NCBI GenBank assembly: GCA_001564065.1
Contig: LKNA01000020.1
Location: 1-43,237 of the forward strand
Origin: Chitinophagaceae bacterium T5-Br10_B2g13
GTDB lineage: Bacteria > Bacteroidota > Rhodothermia > Balneolales > Balneolaceae
DNA length: 43,237 nucleotides
Direction: 5' to 3'
The position numbers and the translations under genes are program-made. Under the pieces are notes generated by a model. That model saw nothing but the letters and a program-made list of their open reading frames with translations. It searched no databases and had not been told where the DNA came from. This document shows positions 1-43,237 of the stretch, in pieces (position 1 is the stretch's first letter; each line of letters starts with the position of its first letter).

Positions 1-2
1 AC

Positions 3-203
3 GGAAGATGGAGAAAATACAGCTACGAAGAGATTACCAATCGCGACAAAACCAGCATGGACATCTTCTGGATCAAAGACGACAGTTTGACGGATTTAGA
101 CAATCTCCCTGATCCGGACATCCTGGCTGCCGAAATTGTAGAAAATATAGAAGCGGGGCTGGAGAGTTTTCGGGAGATTGTGAGTGGGTTGGAGGGAGAG
201 TGA
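3..203 (+). CDS. hsdM: Type I restriction-modification DNA methylase (HsdM), C-terminal fragment
   Basis: This is the last 66 codons of a gene that begins upstream of the window; the reading phase starts at base 3 and ends in TGA at 201-203. The peptide contains RDKTSMDIFWIKDDSL followed by DNLPDPDILAAEIVENIEAG. This matches the conserved C-terminal tail of HsdM N6-adenine methylase subunits of type I restriction systems, which pair with HsdS for specificity and HsdR for cleavage. The catalytic domain with the NPPF/NPPY motif lies outside the window, so activity cannot be judged. No hsdS or hsdR follows; greA comes next. If the system is complete, its other subunits must be upstream. Confidence 0.75.
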   Translation, partial: GRWRKYSYEEITNRDKTSMDIFWIKDDSLTDLDNLPDPDILAAEIVENIEAGLESFREIVSGLEGE

Positions 204-311
204 TAAAATCACGTTGAACAACAGGTCACTGTCAAAATTCAGGTTGGGAAAACAGTACGGAACATCCTATTTTTACATGTCTAAATAGTTACCGAAAAAA
301 TTGTTCGATAG

Positions 312-340
312 ATAGCAGTAGAAATACTGCTATTTCTGTT
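312..340 (+). terminator. Hairpin, probable intrinsic terminator
   Basis: A perfect 9-bp stem (ATAGCAGTA / TACTGCTAT) with a GAAA tetraloop is followed by a T-rich stretch, TTCTGTTTT. It lies about 110 bases after the hsdM stop and 32 bases before the greA start, so it probably separates the two units. The T tract is interrupted, which makes it a moderate rather than a strong terminator. Confidence 0.55.
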
Positions 341-371
341 TTAACTAAGTTAAACCGATGTAAATGTAAGT

Positions 372-845
372 ATGAAGAAAAATTATCTGTCCAAAGAAGG
401 ATACGACAAGCTGGATAAAGAGCTAAGAGATTTAAAAACCCGCGGGCGTAAAGAGATCGCCGAGGAGATAGCGGAAGCGAGAGCAAAAGGTGATCTGAGT
501 GAGAATGCAGAGTATGATGCTGCCAAAGAAGCTCAGGGTTATCTCGAAAAACGTATCGCCGAACTCGAGAATACATTGGCTACCTCAAGTATCATCGATG
601 ATAAAGATATTGACGATACGAAAGCGTATCTGCTTTCAACTGTTACGATTTTAAATAAGAAGACAAACAAAGAGATGAAATACACGCTGGTCTCTAAAGA
701 TGAGGCGGATTTTAAAGCGAGTAAAATTTCGGTGGATTCACCCATTGGCCAGGCAATTCTTGGAAAAGAAGTGGGAGATGTTGTTAAGGTTGATGTACCT
801 GCCGGTAAACTTGAACTTGAAATTAAAAAAATAGAGCGGCTATAA
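372..845 (+). CDS. greA: Transcription elongation factor GreA
   Basis: This 157-residue protein has the length and layout of GreA. An N-terminal coiled-coil hairpin spans about residues 1-75 and is followed by a C-terminal FKBP-like domain (about 80-157, with SPIGQAILGKEVGDVV). The coiled-coil tip carries the acidic GDLSENAEYDAAKE motif, whose acidic residues reach into the RNA polymerase secondary channel and stimulate cleavage of backtracked RNA. The ATG start matches the usual GreA N-terminus (xxYLSKEGYDKL). No clear Shine-Dalgarno sequence is seen. The stop is one base from the ATG of the UDP-glucose dehydrogenase gene, so the two are probably co-transcribed. Confidence 0.97.
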   Translation: MKKNYLSKEGYDKLDKELRDLKTRGRKEIAEEIAEARAKGDLSENAEYDAAKEAQGYLEKRIAELENTLATSSIIDDKDIDDTKAYLLSTVTILNKKTNKEMKYTLVSKDEADFKASKISVDSPIGQAILGKEVGDVVKVDVPAGKLELEIKKIERL

Positions 846-846
846 T

Positions 847-2181
847 ATGAAAATTGGAGTTATTGGAACCGGTTATGTAGGCCTGGTATCGGGCACCTGC
901 TTTGCCGATAGCGGAAATGATGTGATCTGTGTAGACATCGATGAGAAGAAAGTGGAGAGAATGCGAGGGGGCGAAGTGCCGATCTATGAGCCGGGCCTGA
1001 ACCGGGTGTTTGACCGGTCGATCCGCGAAAAACGACTTTCGTTTACAACTGACCTGGAAGATGCTTTTCAGAAAAGCGACATAATTTTTCTCTGCCTGCC
1101 AACACCTCCCGGAGCCGACGGGCAGGCCGACCTGAGCTTTGTGCTGAATGTAGCCGACCAGCTGGGCGATCTGTTTAACAAGTATCCCGACTATAAGGTT
1201 GTTGTCAATAAAAGTACCGTTCCGGTGGGAACCGCCGACAAGGTTCGTGAGAAGATCGCGGCCAAAACGGACACTGAATTTGACGTGGTCTCTAATCCTG
1301 AGTTTTTGAGAGAGGGAGCCGCCGTGGAAGACTTTATGTACCCCGAGCGCGTGGTTGTGGGAACGAGCAGCGAGAAGGCAGCCAAGATGATGCAGACACT
1401 TTATGAGCCGTTTGTGCGCAGCGGGAACCCGATCATTATCATGGACGAGCGCAGCAGTGAGCTGACCAAGTATGCAGCCAATGCAATGTTGGCGACCAAG
1501 ATCACCTTCATGAACGAGATTGCCAATATCTGTGAGCGCGTAGGTGCCAACGTGGACAATGTGCGCCGCGGGATTGGAACCGACTCCCGAATTGGTAAGC
1601 GATTCCTGTTTGCCGGTATCGGATATGGCGGGAGCTGCTTTCCAAAAGATGTTCAGGCGATTCACCACACCGCGGGTGAGATGGGCTACGACTTTAAGAT
1701 TCTCGATTCGGTGATGAAGGTCAACGAATTCCAGAAGCTCTCCATCGTGGAGAAGATGAAAAAGCACTATGGCGATTCCCTGAAAGGGAAAACCGTAGGC
1801 GTCTGGGGTCTGTCGTTCAAGCCGGAAACCGATGATATCCGTGAAGCTCCTTCACTCTACATTACCGATGCACTCGGCAAGCTGGGCGTGAGCATGAAGG
1901 CGTACGATCCGGAAGCGATCGAAACCTTTAAAGAAGCGGCAACGGAAGATGCTTTGAACCATATAGAGTTTATGAGCGACCGCGATTCTGTACTGGACGA
2001 CGTGGACGCCCTGGTAATCTGCACCGAGTGGAATGAGTTTCGACGTCCGGACCTGGAGAACTTTGCCAAACGAATGAAAGAGCCGGTACTTTTTGACGGA
2101 CGTAACCTCTACGACCTGGAAAGAGCTAAAGAAGCCGGATTGACCTACATAAGTGTGGGACGGCCGAGCGTAAACGCATAA
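847..2181 (+). CDS. ugd: UDP-glucose 6-dehydrogenase
   Basis: The 444-residue protein oxidises UDP-glucose to UDP-glucuronate with two NAD+, in the cytoplasm. The N-terminal Rossmann motif GTGYVGLVSGTCFAD begins at residue 7. NPEFLREG lies in the middle, and the active-site YGGSCFPKD places the catalytic cysteine at residue 264. The C-terminal UDP-binding domain follows, with WGLSFKPETDDIREAPS. Length is normal for the family. It follows greA by one base. A strong hairpin lies between it and the UDP-glucuronate decarboxylase gene, whose product would use its product. GDP-mannose dehydrogenases are related, but the downstream neighbour favours UDP-glucose as substrate. Confidence 0.93.
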   Translation: MKIGVIGTGYVGLVSGTCFADSGNDVICVDIDEKKVERMRGGEVPIYEPGLNRVFDRSIREKRLSFTTDLEDAFQKSDIIFLCLPTPPGADGQADLSFVLNVADQLGDLFNKYPDYKVVVNKSTVPVGTADKVREKIAAKTDTEFDVVSNPEFLREGAAVEDFMYPERVVVGTSSEKAAKMMQTLYEPFVRSGNPIIIMDERSSELTKYAANAMLATKITFMNEIANICERVGANVDNVRRGIGTDSRIGKRFLFAGIGYGGSCFPKDVQAIHHTAGEMGYDFKILDSVMKVNEFQKLSIVEKMKKHYGDSLKGKTVGVWGLSFKPETDDIREAPSLYITDALGKLGVSMKAYDPEAIETFKEAATEDALNHIEFMSDRDSVLDDVDALVICTEWNEFRRPDLENFAKRMKEPVLFDGRNLYDLERAKEAGLTYISVGRPSVNA

Positions 2182-2201
2182 AGCATTTCCTGTTTATTGT
2201 A

Positions 2202-2238
2202 TTGGCAGCATCTTTTCTATGGATGCTGCCAAATTTTA
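2202..2238 (+). terminator. Hairpin between ugd and UXS gene
   Basis: A perfect 11-bp stem (TTGGCAGCATC / GATGCTGCCAA) with a 9-base loop is followed by ATTTTAG. It sits 20 bases after the ugd stop. It looks like an intrinsic terminator, though its T run is short. It could cause partial termination so that the decarboxylase gene is expressed at a different level. Confidence 0.6.
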
Positions 2239-2278
2239 GTACCTCTTGAAAAATTAAGCTGAAGTAATCCCCAAACCA

Positions 2279-3217
2279 TTGAGTAAACGTGTTCTCATTA
2301 CCGGCGGAGCCGGATTTTTAGGTTCTCATCTCTGCGATAAGTTTTATGATGAAGGCTGGGATGTGATCTGCATGGACAATCTTCTCACCGGCGCTGAATC
2401 AAATGTGGCCCACTTAATTGGAAAAGAGCGGTTTGAATTTATCAAACATGATGTAACCAATTACATTATTGTAAAGGAAGAGCTCGACTTGATTCTCCAT
2501 TTTGCATCTCCTGCGTCTCCCATTGACTACCTGGAAATGCCAATTCAGACGCTGAAGGTAGGGTCTTTGGGTACGCACAAAGCGCTCGGGCTGGCTAAGG
2601 CGAAAAATGCGAAATTGGTACTGGCTTCAACCAGTGAGGTGTATGGCGACCCTCAGGTAAATCCGCAAAATGAGGATTACTGGGGGAATGTGAATCCGGT
2701 AGGTCCAAGAGGTGTATATGACGAAGCCAAGCGATTTGCCGAGGCGATCACAATGGCCTATCACCGCTATCATGGTATCGAAACGGGAATTGTTCGTATT
2801 TTTAATACCTACGGTTCCAGAATGAGACTTAATGATGGACGAGCACTGCCTACTTTTTTCCGGCAAGCCATGAACAATGAGCCGATTACAGTATTCGGTG
2901 ACGGATCACAAACGCGTTCATTCATGTACGTGGAAGATCTGGTTGAAGGTGTATATCAGCTATCGATGAGTGACGAATCAGAGCCTGTGAATATTGGAAA
3001 TCCGGAAGAGATTACCATTCTGGACTTTGCAAAAGAGATTATTGAAATCACGGGAAGTAAAAGCGAGATAGTGTATAAAGAACTTCCTGAAGACGATCCG
3101 CAGGTTCGCCGCCCGGATGTATCCAAAGCAAAAAGGGTTCTGGACTGGGAGCCGAGATTCAATCGCAGAGAGGGACTTCTCAAAACCATGGAATATTTTA
3201 AAAATCAAGTGGGGTAG
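2279..3217 (+). CDS. UDP-glucuronate decarboxylase (UXS-type SDR)
   Basis: This is an extended short-chain dehydrogenase/reductase of 312 residues that is expected to turn UDP-glucuronate into UDP-xylose. The NAD-binding [10 protein letters not shown] is at residues 8-17. The UXS-typical STSEVYGDP is near 117-125, [13 protein letters not shown] near 132-144, and the catalytic YxxxK has Tyr147 and Lys151. The start is a TTG: an in-frame stop lies 24 bases upstream and no ATG fits the Rossmann N-terminus. UDP-xylose or a related pentose donor would feed surface glycans, but no glycosyltransferase is in view. The Nudix gene follows after four bases. Confidence 0.9.
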
Positions 3218-3221
3218 TTTA

Positions 3222-3680
3222 ATGGCAAAAAAACGTCTCATAGATCTCTATCCTTACAAAATAGTTAAAGATCGGCCCGAATTTTTATTGCTAAAGCGTG
3301 CCAAAGGTAAGATCTACCAGGGGCAGTGGAGAATGATTGGCGGGAAAGTTGAACCCGGTGAAACATCATGGCAGGCAGCACTGCGCGAGTTAAGCGAAGA
3401 GACAGGGTTAGTTCCTGACAAATTCTGGACAATCCCTTCAGTTAACACCTTTTATGAACATAAGAGAGATATGGTTCATCATATACCGGCCTTTGCAGCA
3501 GAGATACATTCAGCTAAAACACCCGAACTTGATGATGAGCATACCGAATTTGATTGGCTTGCGTTAGATGAGGCACTGAGTCGCATCAACTGGCCGGAAC
3601 AGCGAAGACTTATGAAGCTTACAAACTCCATTATAACCGAAAATGAAATCCTGGACGATTGGATCGTTTCTACTTCTTAA
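3222..3680 (+). CDS. Nudix hydrolase
   Basis: The 152-residue protein carries a complete Nudix box (G-x5-E-x7-REL-x-EE-x-G-L) beginning at GGKVEPGE and ending at RELSEETGL. It should therefore bind Mg2+ and hydrolyse a nucleoside diphosphate linked to another group. The size and the DEHTEFDWL region recall dihydroneopterin-triphosphate and dNTP pyrophosphatases, but the substrate cannot be read from sequence. I chose ATG 3222 ([15 protein letters not shown]) because it lies four bases after the decarboxylase stop. The frame stays open 35 codons further upstream inside that gene, and this part has no Nudix character. The 3' end overlaps the barrel gene by 22 bases. Confidence 0.85.
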
Positions 3681-4894
3681 TACCAGCACTTATTTTTATT
3701 ACTGTTTGGATTGCACCTGTACAAACAGCTGCTCAGTCTTCATCAAGCTATGAACTGATTCCGAAACCCGATCTGTGGTATAACGATGTAGACGGTATAC
3801 GAGTCGGTGTTCGTGTAAAAGGACAGGTGCCCGGAACCTTCGATGATGGACCTCACCGGCTTGATGCAGGATTGTGGCTAAGCACCTGGTTCCCCGATTT
3901 GCCGGTTTCATACTACGCATCGTATACCAATCCCATTGACCAGTGGTCGGATTTTGGCAGTGAGGCCAGTTACCAATTTATTACCTCTGTTCGTGCCGGT
4001 TACCATCGCCACGGGATTGCATTCAATAAGCGATGGCAAGAAGGGTTTGACGAACGCAGATACCGGGAGCTGAGCCTTTTCAACTCTTTCGAAAAACGAT
4101 TTGACCACGAGTATGCTGCGTTTCCACAGCTTTGGGGGAGTGAGAGTAAACTTTTATCAACCCTGACGGGTGAGCTTAAAAATAACAATAGCCTGGGATG
4201 GTATAAAATTGATGCTTCACTTGGGGTTCAATACTTAAACGAATTTTATACTCAGTTTCACGGCTCGTTTATTCAAAACGTGGAATTTCATGAATACTGG
4301 GGGTTAAATCTTAGATTGTTTACCGGTATTGCTTCGTCGAATGCCGATCCCGAGTATATGTTCTCCAGAAGCAGCGCACCGGCAATTCAGACCATTTACA
4401 GCGGAGTAACCCGTGCAAAAGGTACAATACCTCAACCCTGGATGGAGAGTGGTAAATTTCAGGTAGCCGGTGGAGCAATTTTGCGAGGATACACCGGTCA
4501 GGATATTGAAACGTTTGTTAACAATGATCCCGATGCATTTGTGACGCCTTTCCTCATGAATTCCATCGCTTCTGTTAATGCCGAATTTGACTACTTCAAT
4601 CCAATTGCTTTGGGCTTTAACCGGATACCTTATCTGAGTGAGTTTCTCAGTTTCCGGTCATACCTGTTTTTTGATGCCGGCAGATCTCTGGAGCTTTTCG
4701 ATAATGAACCCGATAATCTTTATGCTGATGCGGGAGCAGGATTCTCCTTATCTTTAAATATTCCGGATTATCTGGGTAAACCGCGTGGATTTGTATTTCG
4801 ATATGAACTGCCTGTTTGGTTATCGGAACCCGGTATGGAAGACTCTTTTAAATTAAGACATCTGTTTTCATTCGGAGCTGTATTTTCACTCTGA
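3659..4894 (+). CDS. Outer-membrane beta-barrel protein, Omp85/D15 surface-antigen type
   Basis: This 411-residue protein starts at a TTG inside the Nudix gene and has a signal peptide ending near APVQTAAQ (about residue 26). The rest is rich in alternating aromatic residues. The C-terminal half holds an Omp85-like LRGY element (L275-Y278, in [12 protein letters not shown]), a strand with FFDAGRSLE, and a closing part with [11 protein letters not shown] and ELPVW. These are features of the BamA/TamA/D15 barrel. There is no room for POTRA domains, because the barrel begins soon after the signal peptide. The early [15 protein letters not shown] segment resembles barrels fused to some Bacteroidota peptidases. 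The function is unknown. It is nine bases upstream of the pseudo-caspase lipoprotein, so a joint role in the outer membrane is possible. Confidence 0.65.
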
Positions 4895-4903
4895 TCTTGA
4901 ACT

Positions 4904-6634
4904 ATGAGAAGTATATTTACACTCATCTTATTCGCTGTTTTTCTGGCTTCTTGCACTACAACGAGGTGGGTTGTAACGGATCAGTATGCAGTAGATGAGT
5001 CAGCTGAACCTCGTGTGGTACAGGATGAGCAGGCATTCATCTTAGAGCAGGAACCAGCTGTAGATGAACCTATAGCCGGTTTTCAGCTCTATCAGATTAA
5101 AGAATTGCAACTTCCTGAAAGAGTTCGGGTAGAAAGGACAGTTCAGCAGTATAAGCCGAAATGGGAATTTGTGCTCATTGGCCTGACCGGTGCAGCTGTA
5201 GCAGCAGTTGCTGCTAATACCGGAGTCATTTTATCGGGAGTATCCACTACTCAACAAATTGGACTGAATCTTTCAGCCGGTCTCATTTCCATACTCTCGT
5301 TCACGAACCTTGAAAAGGTCGGTGAACCCATATATACAGGTGAAACCAAACTGATGCGGCAAAGTGGTGTTGAAACCAGAACAGACTCAGTTATGGTGCA
5401 GACTGAAGAAACCTATGTGAATGTGCAAATTTTGTTGCAGGATGAAACACTTTTTTCGCAGGAGGAAGTACCGGCCGCCGACGGTAAGTTAAATCTGAAC
5501 TTGGGCTCATTCGCTGATGAGATGAGTGGCAAAATCGATAGGGGTTCAGCAATAAGGGTATTGTTGCGCCACGAAGAATTTGAAAATGAGTTTACTATTC
5601 CAACGGCTCAGTTTCTTGCTCCTTATCTGAATATAAATTCATTGGTGGCGAATCTGCGCAGTACTCCGGAACCCGGTGAGCTGAATATTGTGACTGAAGT
5701 GGGGCAGGGCAGTTTTTTAGAGCTGGTGGATGAAGAAGATGGTTTCTACAGAGTACAGTATGAGGGGAATGATTACTTTGTAAGTAAAGATAGCGGAAGT
5801 ATTGAGTGGCTCAGTACAGCTGAAGCAGGTTCTGCTCTCGTTTTTGAATTTGCGGAACTCCCTTTTGGTGAAATTGATGTAGAACACTCGATGCCGGTGC
5901 TCAAACCGAATAACCCATCTGACAGAGGTCTGATTATATCAAACGGAATGAATAACGAAATAGGCCACAGACAGTACCTGGATCGTGATCATAAGCTGTT
6001 TGAAACCTATTTAAATACCTCATTCAGGCTACAAAATGAACAAATTAACACGATTACCGGCCGGCAGATTTTATCCCGGCTAGAGGGGGTGAACGTTATG
6101 GATGGAGAAGGATCTCTTTACGTTTATCTAAGTGGATTCGGAGAAATCAGAGAGATTAATAATCAGCCTGTTATTCATCTGGTTTCAAAATTTGGTGAGA
6201 ATGAGGTCTTCATCCCGATAACTGAGATTCTTTCAGAACTAAAGCGTATAAATCCGGAAGCTCTCTTCCTATTTATTGATCTGGATTATTCTGAAAGCAA
6301 CCGTCAGACCTCGAATGGTATTCTCCGAAACGGTATGTCGGGATTGTTACAACGAACGGCCAATATTATTGTTAGAGATCTACCTAATTCGGCCGTGGTG
6401 TTCAGCAATCGTCCGGGCCAACAGTCTTCCATTTACACCGGTATCATTGATGGAAATATGAGGCATTCGATTTTCAATTATTTCCTTGCCGAAGCCATTC
6501 AGCAGCGAAGGACCCGAATGTCTGATTTGGTTAATCATCTGGATAGAAATGTGGACTACACATCCAGGCGGCTCCACGACCAGCCACAGGAAATCCAGGC
6601 GTTTGGGAATTTAAACCTTAATTTGGCCCAATGA
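4904..6634 (+). CDS. Lipoprotein with SH3-like and degenerate caspase-like domains
   Basis: The 576-residue protein begins with a lipoprotein signal (lipobox LASC, Cys17). A hydrophobic hairpin lies at about residues 88-135. A bacterial SH3-like segment (NLRSTPEPGEL ... GFYRVQYEGNDYFV) spans about 248-296. The C-terminal part from about residue 325 follows the caspase/peptidase C14 pattern, including the late HSIFNYFLAEAI helix. The strand that normally ends in SGHG reads YVYLSGFGE, with Phe412 at the His position. The strand that normally reads DAC reads FLFIDLDYS, with Asp461 at the Cys position. The catalytic dyad therefore appears lost, and a binding or scaffold role in the envelope is my inference. 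It shares a transcript with the barrel gene and overlaps the DMT gene by ATGA. Confidence 0.65.
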   Translation: MRSIFTLILFAVFLASCTTTRWVVTDQYAVDESAEPRVVQDEQAFILEQEPAVDEPIAGFQLYQIKELQLPERVRVERTVQQYKPKWEFVLIGLTGAAVAAVAANTGVILSGVSTTQQIGLNLSAGLISILSFTNLEKVGEPIYTGETKLMRQSGVETRTDSVMVQTEETYVNVQILLQDETLFSQEEVPAADGKLNLNLGSFADEMSGKIDRGSAIRVLLRHEEFENEFTIPTAQFLAPYLNINSLVANLRSTPEPGELNIVTEVGQGSFLELVDEEDGFYRVQYEGNDYFVSKDSGSIEWLSTAEAGSALVFEFAELPFGEIDVEHSMPVLKPNNPSDRGLIISNGMNNEIGHRQYLDRDHKLFETYLNTSFRLQNEQINTITGRQILSRLEGVNVMDGEGSLYVYLSGFGEIREINNQPVIHLVSKFGENEVFIPITEILSELKRINPEALFLFIDLDYSESNRQTSNGILRNGMSGLLQRTANIIVRDLPNSAVVFSNRPGQQSSIYTGIIDGNMRHSIFNYFLAEAIQQRRTRMSDLVNHLDRNVDYTSRRLHDQPQEIQAFGNLNLNLAQ

Positions 6635-7494
6635 TTTCAGGCTGGTTGTATATCGTACTTTGTGCAGCCTCTTCAGTACTGATTGCCCACCTATTAAAGG
6701 TTGTAGAAAACAGGAAGCTAAATACAGTTCGTGTATTGACAGTCAACTATTTTACAGCTACCGTTATAGCAGCTTCGACTACAGGCTTTGATCAGATCAT
6801 TCAGCTGGATTTCTCTGAGGGATTTTATGCAATTGCACTTGGTGCTGTAGTTGGGGTAATATTTATTGCCAATTTTTTCATCTACAGCAAATCCGTACAT
6901 CACAACGGGGTTGGTATAAGTGTAGCGGCTATGCGCATCTCCCTGATCGTTCCGGTTTTGCTTTCTACAGCGTGGTACCTCGAGCTGCTTACTTTCAGAC
7001 AGTGGGTTGGGGTAGTGCTGGTATTTGTAACACTCTTTTTACTGCTTCCAAATAAACGGAAAATGTTAAGAGAACCATTAAGTGTAGCATGGTTATTGGT
7101 GCTTCTGTTTATTGGTACCGGATTGGGAGATTCCTCTCTGAAAATCTATGAGGTGGAGTTCTCATCAATTTTGAGCAAAGAGCACTTCATGGGAATTGTC
7201 TTTTTTACTGCATTTTTGGTTGGATTGATTGTAGTTTCCTTAAGGAAAAACTGGAAGTTTAAAATGCAGGAAATCATTTTAGGTATAGCCGTTGGTATTC
7301 CAAACCTGTATACAGCAATTTTTTTGATTGAAGCACTGGAACGCATGAACGGAGCCGTTGTTTACAGTAGTGTGAACGTGCTCACTGTTTTGGGAGGTAC
7401 GCTGCTGGGGATCATAAAGTGGGGGGATAAGCTGACCAGGATTCAATGGACGGGAATTGTACTTACACTAATCACAATTTTATTATTGATTTAA
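6631..7494 (+). CDS. DMT-family (EamA-like) membrane transporter
   Basis: The 287-residue protein is hydrophobic throughout, with roughly ten predicted transmembrane helices in two similar halves. This is the plan of drug/metabolite transporters of the EamA type. The second half ends with GGTLLGIIKWGDKLTRIQWTGIVL, a common final-helix pattern in that superfamily. No substrate can be inferred. The start overlaps the stop of the pseudo-caspase gene (ATGA), which points to translational coupling, and pta starts one base after its stop. Confidence 0.8.
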   Translation: MISGWLYIVLCAASSVLIAHLLKVVENRKLNTVRVLTVNYFTATVIAASTTGFDQIIQLDFSEGFYAIALGAVVGVIFIANFFIYSKSVHHNGVGISVAAMRISLIVPVLLSTAWYLELLTFRQWVGVVLVFVTLFLLLPNKRKMLREPLSVAWLLVLLFIGTGLGDSSLKIYEVEFSSILSKEHFMGIVFFTAFLVGLIVVSLRKNWKFKMQEIILGIAVGIPNLYTAIFLIEALERMNGAVVYSSVNVLTVLGGTLLGIIKWGDKLTRIQWTGIVLTLITILLLI

Positions 7495-7495
7495 T

Positions 7496-8488
7496 ATGAG
7501 TTTAATCGAAGAGATCAGAAAGAAAGCATCAGCTATTAAAAAAAGAGTTGTTCTGCCTGAGGCTGAGGTGGATGCCCGGGTTCTGAAAGCCGCGGCTACA
7601 CTGAGCGGAATGGGGCTTGCAGAACCGATTCTTTTAGGTGATCCGAATACTATAAATCAGCTGGCGGATGAACATGAGGTTGACCTGCCTGATTCGGTAG
7701 TGATCAAACCGTATAAGAATTCAGAATTTGATGACGAAAAATTTGAGTATTTCAAAAAGAAACTGGCTCATAAAAATCCAACAGAAGATCAATTGCTTGA
7801 GATTAGTCTGAACTCTCTGTTTACGGCCGGCTGGATGCTTGATACAGGGAAAGCGGATGCCGCAGTAGCAGGGTCGGTAGCTTCAACCGGTCAGGTTATT
7901 GTTTCTGCCTTACGCACTGTTGGAGTTGCTGAGGGATCAGAGTTGGTTTCCAGTACATTTTTGATGGAGATGCCCGGTGGAGATGTCTTTACCTATGCAG
8001 ATTGTGCGGTTGTTCCATATCCCGATTCAGATCAGCTTGCTTCCATTGCACTGGATGCAGGGAATACACATAGACTTTTGACAGGAGATGAGCCGCGCAT
8101 CGCATTTCTCTCATTTTCAACGAAAGGCAGTGCAAAACATGAGAAAGTAGAACTGGTGCAAAATGCATATCAGAAAGCGAAAAAGGTAAAACCGGGCTGG
8201 AAGATGGACGGTGAGCTTCAGTTTGATACAGCTTTTGTTCCAGATGTTGCCAAACGTAAAGCTCCCGACTCAGACGTTGGGGGAGAGGCGAACGTGTTTA
8301 TATTTCCAAATCTGGACGCAGGAAATATCGCATACAAGATAACAGAACGGCTGGCCGGTGCATCGGCAACAGGTCCGATTTTGCAGGGGCTGTCTAAACC
8401 TTACATGGACCTTTCCAGAGGGTGTTCTGTAGACGATATCGTAAATACCGCCTGTGTGGCATCTCTGATCAGTAAAAAACAGGGTTAA
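7496..8488 (+). CDS. pta: Phosphate acetyltransferase
   Basis: The 330-residue protein is the short, single-domain form of phosphotransacetylase, which interconverts acetyl-CoA and acetyl phosphate. Diagnostic segments are KKRVVLPEAEVDARVLKAA at the N-terminus, GKADAAVAGSVASTGQV in the middle, and FPNLDAGNIAYKITERLAG followed by GPILQGLSKPYMDLSRGCS near the C-terminus. Acetate kinase, the usual partner, is not in the window. The gene starts one base after the transporter gene and is probably the last of that operon. It is followed by 232 non-coding or barely coding bases before sufB. Confidence 0.95.
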   Translation: MSLIEEIRKKASAIKKRVVLPEAEVDARVLKAAATLSGMGLAEPILLGDPNTINQLADEHEVDLPDSVVIKPYKNSEFDDEKFEYFKKKLAHKNPTEDQLLEISLNSLFTAGWMLDTGKADAAVAGSVASTGQVIVSALRTVGVAEGSELVSSTFLMEMPGGDVFTYADCAVVPYPDSDQLASIALDAGNTHRLLTGDEPRIAFLSFSTKGSAKHEKVELVQNAYQKAKKVKPGWKMDGELQFDTAFVPDVAKRKAPDSDVGGEANVFIFPNLDAGNIAYKITERLAGASATGPILQGLSKPYMDLSRGCSVDDIVNTACVASLISKKQG

Positions 8489-8545
8489 TTCATTTCCTCC
8501 TATCAACTATATAGCTTCATTCGATTGGAGATTTAGCCGGTAAAA

Positions 8546-8586
8546 CACGTTCTTTAGTTACACTTAGGATTGGCTTTAAGAACGTG
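8546..8586 (+). other. Inverted repeat downstream of pta
   Basis: A perfect 9-bp inverted repeat, CACGTTCTT / AAGAACGTG, is separated by 23 bases and followed by CACATTTTGC. It may act as a weak terminator for pta, or as a two-half-site operator upstream of the suf operon. The long loop and short T run make the terminator reading weak. Confidence 0.3.
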
Positions 8587-8597
8587 CACATTTTGCT

Positions 8598-8657
8598 TAT
8601 CTTTATTCATTCCAAATAAAGATAGACAATGCGAATATTCGTTAAGAGCGAACTTAA
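8598..8657 (+). promoter_or_regulatory. Cluster of palindromes upstream of sufB, candidate operator
   Basis: Three symmetric elements lie in a row. TATCTTTATT / AATAAAGATA (8598-8624) is a perfect 10-bp inverted repeat with a 7-base loop. CGAATATTCG (8632-8641) is a perfect palindrome. TTAAG / CTTAA (8642-8657) has a 6-base centre. This is where an iron- or Fe-S-responsive repressor would be expected for a suf operon, but none of the three clearly matches the Fur or IscR consensus. The assignment rests on symmetry and position only. Confidence 0.35.
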
Positions 8658-8718
8658 GGCTTTTTTCGAGTGTTCACGACAGGAAAATCAGATAACAGTA
8701 AAGCTTCAAACAAATTAA
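8629..8718 (+). CDS. Possible 29-codon leader ORF before sufB
   Basis: An ATG at 8629 opens a 29-codon frame, starting [15 protein letters not shown] and ending in TAA two bases before the sufB ATG. It matches nothing I recognise. The close junction could couple its translation to sufB, as in a leader peptide. It also overlaps the palindrome cluster, so it may be a chance frame in a regulatory region. There is no clear ribosome binding site. Confidence 0.2.
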
Positions 8719-8720
8719 AC

Positions 8721-10163
8721 ATGAGTGAGACTAAAGCTCTAGAATCAATGATCGGTGAAGAGTACAAGTATGGCTTCACAACCGATATTGAATACGAAGA
8801 TTTCCCAAAAGGAATTAATGAGGATGTAGTTCGTCTAATCTCTGAGAAGAAGAATGAACCGGAGTGGATGACAGAGTTTCGTCTTAAGGCGTATCGTGCC
8901 TGGACAGAGATGGAAGAACCAAATTGGTTTAACGCAACCTACGAGAAGCCCAAATTTGACACATTGCAGTACTACTCTGCCCCAAAAAATAAACCCAAAC
9001 TGGATAGCCTGGATGAAGTAGATCCGAAAATTCGTGAGACCTATGAAAAACTGGGAATACCTCTCGAAGAGCAGAAAGCCCTTGCCGGTGTTGCGGTTGA
9101 TGCCGTTTTTGACAGCGTATCGATCTTTACAACATTTAAGGAGAAGCTGGCTGAGGCGGGTGTAATTTTCTGCTCCATTTCTGAGGCGATTCAAAATCAT
9201 CCCGAGCTTGTGAAGAAGTATATGGGATCGGTTGTTCCGGCACGCGACAACTTCTATGCAGCTTTAAACTCTGCAGTATTTTCTGACGGTTCGTTCTGCT
9301 ATGTGCCGAAAGATACTATTTGTCCTATGGAGCTTTCGACCTACTTCCGGATCAACAATATGAACTCCGGACAGTTTGAACGTACGCTTATAATTGCTGA
9401 AGATAATAGCCATGTAAGTTATCTGGAGGGATGTACTGCTCCAATGTATGACGAACATCAGCTTCACGCTGCGGTAGTAGAGCTTGTGGCTCTTGAAAAT
9501 GCTGAGATTAAGTACTCTACCATTCAGAACTGGTATTCCGGTGATGAAGAGGGGAAAGGCGGTATCTACAATTTTGTAACGAAAAGAGGTGCATGCCGCG
9601 GAGATAATTCCAAAATCGCCTGGACACAGCTTGAAACCGGTTCAGCGGTTACATTGAAATATCCAAGCGTAATTCTCCAGGGAGATAATTCAGTCGGTGA
9701 ATTTTATTCTGTTGCCGTTACAAACCAGAGGCAGCAGGCGGATACCGGTACAAAGATGATTCACCTTGGAAAGAATACCAAGAGTACGATTATCTCTAAA
9801 GGTATTTCCGCAGGTAAATCTGATAACAGTTATCGAGGTCAGGTGAAGTTTAGTAAGAAGGCCGATAACGCCCGAAACTATTCACAATGTGATTCCATGT
9901 TGATTGGACAAACCTGTGGTGCACATACGTTTCCTTACATTGAGTCGGCCAACCCGACCGGTAAAGTTGAGCACGAAGCGACAACTTCCAGAGTAGGTGA
10001 AGATCAGATTTTCTACCTGCAGCAGAGAGGTCTCAGTGAAGATGACGCGATTTCATTGATCGTGAATGGTTTCGCTAAAGAGGTACTGAAAGAGCTCCCG
10101 ATGGAGTTCGCTGTTGAAGCCAACAAACTGCTGGGCATTAAACTGGAAGGTAGTGTAGGGTAA
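8721..10163 (+). CDS. sufB: Fe-S cluster assembly scaffold protein SufB
   Basis: SufB is the scaffold subunit of the cytoplasmic SufBCD complex, on which Fe-S clusters are built. The 480-residue product from ATG 8721 begins [19 protein letters not shown], which fits the usual SufB start. A GTG 17 codons upstream would add an atypical extension. Conserved SufB segments include [31 protein letters not shown], and near the C-terminus [20 protein letters not shown] and [19 protein letters not shown]. It is the first gene of a seven-gene suf operon. The 178-base gap to sufC is filled by a paired repeat element. Confidence 0.96.
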
Positions 10164-10169
10164 AATATT

Positions 10170-10300
10170 CTCCCCTTGAGGGGATTACTCCGGCAGTTTT
10201 TTGTCGGAGGGAGGGGTGTTTGGAAACAAGGAAGTCACATTAAACACACCCCTTGTCTGCGGCTGAACGCTTGCAGACCTGTTCCCTCTCAAGAGGGGAT
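10170..10300. repeat. Paired inverted repeat element (REPIN-like) between sufB and sufC
   Basis: Two copies of one module face each other. Copy A (plus, about 10171-10222) reads TCCCCTTGAGGGG, then a small hairpin, then AGGGGTGTTTGG. Copy B (minus, about 10237-10298) reads CCCCTCTTGAGAGGG, a hairpin with GTCTGC / GCAGAC arms, then AAGGGGTGTGTTTAATGT. The same module occurs again between sufD and sufS. The structure resembles REP doublets or REPINs. No RAYT transposase gene is in the window. It may stabilise or end part of the sufB message. Confidence 0.6.
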
Positions 10301-10341
10301 TTTAACATTTTAAAAATCAAACAAAACAAAATCATACAACT

Positions 10342-11115
10342 GTGTTAGAACTTAAAGATTTACATGTAGAAGTTGAGGGTGAAGGGATTGAGATCCTGAA
10401 GGGAGTAAACCTCAAAGTGAATAAAGGAGAAATTCATGCCATAATGGGACCAAACGGAAGCGGTAAGAGTACCCTTTCCAAAGTTGTTGCCGGTCATCCG
10501 GAGTATGAAGTTACCCAGGGCGATATTCTGTTTGAAGGAGAAAGTATTCTGGAATTGGATCCGGATGAAAGAGCTCACAAGGGCGTGTTCCTTGCTTTTC
10601 AATATCCTGTAGAAGTTCCGGGTGTAACAAATAACACTCTTCTTCGGGAATCTTATAATACAATTGCCGCATCTCTGGGGCGTGAGGAGTTGGATCCGCT
10701 GCAGTTCGAAGACTACTTGAAAGACAAGCTTGAACTAATTGAAATGAATCCTGAGTTTCTTGAAAGAAGCGTTAATGCAGGGTTTTCAGGCGGTGAAAAG
10801 AAGAAGAATGAAATTTTTCAGATGGCTGTACTTCAACCGCGACTCTCTCTACTTGATGAGACAGATTCCGGATTGGACATCGACGCACTGAAAATTGTTT
10901 CTAAAGGAATTAACCAGCTTCACAGTGAAGACAACGCTATTGTATTGATTACTCACTACCAGCGGCTGCTCAACTACATCGAGCCCGATTTTGTTCACGT
11001 TATGATGGGCGGCAAGATTGTGAAGAGCGGCGATAAGAAGCTTGCACTTGAGCTTGAAGATAAAGGCTACGACTGGTTAGACGAATTTGCAACCGTAAAT
11101 GGAGAGGCGAAGTAA
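10342..11115 (+). CDS. sufC: Fe-S cluster assembly ATPase SufC
   Basis: SufC is the ABC-type ATPase of the SufBCD complex. The 257-residue product has Walker [10 protein letters not shown] at residues 36-44, a Q-loop region ([12 protein letters not shown]) and the signature [11 protein letters not shown] near residue 147. Its Walker B region, [12 protein letters not shown], is typical of SufC. It also has the ITHYQRLL switch histidine. The start is GTG, with [13 protein letters not shown] as the expected N-terminus and no nearby alternative. The stop overlaps the sufD ATG by one base, so sufC and sufD are translationally coupled. Unlike transport ABC proteins it has no membrane partner here. 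Confidence 0.97.
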
Positions 11116-12434
11116 TGGCACATCCTACCAAGGTTGAACCATCATTTTTGCACCGGCTTGCAAAGCACTCACCGAAAAGTGAGATGTGGGCCGGGATTCG
11201 TAAAACGAGTTTTGAAGATCTGAATACCACAAACTTTCCTCATAAAAAAATTGAGGAGTGGAGATTCACCGATCTCAAACCGTTTACACGAACAGACTTT
11301 GTACCGTTCAGCGAAGCCGGAACATTACCTGCTGCTGACATTGAACAGTACTACATCCCTGAATCAGACAGAAGCCGTCTTGTTTTTATAAACGGTAAAT
11401 TTCAGGAGAAATACTCTTCAATTGGCGGGTTAGGTAACGGTGTTACTTTTGGTAATCTGGCAGATTATGCAGATCACAAAGCAACAGAAGAGTATCTGAA
11501 CAAGCTGGTTAATTACGAAAACGATATTTTTGTTCCGTTTAACGGCCTGATGTTTGAGGATGGAGCATTCATCCATCTTGAAAAAGGAGCCAAGGCAGAA
11601 GCGCCGATTCAGGTTTTGAATCTCTATACAGATTCAAAGCAGGCGTTCATTGCCACACCTAGAATGCTGGTTGTGGCTGAAGAAGAATCGGATGTAACCA
11701 TCATTGAAGAACATATTGGTCTGTCTGAAAATGAGTATATGACCATTCCGGTTTGTGAAGTGAAAGCCAAACAGAAAGCGCATATACATCACGTTCGAAT
11801 ACAGCGGGATAACCGAAGTGCACTGCACGTATCTCGCCCGATTGCGTATGTTGAGAAAAATGCTGAATACCATTCATATACTATTACACTGGGAGCTAAA
11901 CTCTCCAGAAATGAACCGCGTGTGGTTCAGGAAGATGAGGAAGTGGATTTCACGCTCGACGGTTTGGTGTTGATTGACGGAGATCAAATTGCTGATACAC
12001 ATTCTGTGATGGATCACCGGTTTTCTCATGCAAACAGCCACCAGCTCCATAAAGTAGTTGTGAATGGCAAAGCACACAGTATTTTCAACGGTAAGATTTT
12101 TGTACGCCGTGATGCCCAGAAAATCGATTCTTTTCAGGAGAATAGAAACCTTCTTCTCTCCGTTGATGGATTGGTAAATACAAAGCCTCAGCTCGAAATT
12201 TTTGCTGATGACGTGCTTTGCTCACACGGTGCTACTATCGGTCAGCTGGATCCTGAAGAGGTCTTCTACCTCCAAAGCCGGGGAATGACCGAAGAGAAGG
12301 CGAAGGAAGTGCTAACGTACGCGTTTGCCCTCGAAACGATAGAAAATATGAAGGTAGAATCTGTGCACAAACTTCTGATTGATGAAGTTTACAGATATAC
12401 CAAAGCAAATAATGTTACGAAAGTAACAGCCTGA
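11115..12434 (+). CDS. sufD: Fe-S cluster assembly protein SufD
   Basis: SufD is the SufB paralogue that completes the SufBCD complex and helps iron entry into the scaffold. The 439-residue product has the N-terminal FPHKKIEEWRFTDLKPF motif. Its C-terminal beta-helix region contains HSVMDHRFSHANSHQLHKV, IFNGKIFVRRDAQKIDSFQ and LCSHGATIGQLDPEEVFYLQ, followed by SRGMTEEKAKEVL. These are standard SufD signatures. The start overlaps the sufC stop by one base. A second repeat element separates it from sufS. Confidence 0.96.
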   Translation: MAHPTKVEPSFLHRLAKHSPKSEMWAGIRKTSFEDLNTTNFPHKKIEEWRFTDLKPFTRTDFVPFSEAGTLPAADIEQYYIPESDRSRLVFINGKFQEKYSSIGGLGNGVTFGNLADYADHKATEEYLNKLVNYENDIFVPFNGLMFEDGAFIHLEKGAKAEAPIQVLNLYTDSKQAFIATPRMLVVAEEESDVTIIEEHIGLSENEYMTIPVCEVKAKQKAHIHHVRIQRDNRSALHVSRPIAYVEKNAEYHSYTITLGAKLSRNEPRVVQEDEEVDFTLDGLVLIDGDQIADTHSVMDHRFSHANSHQLHKVVVNGKAHSIFNGKIFVRRDAQKIDSFQENRNLLLSVDGLVNTKPQLEIFADDVLCSHGATIGQLDPEEVFYLQSRGMTEEKAKEVLTYAFALETIENMKVESVHKLLIDEVYRYTKANNVTKVTA

Positions 12435-12439
12435 GAATT

Positions 12440-12527
12440 CCCCTCTTGAGAGGGGGATTAAGGGGTGTGTAGAATGTCGATTTTTCAGACACTCTGCACC
12501 CTCCTGATACTCTTACTCGAAGAAGGT
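12440..12527. repeat. Second paired inverted repeat element, between sufD and sufS
   Basis: Copy C (plus, about 12440-12479) reads CCCCTCTTGAGAGGGG, then GATTAAGGGGTGTGTAGAA and TGTCG. Copy D (minus, about 12488-12527) is a diverged inverted copy; read in reverse complement, its AGGAGGGTGCAGAGTGTC aligns with AAGGGGTGTGTAGAATGTC of copy C. The module matches copies A and B between sufB and sufC but lacks their internal hairpin insert. The two elements thus bracket sufC and sufD. Confidence 0.55.
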
Positions 12528-12547
12528 GAAAGATTTTAAAAATTACT

Positions 12548-13792
12548 ATGGCACAAGCAGTAAAAGACATACCGGCAGTTGATTTCTTAAAAATCAGAAA
12601 GGATTTTTCCGTTCTTGATCAGGAAATCAATGGTAAACCGTTGGTTTATCTGGATAATGCTGCTTCCAGTCAGATGCCTGTACAGGTGGCGAAACGGATT
12701 GATGACTATCAGCGGAATGAGCACGCCAATGTCCATCGCGGTATTCATACGTTGAGCCAGAAAGCGACGGATGCATTTGAAGAGACCCGGACAAAAGTCA
12801 GGGATTTCATCAATGCAGGTTCCGAGAATGAAATTGTTTACACAACCGGAACAACCGACTCGATCAATCTGGTAGCTAACAGTTATGGCGGATCTGTTTT
12901 AAGGGAAGGTGATGAAATTATTCTCTCTGAAATGGAGCACCACGCCAATATTGTGCCCTGGCAGATGGTTGCAGAGCGTACCGGCGCTAAGATTAAAGTG
13001 ATTCCGGTGACCGACTCCGGGGATCTGGACATGGAGGCTTACAAATCTCTTTTGAGTGATCGTACAAAGCTTGTAGCAGTCGTTCATGTATCAAACGCTC
13101 TTGGCACTGTAAATCCAGTAAAAGAGATCACTGAGCTTGCTCATGATATGGGTGCCAAAGTATTGATAGACGGCGCACAATCCATTCCCCATCAAAAAGT
13201 AGATGTGCAGGAGATCGGATGTGATTTCTTTGCCTTTTCAGCTCATAAGATGTGTGGTCCAACAGGGTTTGGAATACTTTATGGAAAAATGGACCTACTT
13301 GAAAAGATGCCACCTTACAGAGGTGGCGGCGATATGATTGACAAGGTTTCTTTCGAGGAGACCACCTACAACGTACCGCCGTTTCGATTTGAAGCCGGTA
13401 CGCCACCAATCGCAGCAGGCATTGGACTAGGTGCTGCAATCGATTATCTGAACCAAATAGGTATGGAGAATATCGCAGCACGCGAACAGGAACTGGTGGA
13501 TTATGCAGTAGAAGAGCTCAGGAAAATTGAAGGATTGAAATTTATTGGGGATTCAGAAAACCGTGCATCAGTCTGTTCATTTATAATAGATGGAATACAT
13601 GCTACGGATATCGGAACCATCATAGACAAGGAAGGAATTGCCGTACGTACAGGCCACCACTGCGCACAGCCGATACTGAAACGTTTTGATGTTCCATCAA
13701 CGGTCAGGGCTTCATTCTCTTTTTATAACACTGAAGATGAAGTTGACCGGCTGATTGAAGGTGTACGATATGCCAAGAGTTTTTTTGAATAA
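12548..13792 (+). CDS. sufS: Cysteine desulfurase SufS
   Basis: SufS is a PLP enzyme that takes sulfur from cysteine as an enzyme-bound persulfide for Fe-S assembly. The 414-residue product is of normal length. Visible motifs are the N-terminal YLDNAASSQMP, VHRGIHTLSQKATDAFE, and the PLP lysine in FSAHKMCGPTG (Lys234). The active-site cysteine is in RTGHHCAQPIL (Cys372), the group II arrangement of SufS as opposed to IscS. No sufE or sufU follows. The Nfu-type and A-type carriers downstream complete the set. A 74-base AT-rich gap separates it from nfu. Confidence 0.95.
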   Translation: MAQAVKDIPAVDFLKIRKDFSVLDQEINGKPLVYLDNAASSQMPVQVAKRIDDYQRNEHANVHRGIHTLSQKATDAFEETRTKVRDFINAGSENEIVYTTGTTDSINLVANSYGGSVLREGDEIILSEMEHHANIVPWQMVAERTGAKIKVIPVTDSGDLDMEAYKSLLSDRTKLVAVVHVSNALGTVNPVKEITELAHDMGAKVLIDGAQSIPHQKVDVQEIGCDFFAFSAHKMCGPTGFGILYGKMDLLEKMPPYRGGGDMIDKVSFEETTYNVPPFRFEAGTPPIAAGIGLGAAIDYLNQIGMENIAAREQELVDYAVEELRKIEGLKFIGDSENRASVCSFIIDGIHATDIGTIIDKEGIAVRTGHHCAQPILKRFDVPSTVRASFSFYNTEDEVDRLIEGVRYAKSFFE

Positions 13793-13866
13793 TGAGCCAT
13801 TTATATTTAAACCAATTTTAAATAATCTCTCTTTTAAATCGTTTTTATTAAAAAAAGTGATAAGCC

Positions 13867-14418
13867 ATGCCAAAAATTAAAGAAATAGAACGCACGCCAA
13901 ATCCGGACGCAATGAGATTTGTGTTGGGTGAACCTTTAACTAACGGTGTTACCAGATCTTTCGAAAACAGCGGAGAGGCTGAGCATGATGAATTAGCAAA
14001 ATCCCTCTTTGATATAGAGCATGTGATTAATGTCTATTACGTGGATAAATACATAACCGTCACTCAAGATGGCAACGCTGTTTGGTCGGAATTGCTGCGC
14101 AAACTGGCACCTCCAATCCGTGAAGCAAAGCCTCAGTTAGACATTACTGAAGATGAAGAAGTACATGCTACAAAAGAGGTTCAGGAAACGGATGATCCGC
14201 GCCTGCAGCAAATTAATCAAATGCTGGATGAGCAAGTACGCCCATATCTGCTAGCAGACGGCGGTGGATTGAAAATTCTTGGGCTGGATGGTAACAGATT
14301 AAAAGTTCACTATCAGGGTGCTTGTGGAACATGTCCAACAGCAACATCGGGTACTCTCTATGCCATTGAGAGCATGGTAAAACGGATCGATCCTGAAATT
14401 CAGGTTATCTCCGTTTAA
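13867..14418 (+). CDS. Nfu-type Fe-S cluster carrier
   Basis: The 183-residue protein has an N-terminal Nfu domain (about 5-85, IERTPNPDAMRFVLG) joined by an acidic linker to a C-terminal NifU-like domain (about 110-183). The latter holds the cluster-binding CGTC (Cys153 and Cys156). It is expected to receive clusters from SufBCD and pass them to target enzymes. The domain order is that of eukaryotic NFU1 and many Bacteroidota proteins, unlike E. coli NfuA, which has a degenerate A-type N-terminal domain. It sits between sufS and the A-type carrier gene. Confidence 0.92.
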   Translation: MPKIKEIERTPNPDAMRFVLGEPLTNGVTRSFENSGEAEHDELAKSLFDIEHVINVYYVDKYITVTQDGNAVWSELLRKLAPPIREAKPQLDITEDEEVHATKEVQETDDPRLQQINQMLDEQVRPYLLADGGGLKILGLDGNRLKVHYQGACGTCPTATSGTLYAIESMVKRIDPEIQVISV

Positions 14419-14460
14419 TTGAATCAGAAGTAGTTTTACGATTTAAAAAGCAGGAAAACC

Positions 14461-14796
14461 ATGTCTATTTCAATTAGTGACCGAGCCGCAGAACGCATTC
14501 ATCAGATTCGTGAAGAGCAAAATATCTCAGAAGAGATTCCGCTGCGTGTTTCTGTTGTAAGCGGCGGCTGTTCAGGGTTAACCTACGATCTCGATTTTGA
14601 CAGCAAGAAAGAGATCACCAAAGAGGATAAGGAGTTTGAGGCACACGGGATAAAAGTTGTGGTAGATACCAGAAGCTTTCTTTATCTGGCCGGAACCAAT
14701 CTCGACTATACCGATGGTTTGCAGGGACAGGGTTTTCATTTCAATAATCCAAATGCCGTAAGGAGTTGCTCTTGCGGTGAGTCTTTTTCACTTTAA
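14461..14796 (+). CDS. A-type Fe-S carrier (SufA/IscA/ErpA family)
   Basis: The 111-residue protein has all three cysteines of the HesB/IscA family, in SGGCSGL (Cys37) and in the C-terminal CSCGESF (Cys103 and Cys105). Such proteins bind a [2Fe-2S] or [4Fe-4S] cluster and deliver it to apo-enzymes. The operon position suggests a SufA role; from the sequence alone ErpA-like specificity cannot be excluded. A 96-base gap with a heptad-phased repeat follows. Confidence 0.93.
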   Translation: MSISISDRAAERIHQIREEQNISEEIPLRVSVVSGGCSGLTYDLDFDSKKEITKEDKEFEAHGIKVVVDTRSFLYLAGTNLDYTDGLQGQGFHFNNPNAVRSCSCGESFSL

Positions 14797-14802
14797 ACTT
14801 TA

Positions 14803-14882
14803 GTAACAAGTAGAAAGAATTGGGTAATGAGTACCCCATGCCTTAATTCAATACTTTCTATTTAATACCTGCTACTCAATAC
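14803..14882. repeat. Heptad-phased imperfect palindrome before the DUF2480 gene
   Basis: On the plus strand the left half is built from 7-base units (TAACAAG, TAGAAAG, AATTGGG, TAATGAG). On the minus strand the right half shows the same rhythm (TATTGAG, TAGCAGG, TATTAAA, TAGAAAG, TATTGAA). The two halves are inverted and meet around TACCCCATGCC. Similar 7-base AGTA/GAGTA strings occur between genes in Bacteroidota as I know them, but I cannot test copy number here. Confidence 0.45.
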
Positions 14883-14892
14883 AGTCAAACTC

Positions 14893-15402
14893 ATGTCTGA
14901 AATTGTAAACAAAGTTAAGCAATCGAAACTGGAAACCGTCGATCTTGAAAAGCTCGCGGCCGGAATAGAAGTTCATGAACTTGATATCAAAGATTTTCTT
15001 TTTCAGGAATTGATCTTAAAGGAGAAGGAGTACCGGGAGAAACTGGAGCAACACGACTGGTCTCAGTATGAGGGGAGGTATCTTGCCGTATTCTGTTCAA
15101 CTGATGCGATTCTTCCTAAATGGGCGTTCATGCTAATTGTACAGTATGCTTACGGTCATGCAGAAGATGTTCTTTTTGGTAACAAAGAAGAAGTATTGGA
15201 CGAGCTACTTACCCGGAAATTATCTGACGTTGACTGGGAGCAGTACCTGGATAAATTTGTACTGCTAAAAGGTTGCAGTAAAATGGATATCAGCTCTGAT
15301 GTTTACATGGAAGCAACTAAAAAACTTCTTCCGCATGTTAAAAAGCTGATGTACGGGGAAGCATGCTCAAATGTTCCTATATATCGTCAGAAAAGAAATT
15401 AG
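14893..15402 (+). CDS. DUF2480 family protein, last gene of the suf operon
   Basis: The 169-residue soluble protein shows the DUF2480 pattern: IVNKVKQSKLETVDLE at the start, then DIKDFLFQELILKEKEYRE, HDWSQYEGRYLAVFCSTDAI and PKWAFMLIVQYAYGHAEDV. It also has LLKGCSKMDISSDVY and a final GEACSNVPIYRQ. DUF2480 has no established function. Its placement at the end of suf clusters and its conserved cysteines (CSTDA, GCSK, ACSNVP) suggest a role in Fe-S assembly or sulfur handling, which is inference. The 3' end overlaps the convergent permease gene by four bases, stop to stop. Confidence 0.85.
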   Translation: MSEIVNKVKQSKLETVDLEKLAAGIEVHELDIKDFLFQELILKEKEYREKLEQHDWSQYEGRYLAVFCSTDAILPKWAFMLIVQYAYGHAEDVLFGNKEEVLDELLTRKLSDVDWEQYLDKFVLLKGCSKMDISSDVYMEATKKLLPHVKKLMYGEACSNVPIYRQKRN

Positions 15403-17117
15403 CTTTTCAGGGTCTCTTTTTTTGAAATTTTCCGGGTTTTGGCGATAGAGCGGCTCAGAATGATTACCGGAACCAAGCCTACCAGAATGATCGCAAGTGC
15501 TGCTCCTGACGACTCAGCCAATCTCTCATCAGATGCAAGACGGTAGACCTGTACGGCAAGCGTATCAAAATTAAACGGTCTTACAATCAGTGTTGCCGGA
15601 AGCTCTTTAATCACATCTACGACAACAAGCATGATGGCGGCAAAAAGACTACCCGACATCATAGGCATATGAATTTTGCGAAGTATCTTCCCAAAACTGT
15701 ATCCCATTCCTTCGGCGGCCTCGTCCATATTGTGTGTAATTTTACCCAGGCTGGCTTCAACTGTATTGAATGCAACAGCCAGAAATCGTACCACATAGGC
15801 AAAAATTAGAGCAAATATGGTTCCGCTTAGGATAAGTCCTGAGGAGATACCTACATTTTCGCGCAGCCAGCTATCAATGGAATTATCAACCCAGCCAAAA
15901 GGAATCAGTATGCCAACGGCAATTACTGAACCGGGAATAGCGTAACCCATTGAGCCAATACGAGTGGAAAACTTGGTTAGAAAATTGGGGTTTAACCGAA
16001 CTCCGTAGGCCATGACAAGTGCAACAAGAAGTGCAAGAACTCCGGCAATTGATGCCACCAAAATGGTGTTGATACTGAATTGAATAAATCGTGCATCAAT
16101 GGCAGCGTCAAAGTTTGAAATCATCATTTCTGTGAGAATAGCGACCGGAATCAGGAACCCAATCACTACAGGAATGGAGCAGAAAAGGGTGGAGACCCAT
16201 GCTTTCCATCCTTTAAGATCGTAAATATAGAGCTGCTTGAAACGGCCGGTACTGTTTTGTCGGGTGCTCATTTTATTCCTACTCCAGCGTTCAATCAGTA
16301 TCAGAAAAAGAATGAAAATGAGCAGAAATCCGGAAAGCTGTGCGGCGGCTGCACGTTCACCAAGTCCAAACCATGTGCGATAAATGCCGGTGGTAAACGT
16401 CTGAACACCAAAGTAGTCAACCGTGCCGAAATCATTCAGGGTTTCCATCAATGCGAGTGCCATTCCGGCCGCGATAGAAGGTCGGGCTAATGGAAGAGCA
16501 ATTTTATAAAAGCTCTGAAAAGGCGTTGCTCCCAAGCTTCTTCCGGCTTCGAGCAGAGAGGATGATTGCTCAAGAAATGCGGCACGGGTCAGAAGATAAA
16601 CATAGGGGAAAAAGACAAATGACATCATCAATATGGCTCCGCCAATGGAACGCACATTTGGAAAGTAGTAGTCGCCCAGACCCCAGCCGGTAAAATCTCG
16701 CAGTAGTGTTTGAAACGGACCGGTGTAGGCAAGAAAATCGGTATAGGTATACGCCATCAGATAGGCGGGAACCGCCATAGGCAAAATCAACAGCCAGTTA
16801 AACCATCGGCTGCCGGGAAAACGACACATTGTAACAAGCCAGGCTGAACCGACACCAATGATAAAGACACCGGCTCCAACACCAAGCATCAACCAGATAG
16901 AGTTCTTGACATAATCGGGTAAAACTGTGGATGCCAGATGCTGCCATATATCGCCACTTGGTATAAAGATGTTAGCCGCCACTGTAATTACCGGAATGGA
17001 TACAAGCAGCGCTATGGCAATTGTAATAATATTCCACCAGCCTGAACCGGAACTGTCAGACTCAGACCGATTGAATAGTTTGTTTTTCTTTGTGAGCTCA
17101 ATCAGATTTTGAATCAT
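15399..17117 (-). CDS. Iron(III)-type ABC transporter permease, two fused domains
   Basis: The 572-residue protein has about twelve predicted transmembrane helices in two homologous halves. Each half carries a cytoplasmic EAA loop that contacts an ATPase: EAGRSLGATPFQSF in the first and EAAEGMGYSFGKIL in the second. This fused layout is that of FbpB/SfuB/FutB-type ferric iron permeases; related permeases move thiamine or 2-aminoethylphosphonate. The periplasmic binding protein and ATPase are not in the window, so the transporter must be assembled from distant genes. Its ATG overlaps the stop of the upstream FAD enzyme gene (ATGA), so the two share a transcript. It is convergent with the suf operon. 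Confidence 0.85.
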   Translation of the reverse strand: MIQNLIELTKKNKLFNRSESDSSGSGWWNIITIAIALLVSIPVITVAANIFIPSGDIWQHLASTVLPDYVKNSIWLMLGVGAGVFIIGVGSAWLVTMCRFPGSRWFNWLLILPMAVPAYLMAYTYTDFLAYTGPFQTLLRDFTGWGLGDYYFPNVRSIGGAILMMSFVFFPYVYLLTRAAFLEQSSSLLEAGRSLGATPFQSFYKIALPLARPSIAAGMALALMETLNDFGTVDYFGVQTFTTGIYRTWFGLGERAAAAQLSGFLLIFILFLILIERWSRNKMSTRQNSTGRFKQLYIYDLKGWKAWVSTLFCSIPVVIGFLIPVAILTEMMISNFDAAIDARFIQFSINTILVASIAGVLALLVALVMAYGVRLNPNFLTKFSTRIGSMGYAIPGSVIAVGILIPFGWVDNSIDSWLRENVGISSGLILSGTIFALIFAYVVRFLAVAFNTVEASLGKITHNMDEAAEGMGYSFGKILRKIHMPMMSGSLFAAIMLVVVDVIKELPATLIVRPFNFDTLAVQVYRLASDERLAESSGAALAIILVGLVPVIILSRSIAKTRKISKKETLKS

Positions 17118-18592
17118 AGTCTAAACGTCCAATCTGATTTATCTCTTCCGAATTCATTTTTTAAAACAGAGTTGGCTGCATAGAATCCGCACATGCCATG
17201 TACTCCTCCTCCCGGAGGCGTGGATGAGGAACAGAAATAGAGCCCTTTTGCAGGTATATTGTAGGGGTCGATAAGACTTACGGGTCTTGAAAATAGCTGG
17301 GTAATATCCTGTCTTCCACCATTGATATCCCCTCCGATGTAGTTTTCGTTGTAATGCTCGAAATCTACCGTATTCATGGTCGTTTTTGAATCGATAACAT
17401 CTCTGAAACCGGGAGCAAAACGCTCAATCTGGTTTTCAATAATTTCGGTCATATCCCTGGTTGAACCACTTGGTACATGGCAGTAGGCCCATAGAGTATG
17501 TTTATCATCAGGTGTTCTGGATGGATCAAAAAGACTTTGCTGAGCCACCAGTACAAAAGGGTTGTCAGAATGTTCTCCTTCAGATATCATTTTTTCAGAT
17601 TCTGCAATCTCCTCAAAATTTCCACCCAGATGAACAGTTCCGGCTTTCAGGCAGTTTTTATCCTTCCATGGTACAGGTGAGTTTAAAATGTAATCAATTT
17701 TGAAAACCCCCGATCCATATTTGAATGACGAAAGCTTATTTTTATACGATGGTGGCAAAACATCATCTGCAATTCTGAGAACCTGTTTTGGTGTTAAATC
17801 AAAAAGCACAGCTCTTGCTTCTGGAATATCATTCAATGAAGCGACTCTGTGATTGGTTTCAATTTCTCCGCCCAGAGAGAGGAAGTAGCCGGCCATGGCA
17901 TCAGCTATGCTTTGGGAGCCGCCATTTGGAAGTGGCCAGCCGCCTGTATGTGCTGCGCCATAAAAAACCAATCCAATCGCAGATGTAGCGATGGAATTTA
18001 GCGGCAGGATACTGTGAGCTACCATTCCTGCAAAGAGGGCCTGGCCTTTCTCGGTTTTAAATTTTCGCCTGAGCAGTGATGCCGGTAGCAACCCCTTCAT
18101 GCCAAATGATGCGAGAGAAATTGGATGTTTTGGAATGGATAAGGGCCCCAGGAAATCCTGAGTTAAACCGTCCCACTTATCGACAATCGGCTCAACCAGG
18201 TTTTTGTATGTCTCCTCGTCCTCTTCCAATAAAAAGGCAGTTTCATAAAGATCGTGACTTAAAATTGCCGCATCTGACTGATCCAATGGGTGTGCTGCTG
18301 CGTATTCCGGCTTGATCCACTCCAGTCCATATTTATCGAGTGGAAGCTTTTTTAAAAAGGGAGATGAGGCTGCCATTGGATGAATGGCAGAACAGACATC
18401 GTGTTTATATCCGGGCGAAATTAGCTCTTTAGTTCGCATTCCGCCGCCAACTGTATCGGAAGCCTCCAGGACTTTTACGTCCAGACCTTCCAACGCCAGA
18501 CGTATTGCGGCTCCCAATCCATTAGGACCGGACCCAACAACAACGGCATCATATGTTCTTAAATGAGGCTTCACGCAGTAAACTATATTCAA
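17114..18592 (-). CDS. FAD-dependent oxidoreductase, phytoene desaturase-like
   Basis: The 492-residue protein has an N-terminal FAD-binding Rossmann motif (YDAVVVGSGPNGLGAAIRLA) and an EASDTVGGGMRT loop. The C-terminal SSSTPPGGGVHGMCGFYAA is typical of the CrtI/PYROXD2-like amine-oxidase superfamily. The substrate is unknown, and no carotenoid gene is adjacent. The start is uncertain: TTG 18592 gives a short prefix, while GTG at 18574 begins MKPHLRTYDAVVVG and is equally acceptable. It is translationally coupled to the ABC permease downstream. A second, distant relative lies at 31882-33489. Confidence 0.82.
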   Translation of the reverse strand: MNIVYCVKPHLRTYDAVVVGSGPNGLGAAIRLALEGLDVKVLEASDTVGGGMRTKELISPGYKHDVCSAIHPMAASSPFLKKLPLDKYGLEWIKPEYAAAHPLDQSDAAILSHDLYETAFLLEEDEETYKNLVEPIVDKWDGLTQDFLGPLSIPKHPISLASFGMKGLLPASLLRRKFKTEKGQALFAGMVAHSILPLNSIATSAIGLVFYGAAHTGGWPLPNGGSQSIADAMAGYFLSLGGEIETNHRVASLNDIPEARAVLFDLTPKQVLRIADDVLPPSYKNKLSSFKYGSGVFKIDYILNSPVPWKDKNCLKAGTVHLGGNFEEIAESEKMISEGEHSDNPFVLVAQQSLFDPSRTPDDKHTLWAYCHVPSGSTRDMTEIIENQIERFAPGFRDVIDSKTTMNTVDFEHYNENYIGGDINGGRQDITQLFSRPVSLIDPYNIPAKGLYFCSSSTPPGGGVHGMCGFYAANSVLKNEFGRDKSDWTFRL

Positions 18593-18703
18593 TCTAAATT
18601 AAGATAGTAAAGGTAAGCAAAGTCACATCAAACCTGAAGTGAAAACAACTGTTTCATAAAGCCGATCATAGAAAAGTATTGGTGACATGAATCTGCTATA
18701 TAT

Positions 18704-18732
18704 CAAACCATTTTGTCAAGGATGCGTCTAAT
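18704..18732 (+). promoter_or_regulatory. Candidate ECF sigma promoter
   Basis: AAAC at 18705-18708 is followed after exactly 16 bases by CGTCTAA at 18725. Many ECF sigma factors recognise an AAC-type -35 element and a CGTC-type -10 element with 16-17 bases between them. The site is about 40 bases upstream of the first gene of an operon that encodes an ECF sigma factor, so autoregulation is the natural reading. The match is by eye to the general ECF pattern only. Confidence 0.45.
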
Positions 18733-18769
18733 TATCAGACCAACTAAAAACAAACAAGTGGTGATGATC

Positions 18770-19459
18770 ATGAATAAATTAGGACTTCTTTTGATACTTA
18801 TTAGTCTGAGCGTGGCAACTGTTCAGGCACAGAATATGCAAAACCGAGAGATGATGGCGCCAGGTATACAGCAAATTGTGATGACATACGGTGACCAGAT
18901 AAATATAACAGACGAACAGCTGGCTGAAATTATTGATAGACAGATGCAGTTCCGCGCAACAATGCAGGAGGCTCGAATGCAGGGTAACAGAGCCAATCGC
19001 GGACAGCAACAGCGTCAGGTTCGGCAGGGTGAAAACCTGAGAGGACAACACTCAGAAACGATCTTAAACAGAGTTTTGACCGATAGTCAAATGAGTCAGC
19101 TTAAAGAGCTGATGAAAGACCGGGCTGAATTTGCTCATAGATATACAACCGTGAGGCATCAAAAAGTGGTGGAGCACGCAGGACTCGAGGGTGAGAAAAG
19201 AGCTGCCGTGTTGGATATGATGAATCGACATGCAGAACAAAGACAACAGCTACAGCTGAGAATGATCGATAATCCCGGTTCTGTAGATGCAGATGAGCGC
19301 CGGCAGATGATGGAAGTGATGCAGGCAGATCGCGAAGAACTTAAATCTCTGTTGACAGTGGATGAATATCAAAATTTAATGCAACTTATGAACAACCGGC
19401 AAAATCGGCAGGATCGTGGTATGAACCAAAGACCGGGGAACCGCCGCCAGAATAGATAA
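18770..19459 (+). CDS. Periplasmic Spy/CpxP-like protein
   Basis: The 229-residue product begins MNKLGLLLILISLSVATVQA, a clear signal peptide cut near residue 20. The mature part is mainly helical and rich in Gln, Met and Arg. It has two LTxxQ-like segments (LTDSQMSQLKELM and LTVDEYQNLMQLM), as in Spy, CpxP and ZraP stress chaperones and metal sensors. I chose ATG 18770. An ATG two codons upstream is possible, and the TTG at 18713 would fall inside the candidate ECF promoter. It precedes the ECF sigma factor gene by 30 bases and is probably part of its regulon. Confidence 0.6.
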   Translation: MNKLGLLLILISLSVATVQAQNMQNREMMAPGIQQIVMTYGDQINITDEQLAEIIDRQMQFRATMQEARMQGNRANRGQQQRQVRQGENLRGQHSETILNRVLTDSQMSQLKELMKDRAEFAHRYTTVRHQKVVEHAGLEGEKRAAVLDMMNRHAEQRQQLQLRMIDNPGSVDADERRQMMEVMQADREELKSLLTVDEYQNLMQLMNNRQNRQDRGMNQRPGNRRQNR

Positions 19460-19489
19460 TAAGTTAGTCTCAGTAACGATGGAGTTTTG

Positions 19490-20008
19490 ATGAGCAGCAG
19501 AAAAGATGAGTTTAAAAAACAGATTCCCGATCTGTATCCAAGACTCCATCGTGCTATGACAGCATATTTGACAGGAAGCGCAGTTGATCCTGACGATATT
19601 TTGCAGGAGACGTTTTTGAAAGCCTACCGAAATATCGATCAGTTTAAGGGAAACTCAGGGTTTTACACCTGGATCTACTCAATAGCACGGAATTTGTGTA
19701 TAGATGAGTTCAGAAAACGAAAGCATGAAAAAAACCGAAGTTCAGTACCGGTTGAAGATTTTGAAATTGAATCCGATGATTTTAAATCAGAAGATCAAAA
19801 AGAGAATATTTTGATTATGAGAAAAGCAATTTCTGAACTACCCGAGCTGTTGAGAACCGTTGTGGTAATGAAAACAATAGACGGAATGAGTTATCCGGAA
19901 ATATCGGAAGTATTGGAAGTGAATGAACAGACACTGAAAAACAGAATGTTCAGGGCGCGGAAAGAACTGGCAGGTATTTTAGATAAAATGGGGGTTAATG
20001 AGCTATGA
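19490..20008 (+). CDS. ECF-type RNA polymerase sigma factor
   Basis: The 172-residue protein has sigma region 2 (DDILQETFLKAYRN at 35-48 and WIYSIARNLCIDEFRKRK at 61-78). Region 4 spans about 112-165 (ELPELLRTVVVMK, then MSYPEISEVLEVNEQTLKNR). Regions 1 and 3 are missing, as in ECF factors. ATG 19490 is preceded by GGAG at 19481-19484, one of the few clear Shine-Dalgarno sequences in this window, and is preferred to the adjacent TTG. The stop overlaps the anti-sigma gene by ATGA. The flanking Spy-like genes suggest an envelope-stress or metal-stress response. Confidence 0.93.
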   Translation: MSSRKDEFKKQIPDLYPRLHRAMTAYLTGSAVDPDDILQETFLKAYRNIDQFKGNSGFYTWIYSIARNLCIDEFRKRKHEKNRSSVPVEDFEIESDDFKSEDQKENILIMRKAISELPELLRTVVVMKTIDGMSYPEISEVLEVNEQTLKNRMFRARKELAGILDKMGVNEL

Positions 20009-20484
20009 AACTTTTTGAAAAGCAGAATCAAAACAAATTATCAAAACTGGAAAGCGAGATTCTTCGGGCATCTGAACATGAACTGACAGACCGGGAACTG
20101 AATGAATTGGAGGATAAGCTGGAGCAAAACCCTGATCTGAAAAAAGTGTATAAAGATGTTACCAGCCTGCCGGACTTCTCTAAAGCGTACGACACCAATC
20201 TGCTAAAGAGTGAGCATTTGAGTGACCGTGTAGTTCACCTACTGGATTTAATGGAGAGTGAAGAATCGTTGACAAAATCGTTTGCAAGCCACTCCATACA
20301 GCTTTTTAAACGATACGCCCTGGCAGCATCCATCATATTTCTTGCACTCACCTCGAGTTTCTACTTCAGCCAAAGCGGGGACTCTGAAGCCGATTATTTT
20401 ATAGAAGAGCTGCTCTATCCGATGGAAGAGAGCGATTCAGAAACGTACGTCTATTATTTAGAACAACTATTTGAACAGGATTAA
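20005..20484 (+). CDS. Probable membrane anti-sigma factor
   Basis: The 159-residue protein has an N-terminal charged helical domain (LTDRELNELEDKLEQNPDL is typical of anti-sigma N-termini), one transmembrane helix at about 103-121 (YALAASIIFLALTSSFYF), and a short acidic periplasmic tail. It lacks the HxxxCxxC zinc motif of ZAS anti-sigma factors. The call rests on ATGA coupling to the sigma gene, the topology and the N-terminal pattern. It would hold the sigma factor at the inner membrane until an envelope signal arrives. Confidence 0.7.
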   Translation: MKLFEKQNQNKLSKLESEILRASEHELTDRELNELEDKLEQNPDLKKVYKDVTSLPDFSKAYDTNLLKSEHLSDRVVHLLDLMESEESLTKSFASHSIQLFKRYALAASIIFLALTSSFYFSQSGDSEADYFIEELLYPMEESDSETYVYYLEQLFEQD

Positions 20485-20490
20485 AAGAGC

Positions 20491-20964
20491 ATGAATACAA
20501 AAACAAAAGCAGTGCTGGCTTTCTTGGTAATATTTCTGCTCGGAGGCATTTCGGGCTATCTGATTAAAGACTCACTTATCACCTTTGACCGTGAACGCAG
20601 CTACCAAAGTGCAGAAAGGCAGGAGAGGCAGAGAATGAGCGAACGATCATTCAACAGTGAAGAGGAGAGAGCTTTACACAGACAGCAGATGAGACAGAGA
20701 GCTCAAAACCGATTGTCGGATCGACTGGATTTAGAGGACAATCAAAAGGCTGATTTTTTTGACAAATTCTATATCTATCAATCGGAAATCAGAGATTCTG
20801 TACGGTCGATTCGATCCATTGAACAGCAGTTTGTACGTGAACACTACAACCGCTTCAGAAAGGATGTAGATGATATTTTGAATGAGGATCAAATTCAGAA
20901 TCTCGATCGTTTTTTCCATCCGGACTCCATTCGTCAAAATCAAGCTCAACGATATCATCGCTAA
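20491..20964 (+). CDS. Membrane-anchored Spy/CnrX-like sensor protein
   Basis: The 157-residue protein has an N-terminal membrane anchor (KAVLAFLVIFLLGGISGYLI, about residues 6-25). A periplasmic helical domain rich in Arg, Gln and Glu follows, with LDLEDNQKADFFDKFY and ILNEDQIQNLDRFF. The size and topology fit periplasmic heavy-metal-sensor proteins of the CnrX/ZraP/Spy kind, which often accompany an ECF sigma and an anti-sigma. It starts six bases after the anti-sigma stop. No cysteines are present, so metal binding, if any, would use His, Met or acidic residues. Confidence 0.6.
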   Translation: MNTKTKAVLAFLVIFLLGGISGYLIKDSLITFDRERSYQSAERQERQRMSERSFNSEEERALHRQQMRQRAQNRLSDRLDLEDNQKADFFDKFYIYQSEIRDSVRSIRSIEQQFVREHYNRFRKDVDDILNEDQIQNLDRFFHPDSIRQNQAQRYHR

Positions 20965-21079
20965 ATTTTTTTAACAGCCGGATAGAGCTTAAACAGAATA
21001 CGGATATTTAAGACCTCTGTATTCATGAATCGGTTGTTTGTGCACCACAAAATTCGTTGATAATTGATTTTTCAACTTC

Positions 21080-21097
21080 AATGTAAACGCTTACATT
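21080..21097. promoter_or_regulatory. LacI-family / CRE-like operator
   Basis: AATGTAAACGCTTACATT is an almost perfect palindrome. Its core TGTAAACGCTTACA fits the catabolite-responsive element consensus TGWAARCGYTWNCW at every position, and the central CG is the mark of LacI-family operators. It lies 107 bases before the GH13 lipoprotein gene. I infer control of the amylase-MFS pair by a LacI-type sugar regulator encoded elsewhere. Confidence 0.65.
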
Positions 21098-21204
21098 ATA
21101 GTAATGATCTATTCAAATTTTCTGAATCTTCTGTTTATGGTGGGATGAAAACCGTGAAAGAAGTGAAGAAAGGAATCTGAATTTTTACTCAAAAAATGTA
21201 AGTC

Positions 21205-22563
21205 ATGATTAAAATTTTTAAGCACAACGTCTGGGCGCTGCTATCGAGCCTTTTATTTATTACTCTTCTGGTTGGCTGCACACCGGACGAAACGACTCAA
21301 ACGGCAGAATTTACGGCACCTGAATGGTCTGTAAATGCTACAATCTACGAAGTAAACGTTCGTCAATTTTCACCTGAAGGAACCTTTGAGGCTTTTTCAA
21401 GGGATATACCGCGTTTAAAAGATATGGGGGTTGATATCTTGTGGCTGATGCCGATACACCCGATTGGTGAAGAGAACCGGAAAGGTACACTGGGCAGTTA
21501 CTACAGCATTGTGGACTATACAGAGGTTAACCCGGAGTTTGGTACCAAGGAAGATCTGCAAAATCTGGTTGATAAAGCTCATGAGCACGAGATGAAAGTA
21601 ATCATCGACTGGGTTGCCAATCATACGGCGTGGGATGCGGTCTGGACAGAAACAAATCCTGAATTTTATGAAACTGACGAGGATGGAAACTTTTTTCCGC
21701 CGATTGAAGATTGGGAAGACGTGATTCAGCTGGACGTTGAAAACCGTGACATGTGGGACGCGATGATTTCGGCTATGGAATACTGGGTTCGTGATTATGG
21801 AATTGACGGCTTCAGAGCTGATGTAGCCTACATGGTTCCAACAGAATTCTGGATGGAGGCAAGGGAGCGTTTAGATGCCATTAAGCCGGTATTCATGCTT
21901 GCTGAAGCAGAAGAGCCGGAGCTACACCGCGCATTCGATATGAGCTACGCCTGGAATTATGCATCTACAATCAGAGATATCGGAGCCGGTGAGGCTGGGT
22001 TAGACGCCCTTGATGAGGCACTGACAGAAAATTTTGCTCGATTTGACAAGTCTGATTACAGAATGTTCTTTACCACCAATCACGATGAAAACTCCTGGAC
22101 CGGCAGTGATCCCGATATGTATGGAGATAACTTTGAAAATTTTGCAGTACTCTCTGCAACTGTATGGGGAATGCCACTTGTTTATAATGGACAGGAAAGC
22201 GGATTGGATAAGCAGCTCGAGTTTTTTGAAAAGGATGAAATAGAGTGGAATGACTTTGAATATGAAGAGTTTTACACCACGCTTCTACACCTGAACCGGA
22301 ATAACCGGGCGCTTTTCAATGGAGAAGCCGGCGGAGACTATTTAAAGATAACAACCGATTCAGATGATGCAATTTTTGCCTACAAGCGAATAGCACCCGA
22401 AGATGAGGTTTTTGTGATATTAAACTTTTCTGATAGCCAACAGTCTTTTGAATTCGACTCGGGAGATCAGGGAGAGTGGACGGATGTATTTTCCGGAGAA
22501 TCGGTGACTGTTAGCGGTAATTTTACGCTGGATGCCAACAGCTATCTGCTTCTGGAAAAATAG
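21205..22563 (+). CDS. GH13 alpha-amylase-family lipoprotein
   Basis: The 452-residue product has a lipoprotein signal with lipobox LLVGC (Cys25) and then a GH13 (beta/alpha)8 domain. The four GH13 regions are present: DWVANHT; GFRADVAYM with nucleophile Asp206; the acid/base Glu234 in LAEAEEP; and TNHDEN with His293 and Asp294. A C-terminal beta domain closes the protein (VFVILNFSDSQQSFEF ... DANSYLLLEK). It should act on alpha-glucans or maltooligosaccharides at the cell envelope. The downstream sugar transporter, starting 44 bases later, would import the products. Confidence 0.9.
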   Translation: MIKIFKHNVWALLSSLLFITLLVGCTPDETTQTAEFTAPEWSVNATIYEVNVRQFSPEGTFEAFSRDIPRLKDMGVDILWLMPIHPIGEENRKGTLGSYYSIVDYTEVNPEFGTKEDLQNLVDKAHEHEMKVIIDWVANHTAWDAVWTETNPEFYETDEDGNFFPPIEDWEDVIQLDVENRDMWDAMISAMEYWVRDYGIDGFRADVAYMVPTEFWMEARERLDAIKPVFMLAEAEEPELHRAFDMSYAWNYASTIRDIGAGEAGLDALDEALTENFARFDKSDYRMFFTTNHDENSWTGSDPDMYGDNFENFAVLSATVWGMPLVYNGQESGLDKQLEFFEKDEIEWNDFEYEEFYTTLLHLNRNNRALFNGEAGGDYLKITTDSDDAIFAYKRIAPEDEVFVILNFSDSQQSFEFDSGDQGEWTDVFSGESVTVSGNFTLDANSYLLLEK

Positions 22564-22607
22564 ATAGATAGACTAACCTTTTATAAATAAATCATAAACG
22601 AACAGAC

Positions 22608-24203
22608 ATGAGCTTTACACCGAAACCTCGTCCAAAACTTAGTTTTTGGGAGATCTGGAATATGAGTTTTGGATTTCTCGGAATTCAGTTCGGCTTTGCT
22701 TTGCAGAACGCAAATGTGAGCCGGATTTTTGAAACTCTGGGAGCTGAAGTTGATCTGATTCCCATTTTATGGCTTGCCGCTCCGGTAACCGGTTTGGTCA
22801 TACAGCCAATTGTGGGATATTTCAGTGACCGAACATGGACGAGGCTTGGGCGCCGTCGTCCTTATTTTTTATGGGGTGCCATATTTGCTTCTGCGGCACT
22901 TATCATCATGCCCAATTCTCCGTACTTGTGGGTAGCCGCCGGAATGCTCTGGATTCTGGATGCATCCATTAATATATCGATGGAGCCTTTCCGTGCTTAT
23001 GTCGGAGATATGCTTCCTTCTGAGCAGCGTACGAAGGGATTTGCAATGCAGAGCTTTTTTATCGGTACAGGAGCTGTTGTGGCATCTGCTCTCCCATGGA
23101 TGATGACAAACTGGTTCGGAATTGCCAATACAGCCCCTGAAGGAATGATTCCGCCATCGGTTAAATGGTCATTTTATATAGGTGGTGCAATATTTTTCCT
23201 CGCAGTTCTTTGGACGGTAACCCGATCACACGAATACTCTCCGGAAGAACTGGAAGAGTTTGAAGCGTACGAAAACGAGCAGATCGAGGATGCTGAAGAA
23301 GTTAAACGGGAAGTACCAATTGAACCGGGAGCCGGACAGAAAAAGATCAACTTTGGAGTTCTTTTCTCACTGCTCGGGCTGGCAACCACTGCCGGTGTCT
23401 ACTTCGGGAATTACGATCTGGAATTGTACATCATTACAGTAGGTATAACCGTACTCGGATTAATATCTCTTTTTGCCGGTATGATTCAGAAAAGCGGCAA
23501 AATTGAGCAGGGTTTGGTGGTTGTAGTGCACGACTTTCTTCACATGCCAAAAACCATGATCCAGCTTGCTGTGGTGCAATTTTTCTCATGGTTTGCGCTT
23601 TTTGCAATGTGGATCTACACAACCGCAGCGGTTACGGCTCATATCTATGGAACCAGTGATCCAACATCGGCACTTTATAATGAAGGGGCCGACTGGGTGG
23701 GCATCCTGTTTGCCATCTACAATGGGTTCGCAGCCGTAATTGCATTTGCTTTGGCTCCAATGGCTAAAGCTACCAGTAGAAAAATCGTGCATGCCGCAGC
23801 GCTAATAATTGGTGGTTTAAGTTTTATCAGTATCTATTTTCTAAACTTTTCTATCGATTTATCAACAGTTGGCTTTGAATTTGTAATTACATCACCCATG
23901 TTATTGGTTATACCTATGATTGGGGTAGGTTTTGCATGGGCCAGTATTTTGGCGATGCCATATGCGATTTTAGCCGGATCACTTCCTGCGAAGAAGATGG
24001 GACTTTATATGGGGATTTTTAATTTCTTTATTGTAATACCCCAGATTTTGGCTGCCAGTCTGCTGGGATTTGCTACAAGAAACTGGTTTGGCGGAGAGGC
24101 AATTTACTCACTGATGCTGGGTGGTGGTGCAATGATTATTGCTGCAGCCACCATGTATTTTGTGGATGATGTGGATGACCCTGACGAAACAATTCTTCCT
24201 TAA
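22608..24203 (+). CDS. MFS sugar transporter (GPH/SUC type)
   Basis: The 531-residue membrane protein has about twelve predicted helices and the SUC/GPH signature after helix 2, [18 protein letters not shown]. The N-terminal [19 protein letters not shown] is typical of bacterial maltose and sucrose symporters. A long acidic cytoplasmic loop (about residues 205-245) lies in the middle. It follows the GH13 gene and ends at a strong terminator. I infer proton-coupled uptake of maltose or a related glucoside. Confidence 0.85.
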
Positions 24204-24213
24204 ACAATATCAT

Positions 24214-24250
24214 ACCTGTCAGGTTAATATATAGCCTGACAGGTTTTTAT
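24214..24250 (+). terminator. Intrinsic terminator after the sugar transporter gene
   Basis: A perfect 10-bp stem (ACCTGTCAGG / CCTGACAGGT) with an 11-base loop is followed by TTTTTATTTT. This is the clearest rho-independent terminator on the plus strand in the window and closes the GH13-MFS operon. Confidence 0.88.
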
Positions 24251-24356
24251 TTTCAGATGTTAAATTACAGAGTGGAAAGTTCATCTATCACTCTTATTTT
24301 AACTAATGCGCCATTTATTCGCGAAACCCTCCCAAACGATTTGGAAATAACGTGTC

Positions 24357-24890
24357 ATGAGACTGGATCCAAAATACTTTAATCTGTTTATCGCTGTCTG
24401 CGCTCTTCTGACTCTGCTTGTGATTATTTTTGGCACCATTATGTACTCAAATAAACAGGAGTCTGATTTTCGTAAGTCGCTGGCTGATGTCAGGCTGGAT
24501 ACTCTCTCATTTTCTGCATATTCCCACGAGGCAGATTCTCTTTTTGCTGATGATTTTAAAGGCTCACCCACTTTGATTCAGTTCTGGTCTACCTGGTCCG
24601 AAAAATCGTTAGCTGTTAACAGGTTTCTGGAAAATACTCATCAGAATTACCCCGGATTAACGATTGTTTCTGCAGCTGTCAGGGACTCGGATGAGTTAAT
24701 CATGGAACATATAAACAGTACATCAAACGACTTTATTTACGTACATGGGACGCCCTTTTTCCAGGTTTTGCTGGTTCCGGGAATGCCTTCTCAGATTCTA
24801 TTGGACCGGGATGGAAAGTATTTTGATGCACAGGTAGGAGACGATACAACGGCACTCAGGGATAAGTTAGATCGGCTTTATCATGAGTAA
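24357..24890 (+). CDS. Membrane-anchored thioredoxin-fold protein lacking CxxC
   Basis: The 177-residue protein has an N-terminal anchor (about 9-29) and a TlpA/ResA-like thioredoxin domain facing the periplasm. The segment LIQFWSTWSEKS aligns with the usual FWATWCxxC, but both cysteines are serine (Ser81 and Ser84). The cis-proline loop is kept (GMPSQILLDRDGKYF). It cannot carry out disulfide exchange through the usual site, so a chaperone, binding or regulatory role is more likely. It overlaps the PabC-like gene by eight bases, which places it in the folate gene transcript. Confidence 0.7.
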   Translation: MRLDPKYFNLFIAVCALLTLLVIIFGTIMYSNKQESDFRKSLADVRLDTLSFSAYSHEADSLFADDFKGSPTLIQFWSTWSEKSLAVNRFLENTHQNYPGLTIVSAAVRDSDELIMEHINSTSNDFIYVHGTPFFQVLLVPGMPSQILLDRDGKYFDAQVGDDTTALRDKLDRLYHE

Positions 24891-25749
24891 TCAATCTGAA
24901 TTTGTTTGCCTGAATGGGAAGATTGTTCAGTTGGAACAGGCTGTAATTCCCGCTGCCAACTCTGCCTTATACTATGGTACCGGCTGTTTTGAGACGTTAC
25001 TTGCTGAAGCGTCAGTGTTTTTTAAACTGAAGGATCACATTGAACGATTGAACAGTGGGATGGACTATTTGTCAGGGGGGAAGGTTGATCCTGTTTCAGC
25101 AGAGCAGATAAAAAATGATACTCTTCAGCTCTTGAAAAAAAATCGGTTGGAAAATGTAAGAGCGAAGGTTCGGATACAGTTCTCGTTTTTGGAAGAGAGC
25201 GGGTACAGCCCAGATCAAAACTTTAAAACTTTCCTTCTGATTACCGTATCTGATGCAGCCGAATCAGATAATTCATGGACTCTCAAAACTGCAGATACGA
25301 GAGTTGTACCGGGAAAATCAAGGCCTGTTGATTTGAAACTGAGCAATATGCTGCACTATCGCCAAGCCTGGAGAGAGGCGAAAATGGTCGGTTCTGATGA
25401 TGCCATTCTGTTGACTTATGATAACTATATCGCAGAGACAGCCATAGGAAATCTTTTCTGGAAAAATGGGGATGTGATTTATACACCATCAGCCGAATGT
25501 GATATTCTTCCCGGAATAATGCGTAATAGTTTGATTGATATTTTGAATAAAAGAAGCAGTTTTAAGGTTGTAGAGGGGAAATATCTTCTGGACGATATAA
25601 AGTCTGCAGAGTCTGTCTGGATGACAAACAGCGTAAGAGAAATTCAGGAAATTTCAGAAATAGATGGCATGCAGTTTACACACAATCAGCCCTTTTTCAG
25701 TCAGTTAAATGAATGGTATAGCGAATATAAGAGAGAGTACAGCAGTTGA
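24883..25749 (+). CDS. pabC: Class IV aminotransferase, probable 4-amino-4-deoxychorismate lyase
   Basis: The 288-residue PLP fold-type IV protein has the PLP lysine in DLKLSNMLHYRQA (Lys152), YYGTGCFETLL near the N-terminus, AETAIGNLFW, and ILPGIMRNSLI. These features are shared by aminodeoxychorismate lyase (PabC), branched-chain aminotransferase and D-amino-acid transaminase. The direct overlap with folC favours PabC, which releases pyruvate to give p-aminobenzoate for folate. The assignment within the family relies on that context. The stop overlaps the TTG start of folC. Confidence 0.72.
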   Translation: MSNQSEFVCLNGKIVQLEQAVIPAANSALYYGTGCFETLLAEASVFFKLKDHIERLNSGMDYLSGGKVDPVSAEQIKNDTLQLLKKNRLENVRAKVRIQFSFLEESGYSPDQNFKTFLLITVSDAAESDNSWTLKTADTRVVPGKSRPVDLKLSNMLHYRQAWREAKMVGSDDAILLTYDNYIAETAIGNLFWKNGDVIYTPSAECDILPGIMRNSLIDILNKRSSFKVVEGKYLLDDIKSAESVWMTNSVREIQEISEIDGMQFTHNQPFFSQLNEWYSEYKREYSS

Positions 25750-27041
25750 AGAAAAACCAATTTGATACCATAGAGAAGGCAGAGTCCTTTTTACTCTCCA
25801 TACCTAAATTTGGCAATGTTGGCCGATCAGCTGCAAATTTTAGCCTGGACAAGATGATATCATTTTGTGAACTGATGGGGAATCCACAGCAGAATGTGCC
25901 GATGATACATGTAGCCGGTACAAACGGGAAGGGCACTACCTGCCAGATGCTGGCCTCTGTTTACCAGGAAGCGGGTTATAGAACCGGACTTTATACATCT
26001 CCGCATTTGGTTGACGTACGGGAGCGGTTCATGATAAACGGCACATGGATGGATGATGAGAACCTCCTTGAGTTTTTTCAACAGTTTGGAGAAGATGCCG
26101 CCGAACAGAAGCTAACCTTTTTTGAGCTGACAACAGCGATCGCATTCTGGTATTTTAACAAGATGAATGTTGATTTAGCGGTTATCGAAACAGGGCTTGG
26201 CGGCAGGTTGGATGCTACAAATGTAATTAATCCAATAGTTTCGGTGATTACTTCGGTAGGATTTGATCATACTGACATATTGGGAAATACACTTGGCGAG
26301 ATAGCGACTGAGAAGGCCGGTATCATCAAACAGGACGTACCGGTTGTTTTGGGCCGGCTGGAACCGGAAGCAGAGTCAGTAATTAAATCAGTTGCTCTAA
26401 ATATGGATTCGGGCGTTCACCACTCTCAGGATTTGAACCCGGAGTTTAAAAACGGTAATATCATTCTTCAACCGGTAGACAACTTAATTCGTATTGGTGG
26501 AGAAGGGAGGAAGAAAATTGATGCTTTGAACGCCGCCATGGCCTGGATTGTAAAAGAGCTGGTTCAGCCAAAGTTTCCGGTGGAAAAGGAAGTGTTTGTT
26601 GATGGTATTGAACATTTAGATCTATGTTTTGGAGGTCATGCACACTTTTCAAAAATCCATCCCAAAAACTCCTGGTACTTTGATGGTGCCCACAACGTTG
26701 AATCAATAAGAGAACTGTATAAAGAACTGAGAGAGATTGCACCTGTTGAGGAGTGGACGGTTGTATTGAGTTTTATGGACGATAAGCTGAACCAGGAAAT
26801 AGCTGATATCTGGAATCAATTTCCCAATATTAAAGTTTTTGAGCAGGAAGGGGAAAGGGCGGCAAGTGCAATCAAAATGAAAAGATACTTTCCGACTGCA
26901 GATATCATTAATGACCAACAAGCAGTCCAACTGTTTGCATCAGAGGAAAATAAAACAGAATTAGTAATTTTTAGCGGAAGTTTTTACTTTTACAAAAGCG
27001 TAAGGCACTGGATGGGAACAGACGCCTACACAAAAAAATAA
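25746..27041 (+). CDS. folC: Dihydrofolate synthase / folylpolyglutamate synthase
   Basis: The 431-residue Mur-ligase-type enzyme adds glutamate to dihydropteroate and to folates. The ATP-binding P-loop AGTNGKGTT lies at residues 57-65, followed by YTSPHLVDVRERF. The segment ETGLGGRLDATNVI and the VGFDHTDILGNTLGEIA loop are characteristic of FolC, and WYFDGAHNVESI marks the C-terminal domain. The start is a TTG whose last bases form the TGA stop of the preceding gene (TTGA), a coupled junction. Length is normal. Confidence 0.93.
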   Translation: MKKNQFDTIEKAESFLLSIPKFGNVGRSAANFSLDKMISFCELMGNPQQNVPMIHVAGTNGKGTTCQMLASVYQEAGYRTGLYTSPHLVDVRERFMINGTWMDDENLLEFFQQFGEDAAEQKLTFFELTTAIAFWYFNKMNVDLAVIETGLGGRLDATNVINPIVSVITSVGFDHTDILGNTLGEIATEKAGIIKQDVPVVLGRLEPEAESVIKSVALNMDSGVHHSQDLNPEFKNGNIILQPVDNLIRIGGEGRKKIDALNAAMAWIVKELVQPKFPVEKEVFVDGIEHLDLCFGGHAHFSKIHPKNSWYFDGAHNVESIRELYKELREIAPVEEWTVVLSFMDDKLNQEIADIWNQFPNIKVFEQEGERAASAIKMKRYFPTADIINDQQAVQLFASEENKTELVIFSGSFYFYKSVRHWMGTDAYTKK

Positions 27042-27142
27042 ATCTTTCCGCTCTAAGCAGAATCACAATTCCCCATTGCGTACATCGGCTACTACGTTGA
27101 GCGCTACTCCAAATGAATTTACTCAAGAATTAAAATCTCATT

Positions 27143-28669
27143 ATGTCGGACACTCAAACCGATAAGAATACAAATATCGACCTGGATAAATTACATACCA
27201 AAACGGTCAAAGAACTTAAAGTAATAGCCAAATCGATTGGATTGAAAGGCGTAACTGCACTCAAAAAGCAGGCGATTATTGATCGGATCCGAAATCAGGC
27301 TGAATCATCTCAGAAGAGTTCTGACCAAAAGAAGAGTGCTGAGAAGCCACTGCAGGATATTTCGTATGGCAATCAGGCTCATATACAGACCTATGATGAT
27401 GATAAATCTGATTCAGGAAGGTCGAAAAGAGGCGGGCAACCAAACAAACGGCACAAGAAAAAGAAGCCCAATAAAAAGCACGTAAGCAATGTGCTGCCGG
27501 AATCGGATGCTCCAACACTTCAGGAGCGGCTGGATGAAATTATACCTCAGCTCGGTAAATTCTTGTTGAACGAGGGGACTCTGGAAATTTTGCCTGATGG
27601 ATATGGATTTCTTCGTTCGGTGAACTACAACTATAAAGCGAGCCCGGATGATATTTACGTATCTCCGTCACAGATTAAACGCTTTAGACTAAAACAGGGA
27701 GATTGTGTAATTGGAATAATTCGTCCGCCCAAAGTTGGAGAGCGCTATTTTGCACTTCTTCGTGTTGAAGGTGTAAACGGTAAAATTCCAACCGATATGG
27801 ACAATAGGGAAGATTTTGAGGATCTGCTGCCCGTCTATCCGGATATGAGATACAAGCTTGAGCACAACCCGATTGAGTATACAACCCGGTTGGTAGATCT
27901 TTTTGCTCCGATTGGGAAAGGCCAGCGTGGCTTGATTGTAGCTCAGCCAAAGACCGGTAAAACAACTATTTTACGAAATATCGCCAACGCGGTGAACAAG
28001 AATCATCCGGATACCAAGATTATTATTCTGCTGGTAGATGAGAGACCGGAAGAGGTAACAGAAATGGAGCGCTCTGTACAGAATGCAGAAGTGGTTGCTT
28101 CCACATTTGATGAGAAACCTGAGAATCATGTAGGGCTATCAGAAATTGTTTTTGAAAAAGCCAAGAGGCTGGTTGAAAGCGGGCAGGATGTACTTCTGCT
28201 CATGGACTCAATTACGCGTCTTGCACGTGCATATAATGTGGCAACGGGCAACTCCGGCCGAACCATGACCGGTGGTGTGGACTCTGAAGCATTGAAGGCA
28301 CCGCGTCAGCTGTTTAGTTCAGCGCGTAATATTGAAGGCGGCGGAAGCCTGACGATTATCGCAACGGCTTTGGTAGAAACCGGATCAAGAATGGACGATG
28401 TGATCTTTGAAGAATTTAAGGGAACCGGTAATATGGAATTGGTTTTAGACCGGCGCCTGGCTGAACGCAGAATCTATCCGGCTATTGATATCTTCAAGAG
28501 CGGTACCCGACGTGAAGAACTCATCGTACCGGATGAAGAGCGTGAAAAAGTAGTACTGCTTCGTCGCTATCTGAACAAACACAATGCTTTTGAAGCGATG
28601 GAGTTCCTGCTTGATAAGATGAGAGGCACAAGAACGAACGAAGATTTTCTCATCTCGATGAATAAGTAA
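27143..28669 (+). CDS. rho: Transcription termination factor Rho
   Basis: The 508-residue protein is a hexameric RNA helicase that ends transcription. A Rho_N helical domain lies at about 15-50. A long basic, low-complexity linker spans about 52-122, including [12 protein letters not shown]. The RNA-binding cold-shock-like domain is at about 140-215 ([15 protein letters not shown]). The ATPase has Walker [10 protein letters not shown] at 267-275 and the Walker B-type strand [18 protein letters not shown]. coli Rho has APPKAGKT at the P-loop. The linker lengthens the protein beyond the 419 residues of E. coli Rho, as is common in Bacteroidota. It has a 101-base upstream gap with nothing else recognised. 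Confidence 0.97.
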
Positions 28670-28677
28670 CAAAATTC

Positions 28678-28715
28678 TAAAAACCCGTCTTACCGCTGAA
28701 TTTGCGGTCAGACGG
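28678..28715 (-). terminator. Hairpin with minus-strand T tract
   Basis: The stem CCGTCTTACCGC / GCGGTCAGACGG has one mismatch and a 7-base loop. Read on the minus strand it is followed by GTTTTTAGAATTTTG, so it fits an intrinsic terminator for leftward transcription from the MBL hydrolase gene. It also sits 16 bases past the rho stop and may cap the rho message. Confidence 0.55.
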
Positions 28716-28805
28716 ATGATTAATCTTCAATATTCTTTCCTTTATCAAAAGACCTGAAAGCATGAGAGCGCAGCGAACTTCTTTCAGCGTCTGGTTCTCA
28801 CTACC

Positions 28806-28872
28806 CTCGTCCGACGGCTCTGCGGAAGACCGGGCGAAAGTATAAACCATCAGCTGTCTGACGAGTTTTTCT
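28806..28872 (+). terminator. Long-loop stem followed by a T run
   Basis: CTCGTCCGACGG pairs with the facing CTGTCTGACGAG with one mismatch and one G-T pair across a loop of about 37 bases. TTTTT follows directly. The T run and stem fit a rho-independent terminator for rightward transcription, but the large loop weakens the call. Confidence 0.35.
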
Positions 28873-29019
28873 GGTTAGTTTACACTTGCCGGATTGGAAA
28901 TGAATCCACTTCAGTATTCGACCGTCGAGTATTCTGTTGCAGGTTTAGGTCTTGCGGTAGTTCCACTCGACAGTCGAGGGGGAGGGTATAATTCTTTCAC
29001 GACTTAACATTAAACTACA

Positions 29020-29865
29020 TTACGTTTTCTTGAGCACGTACTTCTGGTTTTTATCCACACTCAGCTGGCCGGTCTTTTTATAAAGCGAGTGGTAGAAGTA
29101 CATTGTCGCCTTTTCTTTGTAGGCTTTTTTCAATATCAGAGCTTTTGCTTTCTGTGCCTGAACTGAATCTAATACGGTGTGTGGATGTGATGGCTGATTC
29201 AGATGAAACTCAGTGGGTACCAGGTCACCTAAAAAGTAGGCTATCTTCTCTTGATCGGATATCTTTACGATTAAATGGCCCGGTGTATGTCCGCCCGTTT
29301 TGATTAGTTCAATTCCATTAAGCAGTGCTAACTCATCTCCCTCAATAAAGTGAATCCGCTTTTCTGCAACCAGTTTATATAGTTCATCCAGACGGTAGTC
29401 TGCACCGATTAAATCCTTATCGTTCTCCAGTTGGGTGAGGGCATAATTCCACTCATCCTTATGTACATAGTAGATTGCATTGGGAAAAGTGGCCGTTGTT
29501 TCGAAATTTTCATTTACAAAAGTAGCTCCTGCAGCGTGATCAAAATGGAGGTGTGTTAAAACAACATGCTGGATATCCTTGGGACGAAGACCAAAGATAT
29601 CCAGGTTGGTTACAATATTTGAAGTGTCTTCAAAATCACTTTTATAGTCGAGTCCCCAGCCCAGTCCGGGATCAACGATCACATTCTCTTCGCCGTTGGT
29701 AATCAGCAGAGGATCAATGCCGAGGGCAGAGGAGTACTTGCCAAGATTTGGATCTTCCATAGGATTTTCGAGTCGTTTGGGATTCATTTTCAGAATTGTG
29801 CCATCCTCGAAAAGTTCAAAAAATCCCTCGCTCAACTGCTCTATGGTAAATGTCTCTTTTATCAT
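29020..29865 (-). CDS. Metallo-beta-lactamase-fold hydrolase
   Basis: The 281-residue protein has the zinc-binding HxHxDH motif in VVLTHLHFDHAAG (His105, His107, Asp109, His110). It also has an IVDPGLGWG strand before it, a GGHTPGH histidine, and the late FLGDLVPTEFHL aspartate. It belongs to the MBL superfamily branch that includes N-acyl homoserine lactonases and other quenching or thioester hydrolases. The exact substrate cannot be assigned. No signal peptide is seen, so it should be cytoplasmic. The ATG lies just 11 bases after the end of a terminator that follows sppA on the same strand. Confidence 0.85.
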   Translation of the reverse strand: MIKETFTIEQLSEGFFELFEDGTILKMNPKRLENPMEDPNLGKYSSALGIDPLLITNGEENVIVDPGLGWGLDYKSDFEDTSNIVTNLDIFGLRPKDIQHVVLTHLHFDHAAGATFVNENFETTATFPNAIYYVHKDEWNYALTQLENDKDLIGADYRLDELYKLVAEKRIHFIEGDELALLNGIELIKTGGHTPGHLIVKISDQEKIAYFLGDLVPTEFHLNQPSHPHTVLDSVQAQKAKALILKKAYKEKATMYFYHSLYKKTGQLSVDKNQKYVLKKT

Positions 29866-29875
29866 GATGAAGCTT

Positions 29876-29920
29876 TAAAAAAATAGAAGAGTGCTTTCAG
29901 ATTTTTCTAAAAGCACTCTT
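29876..29920 (-). terminator. Intrinsic terminator after sppA (minus strand)
   Basis: A perfect 11-bp stem (AAGAGTGCTTT / AAAGCACTCTT) with a 12-base loop is followed on the minus strand by CTATTTTTTT. It ends sppA transcription. Because the MBL hydrolase ATG is only 11 bases further on, it could also act as an attenuator in that gene's leader. Confidence 0.85.
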
Positions 29921-29983
29921 AGTCAAAGTTTAAAAAAATGAAGTGTATTACTTTTTTACCGTCTCAATTGAATAACTCAAAAC

Positions 29984-31768
29984 TTAGTTTACATCAATTT
30001 GGAGCGGGAGTAACATCCAGTTTTGCCCTTTAGGCTGTTCCATGTAGAACTGCACCGATCTGGCTTCTTCAAGAAGATCCTTAGGCATCCAGGATGTCAT
30101 CATGGATTGAATTTTGGCATTTGAAGAGCTGAACAGGGCTTCAAAAAGATCCTGTCTTTTTGGATATGTGTCAATCCTGTACTCCTCAATTTCAGCCAGT
30201 TCGGCGGCTACTTCTATAGCTCTGTCCAGATCACCCACTTCATCAATGAGACCGGCTTCCAGCGCTGCTACACCTGTATAAACTCTTCCCTGGGCCACTT
30301 CATGGGTTTCATCTCTGGTCATACCTCTTGCGTCGGCTACTCTCTGGAGAAAGATTTCATATCCGCTCTCCACATTCTGTTGAATAATCCGGCGTTCGGC
30401 TGGAGTGAATGGGCGGGTCAGATCCAGCAAATCAGCAAATTCATGAGTCTTAATGGTTTCATACTCAATTCCGATTTTATCATTCATCAGCTCCTGAGCA
30501 TTGAATAGCAGGTTGAAGATTCCAATAGAGCCTGTGATGCTGTTTTCACCGGCTAAAATGGTATTTGCACCCGCTGCCATGTAGTAACCGCCTGAAGCCG
30601 CTACAGTACCCATAGAAGCCACCACAGGCTTCTTCTCAGAGGCTTGCTTGATGTAGTGCCACAACAGGTCTGATGAGGTTGCAGAGCCGCCCGGGCTGTC
30701 GATGTGAATAACAATCGCTTTTACATCATCATCATCTACAGCAGAATCGAGCTGATTCCTGAATTTCTTTGGAGTGATACCGCTTGAACCAAAGGGCATA
30801 TCACCTAAATCGGGCAGAATGATTCCGCTTGAGTAGATAACCGCAATTTTGTCACTGGTATCGGGCACTTCAAGTCCTGCACTTTTTGCAGTTACACGGG
30901 AATACCTGGAAAAGCCTACCGTTCGAAGATCAGTATCCTCATCAATCTCCAGTCGCTGTTTGATGATCTCTTCAACTTCATCATCATAGGCATAGGCATC
31001 TATCAAACCGTTCTCTATCGCAAATTCAACCCGATCGACAGGAGCAGAGCTTAACAGTTCGTTAATCTCTTCGTGAGATTTACCGGTTCGTTTGGCTACA
31101 GCAGCCACAAAGGTTTGTGTAGCAGATTCTAAAATTTCCCTTGTCTGTTCGCGACTTTCCGGGGAGCTGCTCTCATTGATGTAAGGCTCAACAGCTGATT
31201 TATATTTACCTACTCTGAAGATTTCCGGTTCTATCCCGATTTTATCCAGCAAGTTACTGTAAAAAGAAAATTGCGCTACAAATCCATCGAACTGAAAGTT
31301 GGTAACCGGCGGAGTGAAGATACTGTCAGCCAGTGTGGCCAGAAAGTACGCTTTTTCATTCATACCAATATCGTCTGTACTAAAGTAGAGTGGTTTTCCA
31401 CTTTGTGTGTACTCCTCAAAGTACCGATAGGCTGTCTCCAGATTGGCCCATGAGGCAGCAACATTATTTGTTCTCACCCATACTGCCTGAATGTTGTCGT
31501 CAGCGGCGGCTTTCTTAAGATTTGATCTAAGATTTTGAAGTGACATTCTGTGAGATGCACCGGGATTAAATAGTTCTTCAAACGGATCATCAGCTACACG
31601 TGTGGGAATATTCCCGCTGATATTCATTGTAAGAACCGTGTTTGACCGGATATAGGGTTCCGGATCTGATGAACTGCTAACGATTGTAGCAAAAAGGATC
31701 AGTACCAAAATGAGGACTCCTAAAATAGTACCCAGGATAGAAGCCAAAAAAGTCTTAAAAAATTGCAT
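29984..31768 (-). CDS. sppA: Signal peptide peptidase SppA, long form
   Basis: The 594-residue protein is a membrane-bound serine protease of the S49 family that degrades cleaved signal peptides. An N-terminal membrane anchor spans about residues 8-30. The general-base lysine is in RVGKYKSAVEPY (Lys190) and the nucleophile serine is in GTVAASGGYYMA (Ser392). Both are in the positions known from the two-domain E. coli enzyme. The second domain also shows VIHIDSPGGSATSS and NSITGSIGIF. Length matches the 67-kDa type. It is divergent from the CrtO-like gene across a 113-base gap. Confidence 0.94.
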   Translation of the reverse strand: MQFFKTFLASILGTILGVLILVLILFATIVSSSSDPEPYIRSNTVLTMNISGNIPTRVADDPFEELFNPGASHRMSLQNLRSNLKKAAADDNIQAVWVRTNNVAASWANLETAYRYFEEYTQSGKPLYFSTDDIGMNEKAYFLATLADSIFTPPVTNFQFDGFVAQFSFYSNLLDKIGIEPEIFRVGKYKSAVEPYINESSSPESREQTREILESATQTFVAAVAKRTGKSHEEINELLSSAPVDRVEFAIENGLIDAYAYDDEVEEIIKQRLEIDEDTDLRTVGFSRYSRVTAKSAGLEVPDTSDKIAVIYSSGIILPDLGDMPFGSSGITPKKFRNQLDSAVDDDDVKAIVIHIDSPGGSATSSDLLWHYIKQASEKKPVVASMGTVAASGGYYMAAGANTILAGENSITGSIGIFNLLFNAQELMNDKIGIEYETIKTHEFADLLDLTRPFTPAERRIIQQNVESGYEIFLQRVADARGMTRDETHEVAQGRVYTGVAALEAGLIDEVGDLDRAIEVAAELAEIEEYRIDTYPKRQDLFEALFSSSNAKIQSMMTSWMPKDLLEEARSVQFYMEQPKGQNWMLLPLQIDVN

Positions 31769-31881
31769 TATCTGTGTGATTACTTATTATTTTCCGTTGA
31801 CCTGAATGAGTAGGTTGTTTCTGTTGTTAGGAGGAACTTACTAAAAGTAGAAATTCATTCCATGATTAACCTTTACGAAAT

Positions 31882-33489
31882 ATGAAACAATTTGATGCAT
31901 TAATTATTGGTTCCGGACACAACGGATTGGTTACAGGGTGTTATCTGGCTAAAGCAGGGTATAGAGTAGGGGTTTTGGAACGAAGAGATACGATCGGGGG
32001 AGCTGTTTGTACGGAAACGATGTTTCAATCTGATGAAAATCCTCATGGTTTCCGGATGGATGTCGGTTCGTCAGTTCACATAATGATTCATCAGACCGGA
32101 ATCATAGAAGAGTTGGAGCTCACCAATTATGGACTCGAATATATTGAGATGGACCCGTTTATGAGCTACCCGGTGCCGGGTGGCAAAGGAGTTATTCATT
32201 TCCATAAAGATCTTGAAAAGACTCTTGAGTCGATTTCAAAAGTGGCTCCGGAGGATGTGGAGAACTATCGGGAGTTTATTGATTTCTGGGGGCGCATCAA
32301 TAAAGGTGTTCTTAAGGCTTTTATGGTGCCGCCAACAGGGAAAAATATATTTATGGAGATGGCGAAAGGCCAGATCCGGGATGGCTCTATGTTTAAAAAA
32401 GGGGAGCAGATGGACGGGCTGCAGAAAATTTTGGGCAGCTATGGTAGTGTGGTCGATAAAGCGTTTGAAAGCCCACATATGAAAGCAGCATTAACCTGGT
32501 TTGCGGCACAGTCGGGGCCTCTGCCGGATCAATCCGCTACAGGTGATTTTGTAGGTTGGCAGTCGATGCTTCATCAAAGCGGCGCAAAGCATCCGAAAGG
32601 TGGGAGTGGAATGCTAACTCAGGCCATGAAAAATCTGATTGAAAAACATGGTGGTGAAGTAATTCCTGAGAGTCCGGTTGAAAAAATTGAGATTCAGAAC
32701 GGAAAAGCAGTAGGGGCATTCACAGAGAGCGGTGAGCATTACAAGGCTGATATGATAGTGTCGAACGCTCATGTTCAAACAACAATGATGAAACTTGTGG
32801 GGCGCGAACATCTTGATGATTCACTCTTTAAAAAAGTGGAAGACATTCAGGTTGGAAACGGTTTTGGAATGGTGATTCGTTGTGCTGTTGATGAACTGCC
32901 ACGATATACCGCTGCACCGGTTGATCCGATAATACATAACGGAATGCAGCTTTTGGCACCCTCTGTAGAATATATGAATCGTGCAATTGGTGATTACACA
33001 AAAGGCTTGCCGCCTGAGGATCCTGCCGTGCTGGCAATGACGTTTTCAAAAATTGATCCTGAAGTGGCTAAAGACGGTAAACACACACTTTTTGCCTGGG
33101 CGCAGTGGCATCCCTATCAATTATCGAATGGTGAGAACTGGGATGATATACGGGAACGGGAAGCAGAGAAAATTTACGGTGTAGTTGAAAAGTATGCACC
33201 GAATATGAAAGGAAAGCTGATAGATTGGTATATTCAGTCGCCGTTGGATATTGAACGTAAACACGGTTTACTGCGCGGGAATGTAATGCACGTAGAGATG
33301 AACTTTGATCAGATGTTTATGTTCAGACCAACACCGGAGCTGAGCCGTTATGAAACACCGATTGAGAACCTTTACCTGTCGAGTGCATCGTGCCATCCCG
33401 GTGGCGGTGTATTCGGTGCTGCAGGGTACAATGCGGCACATGTGATACTTAAAAAATCGAAAAAGAAACTATTCGGAGCAAAACGTTGA
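31882..33489 (+). CDS. FAD-dependent oxidoreductase, CrtO/phytoene desaturase-like
   Basis: The 535-residue protein has the FAD Rossmann motif ALIIGSGHNGLVTGCYLAKAG at the start and RRDTIGGAVCTE after it. The C-terminal segment MFMFRPTPELSRYETPI followed by ASCHPGGGVFGAAGYNAA resembles CrtO-type beta-carotene ketolases and PYROXD2-like proteins. Carotenoid ketolation is possible, but no other carotenoid gene is in the window, so the substrate remains open. The stop overlaps the TTG start of the alanine racemase gene, which makes the two a coupled pair. Confidence 0.82.
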   Translation: MKQFDALIIGSGHNGLVTGCYLAKAGYRVGVLERRDTIGGAVCTETMFQSDENPHGFRMDVGSSVHIMIHQTGIIEELELTNYGLEYIEMDPFMSYPVPGGKGVIHFHKDLEKTLESISKVAPEDVENYREFIDFWGRINKGVLKAFMVPPTGKNIFMEMAKGQIRDGSMFKKGEQMDGLQKILGSYGSVVDKAFESPHMKAALTWFAAQSGPLPDQSATGDFVGWQSMLHQSGAKHPKGGSGMLTQAMKNLIEKHGGEVIPESPVEKIEIQNGKAVGAFTESGEHYKADMIVSNAHVQTTMMKLVGREHLDDSLFKKVEDIQVGNGFGMVIRCAVDELPRYTAAPVDPIIHNGMQLLAPSVEYMNRAIGDYTKGLPPEDPAVLAMTFSKIDPEVAKDGKHTLFAWAQWHPYQLSNGENWDDIREREAEKIYGVVEKYAPNMKGKLIDWYIQSPLDIERKHGLLRGNVMHVEMNFDQMFMFRPTPELSRYETPIENLYLSSASCHPGGGVFGAAGYNAAHVILKKSKKKLFGAKR

Positions 33490-34556
33490 AAAACCATTTT
33501 CCAAACTCTTACCTGGAGATTGATTTAGGAGCCATATCAAAAAATATTGAGTCTATTAAGCAGAGGGTTCCCAATAAGAAATATCTTGCCGTAGTAAAAT
33601 GTGATGCCTACAGCCATGGAGTAGTGGACGTTGCCAGGCATATCCGGGATCAGGTTGACTGGTTTGCAGTTGCAAACGTGGATGAAGCTATAGAGCTGAG
33701 AAGAGCTCATATAACCAAACCAATTCTTGTATTCGGAGTGCCTACCTATAAAACGGCTGCAGCCTATCAGACACATAACTTAACGGCTACTGTAAGCCAA
33801 TTAACACATTTTTCCATTTTGATGGATGGTACAGATTATCATCTGAACTTTGATACCGGTATGGGAAGGCTTGGCTTTTCCCTCGATCAGGTAAAAGAGG
33901 TTCGTCAGCAGGCGGTAATCAATCAAAGATTAACCTGCAGTGGAATCTATTCTCATTACGCTACGGCAGATGATCCGGGATCGGATAAAGTTTTAGAACA
34001 GGCTGATCTGTTTTCTGAGCTGGTCAAGCATTTCGGGGAGATACCAATCAAACACATCAGTAATACCGGAGCTTCCACAAACTACGTACTCGACAACTAC
34101 GACATGATTCGAATCGGTCTTGGAATGATGGGTTATAATCCGGGCAAGACTCGTCATAAATGGCTGAAACCTGCTTTGACATGGAATTCCAGGATTGCAC
34201 AAGTCAGACCCATTAAGAAGGGAGATACGGTTAGCTACGGTGCTACTTGGGCAAGTCCTGAAGATGGATATTTAGCTACAATTCCGGTTGGTTACGGTGA
34301 CGGAATACCCAGATCGTTAAGTAATAAACTGGAAGTTTCGATTAAAGGAAAAAAGTATCCCCAGGTGGGCAACGTCACCATGGATTACATCATGGTGTAT
34401 CTTGGTGAAGACAAACTTTCTACAGACGAGGAAGTTACAATTTTGGGCGGCGATGCCCTCAACGCTTCTGACTGGGCGGATCTTGGGAGTACCAACGTCC
34501 ATGAAATCCTCACAAACCTGAAAGGCCGGTTTGAACGTTCACACATCAATTACTAA
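33486..34556 (+). CDS. alr: Alanine racemase
   Basis: The 356-residue PLP enzyme interconverts L- and D-alanine for peptidoglycan. The PLP lysine is in AVVKCDAYSHG (Lys38), NFDTGMGRLGF lies in the barrel, and the catalytic tyrosine is in GDTVSYGATW (Tyr251), followed by IPVGYGDGIPR and GNVTMDYIMV. Some positions differ from the common forms (VKCDAYSH for VKADAYGH, NTGAST for NSAA), but both catalytic residues are present. The start is TTG in a TTGA overlap with the FAD enzyme gene. A hairpin terminator follows directly. Confidence 0.9.
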   Translation: MKNHFPNSYLEIDLGAISKNIESIKQRVPNKKYLAVVKCDAYSHGVVDVARHIRDQVDWFAVANVDEAIELRRAHITKPILVFGVPTYKTAAAYQTHNLTATVSQLTHFSILMDGTDYHLNFDTGMGRLGFSLDQVKEVRQQAVINQRLTCSGIYSHYATADDPGSDKVLEQADLFSELVKHFGEIPIKHISNTGASTNYVLDNYDMIRIGLGMMGYNPGKTRHKWLKPALTWNSRIAQVRPIKKGDTVSYGATWASPEDGYLATIPVGYGDGIPRSLSNKLEVSIKGKKYPQVGNVTMDYIMVYLGEDKLSTDEEVTILGGDALNASDWADLGSTNVHEILTNLKGRFERSHINY

Positions 34557-34593
34557 ATAAAAAAAGGGAAAGCTCAATTAAGAACTTTCCCTT
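34556..34593. terminator. Bidirectional terminator between alr and the FKBP gene
   Basis: The perfect 9-bp stem AAGGGAAAG / CTTTCCCTT with a 12-base loop is preceded by a run of A residues. It is therefore followed by a T run on the minus strand. It lies between two convergent genes and probably ends both, most strongly the leftward one. Confidence 0.8.
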
Positions 34594-34620
34594 GTATCAT
34601 TTCTGAACTGAAAATCGGTA

Positions 34621-35163
34621 TTAGTCGATAATGTCCAGTACAATCAAATCGTACTGAAGAACGGATTCTTTATAAGCTGAATTGGCAGCTCCATCAGGCA
34701 GATCGCCGTACCCCTGTTCTGGCTGAACAATAAGAGTTCGTCGCTCACCTTCTTGCATTCCCAGGAGTCCCTGTCTCAACCCATAAGTGTATGCCAATTG
34801 AATATTATAGCTAAAAACACTGGGGTTTAGCTGAATATTACCAACTCGTACAGTGGTTGGTTCAACTCGTGCATCATTATAGGTACTGTAAATGATGTCG
34901 CCTTCCAGAGTTCTTACGGTAATAAACAGAAGTAAGTCGTCGCGGATGGTTACAGTTCCAAAGCCTTCACCCTCCTCATGGATATAGGCTGTAATTCCCT
35001 CCTCAATTTGAACAGGATCAAGTCCATCGATATCATAAGCAGAGGGGACTGTAGAAAAATCGGGTGGCGGAAAGTTGAACGGATCGCTGGTATCACAGGA
35101 AATAATCGAAACTAGTGATACGGCGAGAATTAAAAATGTTATTTTTAGTGAGGTAAACTGCAT
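34621..35163 (-). CDS. FKBP-type peptidyl-prolyl isomerase lipoprotein
   Basis: The 180-residue product has a lipoprotein signal with lipobox SIISC (Cys23) and a C-terminal FKBP domain of about 110 residues. This shows in LRQGLLGMQEGERRTLIVQPEQGYG and the closing LQYDLIVLDII strand. It should speed proline isomerisation during folding in the periplasm or at the outer membrane. Proline-rich residues (FNFPPPDF) follow the lipid anchor. It lies 79 bases downstream of tatC and may share its transcript. Confidence 0.85.
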   Translation of the reverse strand: MQFTSLKITFLILAVSLVSIISCDTSDPFNFPPPDFSTVPSAYDIDGLDPVQIEEGITAYIHEEGEGFGTVTIRDDLLLFITVRTLEGDIIYSTYNDARVEPTTVRVGNIQLNPSVFSYNIQLAYTYGLRQGLLGMQEGERRTLIVQPEQGYGDLPDGAANSAYKESVLQYDLIVLDIID

Positions 35164-35242
35164 TTAAGTTTTTTTCAAAGATTTATTGTAATTGATCTTA
35201 CCGGCCTGAAAGGTAACGGGTTTTCATGAATCATTAAACTGC

Positions 35243-36106
35243 TTAATTCGATTCTTTGAACGCTTCTTCTAACGCTCGTTTTCGCTGTTTATTTGCAATT
35301 TTACTTAAAAAGATGGCAAACTGATAGAGTAAAAGCAGCGGAATGGCAATCATCAACTGCGAAACGGGATCGGGCGGAGTTAGAAAAGCAGCAACAATCA
35401 TAACTGCTATAATGGCGTGGCGCCTGTAGGCCCGCATGGTTTCCGGAGTTAACAGCCCAACTTTAGAGAGATAATAACTTACTACCGGAATTTGAAAGAT
35501 GATTCCGCAGGCAAGCGTCCACATTGCCACGGATGTAAAGTATTCGTTGATATCGAACTCGTTACTGATAACGGTGTCTATGATAAACTGTGTAAAGAAC
35601 TGTACGGCAAACGGAACCAGGATAAAGTATCCGAATGAGATTCCCAGAAGGAAGAAAAAATTGATAAACATTGCGTTCAGAAACGTTTTTATCTTTTCTC
35701 CCGTCTCCAGTGCCGGTTCAACAAATGCCCAGAGCTGGTAAATCAAAATGGGTGAGCCAATAATCCCGCCGGTAATAATGAGTGTTCCCCAATAGGTAAA
35801 AAACTGTCCGGGCAACCTCCTGGAAATTAAAGAGAGGTCAACGGCATTAATTGGCATGATCTGATACATGAAAAAATCAGCTCTGGCCGGGCCAAGGATA
35901 AATTCTCTTATGATAAATTCACGAAAAATGAATGCAATAATCACTCCAAATAGAACACCGACGAGGCCCTTCAGGATTCTCCACCTTAGCTCTTCCAGGT
36001 GATCCAGAAAGGACATACTGTTTGTCAGATCTTCTTTGGGAGGCTTCGCCTTGGGTAAAATTTTACCCATGATACCCCGCTTGCTACTGCCTTCTTGTTC
36101 GCTCAT
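35243..36106 (-). CDS. tatC: Twin-arginine translocase subunit TatC
   Basis: The 287-residue protein is the signal-recognising membrane subunit of the Tat export system for folded proteins. The hallmark SFLDHLEELRWRILKG occurs near residue 32, after a charged 28-residue extension. About six transmembrane helices follow, with the conserved proline-containing loops (PALETGEKIKTFLNAMF, AFLTPPDPVSQ). tatA is not in the window. Downstream minus-strand neighbour is the FKBP lipoprotein. A possible Tat substrate, the SQR-like protein, lies at the right end of the window. Confidence 0.94.
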   Translation of the reverse strand: MSEQEGSSKRGIMGKILPKAKPPKEDLTNSMSFLDHLEELRWRILKGLVGVLFGVIIAFIFREFIIREFILGPARADFFMYQIMPINAVDLSLISRRLPGQFFTYWGTLIITGGIIGSPILIYQLWAFVEPALETGEKIKTFLNAMFINFFFLLGISFGYFILVPFAVQFFTQFIIDTVISNEFDINEYFTSVAMWTLACGIIFQIPVVSYYLSKVGLLTPETMRAYRRHAIIAVMIVAAFLTPPDPVSQLMIAIPLLLLYQFAIFLSKIANKQRKRALEEAFKESN

Positions 36107-36160
36107 CAGGAGTATCTATTTTCGAAATGTGAAACCTTGCGCTTCGTGAAGTTGATCATA

Positions 36161-37459
36161 CTAGGCGATAATGAAATCGTAAAGTGGAAATTTCTCACAC
36201 ATTTCGCGCACTTTCTGTTTCACCTTTACTCTGTTTGATTCATCTTCAGGTTTTTGAAGTACTTCATCAATCAGTTTTACAACCGATCTGAATTCATCTT
36301 CTTTAAAGCCGCGGGTAGTGAGGGCAGGAGTTCCGATTCTAATTCCGGATGTAACAAAGGGGCTTTCTGTATCGAAAGGAACCATATTCTTGTTTACGGT
36401 AATTCCGGCTTCGTCCAGTGCCTCTTCAGCAACTTTACCGGTTAACCCCTTGCTGCGAAGGTCTACGAGGATTAAATGATTATCGGTACCGCCGCTTACC
36501 AAGTCGTAACCTAAATTGAGAAACTCTTCGGCCATCACTTTAGCGTTGGCTTTTACCTGTTGCTGATACTCTTTGAATTCCGGTTGAAGAGCCTCTCCAA
36601 ACGCGACAGCTTTTGCAGCTATTACGTGCATCAGAGGACCGCCCTGGCTTCCCGGGAATACAGCAGAATCGAGTACTTCACTCCAGTTCTTGGTTCGTCC
36701 GGATTTTCGCGCAACTACACCGAGTGTGTTCGCACCGTCGTTACCGAGCAGTATCATACCACCCCGGGGACCACGCAGAGTTTTGTGCGTAGTAGTTGTA
36801 ACCACATCACAAACCGGCAGCGGATCATTCAGTTCATTTGCAGCAATAAGACCTGCTGTGTGCGCCATGTCCATCCATAGTATGGCTCCAACTTCATCTG
36901 CAATATCACGGAATGCCTTGTAGTCAAAATCCCGAGTATAGGCACTTGCACCGATAGAGATCATTTTTGGATTTACCTTTTTTGCCTTTTCCCGGACCTT
37001 ATCCATATTGATACGGCCGGTCTCTTTTTCAACTCCGTAAAACTCAGCGTTATAAGTTATACCGGAGAAGTTGACAGGGGAGCCGTGTGTAAGGTGTCCG
37101 CCATGAGCTAGATCAAGACCAAGCAGAGTTTCACCGGGTTTCATCATAGCCAGATAAACTGCTGCATTTGCAGATGCGCCCGAATGAGGCTGAACATTAA
37201 CCCAGTCTGCTCCGTAAAGTTTTTTAGCTCGTTCCCGGGCCAGATCTTCCACTTCATCAACAAATTCACAACCGCCGTAATATCGCTTTCCTGGATAGCC
37301 TTCAGCGTACTTATTAGTAAGAACTGATCCCATAGCTGAAATAGTGGCCTGAGATGCAAAATTTTCTGACGCGATGAGTTCAAAATTGTAATTCTGACGC
37401 TCTGTTTCTTTTTCAAGGAATCCGTAAAGTTCCGGATCCTGGTTTTTCAATGAATCCAT
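36161..37459 (-). CDS. glyA: Serine hydroxymethyltransferase
   Basis: The 432-residue PLP enzyme converts serine and tetrahydrofolate into glycine and methylene-tetrahydrofolate. The N-terminal [12 protein letters not shown] and [17 protein letters not shown] are standard. [11 protein letters not shown] binds PLP phosphate, and the PLP lysine is in [14 protein letters not shown] (Lys226). Length and motifs are normal. It starts three bases after the rpiB stop, so the two form an operon. Confidence 0.97.
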
Positions 37460-37462
37460 GAT

Positions 37463-37906
37463 CTATTTCTTGTCAGTTAATGAGTGAATTTTTTTTACAC
37501 GTCTGTCGTGTCTGCCGCCTTCAAATTCCGTTTCGAACCAAACTTTAATAACACTTTCCAATGCTTCATCAGACAGCTCACGGCCCGGCAGGCATAGAAT
37601 ATTTGCGTTGTTGTGCTGTCGGGTCAGTTTTGCAGTAAGATCACTGTAAACCAGACCACCGCGTACATTGGGGAATTTGTTTGCAGTCATGCACATGCCT
37701 TGCCCGCTTCCGCAGATGAGAACACCAAACTGATGTTCACCTGAATTTACTTTTTCCGATACCTGAATGGCGTAGTCGGGGTAATCCACTGAATCGGGGG
37801 AGTGGGTTCCAAAATCAACAGGTGTGTGGCCTAATTTTTCAAGGATTTTTTTAGCTTTTTCTTTGGCTTCGTAACCGGCGTGATCACTTGCAATAGGTAC
37901 AATCAT
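37463..37906 (-). CDS. rpiB: Ribose 5-phosphate isomerase B
   Basis: The 147-residue protein converts ribose 5-phosphate and ribulose 5-phosphate. It starts MIVPIASDHAGYEAKE with the substrate-binding Asp8-His9, has the catalytic cysteine in LICGSGQGM (Cys65), and His98 in TRQHNNANIL. LacAB-type galactose-6-phosphate isomerases are related, but this arrangement is that of RpiB. It is the first gene of the rpiB-glyA pair. Confidence 0.94.
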   Translation of the reverse strand: MIVPIASDHAGYEAKEKAKKILEKLGHTPVDFGTHSPDSVDYPDYAIQVSEKVNSGEHQFGVLICGSGQGMCMTANKFPNVRGGLVYSDLTAKLTRQHNNANILCLPGRELSDEALESVIKVWFETEFEGGRHDRRVKKIHSLTDKK

Positions 37907-38014
37907 GAGAATTCTATGAGCTTGAAGTTTAGCGTTTAAATATCTCGAAAAAATTGATCACGAAAAAATAGAAAAGGGACTCAATCCGCTATAGGAGTGG
38001 TAAGTTTTTATTTT

Positions 38015-38920
38015 TCAGAACGGCCTGCTGAAACTTGTGCGAACTGTATCGGCGGTCATACTTCCGAATACACCAATACCTCCTTCAATATTATAAATCA
38101 GGTTAGGAATTTCACCCGGCGACAGTGTAGAGCCGCCTAACTGTACATCCTGTGATCGTATAACATCTGAAAGGTTTTTATCTACAGAGAGTGTAACTAC
38201 CAGATTATCACCATAAAAGGCTACACCAATCCATGGAAAGCGGAGCAGTATGGTTCCGTCAGGTAGCGGATCAAAATTTCCCTCGTTGATAAGTCCCGAG
38301 GAATTTCTGACATATTCGCTGATATCGACATCGTCTTCATCTTCTACGATGCTCAGGTAAAATGGAGTTAAGTTCTCAATGGCCGGTTCAAGTGAAATGG
38401 TGTTAAATACAAACACATTTTGATCTCTTGTCTGCTGTGGTTCTGCTAAAACGATCTCCAGTTGATTTTCACTCTGATACACTACTGATTCAGGTATTTC
38501 ATTAACAACCGCGACCTGATCCGGTACGGTTGTTACTGCAGAGATTTGATCGTCACGATCAGTAAACACAATATCCAGCTTGTAGGTTCTGCGCGCTTCA
38601 ACCCGATAGGACTGAACGATCGGCATGTAAATTCCACGTTCTTCAAACGATTCTACATACTCAAAAACTTCTTCCACCTCTCCATTATCATCCAGAAGCG
38701 AAACCAGGACGATGGCATTCCGGATCACATTATCCTCGAAACTGTATTCAGCATTTGCAGGGGTTGTGGTGCTGATACGAATATCGGGCAGAAGTTCTCC
38801 GGCCACTGCATACCCTTCCACGACGATGTATTCCCGGTAATCGTCTTGATCATAGCTGTCGCAGCTGAACAGAATGAAGGCTGTAAACAATACAAGTGTT
38901 GTTGAAAATATCTTTTTCAT
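38015..38920 (-). CDS. DUF4249 lipoprotein paired with a TonB receptor
   Basis: The 301-residue product has a lipoprotein signal with lipobox LFSC (Cys20). A beta-rich DUF4249 domain follows (EYIVVEGYAVAGELLPDI, then TYKLDIVFTDRDDQISAVTTVP). Proteins of this family are encoded beside TonB-dependent receptors in Bacteroidota and probably act as surface lipoproteins of the receptor; the substrate is not known. It starts five bases after the receptor stop. Together they form a two-gene unit without a clear terminator in the 108 bases that follow. Confidence 0.8.
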   Translation of the reverse strand: MKKIFSTTLVLFTAFILFSCDSYDQDDYREYIVVEGYAVAGELLPDIRISTTTPANAEYSFEDNVIRNAIVLVSLLDDNGEVEEVFEYVESFEERGIYMPIVQSYRVEARRTYKLDIVFTDRDDQISAVTTVPDQVAVVNEIPESVVYQSENQLEIVLAEPQQTRDQNVFVFNTISLEPAIENLTPFYLSIVEDEDDVDISEYVRNSSGLINEGNFDPLPDGTILLRFPWIGVAFYGDNLVVTLSVDKNLSDVIRSQDVQLGGSTLSPGEIPNLIYNIEGGIGVFGSMTADTVRTSFSRPF

Positions 38921-38925
38921 ATCAG

Positions 38926-41193
38926 TTAAAAATCTACAGTGTAAGAAACAGATGGTATTACCGGTAGCAGTTGAACATCCTGTCGTTTAACAGGATTCTC
39001 ATCAAAATCGTAGTTATAAAACCAGATATTCCTTCTCGAATAGGCATTGATAACCTGGAACTGCCACTCGGCATCTCCCAGATTAAAAAACCTGCCTTTT
39101 CTGCTAAACGAGAAGTCCAGCCGATGATAAGATGGTAAACGGGATGCATTTAGTTTACCAATAGTGAAAATATCTCTATCGCTGCTTCCCCACGGTACTC
39201 CGGTAAGCTGCGTTCTTCCAAGAGGTTCCGTATATGGCTGACCGGATGCAAAATTAAAGACTGTTGAAAAACTCCACCGGTCTGATAATTTAAAGGTGCT
39301 TACAAAATTTATATCGTGTGTGCGATCATATTTTGGAGGGTAAAATCTTCCTCTTAGCGGGTCATCCAGGATTTCATTATTGAACCCCGGGAATTTACGT
39401 TGGGTAATTCCGTACGTATATCCGATAAAACCTGTGTAGCGACCGGTCTGTTTTTCAAAAAAGATCTCTGCGCCGTAAGCGTACCCTTCGCCAAATCTGA
39501 AAAGATCGGGATAATCCAAACCGGCAGCATCATTTACAAATGGGTCAAATTCAAAGAGGTCTCGCATGGTTCGGAAGTAGATCTCCACGTCAAGTCCGTA
39601 ACCTTCAAAAGGGATGGTTTTTGCCCCAAAAACAAATTGATCACCATAGGAAGGAGGGACCCCATCATCTGAGGTAAGCCAGATATCAAACCCTGAAAAA
39701 GCCTCATTGGTAATGAGTGTTAAATATTGGTAATAGCGGCCATAAGCGGCTTGAAACCGGATATTTGAAAAGGACCGGTTTTCAATTGAAATACGAGGCT
39801 CTAACCTGTAGTAATTGCCCTCTGCAAAGGTATTCAGCCTCAGGCCTCCATTTACAATCCACCGGGCATTGGGCCGCCACTCATTTTGAACATATGCCGA
39901 TAAATAGGTCGACTGAATTCGATTTGAAAATGTGGGTTGATTATCAAATCGGTCGGCATAACTGAGCGTTAAAATTCCGGTCCAAAGACCGGTAGAAACT
40001 GTATTTCTTTCGTTCGGCAAATACTCTAAATCTCCCTTTAAAGAGAAGTCGTAAATTTTATTGTCACTCTCGAAGGGTGTGCCTCCAATGCGGAAGCCGG
40101 GCTGGTTGAAATATCGCGAACCGGTTGCGGTGACCGAACTAAAGAGCTGATCGGAGATGATGCGCCGCCACTTGGTACTTACGGTTTGATTGCCATAATT
40201 CAGCCGTATTGTTGCGTCTTCCTGAAAGGGGAGAGACACATTGTCGTTACCGGCATAAAATGCGATCGAAAAGCGGTCATCGTCGGTGGCGTCGAAATTT
40301 AATTTTCCATTTATATCATAGAAGTAAAAAAGATCGGGTACATTATCCACGGTTTGTCTCAGAACGGCCAAAACAGGCTCTAAAGTTGATCTTCTCACGG
40401 CAATCATCCAAGATCCACGGGAATAGGGGCCCTCAACTGAGGCGCGTGATGCTAAGAGTCCAAGGCTTACAGTACCGGTGGTTTCGTTTCTGTTGCCATC
40501 TTTATTAAATACAGTAAGTACGGAACCCAGCCTGCCTCCAAACTCAGCGGGATAACCTCCTTTGTAAAGCCTCACATCTTTTACCGCATCGGGGTTAAAT
40601 GTTGAAAAGAATCCAAAAAAGTGAGTAGGATTGTAAACGGTCGTTTCATCCAGCAGAATAAGAGTCTGATCTGGGCCTCCGCCTCGAATGTAAAGTCCAC
40701 TTGAAAAATCAGAGGCTGCTTTTACCCCCGGCAGGAGCTGAATGGATCGGAAAACATCCGGTTCGATAATGGCCGGGACTTCTTTAATTAATTCTGTAGA
40801 TATCTCCGCTCGGCCAATATTTCTCTGTGCTTCTCTTTCAGTTTCAGATTCTACCACCAGTTCATCGAGCTCAAAGCCCTGGGGTATTAATTCAATATTT
40901 TCACGGAGATTTTCTCCGGCTTCAAGAGTAATCTCTTTATCAAATCGCTGATAACCGATAAATGTAGCAACTAACGTATAAGTGCCCGGCGGAATATTGG
41001 TAATGGAGTAGTAACCTGATGTATTGGATGACGTTCCGCGGTTAATTTCCAACAGCGCAACGTTCGCTGAAAGTAGTGTTTCACCGGTTTGGTTGTCCGT
41101 GATATATCCGTTTACAGATGCTCTGTCCTGTGAGAGTACCGGTTGGATAATCGTACTGATAATAATGATGAATAGTATTATCGATTTTTTCAA
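38926..41193 (-). CDS. TonB-dependent receptor with carboxypeptidase-like N-terminal domain
   Basis: The 755-residue outer-membrane protein begins with a signal peptide ending at PVLSQ (about residue 22). A carboxypeptidase-regulatory-like domain spans about 25-110 (ASVNGYITDNQTGETLLSAN, ITNIPPGTYTLVATFIGYQ). The plug domain follows, with SIQLLPGVKAASDFSSGLY, IRGGGPDQTLILLDETTVY and YPAEFGGRLGSVL. The rest is a 22-strand-type barrel that ends VSYTVDF with a terminal phenylalanine. It imports an unknown ligand with energy from TonB. The adjacent DUF4249 lipoprotein is its probable partner. No regulator or enzyme nearby hints at the substrate. Confidence 0.92.
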   Translation of the reverse strand: MKKSIILFIIIISTIIQPVLSQDRASVNGYITDNQTGETLLSANVALLEINRGTSSNTSGYYSITNIPPGTYTLVATFIGYQRFDKEITLEAGENLRENIELIPQGFELDELVVESETEREAQRNIGRAEISTELIKEVPAIIEPDVFRSIQLLPGVKAASDFSSGLYIRGGGPDQTLILLDETTVYNPTHFFGFFSTFNPDAVKDVRLYKGGYPAEFGGRLGSVLTVFNKDGNRNETTGTVSLGLLASRASVEGPYSRGSWMIAVRRSTLEPVLAVLRQTVDNVPDLFYFYDINGKLNFDATDDDRFSIAFYAGNDNVSLPFQEDATIRLNYGNQTVSTKWRRIISDQLFSSVTATGSRYFNQPGFRIGGTPFESDNKIYDFSLKGDLEYLPNERNTVSTGLWTGILTLSYADRFDNQPTFSNRIQSTYLSAYVQNEWRPNARWIVNGGLRLNTFAEGNYYRLEPRISIENRSFSNIRFQAAYGRYYQYLTLITNEAFSGFDIWLTSDDGVPPSYGDQFVFGAKTIPFEGYGLDVEIYFRTMRDLFEFDPFVNDAAGLDYPDLFRFGEGYAYGAEIFFEKQTGRYTGFIGYTYGITQRKFPGFNNEILDDPLRGRFYPPKYDRTHDINFVSTFKLSDRWSFSTVFNFASGQPYTEPLGRTQLTGVPWGSSDRDIFTIGKLNASRLPSYHRLDFSFSRKGRFFNLGDAEWQFQVINAYSRRNIWFYNYDFDENPVKRQDVQLLPVIPSVSYTVDF

Positions 41194-41669
41194 AGTATCG
41201 ATTTGGTCTGATCTGGGTTCTTTTTTAAATCGTCTATACGGTAGAGATCCGTAAAAGTTTTCAAGGTAACATTTTAATGGCGCTTAAAGATTCCACTTTC
41301 TAGATAAAAAAGCGAAAGGGGGGAGGGTAATGATAAACATCTATGGTTACAGAAAAAGATAAAATGACCTTTTACTCTCAATAAGCCCTTTTTGATATGT
41401 AACAATGGTTACTAAGATTTTTTGGAATTAAAAATTCACCTTCCCGTAAGTGTATAAATATCAATAAATAAATTAGGTTATAAAAGTGACTTTTCTCACG
41501 CTGTGGATTTGTGGGTTGAATTTTAGAGAGTGCATATCATATCAATGAAGAAAGTTAACGGTTCAATGTAAGACCGGTTTCTAAATACCGTCTAATTCCA
41601 AAAAAAGGGTTCCGTAACAAACGAATATTTATATCAAATAAAATCTATAAAAATCAAAAATCAGTAAAA
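41194..41669. other. Divergent intergenic region, TonB receptor / VKOR-like gene
   Basis: These 476 AT-rich bases hold the promoters of two divergent genes. No coding frame is convincing. The only symmetric elements I noticed are the palindrome AAAAGTGACTTTT (41482-41494) and a bulged hairpin, AGACCGGT / ACCGTCT, near 41572-41594. I could not place an exact Bacteroidota-type TAnnTTTG promoter on either strand. Confidence 0.4.
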
Positions 41670-42212
41670 ATGAACAGATTATTAGGTGCATTTATATTTA
41701 CAGCTATGCTTGGCTGGGTTGCCAGTATAATTTTAACCGCTATTCACTTTTGGGTAATCCCCATTATTCCCGCAACAGCTGAGCTGGCAGGTCCAATGCT
41801 GGTAATCACCAGTGAGTGGGCTTACGTTGGTCCGGTACCTCTTGCAGCTATAGGAGCCATTTACTATATCGTAATGATTGCTTTAGGCTCAATTTGGTTA
41901 ACCACTAAAAATGAAACCGTAGAAAAGATTTTGCTTCCTATAACAGCTTTTGGATTTCTGGCTTCTATGGGTTTTGTATACCTACAATTTTTTGTAATTG
42001 GAGCAATATGCCCATTCTGCATGATGTCTGCAGCTGCTACTACGATTCTTCTGATTATTGAATTAATTGTGAAGTTTAATGGAGGCGCTGCAACCACACC
42101 GTCGTTGGCAAGCCAGAAAGTGTGGGCAACAGTATTTGTTTCTACAGCATTGTTGACCATGTTTGCACTCTGGAGTTTAACCATTTTACCACTTCCGATA
42201 CCGGGTGCCTGA
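41670..42212 (+). CDS. VKOR-family membrane protein with only the CPFC cysteine pair
   Basis: The 180-residue protein has four to five transmembrane helices. It follows the vitamin K epoxide reductase family pattern: ITSEWAYVGPVPLAAIGAIYY (Ser48, then the conserved Pro and YY) and the quinone-site motif CPFC (Cys114 and Cys117). These are its only cysteines. The two loop cysteines that bacterial VKORs use to take electrons from a thioredoxin-like partner are missing; counting back from Ser48, a proline and a threonine occupy those places. It may interact with quinone by a shortened redox route. The SQR-like gene starts 97 bases later on the same strand. Confidence 0.75.
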   Translation: MNRLLGAFIFTAMLGWVASIILTAIHFWVIPIIPATAELAGPMLVITSEWAYVGPVPLAAIGAIYYIVMIALGSIWLTTKNETVEKILLPITAFGFLASMGFVYLQFFVIGAICPFCMMSAAATTILLIIELIVKFNGGAATTPSLASQKVWATVFVSTALLTMFALWSLTILPLPIPGA

Positions 42213-42309
42213 GTAGTTATAGTTTAAACGATTATGAGGCTGATTTTCGAATGAACAAATCGGTCTCATAATTATTAATCAGTCGTCTTTATGGAATAAT
42301 CTTTAAATC

Positions 42310-43237
42310 ATGGAAGAGAATATCAATAACCACAACACAGAAGGAAAAACTGACCAAAATCCAAAAGATCAGGGGGAAAAAAATGGGATCAGTAGAAAAC
42401 AAGCACTAAAATATATTGGCTATGGGGCCGGCGGTATTATGGTTGGCGGTGGTGCCGGTTTCTTGGGATATCGAAAAAGTCTGCAGATCTCCTCATCTGA
42501 GGCAGATAAAGTAAAGCAAGCTAAGATAGTAGTTGCAGGAGGAAGTATAGGAGGTTTAACTGTTGCTGCCAGATTACTTAGAGCTGTGCCGAACGCGGAT
42601 ATAACAATTATTGAGCCGAGGGAAGAGCACCACTATCAGCCGGGTTATACACTGGTTGGTGCGGGCGTGTATGATCGCAAAGATGTACTCTTCGATCAGG
42701 AATCCCTGTTCATATCAGGAATGAAATGGGTTAAAGACTATGTAGAAGCATTTGAACCTGAGCGAAACCGTTTGGTAACCAGAGGGGGAGATATCGTTAA
42801 TTATGATTACCTGATTGTAGGATTGGGCGTGGATATGAACCTCGATTCTATCGAAAATTTACGGGAAGCGCTCAAAACAGACTATGTTGCAAATATCTAC
42901 GATCTTGAATCTAGTGAGAAGTACAGAAAGCTGGCCACTCAGTTCGAAGGGGGAAACGCGGTATTTAACTATCCTGTAGGGTATGTTAAGTGTGGCGGAG
43001 CACCTCAAAAAATAACCTGGCTGTCAGAAGATTTATGGAGAAATGAAGGGAAAAGAGATCAGGTTGACGTTCATTTCTACTCAACAAGGCCCTCACTATT
43101 TCCAGGAGTTCCCAGAGTTGAAGCAGCAGTTACACCATTAATTGAAGAGCGCGGAATTAACAATCATTTTAATAAAGCACTTCGCGCAATTGATATCTCT
43201 ACGCGAACAGCTATTTTTGAAGAAACTTCAGAAAACG
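42310..43237 (+). CDS. Sulfide:quinone oxidoreductase-like flavoprotein, N-terminal part with Tat-like leader
   Basis: The first 309 codons are in the window and the gene runs past the end. A polar N-terminus of about 27 residues leads to SRKQALKYIGYGAGGIM and a glycine-rich hydrophobic segment, a Tat-like signal with Arg-Lys in place of Arg-Arg, or else a membrane anchor. The FAD Rossmann domain then starts at KIVVAGGSIGGLTVAARL. The segment PVGYVKCGGAPQKI (Cys228) is a hallmark of type II sulfide:quinone oxidoreductases, which oxidise sulfide and reduce quinone. Flavocytochrome c sulfide dehydrogenase is a related alternative. The C-terminal part, with the second redox cysteine, is not visible. 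Confidence 0.8.
   Translation, partial: MEENINNHNTEGKTDQNPKDQGEKNGISRKQALKYIGYGAGGIMVGGGAGFLGYRKSLQISSSEADKVKQAKIVVAGGSIGGLTVAARLLRAVPNADITIIEPREEHHYQPGYTLVGAGVYDRKDVLFDQESLFISGMKWVKDYVEAFEPERNRLVTRGGDIVNYDYLIVGLGVDMNLDSIENLREALKTDYVANIYDLESSEKYRKLATQFEGGNAVFNYPVGYVKCGGAPQKITWLSEDLWRNEGKRDQVDVHFYSTRPSLFPGVPRVEAAVTPLIEERGINNHFNKALRAIDISTRTAIFEETSEN

Follow-up and report, generated by a model that had tools for sequence, protein, structure and literature searches.

The locus and its genes

We analysed a 43,237-nucleotide stretch of DNA (the window) in which a plus-strand open reading frame at 4904..6634 encodes a 576-residue lipoprotein, hereafter the pseudo-caspase; the reverse complement of this frame, as translated, contains many stops. 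Upstream on the same strand lies a gene for a 411-residue outer-membrane beta-barrel-like protein (3659..4894), whose stop codon is separated from the start of the pseudo-caspase gene by nine bases (TGA TCTTGAACT ATG). Downstream, an EamA-type transporter gene (6631..7494, plus strand) overlaps the pseudo-caspase gene by four bases (ATGA). The frame, the nine-base gap, Phe412 and Asp461 agree with an initial annotation of this DNA, as does the presence of a lipobox (here LASC, Cys17).

Across relatives the usual gene order is greA-(ugd-uxs)-nudix-barrel-(ackA)-pseudo-caspase-(eamA)-pta-suf. In some genera, the window's among them, the barrel gene directly adjoins the pseudo-caspase gene; most other genera of the order have an acetate kinase gene between the two, and elsewhere the barrel gene is kilobases away. 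We considered whether relatives encode an active caspase in this gap, and the gap gene is acetate kinase. The window's own genome has ackA on another contig (C188), with pta staying in place (3117-8488), and locus L074 (minus strand, 1094-3759 of the reverse complement) carries two tandem barrel copies upstream of ackA. The barrel protein had no match in Pfam. In hhalign comparisons a single Omp85 protein encoded in this genome matched it (54% probability, E = 1.3e-4) and others did not; this weak profile similarity, with LRGY and FxDAG motifs identified by eye, suggests only tentatively that the barrel is of the Omp85 type given in the initial annotation.

A lipid-anchored N-terminal half

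The pseudo-caspase begins with a lipoprotein signal peptide and lipobox (residues 1-17; 4904..4954) ending in Cys17, which is present in all 66 family members (66/66) and followed by Thr or Ser, as in bacterial lipoproteins. Folded on its own with AlphaFold, the N-terminal part reached a pLDDT of 93. Between the lipid anchor and an SH3b domain, the models place two long beta strands of about 29 residues each (residues 57-85, 5072..5158; residues 136-164, 5309..5395) on either side of a helical hairpin (residues 87-134; 5162..5305) with predicted helices at 87-105 and 115-134. The hairpin had been described as hydrophobic; its helical form is upheld by the prediction, but its hydrophobicity is only moderate, a 19-residue stretch reaching a Kyte-Doolittle value of 1.6 in helix 1 of 13/66 members and in helix 2 of 2/66, so a transmembrane state is at most a possibility. 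The SH3-like segment that follows is a bacterial SH3 (SH3b) domain (residues 239-304; 5618..5815): Pfam SH3_3 matched 12 of 40 members (best 6.4e-7), and VIA-align gave Z scores of 9-11 to bacterial SH3 domains, many from cell-wall enzymes. Besides this SH3 part, a limited search, which does not by itself establish a new fold, gave no convincing solved relative of the N-terminal beta/hairpin region. Trp22, Arg78 and Gln81 are invariant in this half of the protein, which, with its hairpin, was confined to the pseudo-caspase family when 395 genomes of the phylum were searched.

A caspase fold without the His-Cys dyad

No caspase match came from searching Pfam, NCBIfam and the PDB with the single sequence of the window protein, and a profile search of PDB sequences returned SH3-type matches only, among the matches listed; fold prediction and relatives were therefore needed to identify the C-terminal half. 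An AlphaFold model built on a 40-sequence alignment had a mean pLDDT of 87.5, and its residues 334-576 (5903..6631) matched caspase-11 best in the PDB (VIA-align Z 18.9, 2.9 Å over 201 residues); metacaspase 4, CED-3 and MALT1 scored about 18. Foldseek also matched the caspase fold (E = 1e-7), Pfam Peptidase_C14 scored above its gathering cut-off in distant relatives (L032 and L041, and in G033, G038, G041 and G056), and the family profile matched C14 proteins with an intact dyad at E values of about 1e-31 to 1e-34. Predicted structure, Foldseek, VIA-align, Pfam and the family profile thus agree on the caspase fold that the initial annotation had proposed for this half, and homology places the protein in clan CD, family C14.

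In the family alignment, Phe412 (6137..6139) occupies the position of the catalytic His and Asp461 (6284..6286) that of the catalytic Cys. Among the 66 members, position 412 is Tyr in 28, Phe in 20, His in 8, Ser in 5 and other residues in the remainder, and position 461 is Asp in 40, Glu in 16, Gln in 6, Ser in 2, His in 1 and Met in 1, never Cys; the latter is thus Asp, Glu or Gln in 62/66 and acidic in 56/66, and 64/66 caspase domains are entirely free of Cys. Homologous domains outside the family, picked up with the family profile, carry GHG and DxC, those of L046 and L047, for instance, lining up with positions 412 and 461. With the dyad (SGHG...DAC) in register in related proteins elsewhere in the phylum, its loss in the pseudo-caspase family is secure. 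When 35 members and 11 dyad-bearing proteins were put in one tree, the family fell on one side of a branch with support 100/97. All eight His412 members belong to one family, f3, which suggested that the Cys was lost before the His, but the tree does not fix the position of f3. Lacking the His-Cys dyad of active C14 peptidases (orthocaspases or metacaspases), the protein is a bacterial C14 homologue with a substituted dyad, that is, a pseudo-orthocaspase. The dead caspase-like envelope lipoprotein first read from the single sequence was borne out, and the loss extends to the whole family.

Asp459, Arg555 and Gln562 are fully invariant in the caspase domain. Asp459 (6278..6280; 66/66) lies two residues before the Cys position, and Asp362, which sits in an ND motif, is kept in 52/66 members and replaced by Thr or Ser in 12/66. 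The two metacaspase S1 aspartates recognise Arg or Lys. From motifs rather than a solved complex, we take Asp459 to correspond to Asp211, and Asp362 to Asp95, of Trypanosoma brucei MCA2. Both MCA2 aspartates are reported to belong to a potential S1 pocket (PMC4357240). We considered whether Arg361 (65/66) plugs the S1 pocket in this family alone and dropped the idea, since Arg occurs at this position in several dyad-bearing relatives too.

Distribution and selection

Homologues occur in 47 of 58 relatives, one per genome. They cover four of the order's five families; the fifth, f4, yielded none among these relatives, nor was a divergent pseudo-caspase copy present at the barrel locus there. 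Across the 395 genomes of the phylum, full-length matches were restricted to the order (Balneolales), and outside it the profile matched the caspase part only (within about 316-579). A contig scan yielded 47 loci labelled Balneolaceae, Balneolales, Rhodohalobacter, Gracilimonas or Balneola, or just with a higher taxon, such as Bacteroidetes or Rhodothermia. At L140 (5934-8076), in genome G029, the pseudo-caspase gene is precisely missing between the barrel gene and eamA, a clean absence at a syntenic site that marks the gene as dispensable there. G029 carries three canonical C14 genes elsewhere. Canonical C14 genes were found in only two of the 58 relatives, G011 and G029, and the window's own genome has no other Peptidase_C14 match. 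G305, a genome of the same family, has a dyad-bearing lipoprotein caspase (L046, minus strand, open reading frame at 2041-3322 of the reverse complement) in addition to its pseudo-caspase.

In close pairs, dN/dS was 0.05-0.17 for the caspase domain and 0.04-0.12 for the N-terminal half, which shows that the dead domain is maintained. Mean entropy was 2.17 in the N-terminal half versus 2.26 in the caspase domain, and the latter is full-length in all complete members.

Comparison with known caspase homologues

An earlier survey found an intact dyad in 84% of bacterial homologues (PMC3501461). Of the bacterial pseudo-orthocaspases, 90% come from Alphaproteobacteria and Cyanobacteria, the count for Bacteroidetes sequences being 10/1078 (PMC6426788, Klemencic et al. 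2019), and deletion of one of them, SyOC, raises oxidative-stress tolerance in Synechocystis (PMC7889975). Like the Balneolales family, these are bacterial C14 proteins of caspase fold in which the His-Cys dyad has been lost; in both groups Tyr often takes the place of the His, the protein may be the genome's only caspase homologue, and it is presumed to be non-proteolytic. The known pseudo-orthocaspases, however, are mostly cyanobacterial or alphaproteobacterial and combine Tyr with Ser, Asn or Gly, the cyanobacterial YS group having a TAT-like signal, whereas the Balneolales proteins combine Phe or Tyr with Asp, Glu or Gln and carry a lipoprotein anchor, a helical hairpin and SH3b. The view that such a protein had not been described goes too far: pseudo-orthocaspases are already in the literature, although with other residues and architectures. 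Among the papers searched, none combined Balneolaceae with caspase. What is new here is an envelope-anchored form with a cell-wall (SH3b) module and a Phe/Tyr-Asp/Glu pair.

Dyad-bearing Peptidase_C14 (PF00656) proteins of the same phylum, such as L046 and L047, share the homologous caspase domain and a C-terminal RR...Q motif, and two appear to be lipoproteins, but they have SGHG or GHG with DAC and other N-terminal regions, without the hairpin and SH3b module. Metacaspases, of which T. brucei MCA2 is an example, likewise have the caspase fold and aspartates at the S1 positions and, unlike the pseudo-caspase, are active His-Cys proteases with no lipid anchor. Residues 239-304 align with SH3_3 domains of cell-wall hydrolases, although the pseudo-caspase has no attached hydrolase domain.

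Discussion

That the protein is a catalytically dead caspase homologue at the envelope is, in our judgement, almost certain. With the cutting residues lost across the family and the fold strictly kept, its most likely activity is binding, not cleavage, and we assign a probability of roughly 0.4 to the reading as a whole, an envelope-anchored pseudo-caspase that binds without cutting. Its N-terminal lipid, probably with the helical hairpin, would hold it at the cell envelope, where the SH3b module may dock on peptidoglycan. The caspase-like domain would retain a substrate pocket formed by the invariant Asp459 and the mostly conserved Asp362, capturing a basic peptide or protein segment without cleaving it, and the protein would serve as an envelope receptor or scaffold, not a protease; the scaffold or sensing role proposed in the initial annotation is plausible. 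Our proposal of non-catalytic binding to basic segments draws on retention of these S1-position aspartates, and at the level of sequence we advance the capture mechanism tentatively, at somewhat less than even odds. Both aspartates may be retained for fold stability alone, and they are general features of dyad-bearing relatives too, which counts against the pocket reading. More doubtful is the fullest version, a lipid-anchored, peptidoglycan-docked pseudo-caspase with an Arg/Lys-specific S1 pocket that would capture basic periplasmic peptides in most families of the order, in genomes mostly without an active caspase.

Alternatively, the caspase domain could be a structural remnant, with function residing in the anchor, hairpin and SH3b half, which might, for example, link the envelope membrane and peptidoglycan. 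This half is indeed unique to the family, has its own invariant residues and is conserved like the caspase domain, but comparably strong purifying selection on the caspase domain, its full length and its three invariant residues speak against a remnant, a reading we consider rather unlikely. A dedicated accessory or scaffold of the adjacent barrel, as in other barrel-lipoprotein pairs, would fit the close same-strand spacing and the barrel's position upstream, adjacent or across ackA, in most loci with enough sequence. Of the 11 genomes that yielded no caspase gene, however, 10 have the barrel gene, versus 42/47 of those with a caspase gene (Fisher p = 1), and no barrel gene was found in G031, G046 and G049 despite their caspase gene; the barrel-positive, caspase-gene-negative genomes are all but one of f4, plus that of L140. 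More broadly, this conserved barrel family is kept in almost every genome of the order, also where the pseudo-caspase is missing. With ackA intervening or the barrel kilobases off in other genera, and with the whole neighbourhood syntenic so that proximity says little, the barrel is not an obligatory partner, and we regard a dedicated scaffold as improbable. The link to the barrel drawn in the initial annotation is thus weak, and the joint conservation of Phe and Asp with the barrel gene, which it put forward for checking, is not supported, as positions 412 and 461 vary and the genes co-occur no better than chance.

The protein could still be an enzyme of other chemistry, in which the acidic pair 459/461 acts together with a metal, or some other nucleophile takes over, in line with the invariant Asp459 and the mostly acidic position 461. 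Yet 461 may also be Gln, Ser, His or Met and the His position varies freely, and dyad-bearing relatives also have the conserved Ser508 and His521, which therefore form no new catalytic set; we hold this to be very improbable. Some animal pseudo-caspases regulate active caspases by dimerising, and a c-FLIP-like regulator of an active C14 protease would suit G305, with its dyad-bearing lipoprotein caspase. No such partner, however, was found in the window's own genome, and of the two relatives with a canonical C14, the pseudo-caspase was not found in G029. Because most of these genomes lack an active C14 protease, a c-FLIP-like role seems scarcely credible.

Pseudo-proteases are well studied in animals, and few bacterial ones have an assigned function. 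Single-copy and syntenic across the order, evolving under purifying selection and in most cases unaccompanied by an active C14 paralogue, this family is suited to direct testing. It could show what a caspase fold does after catalysis is lost and, if the receptor reading is true, would represent an envelope receptor made from a protease.
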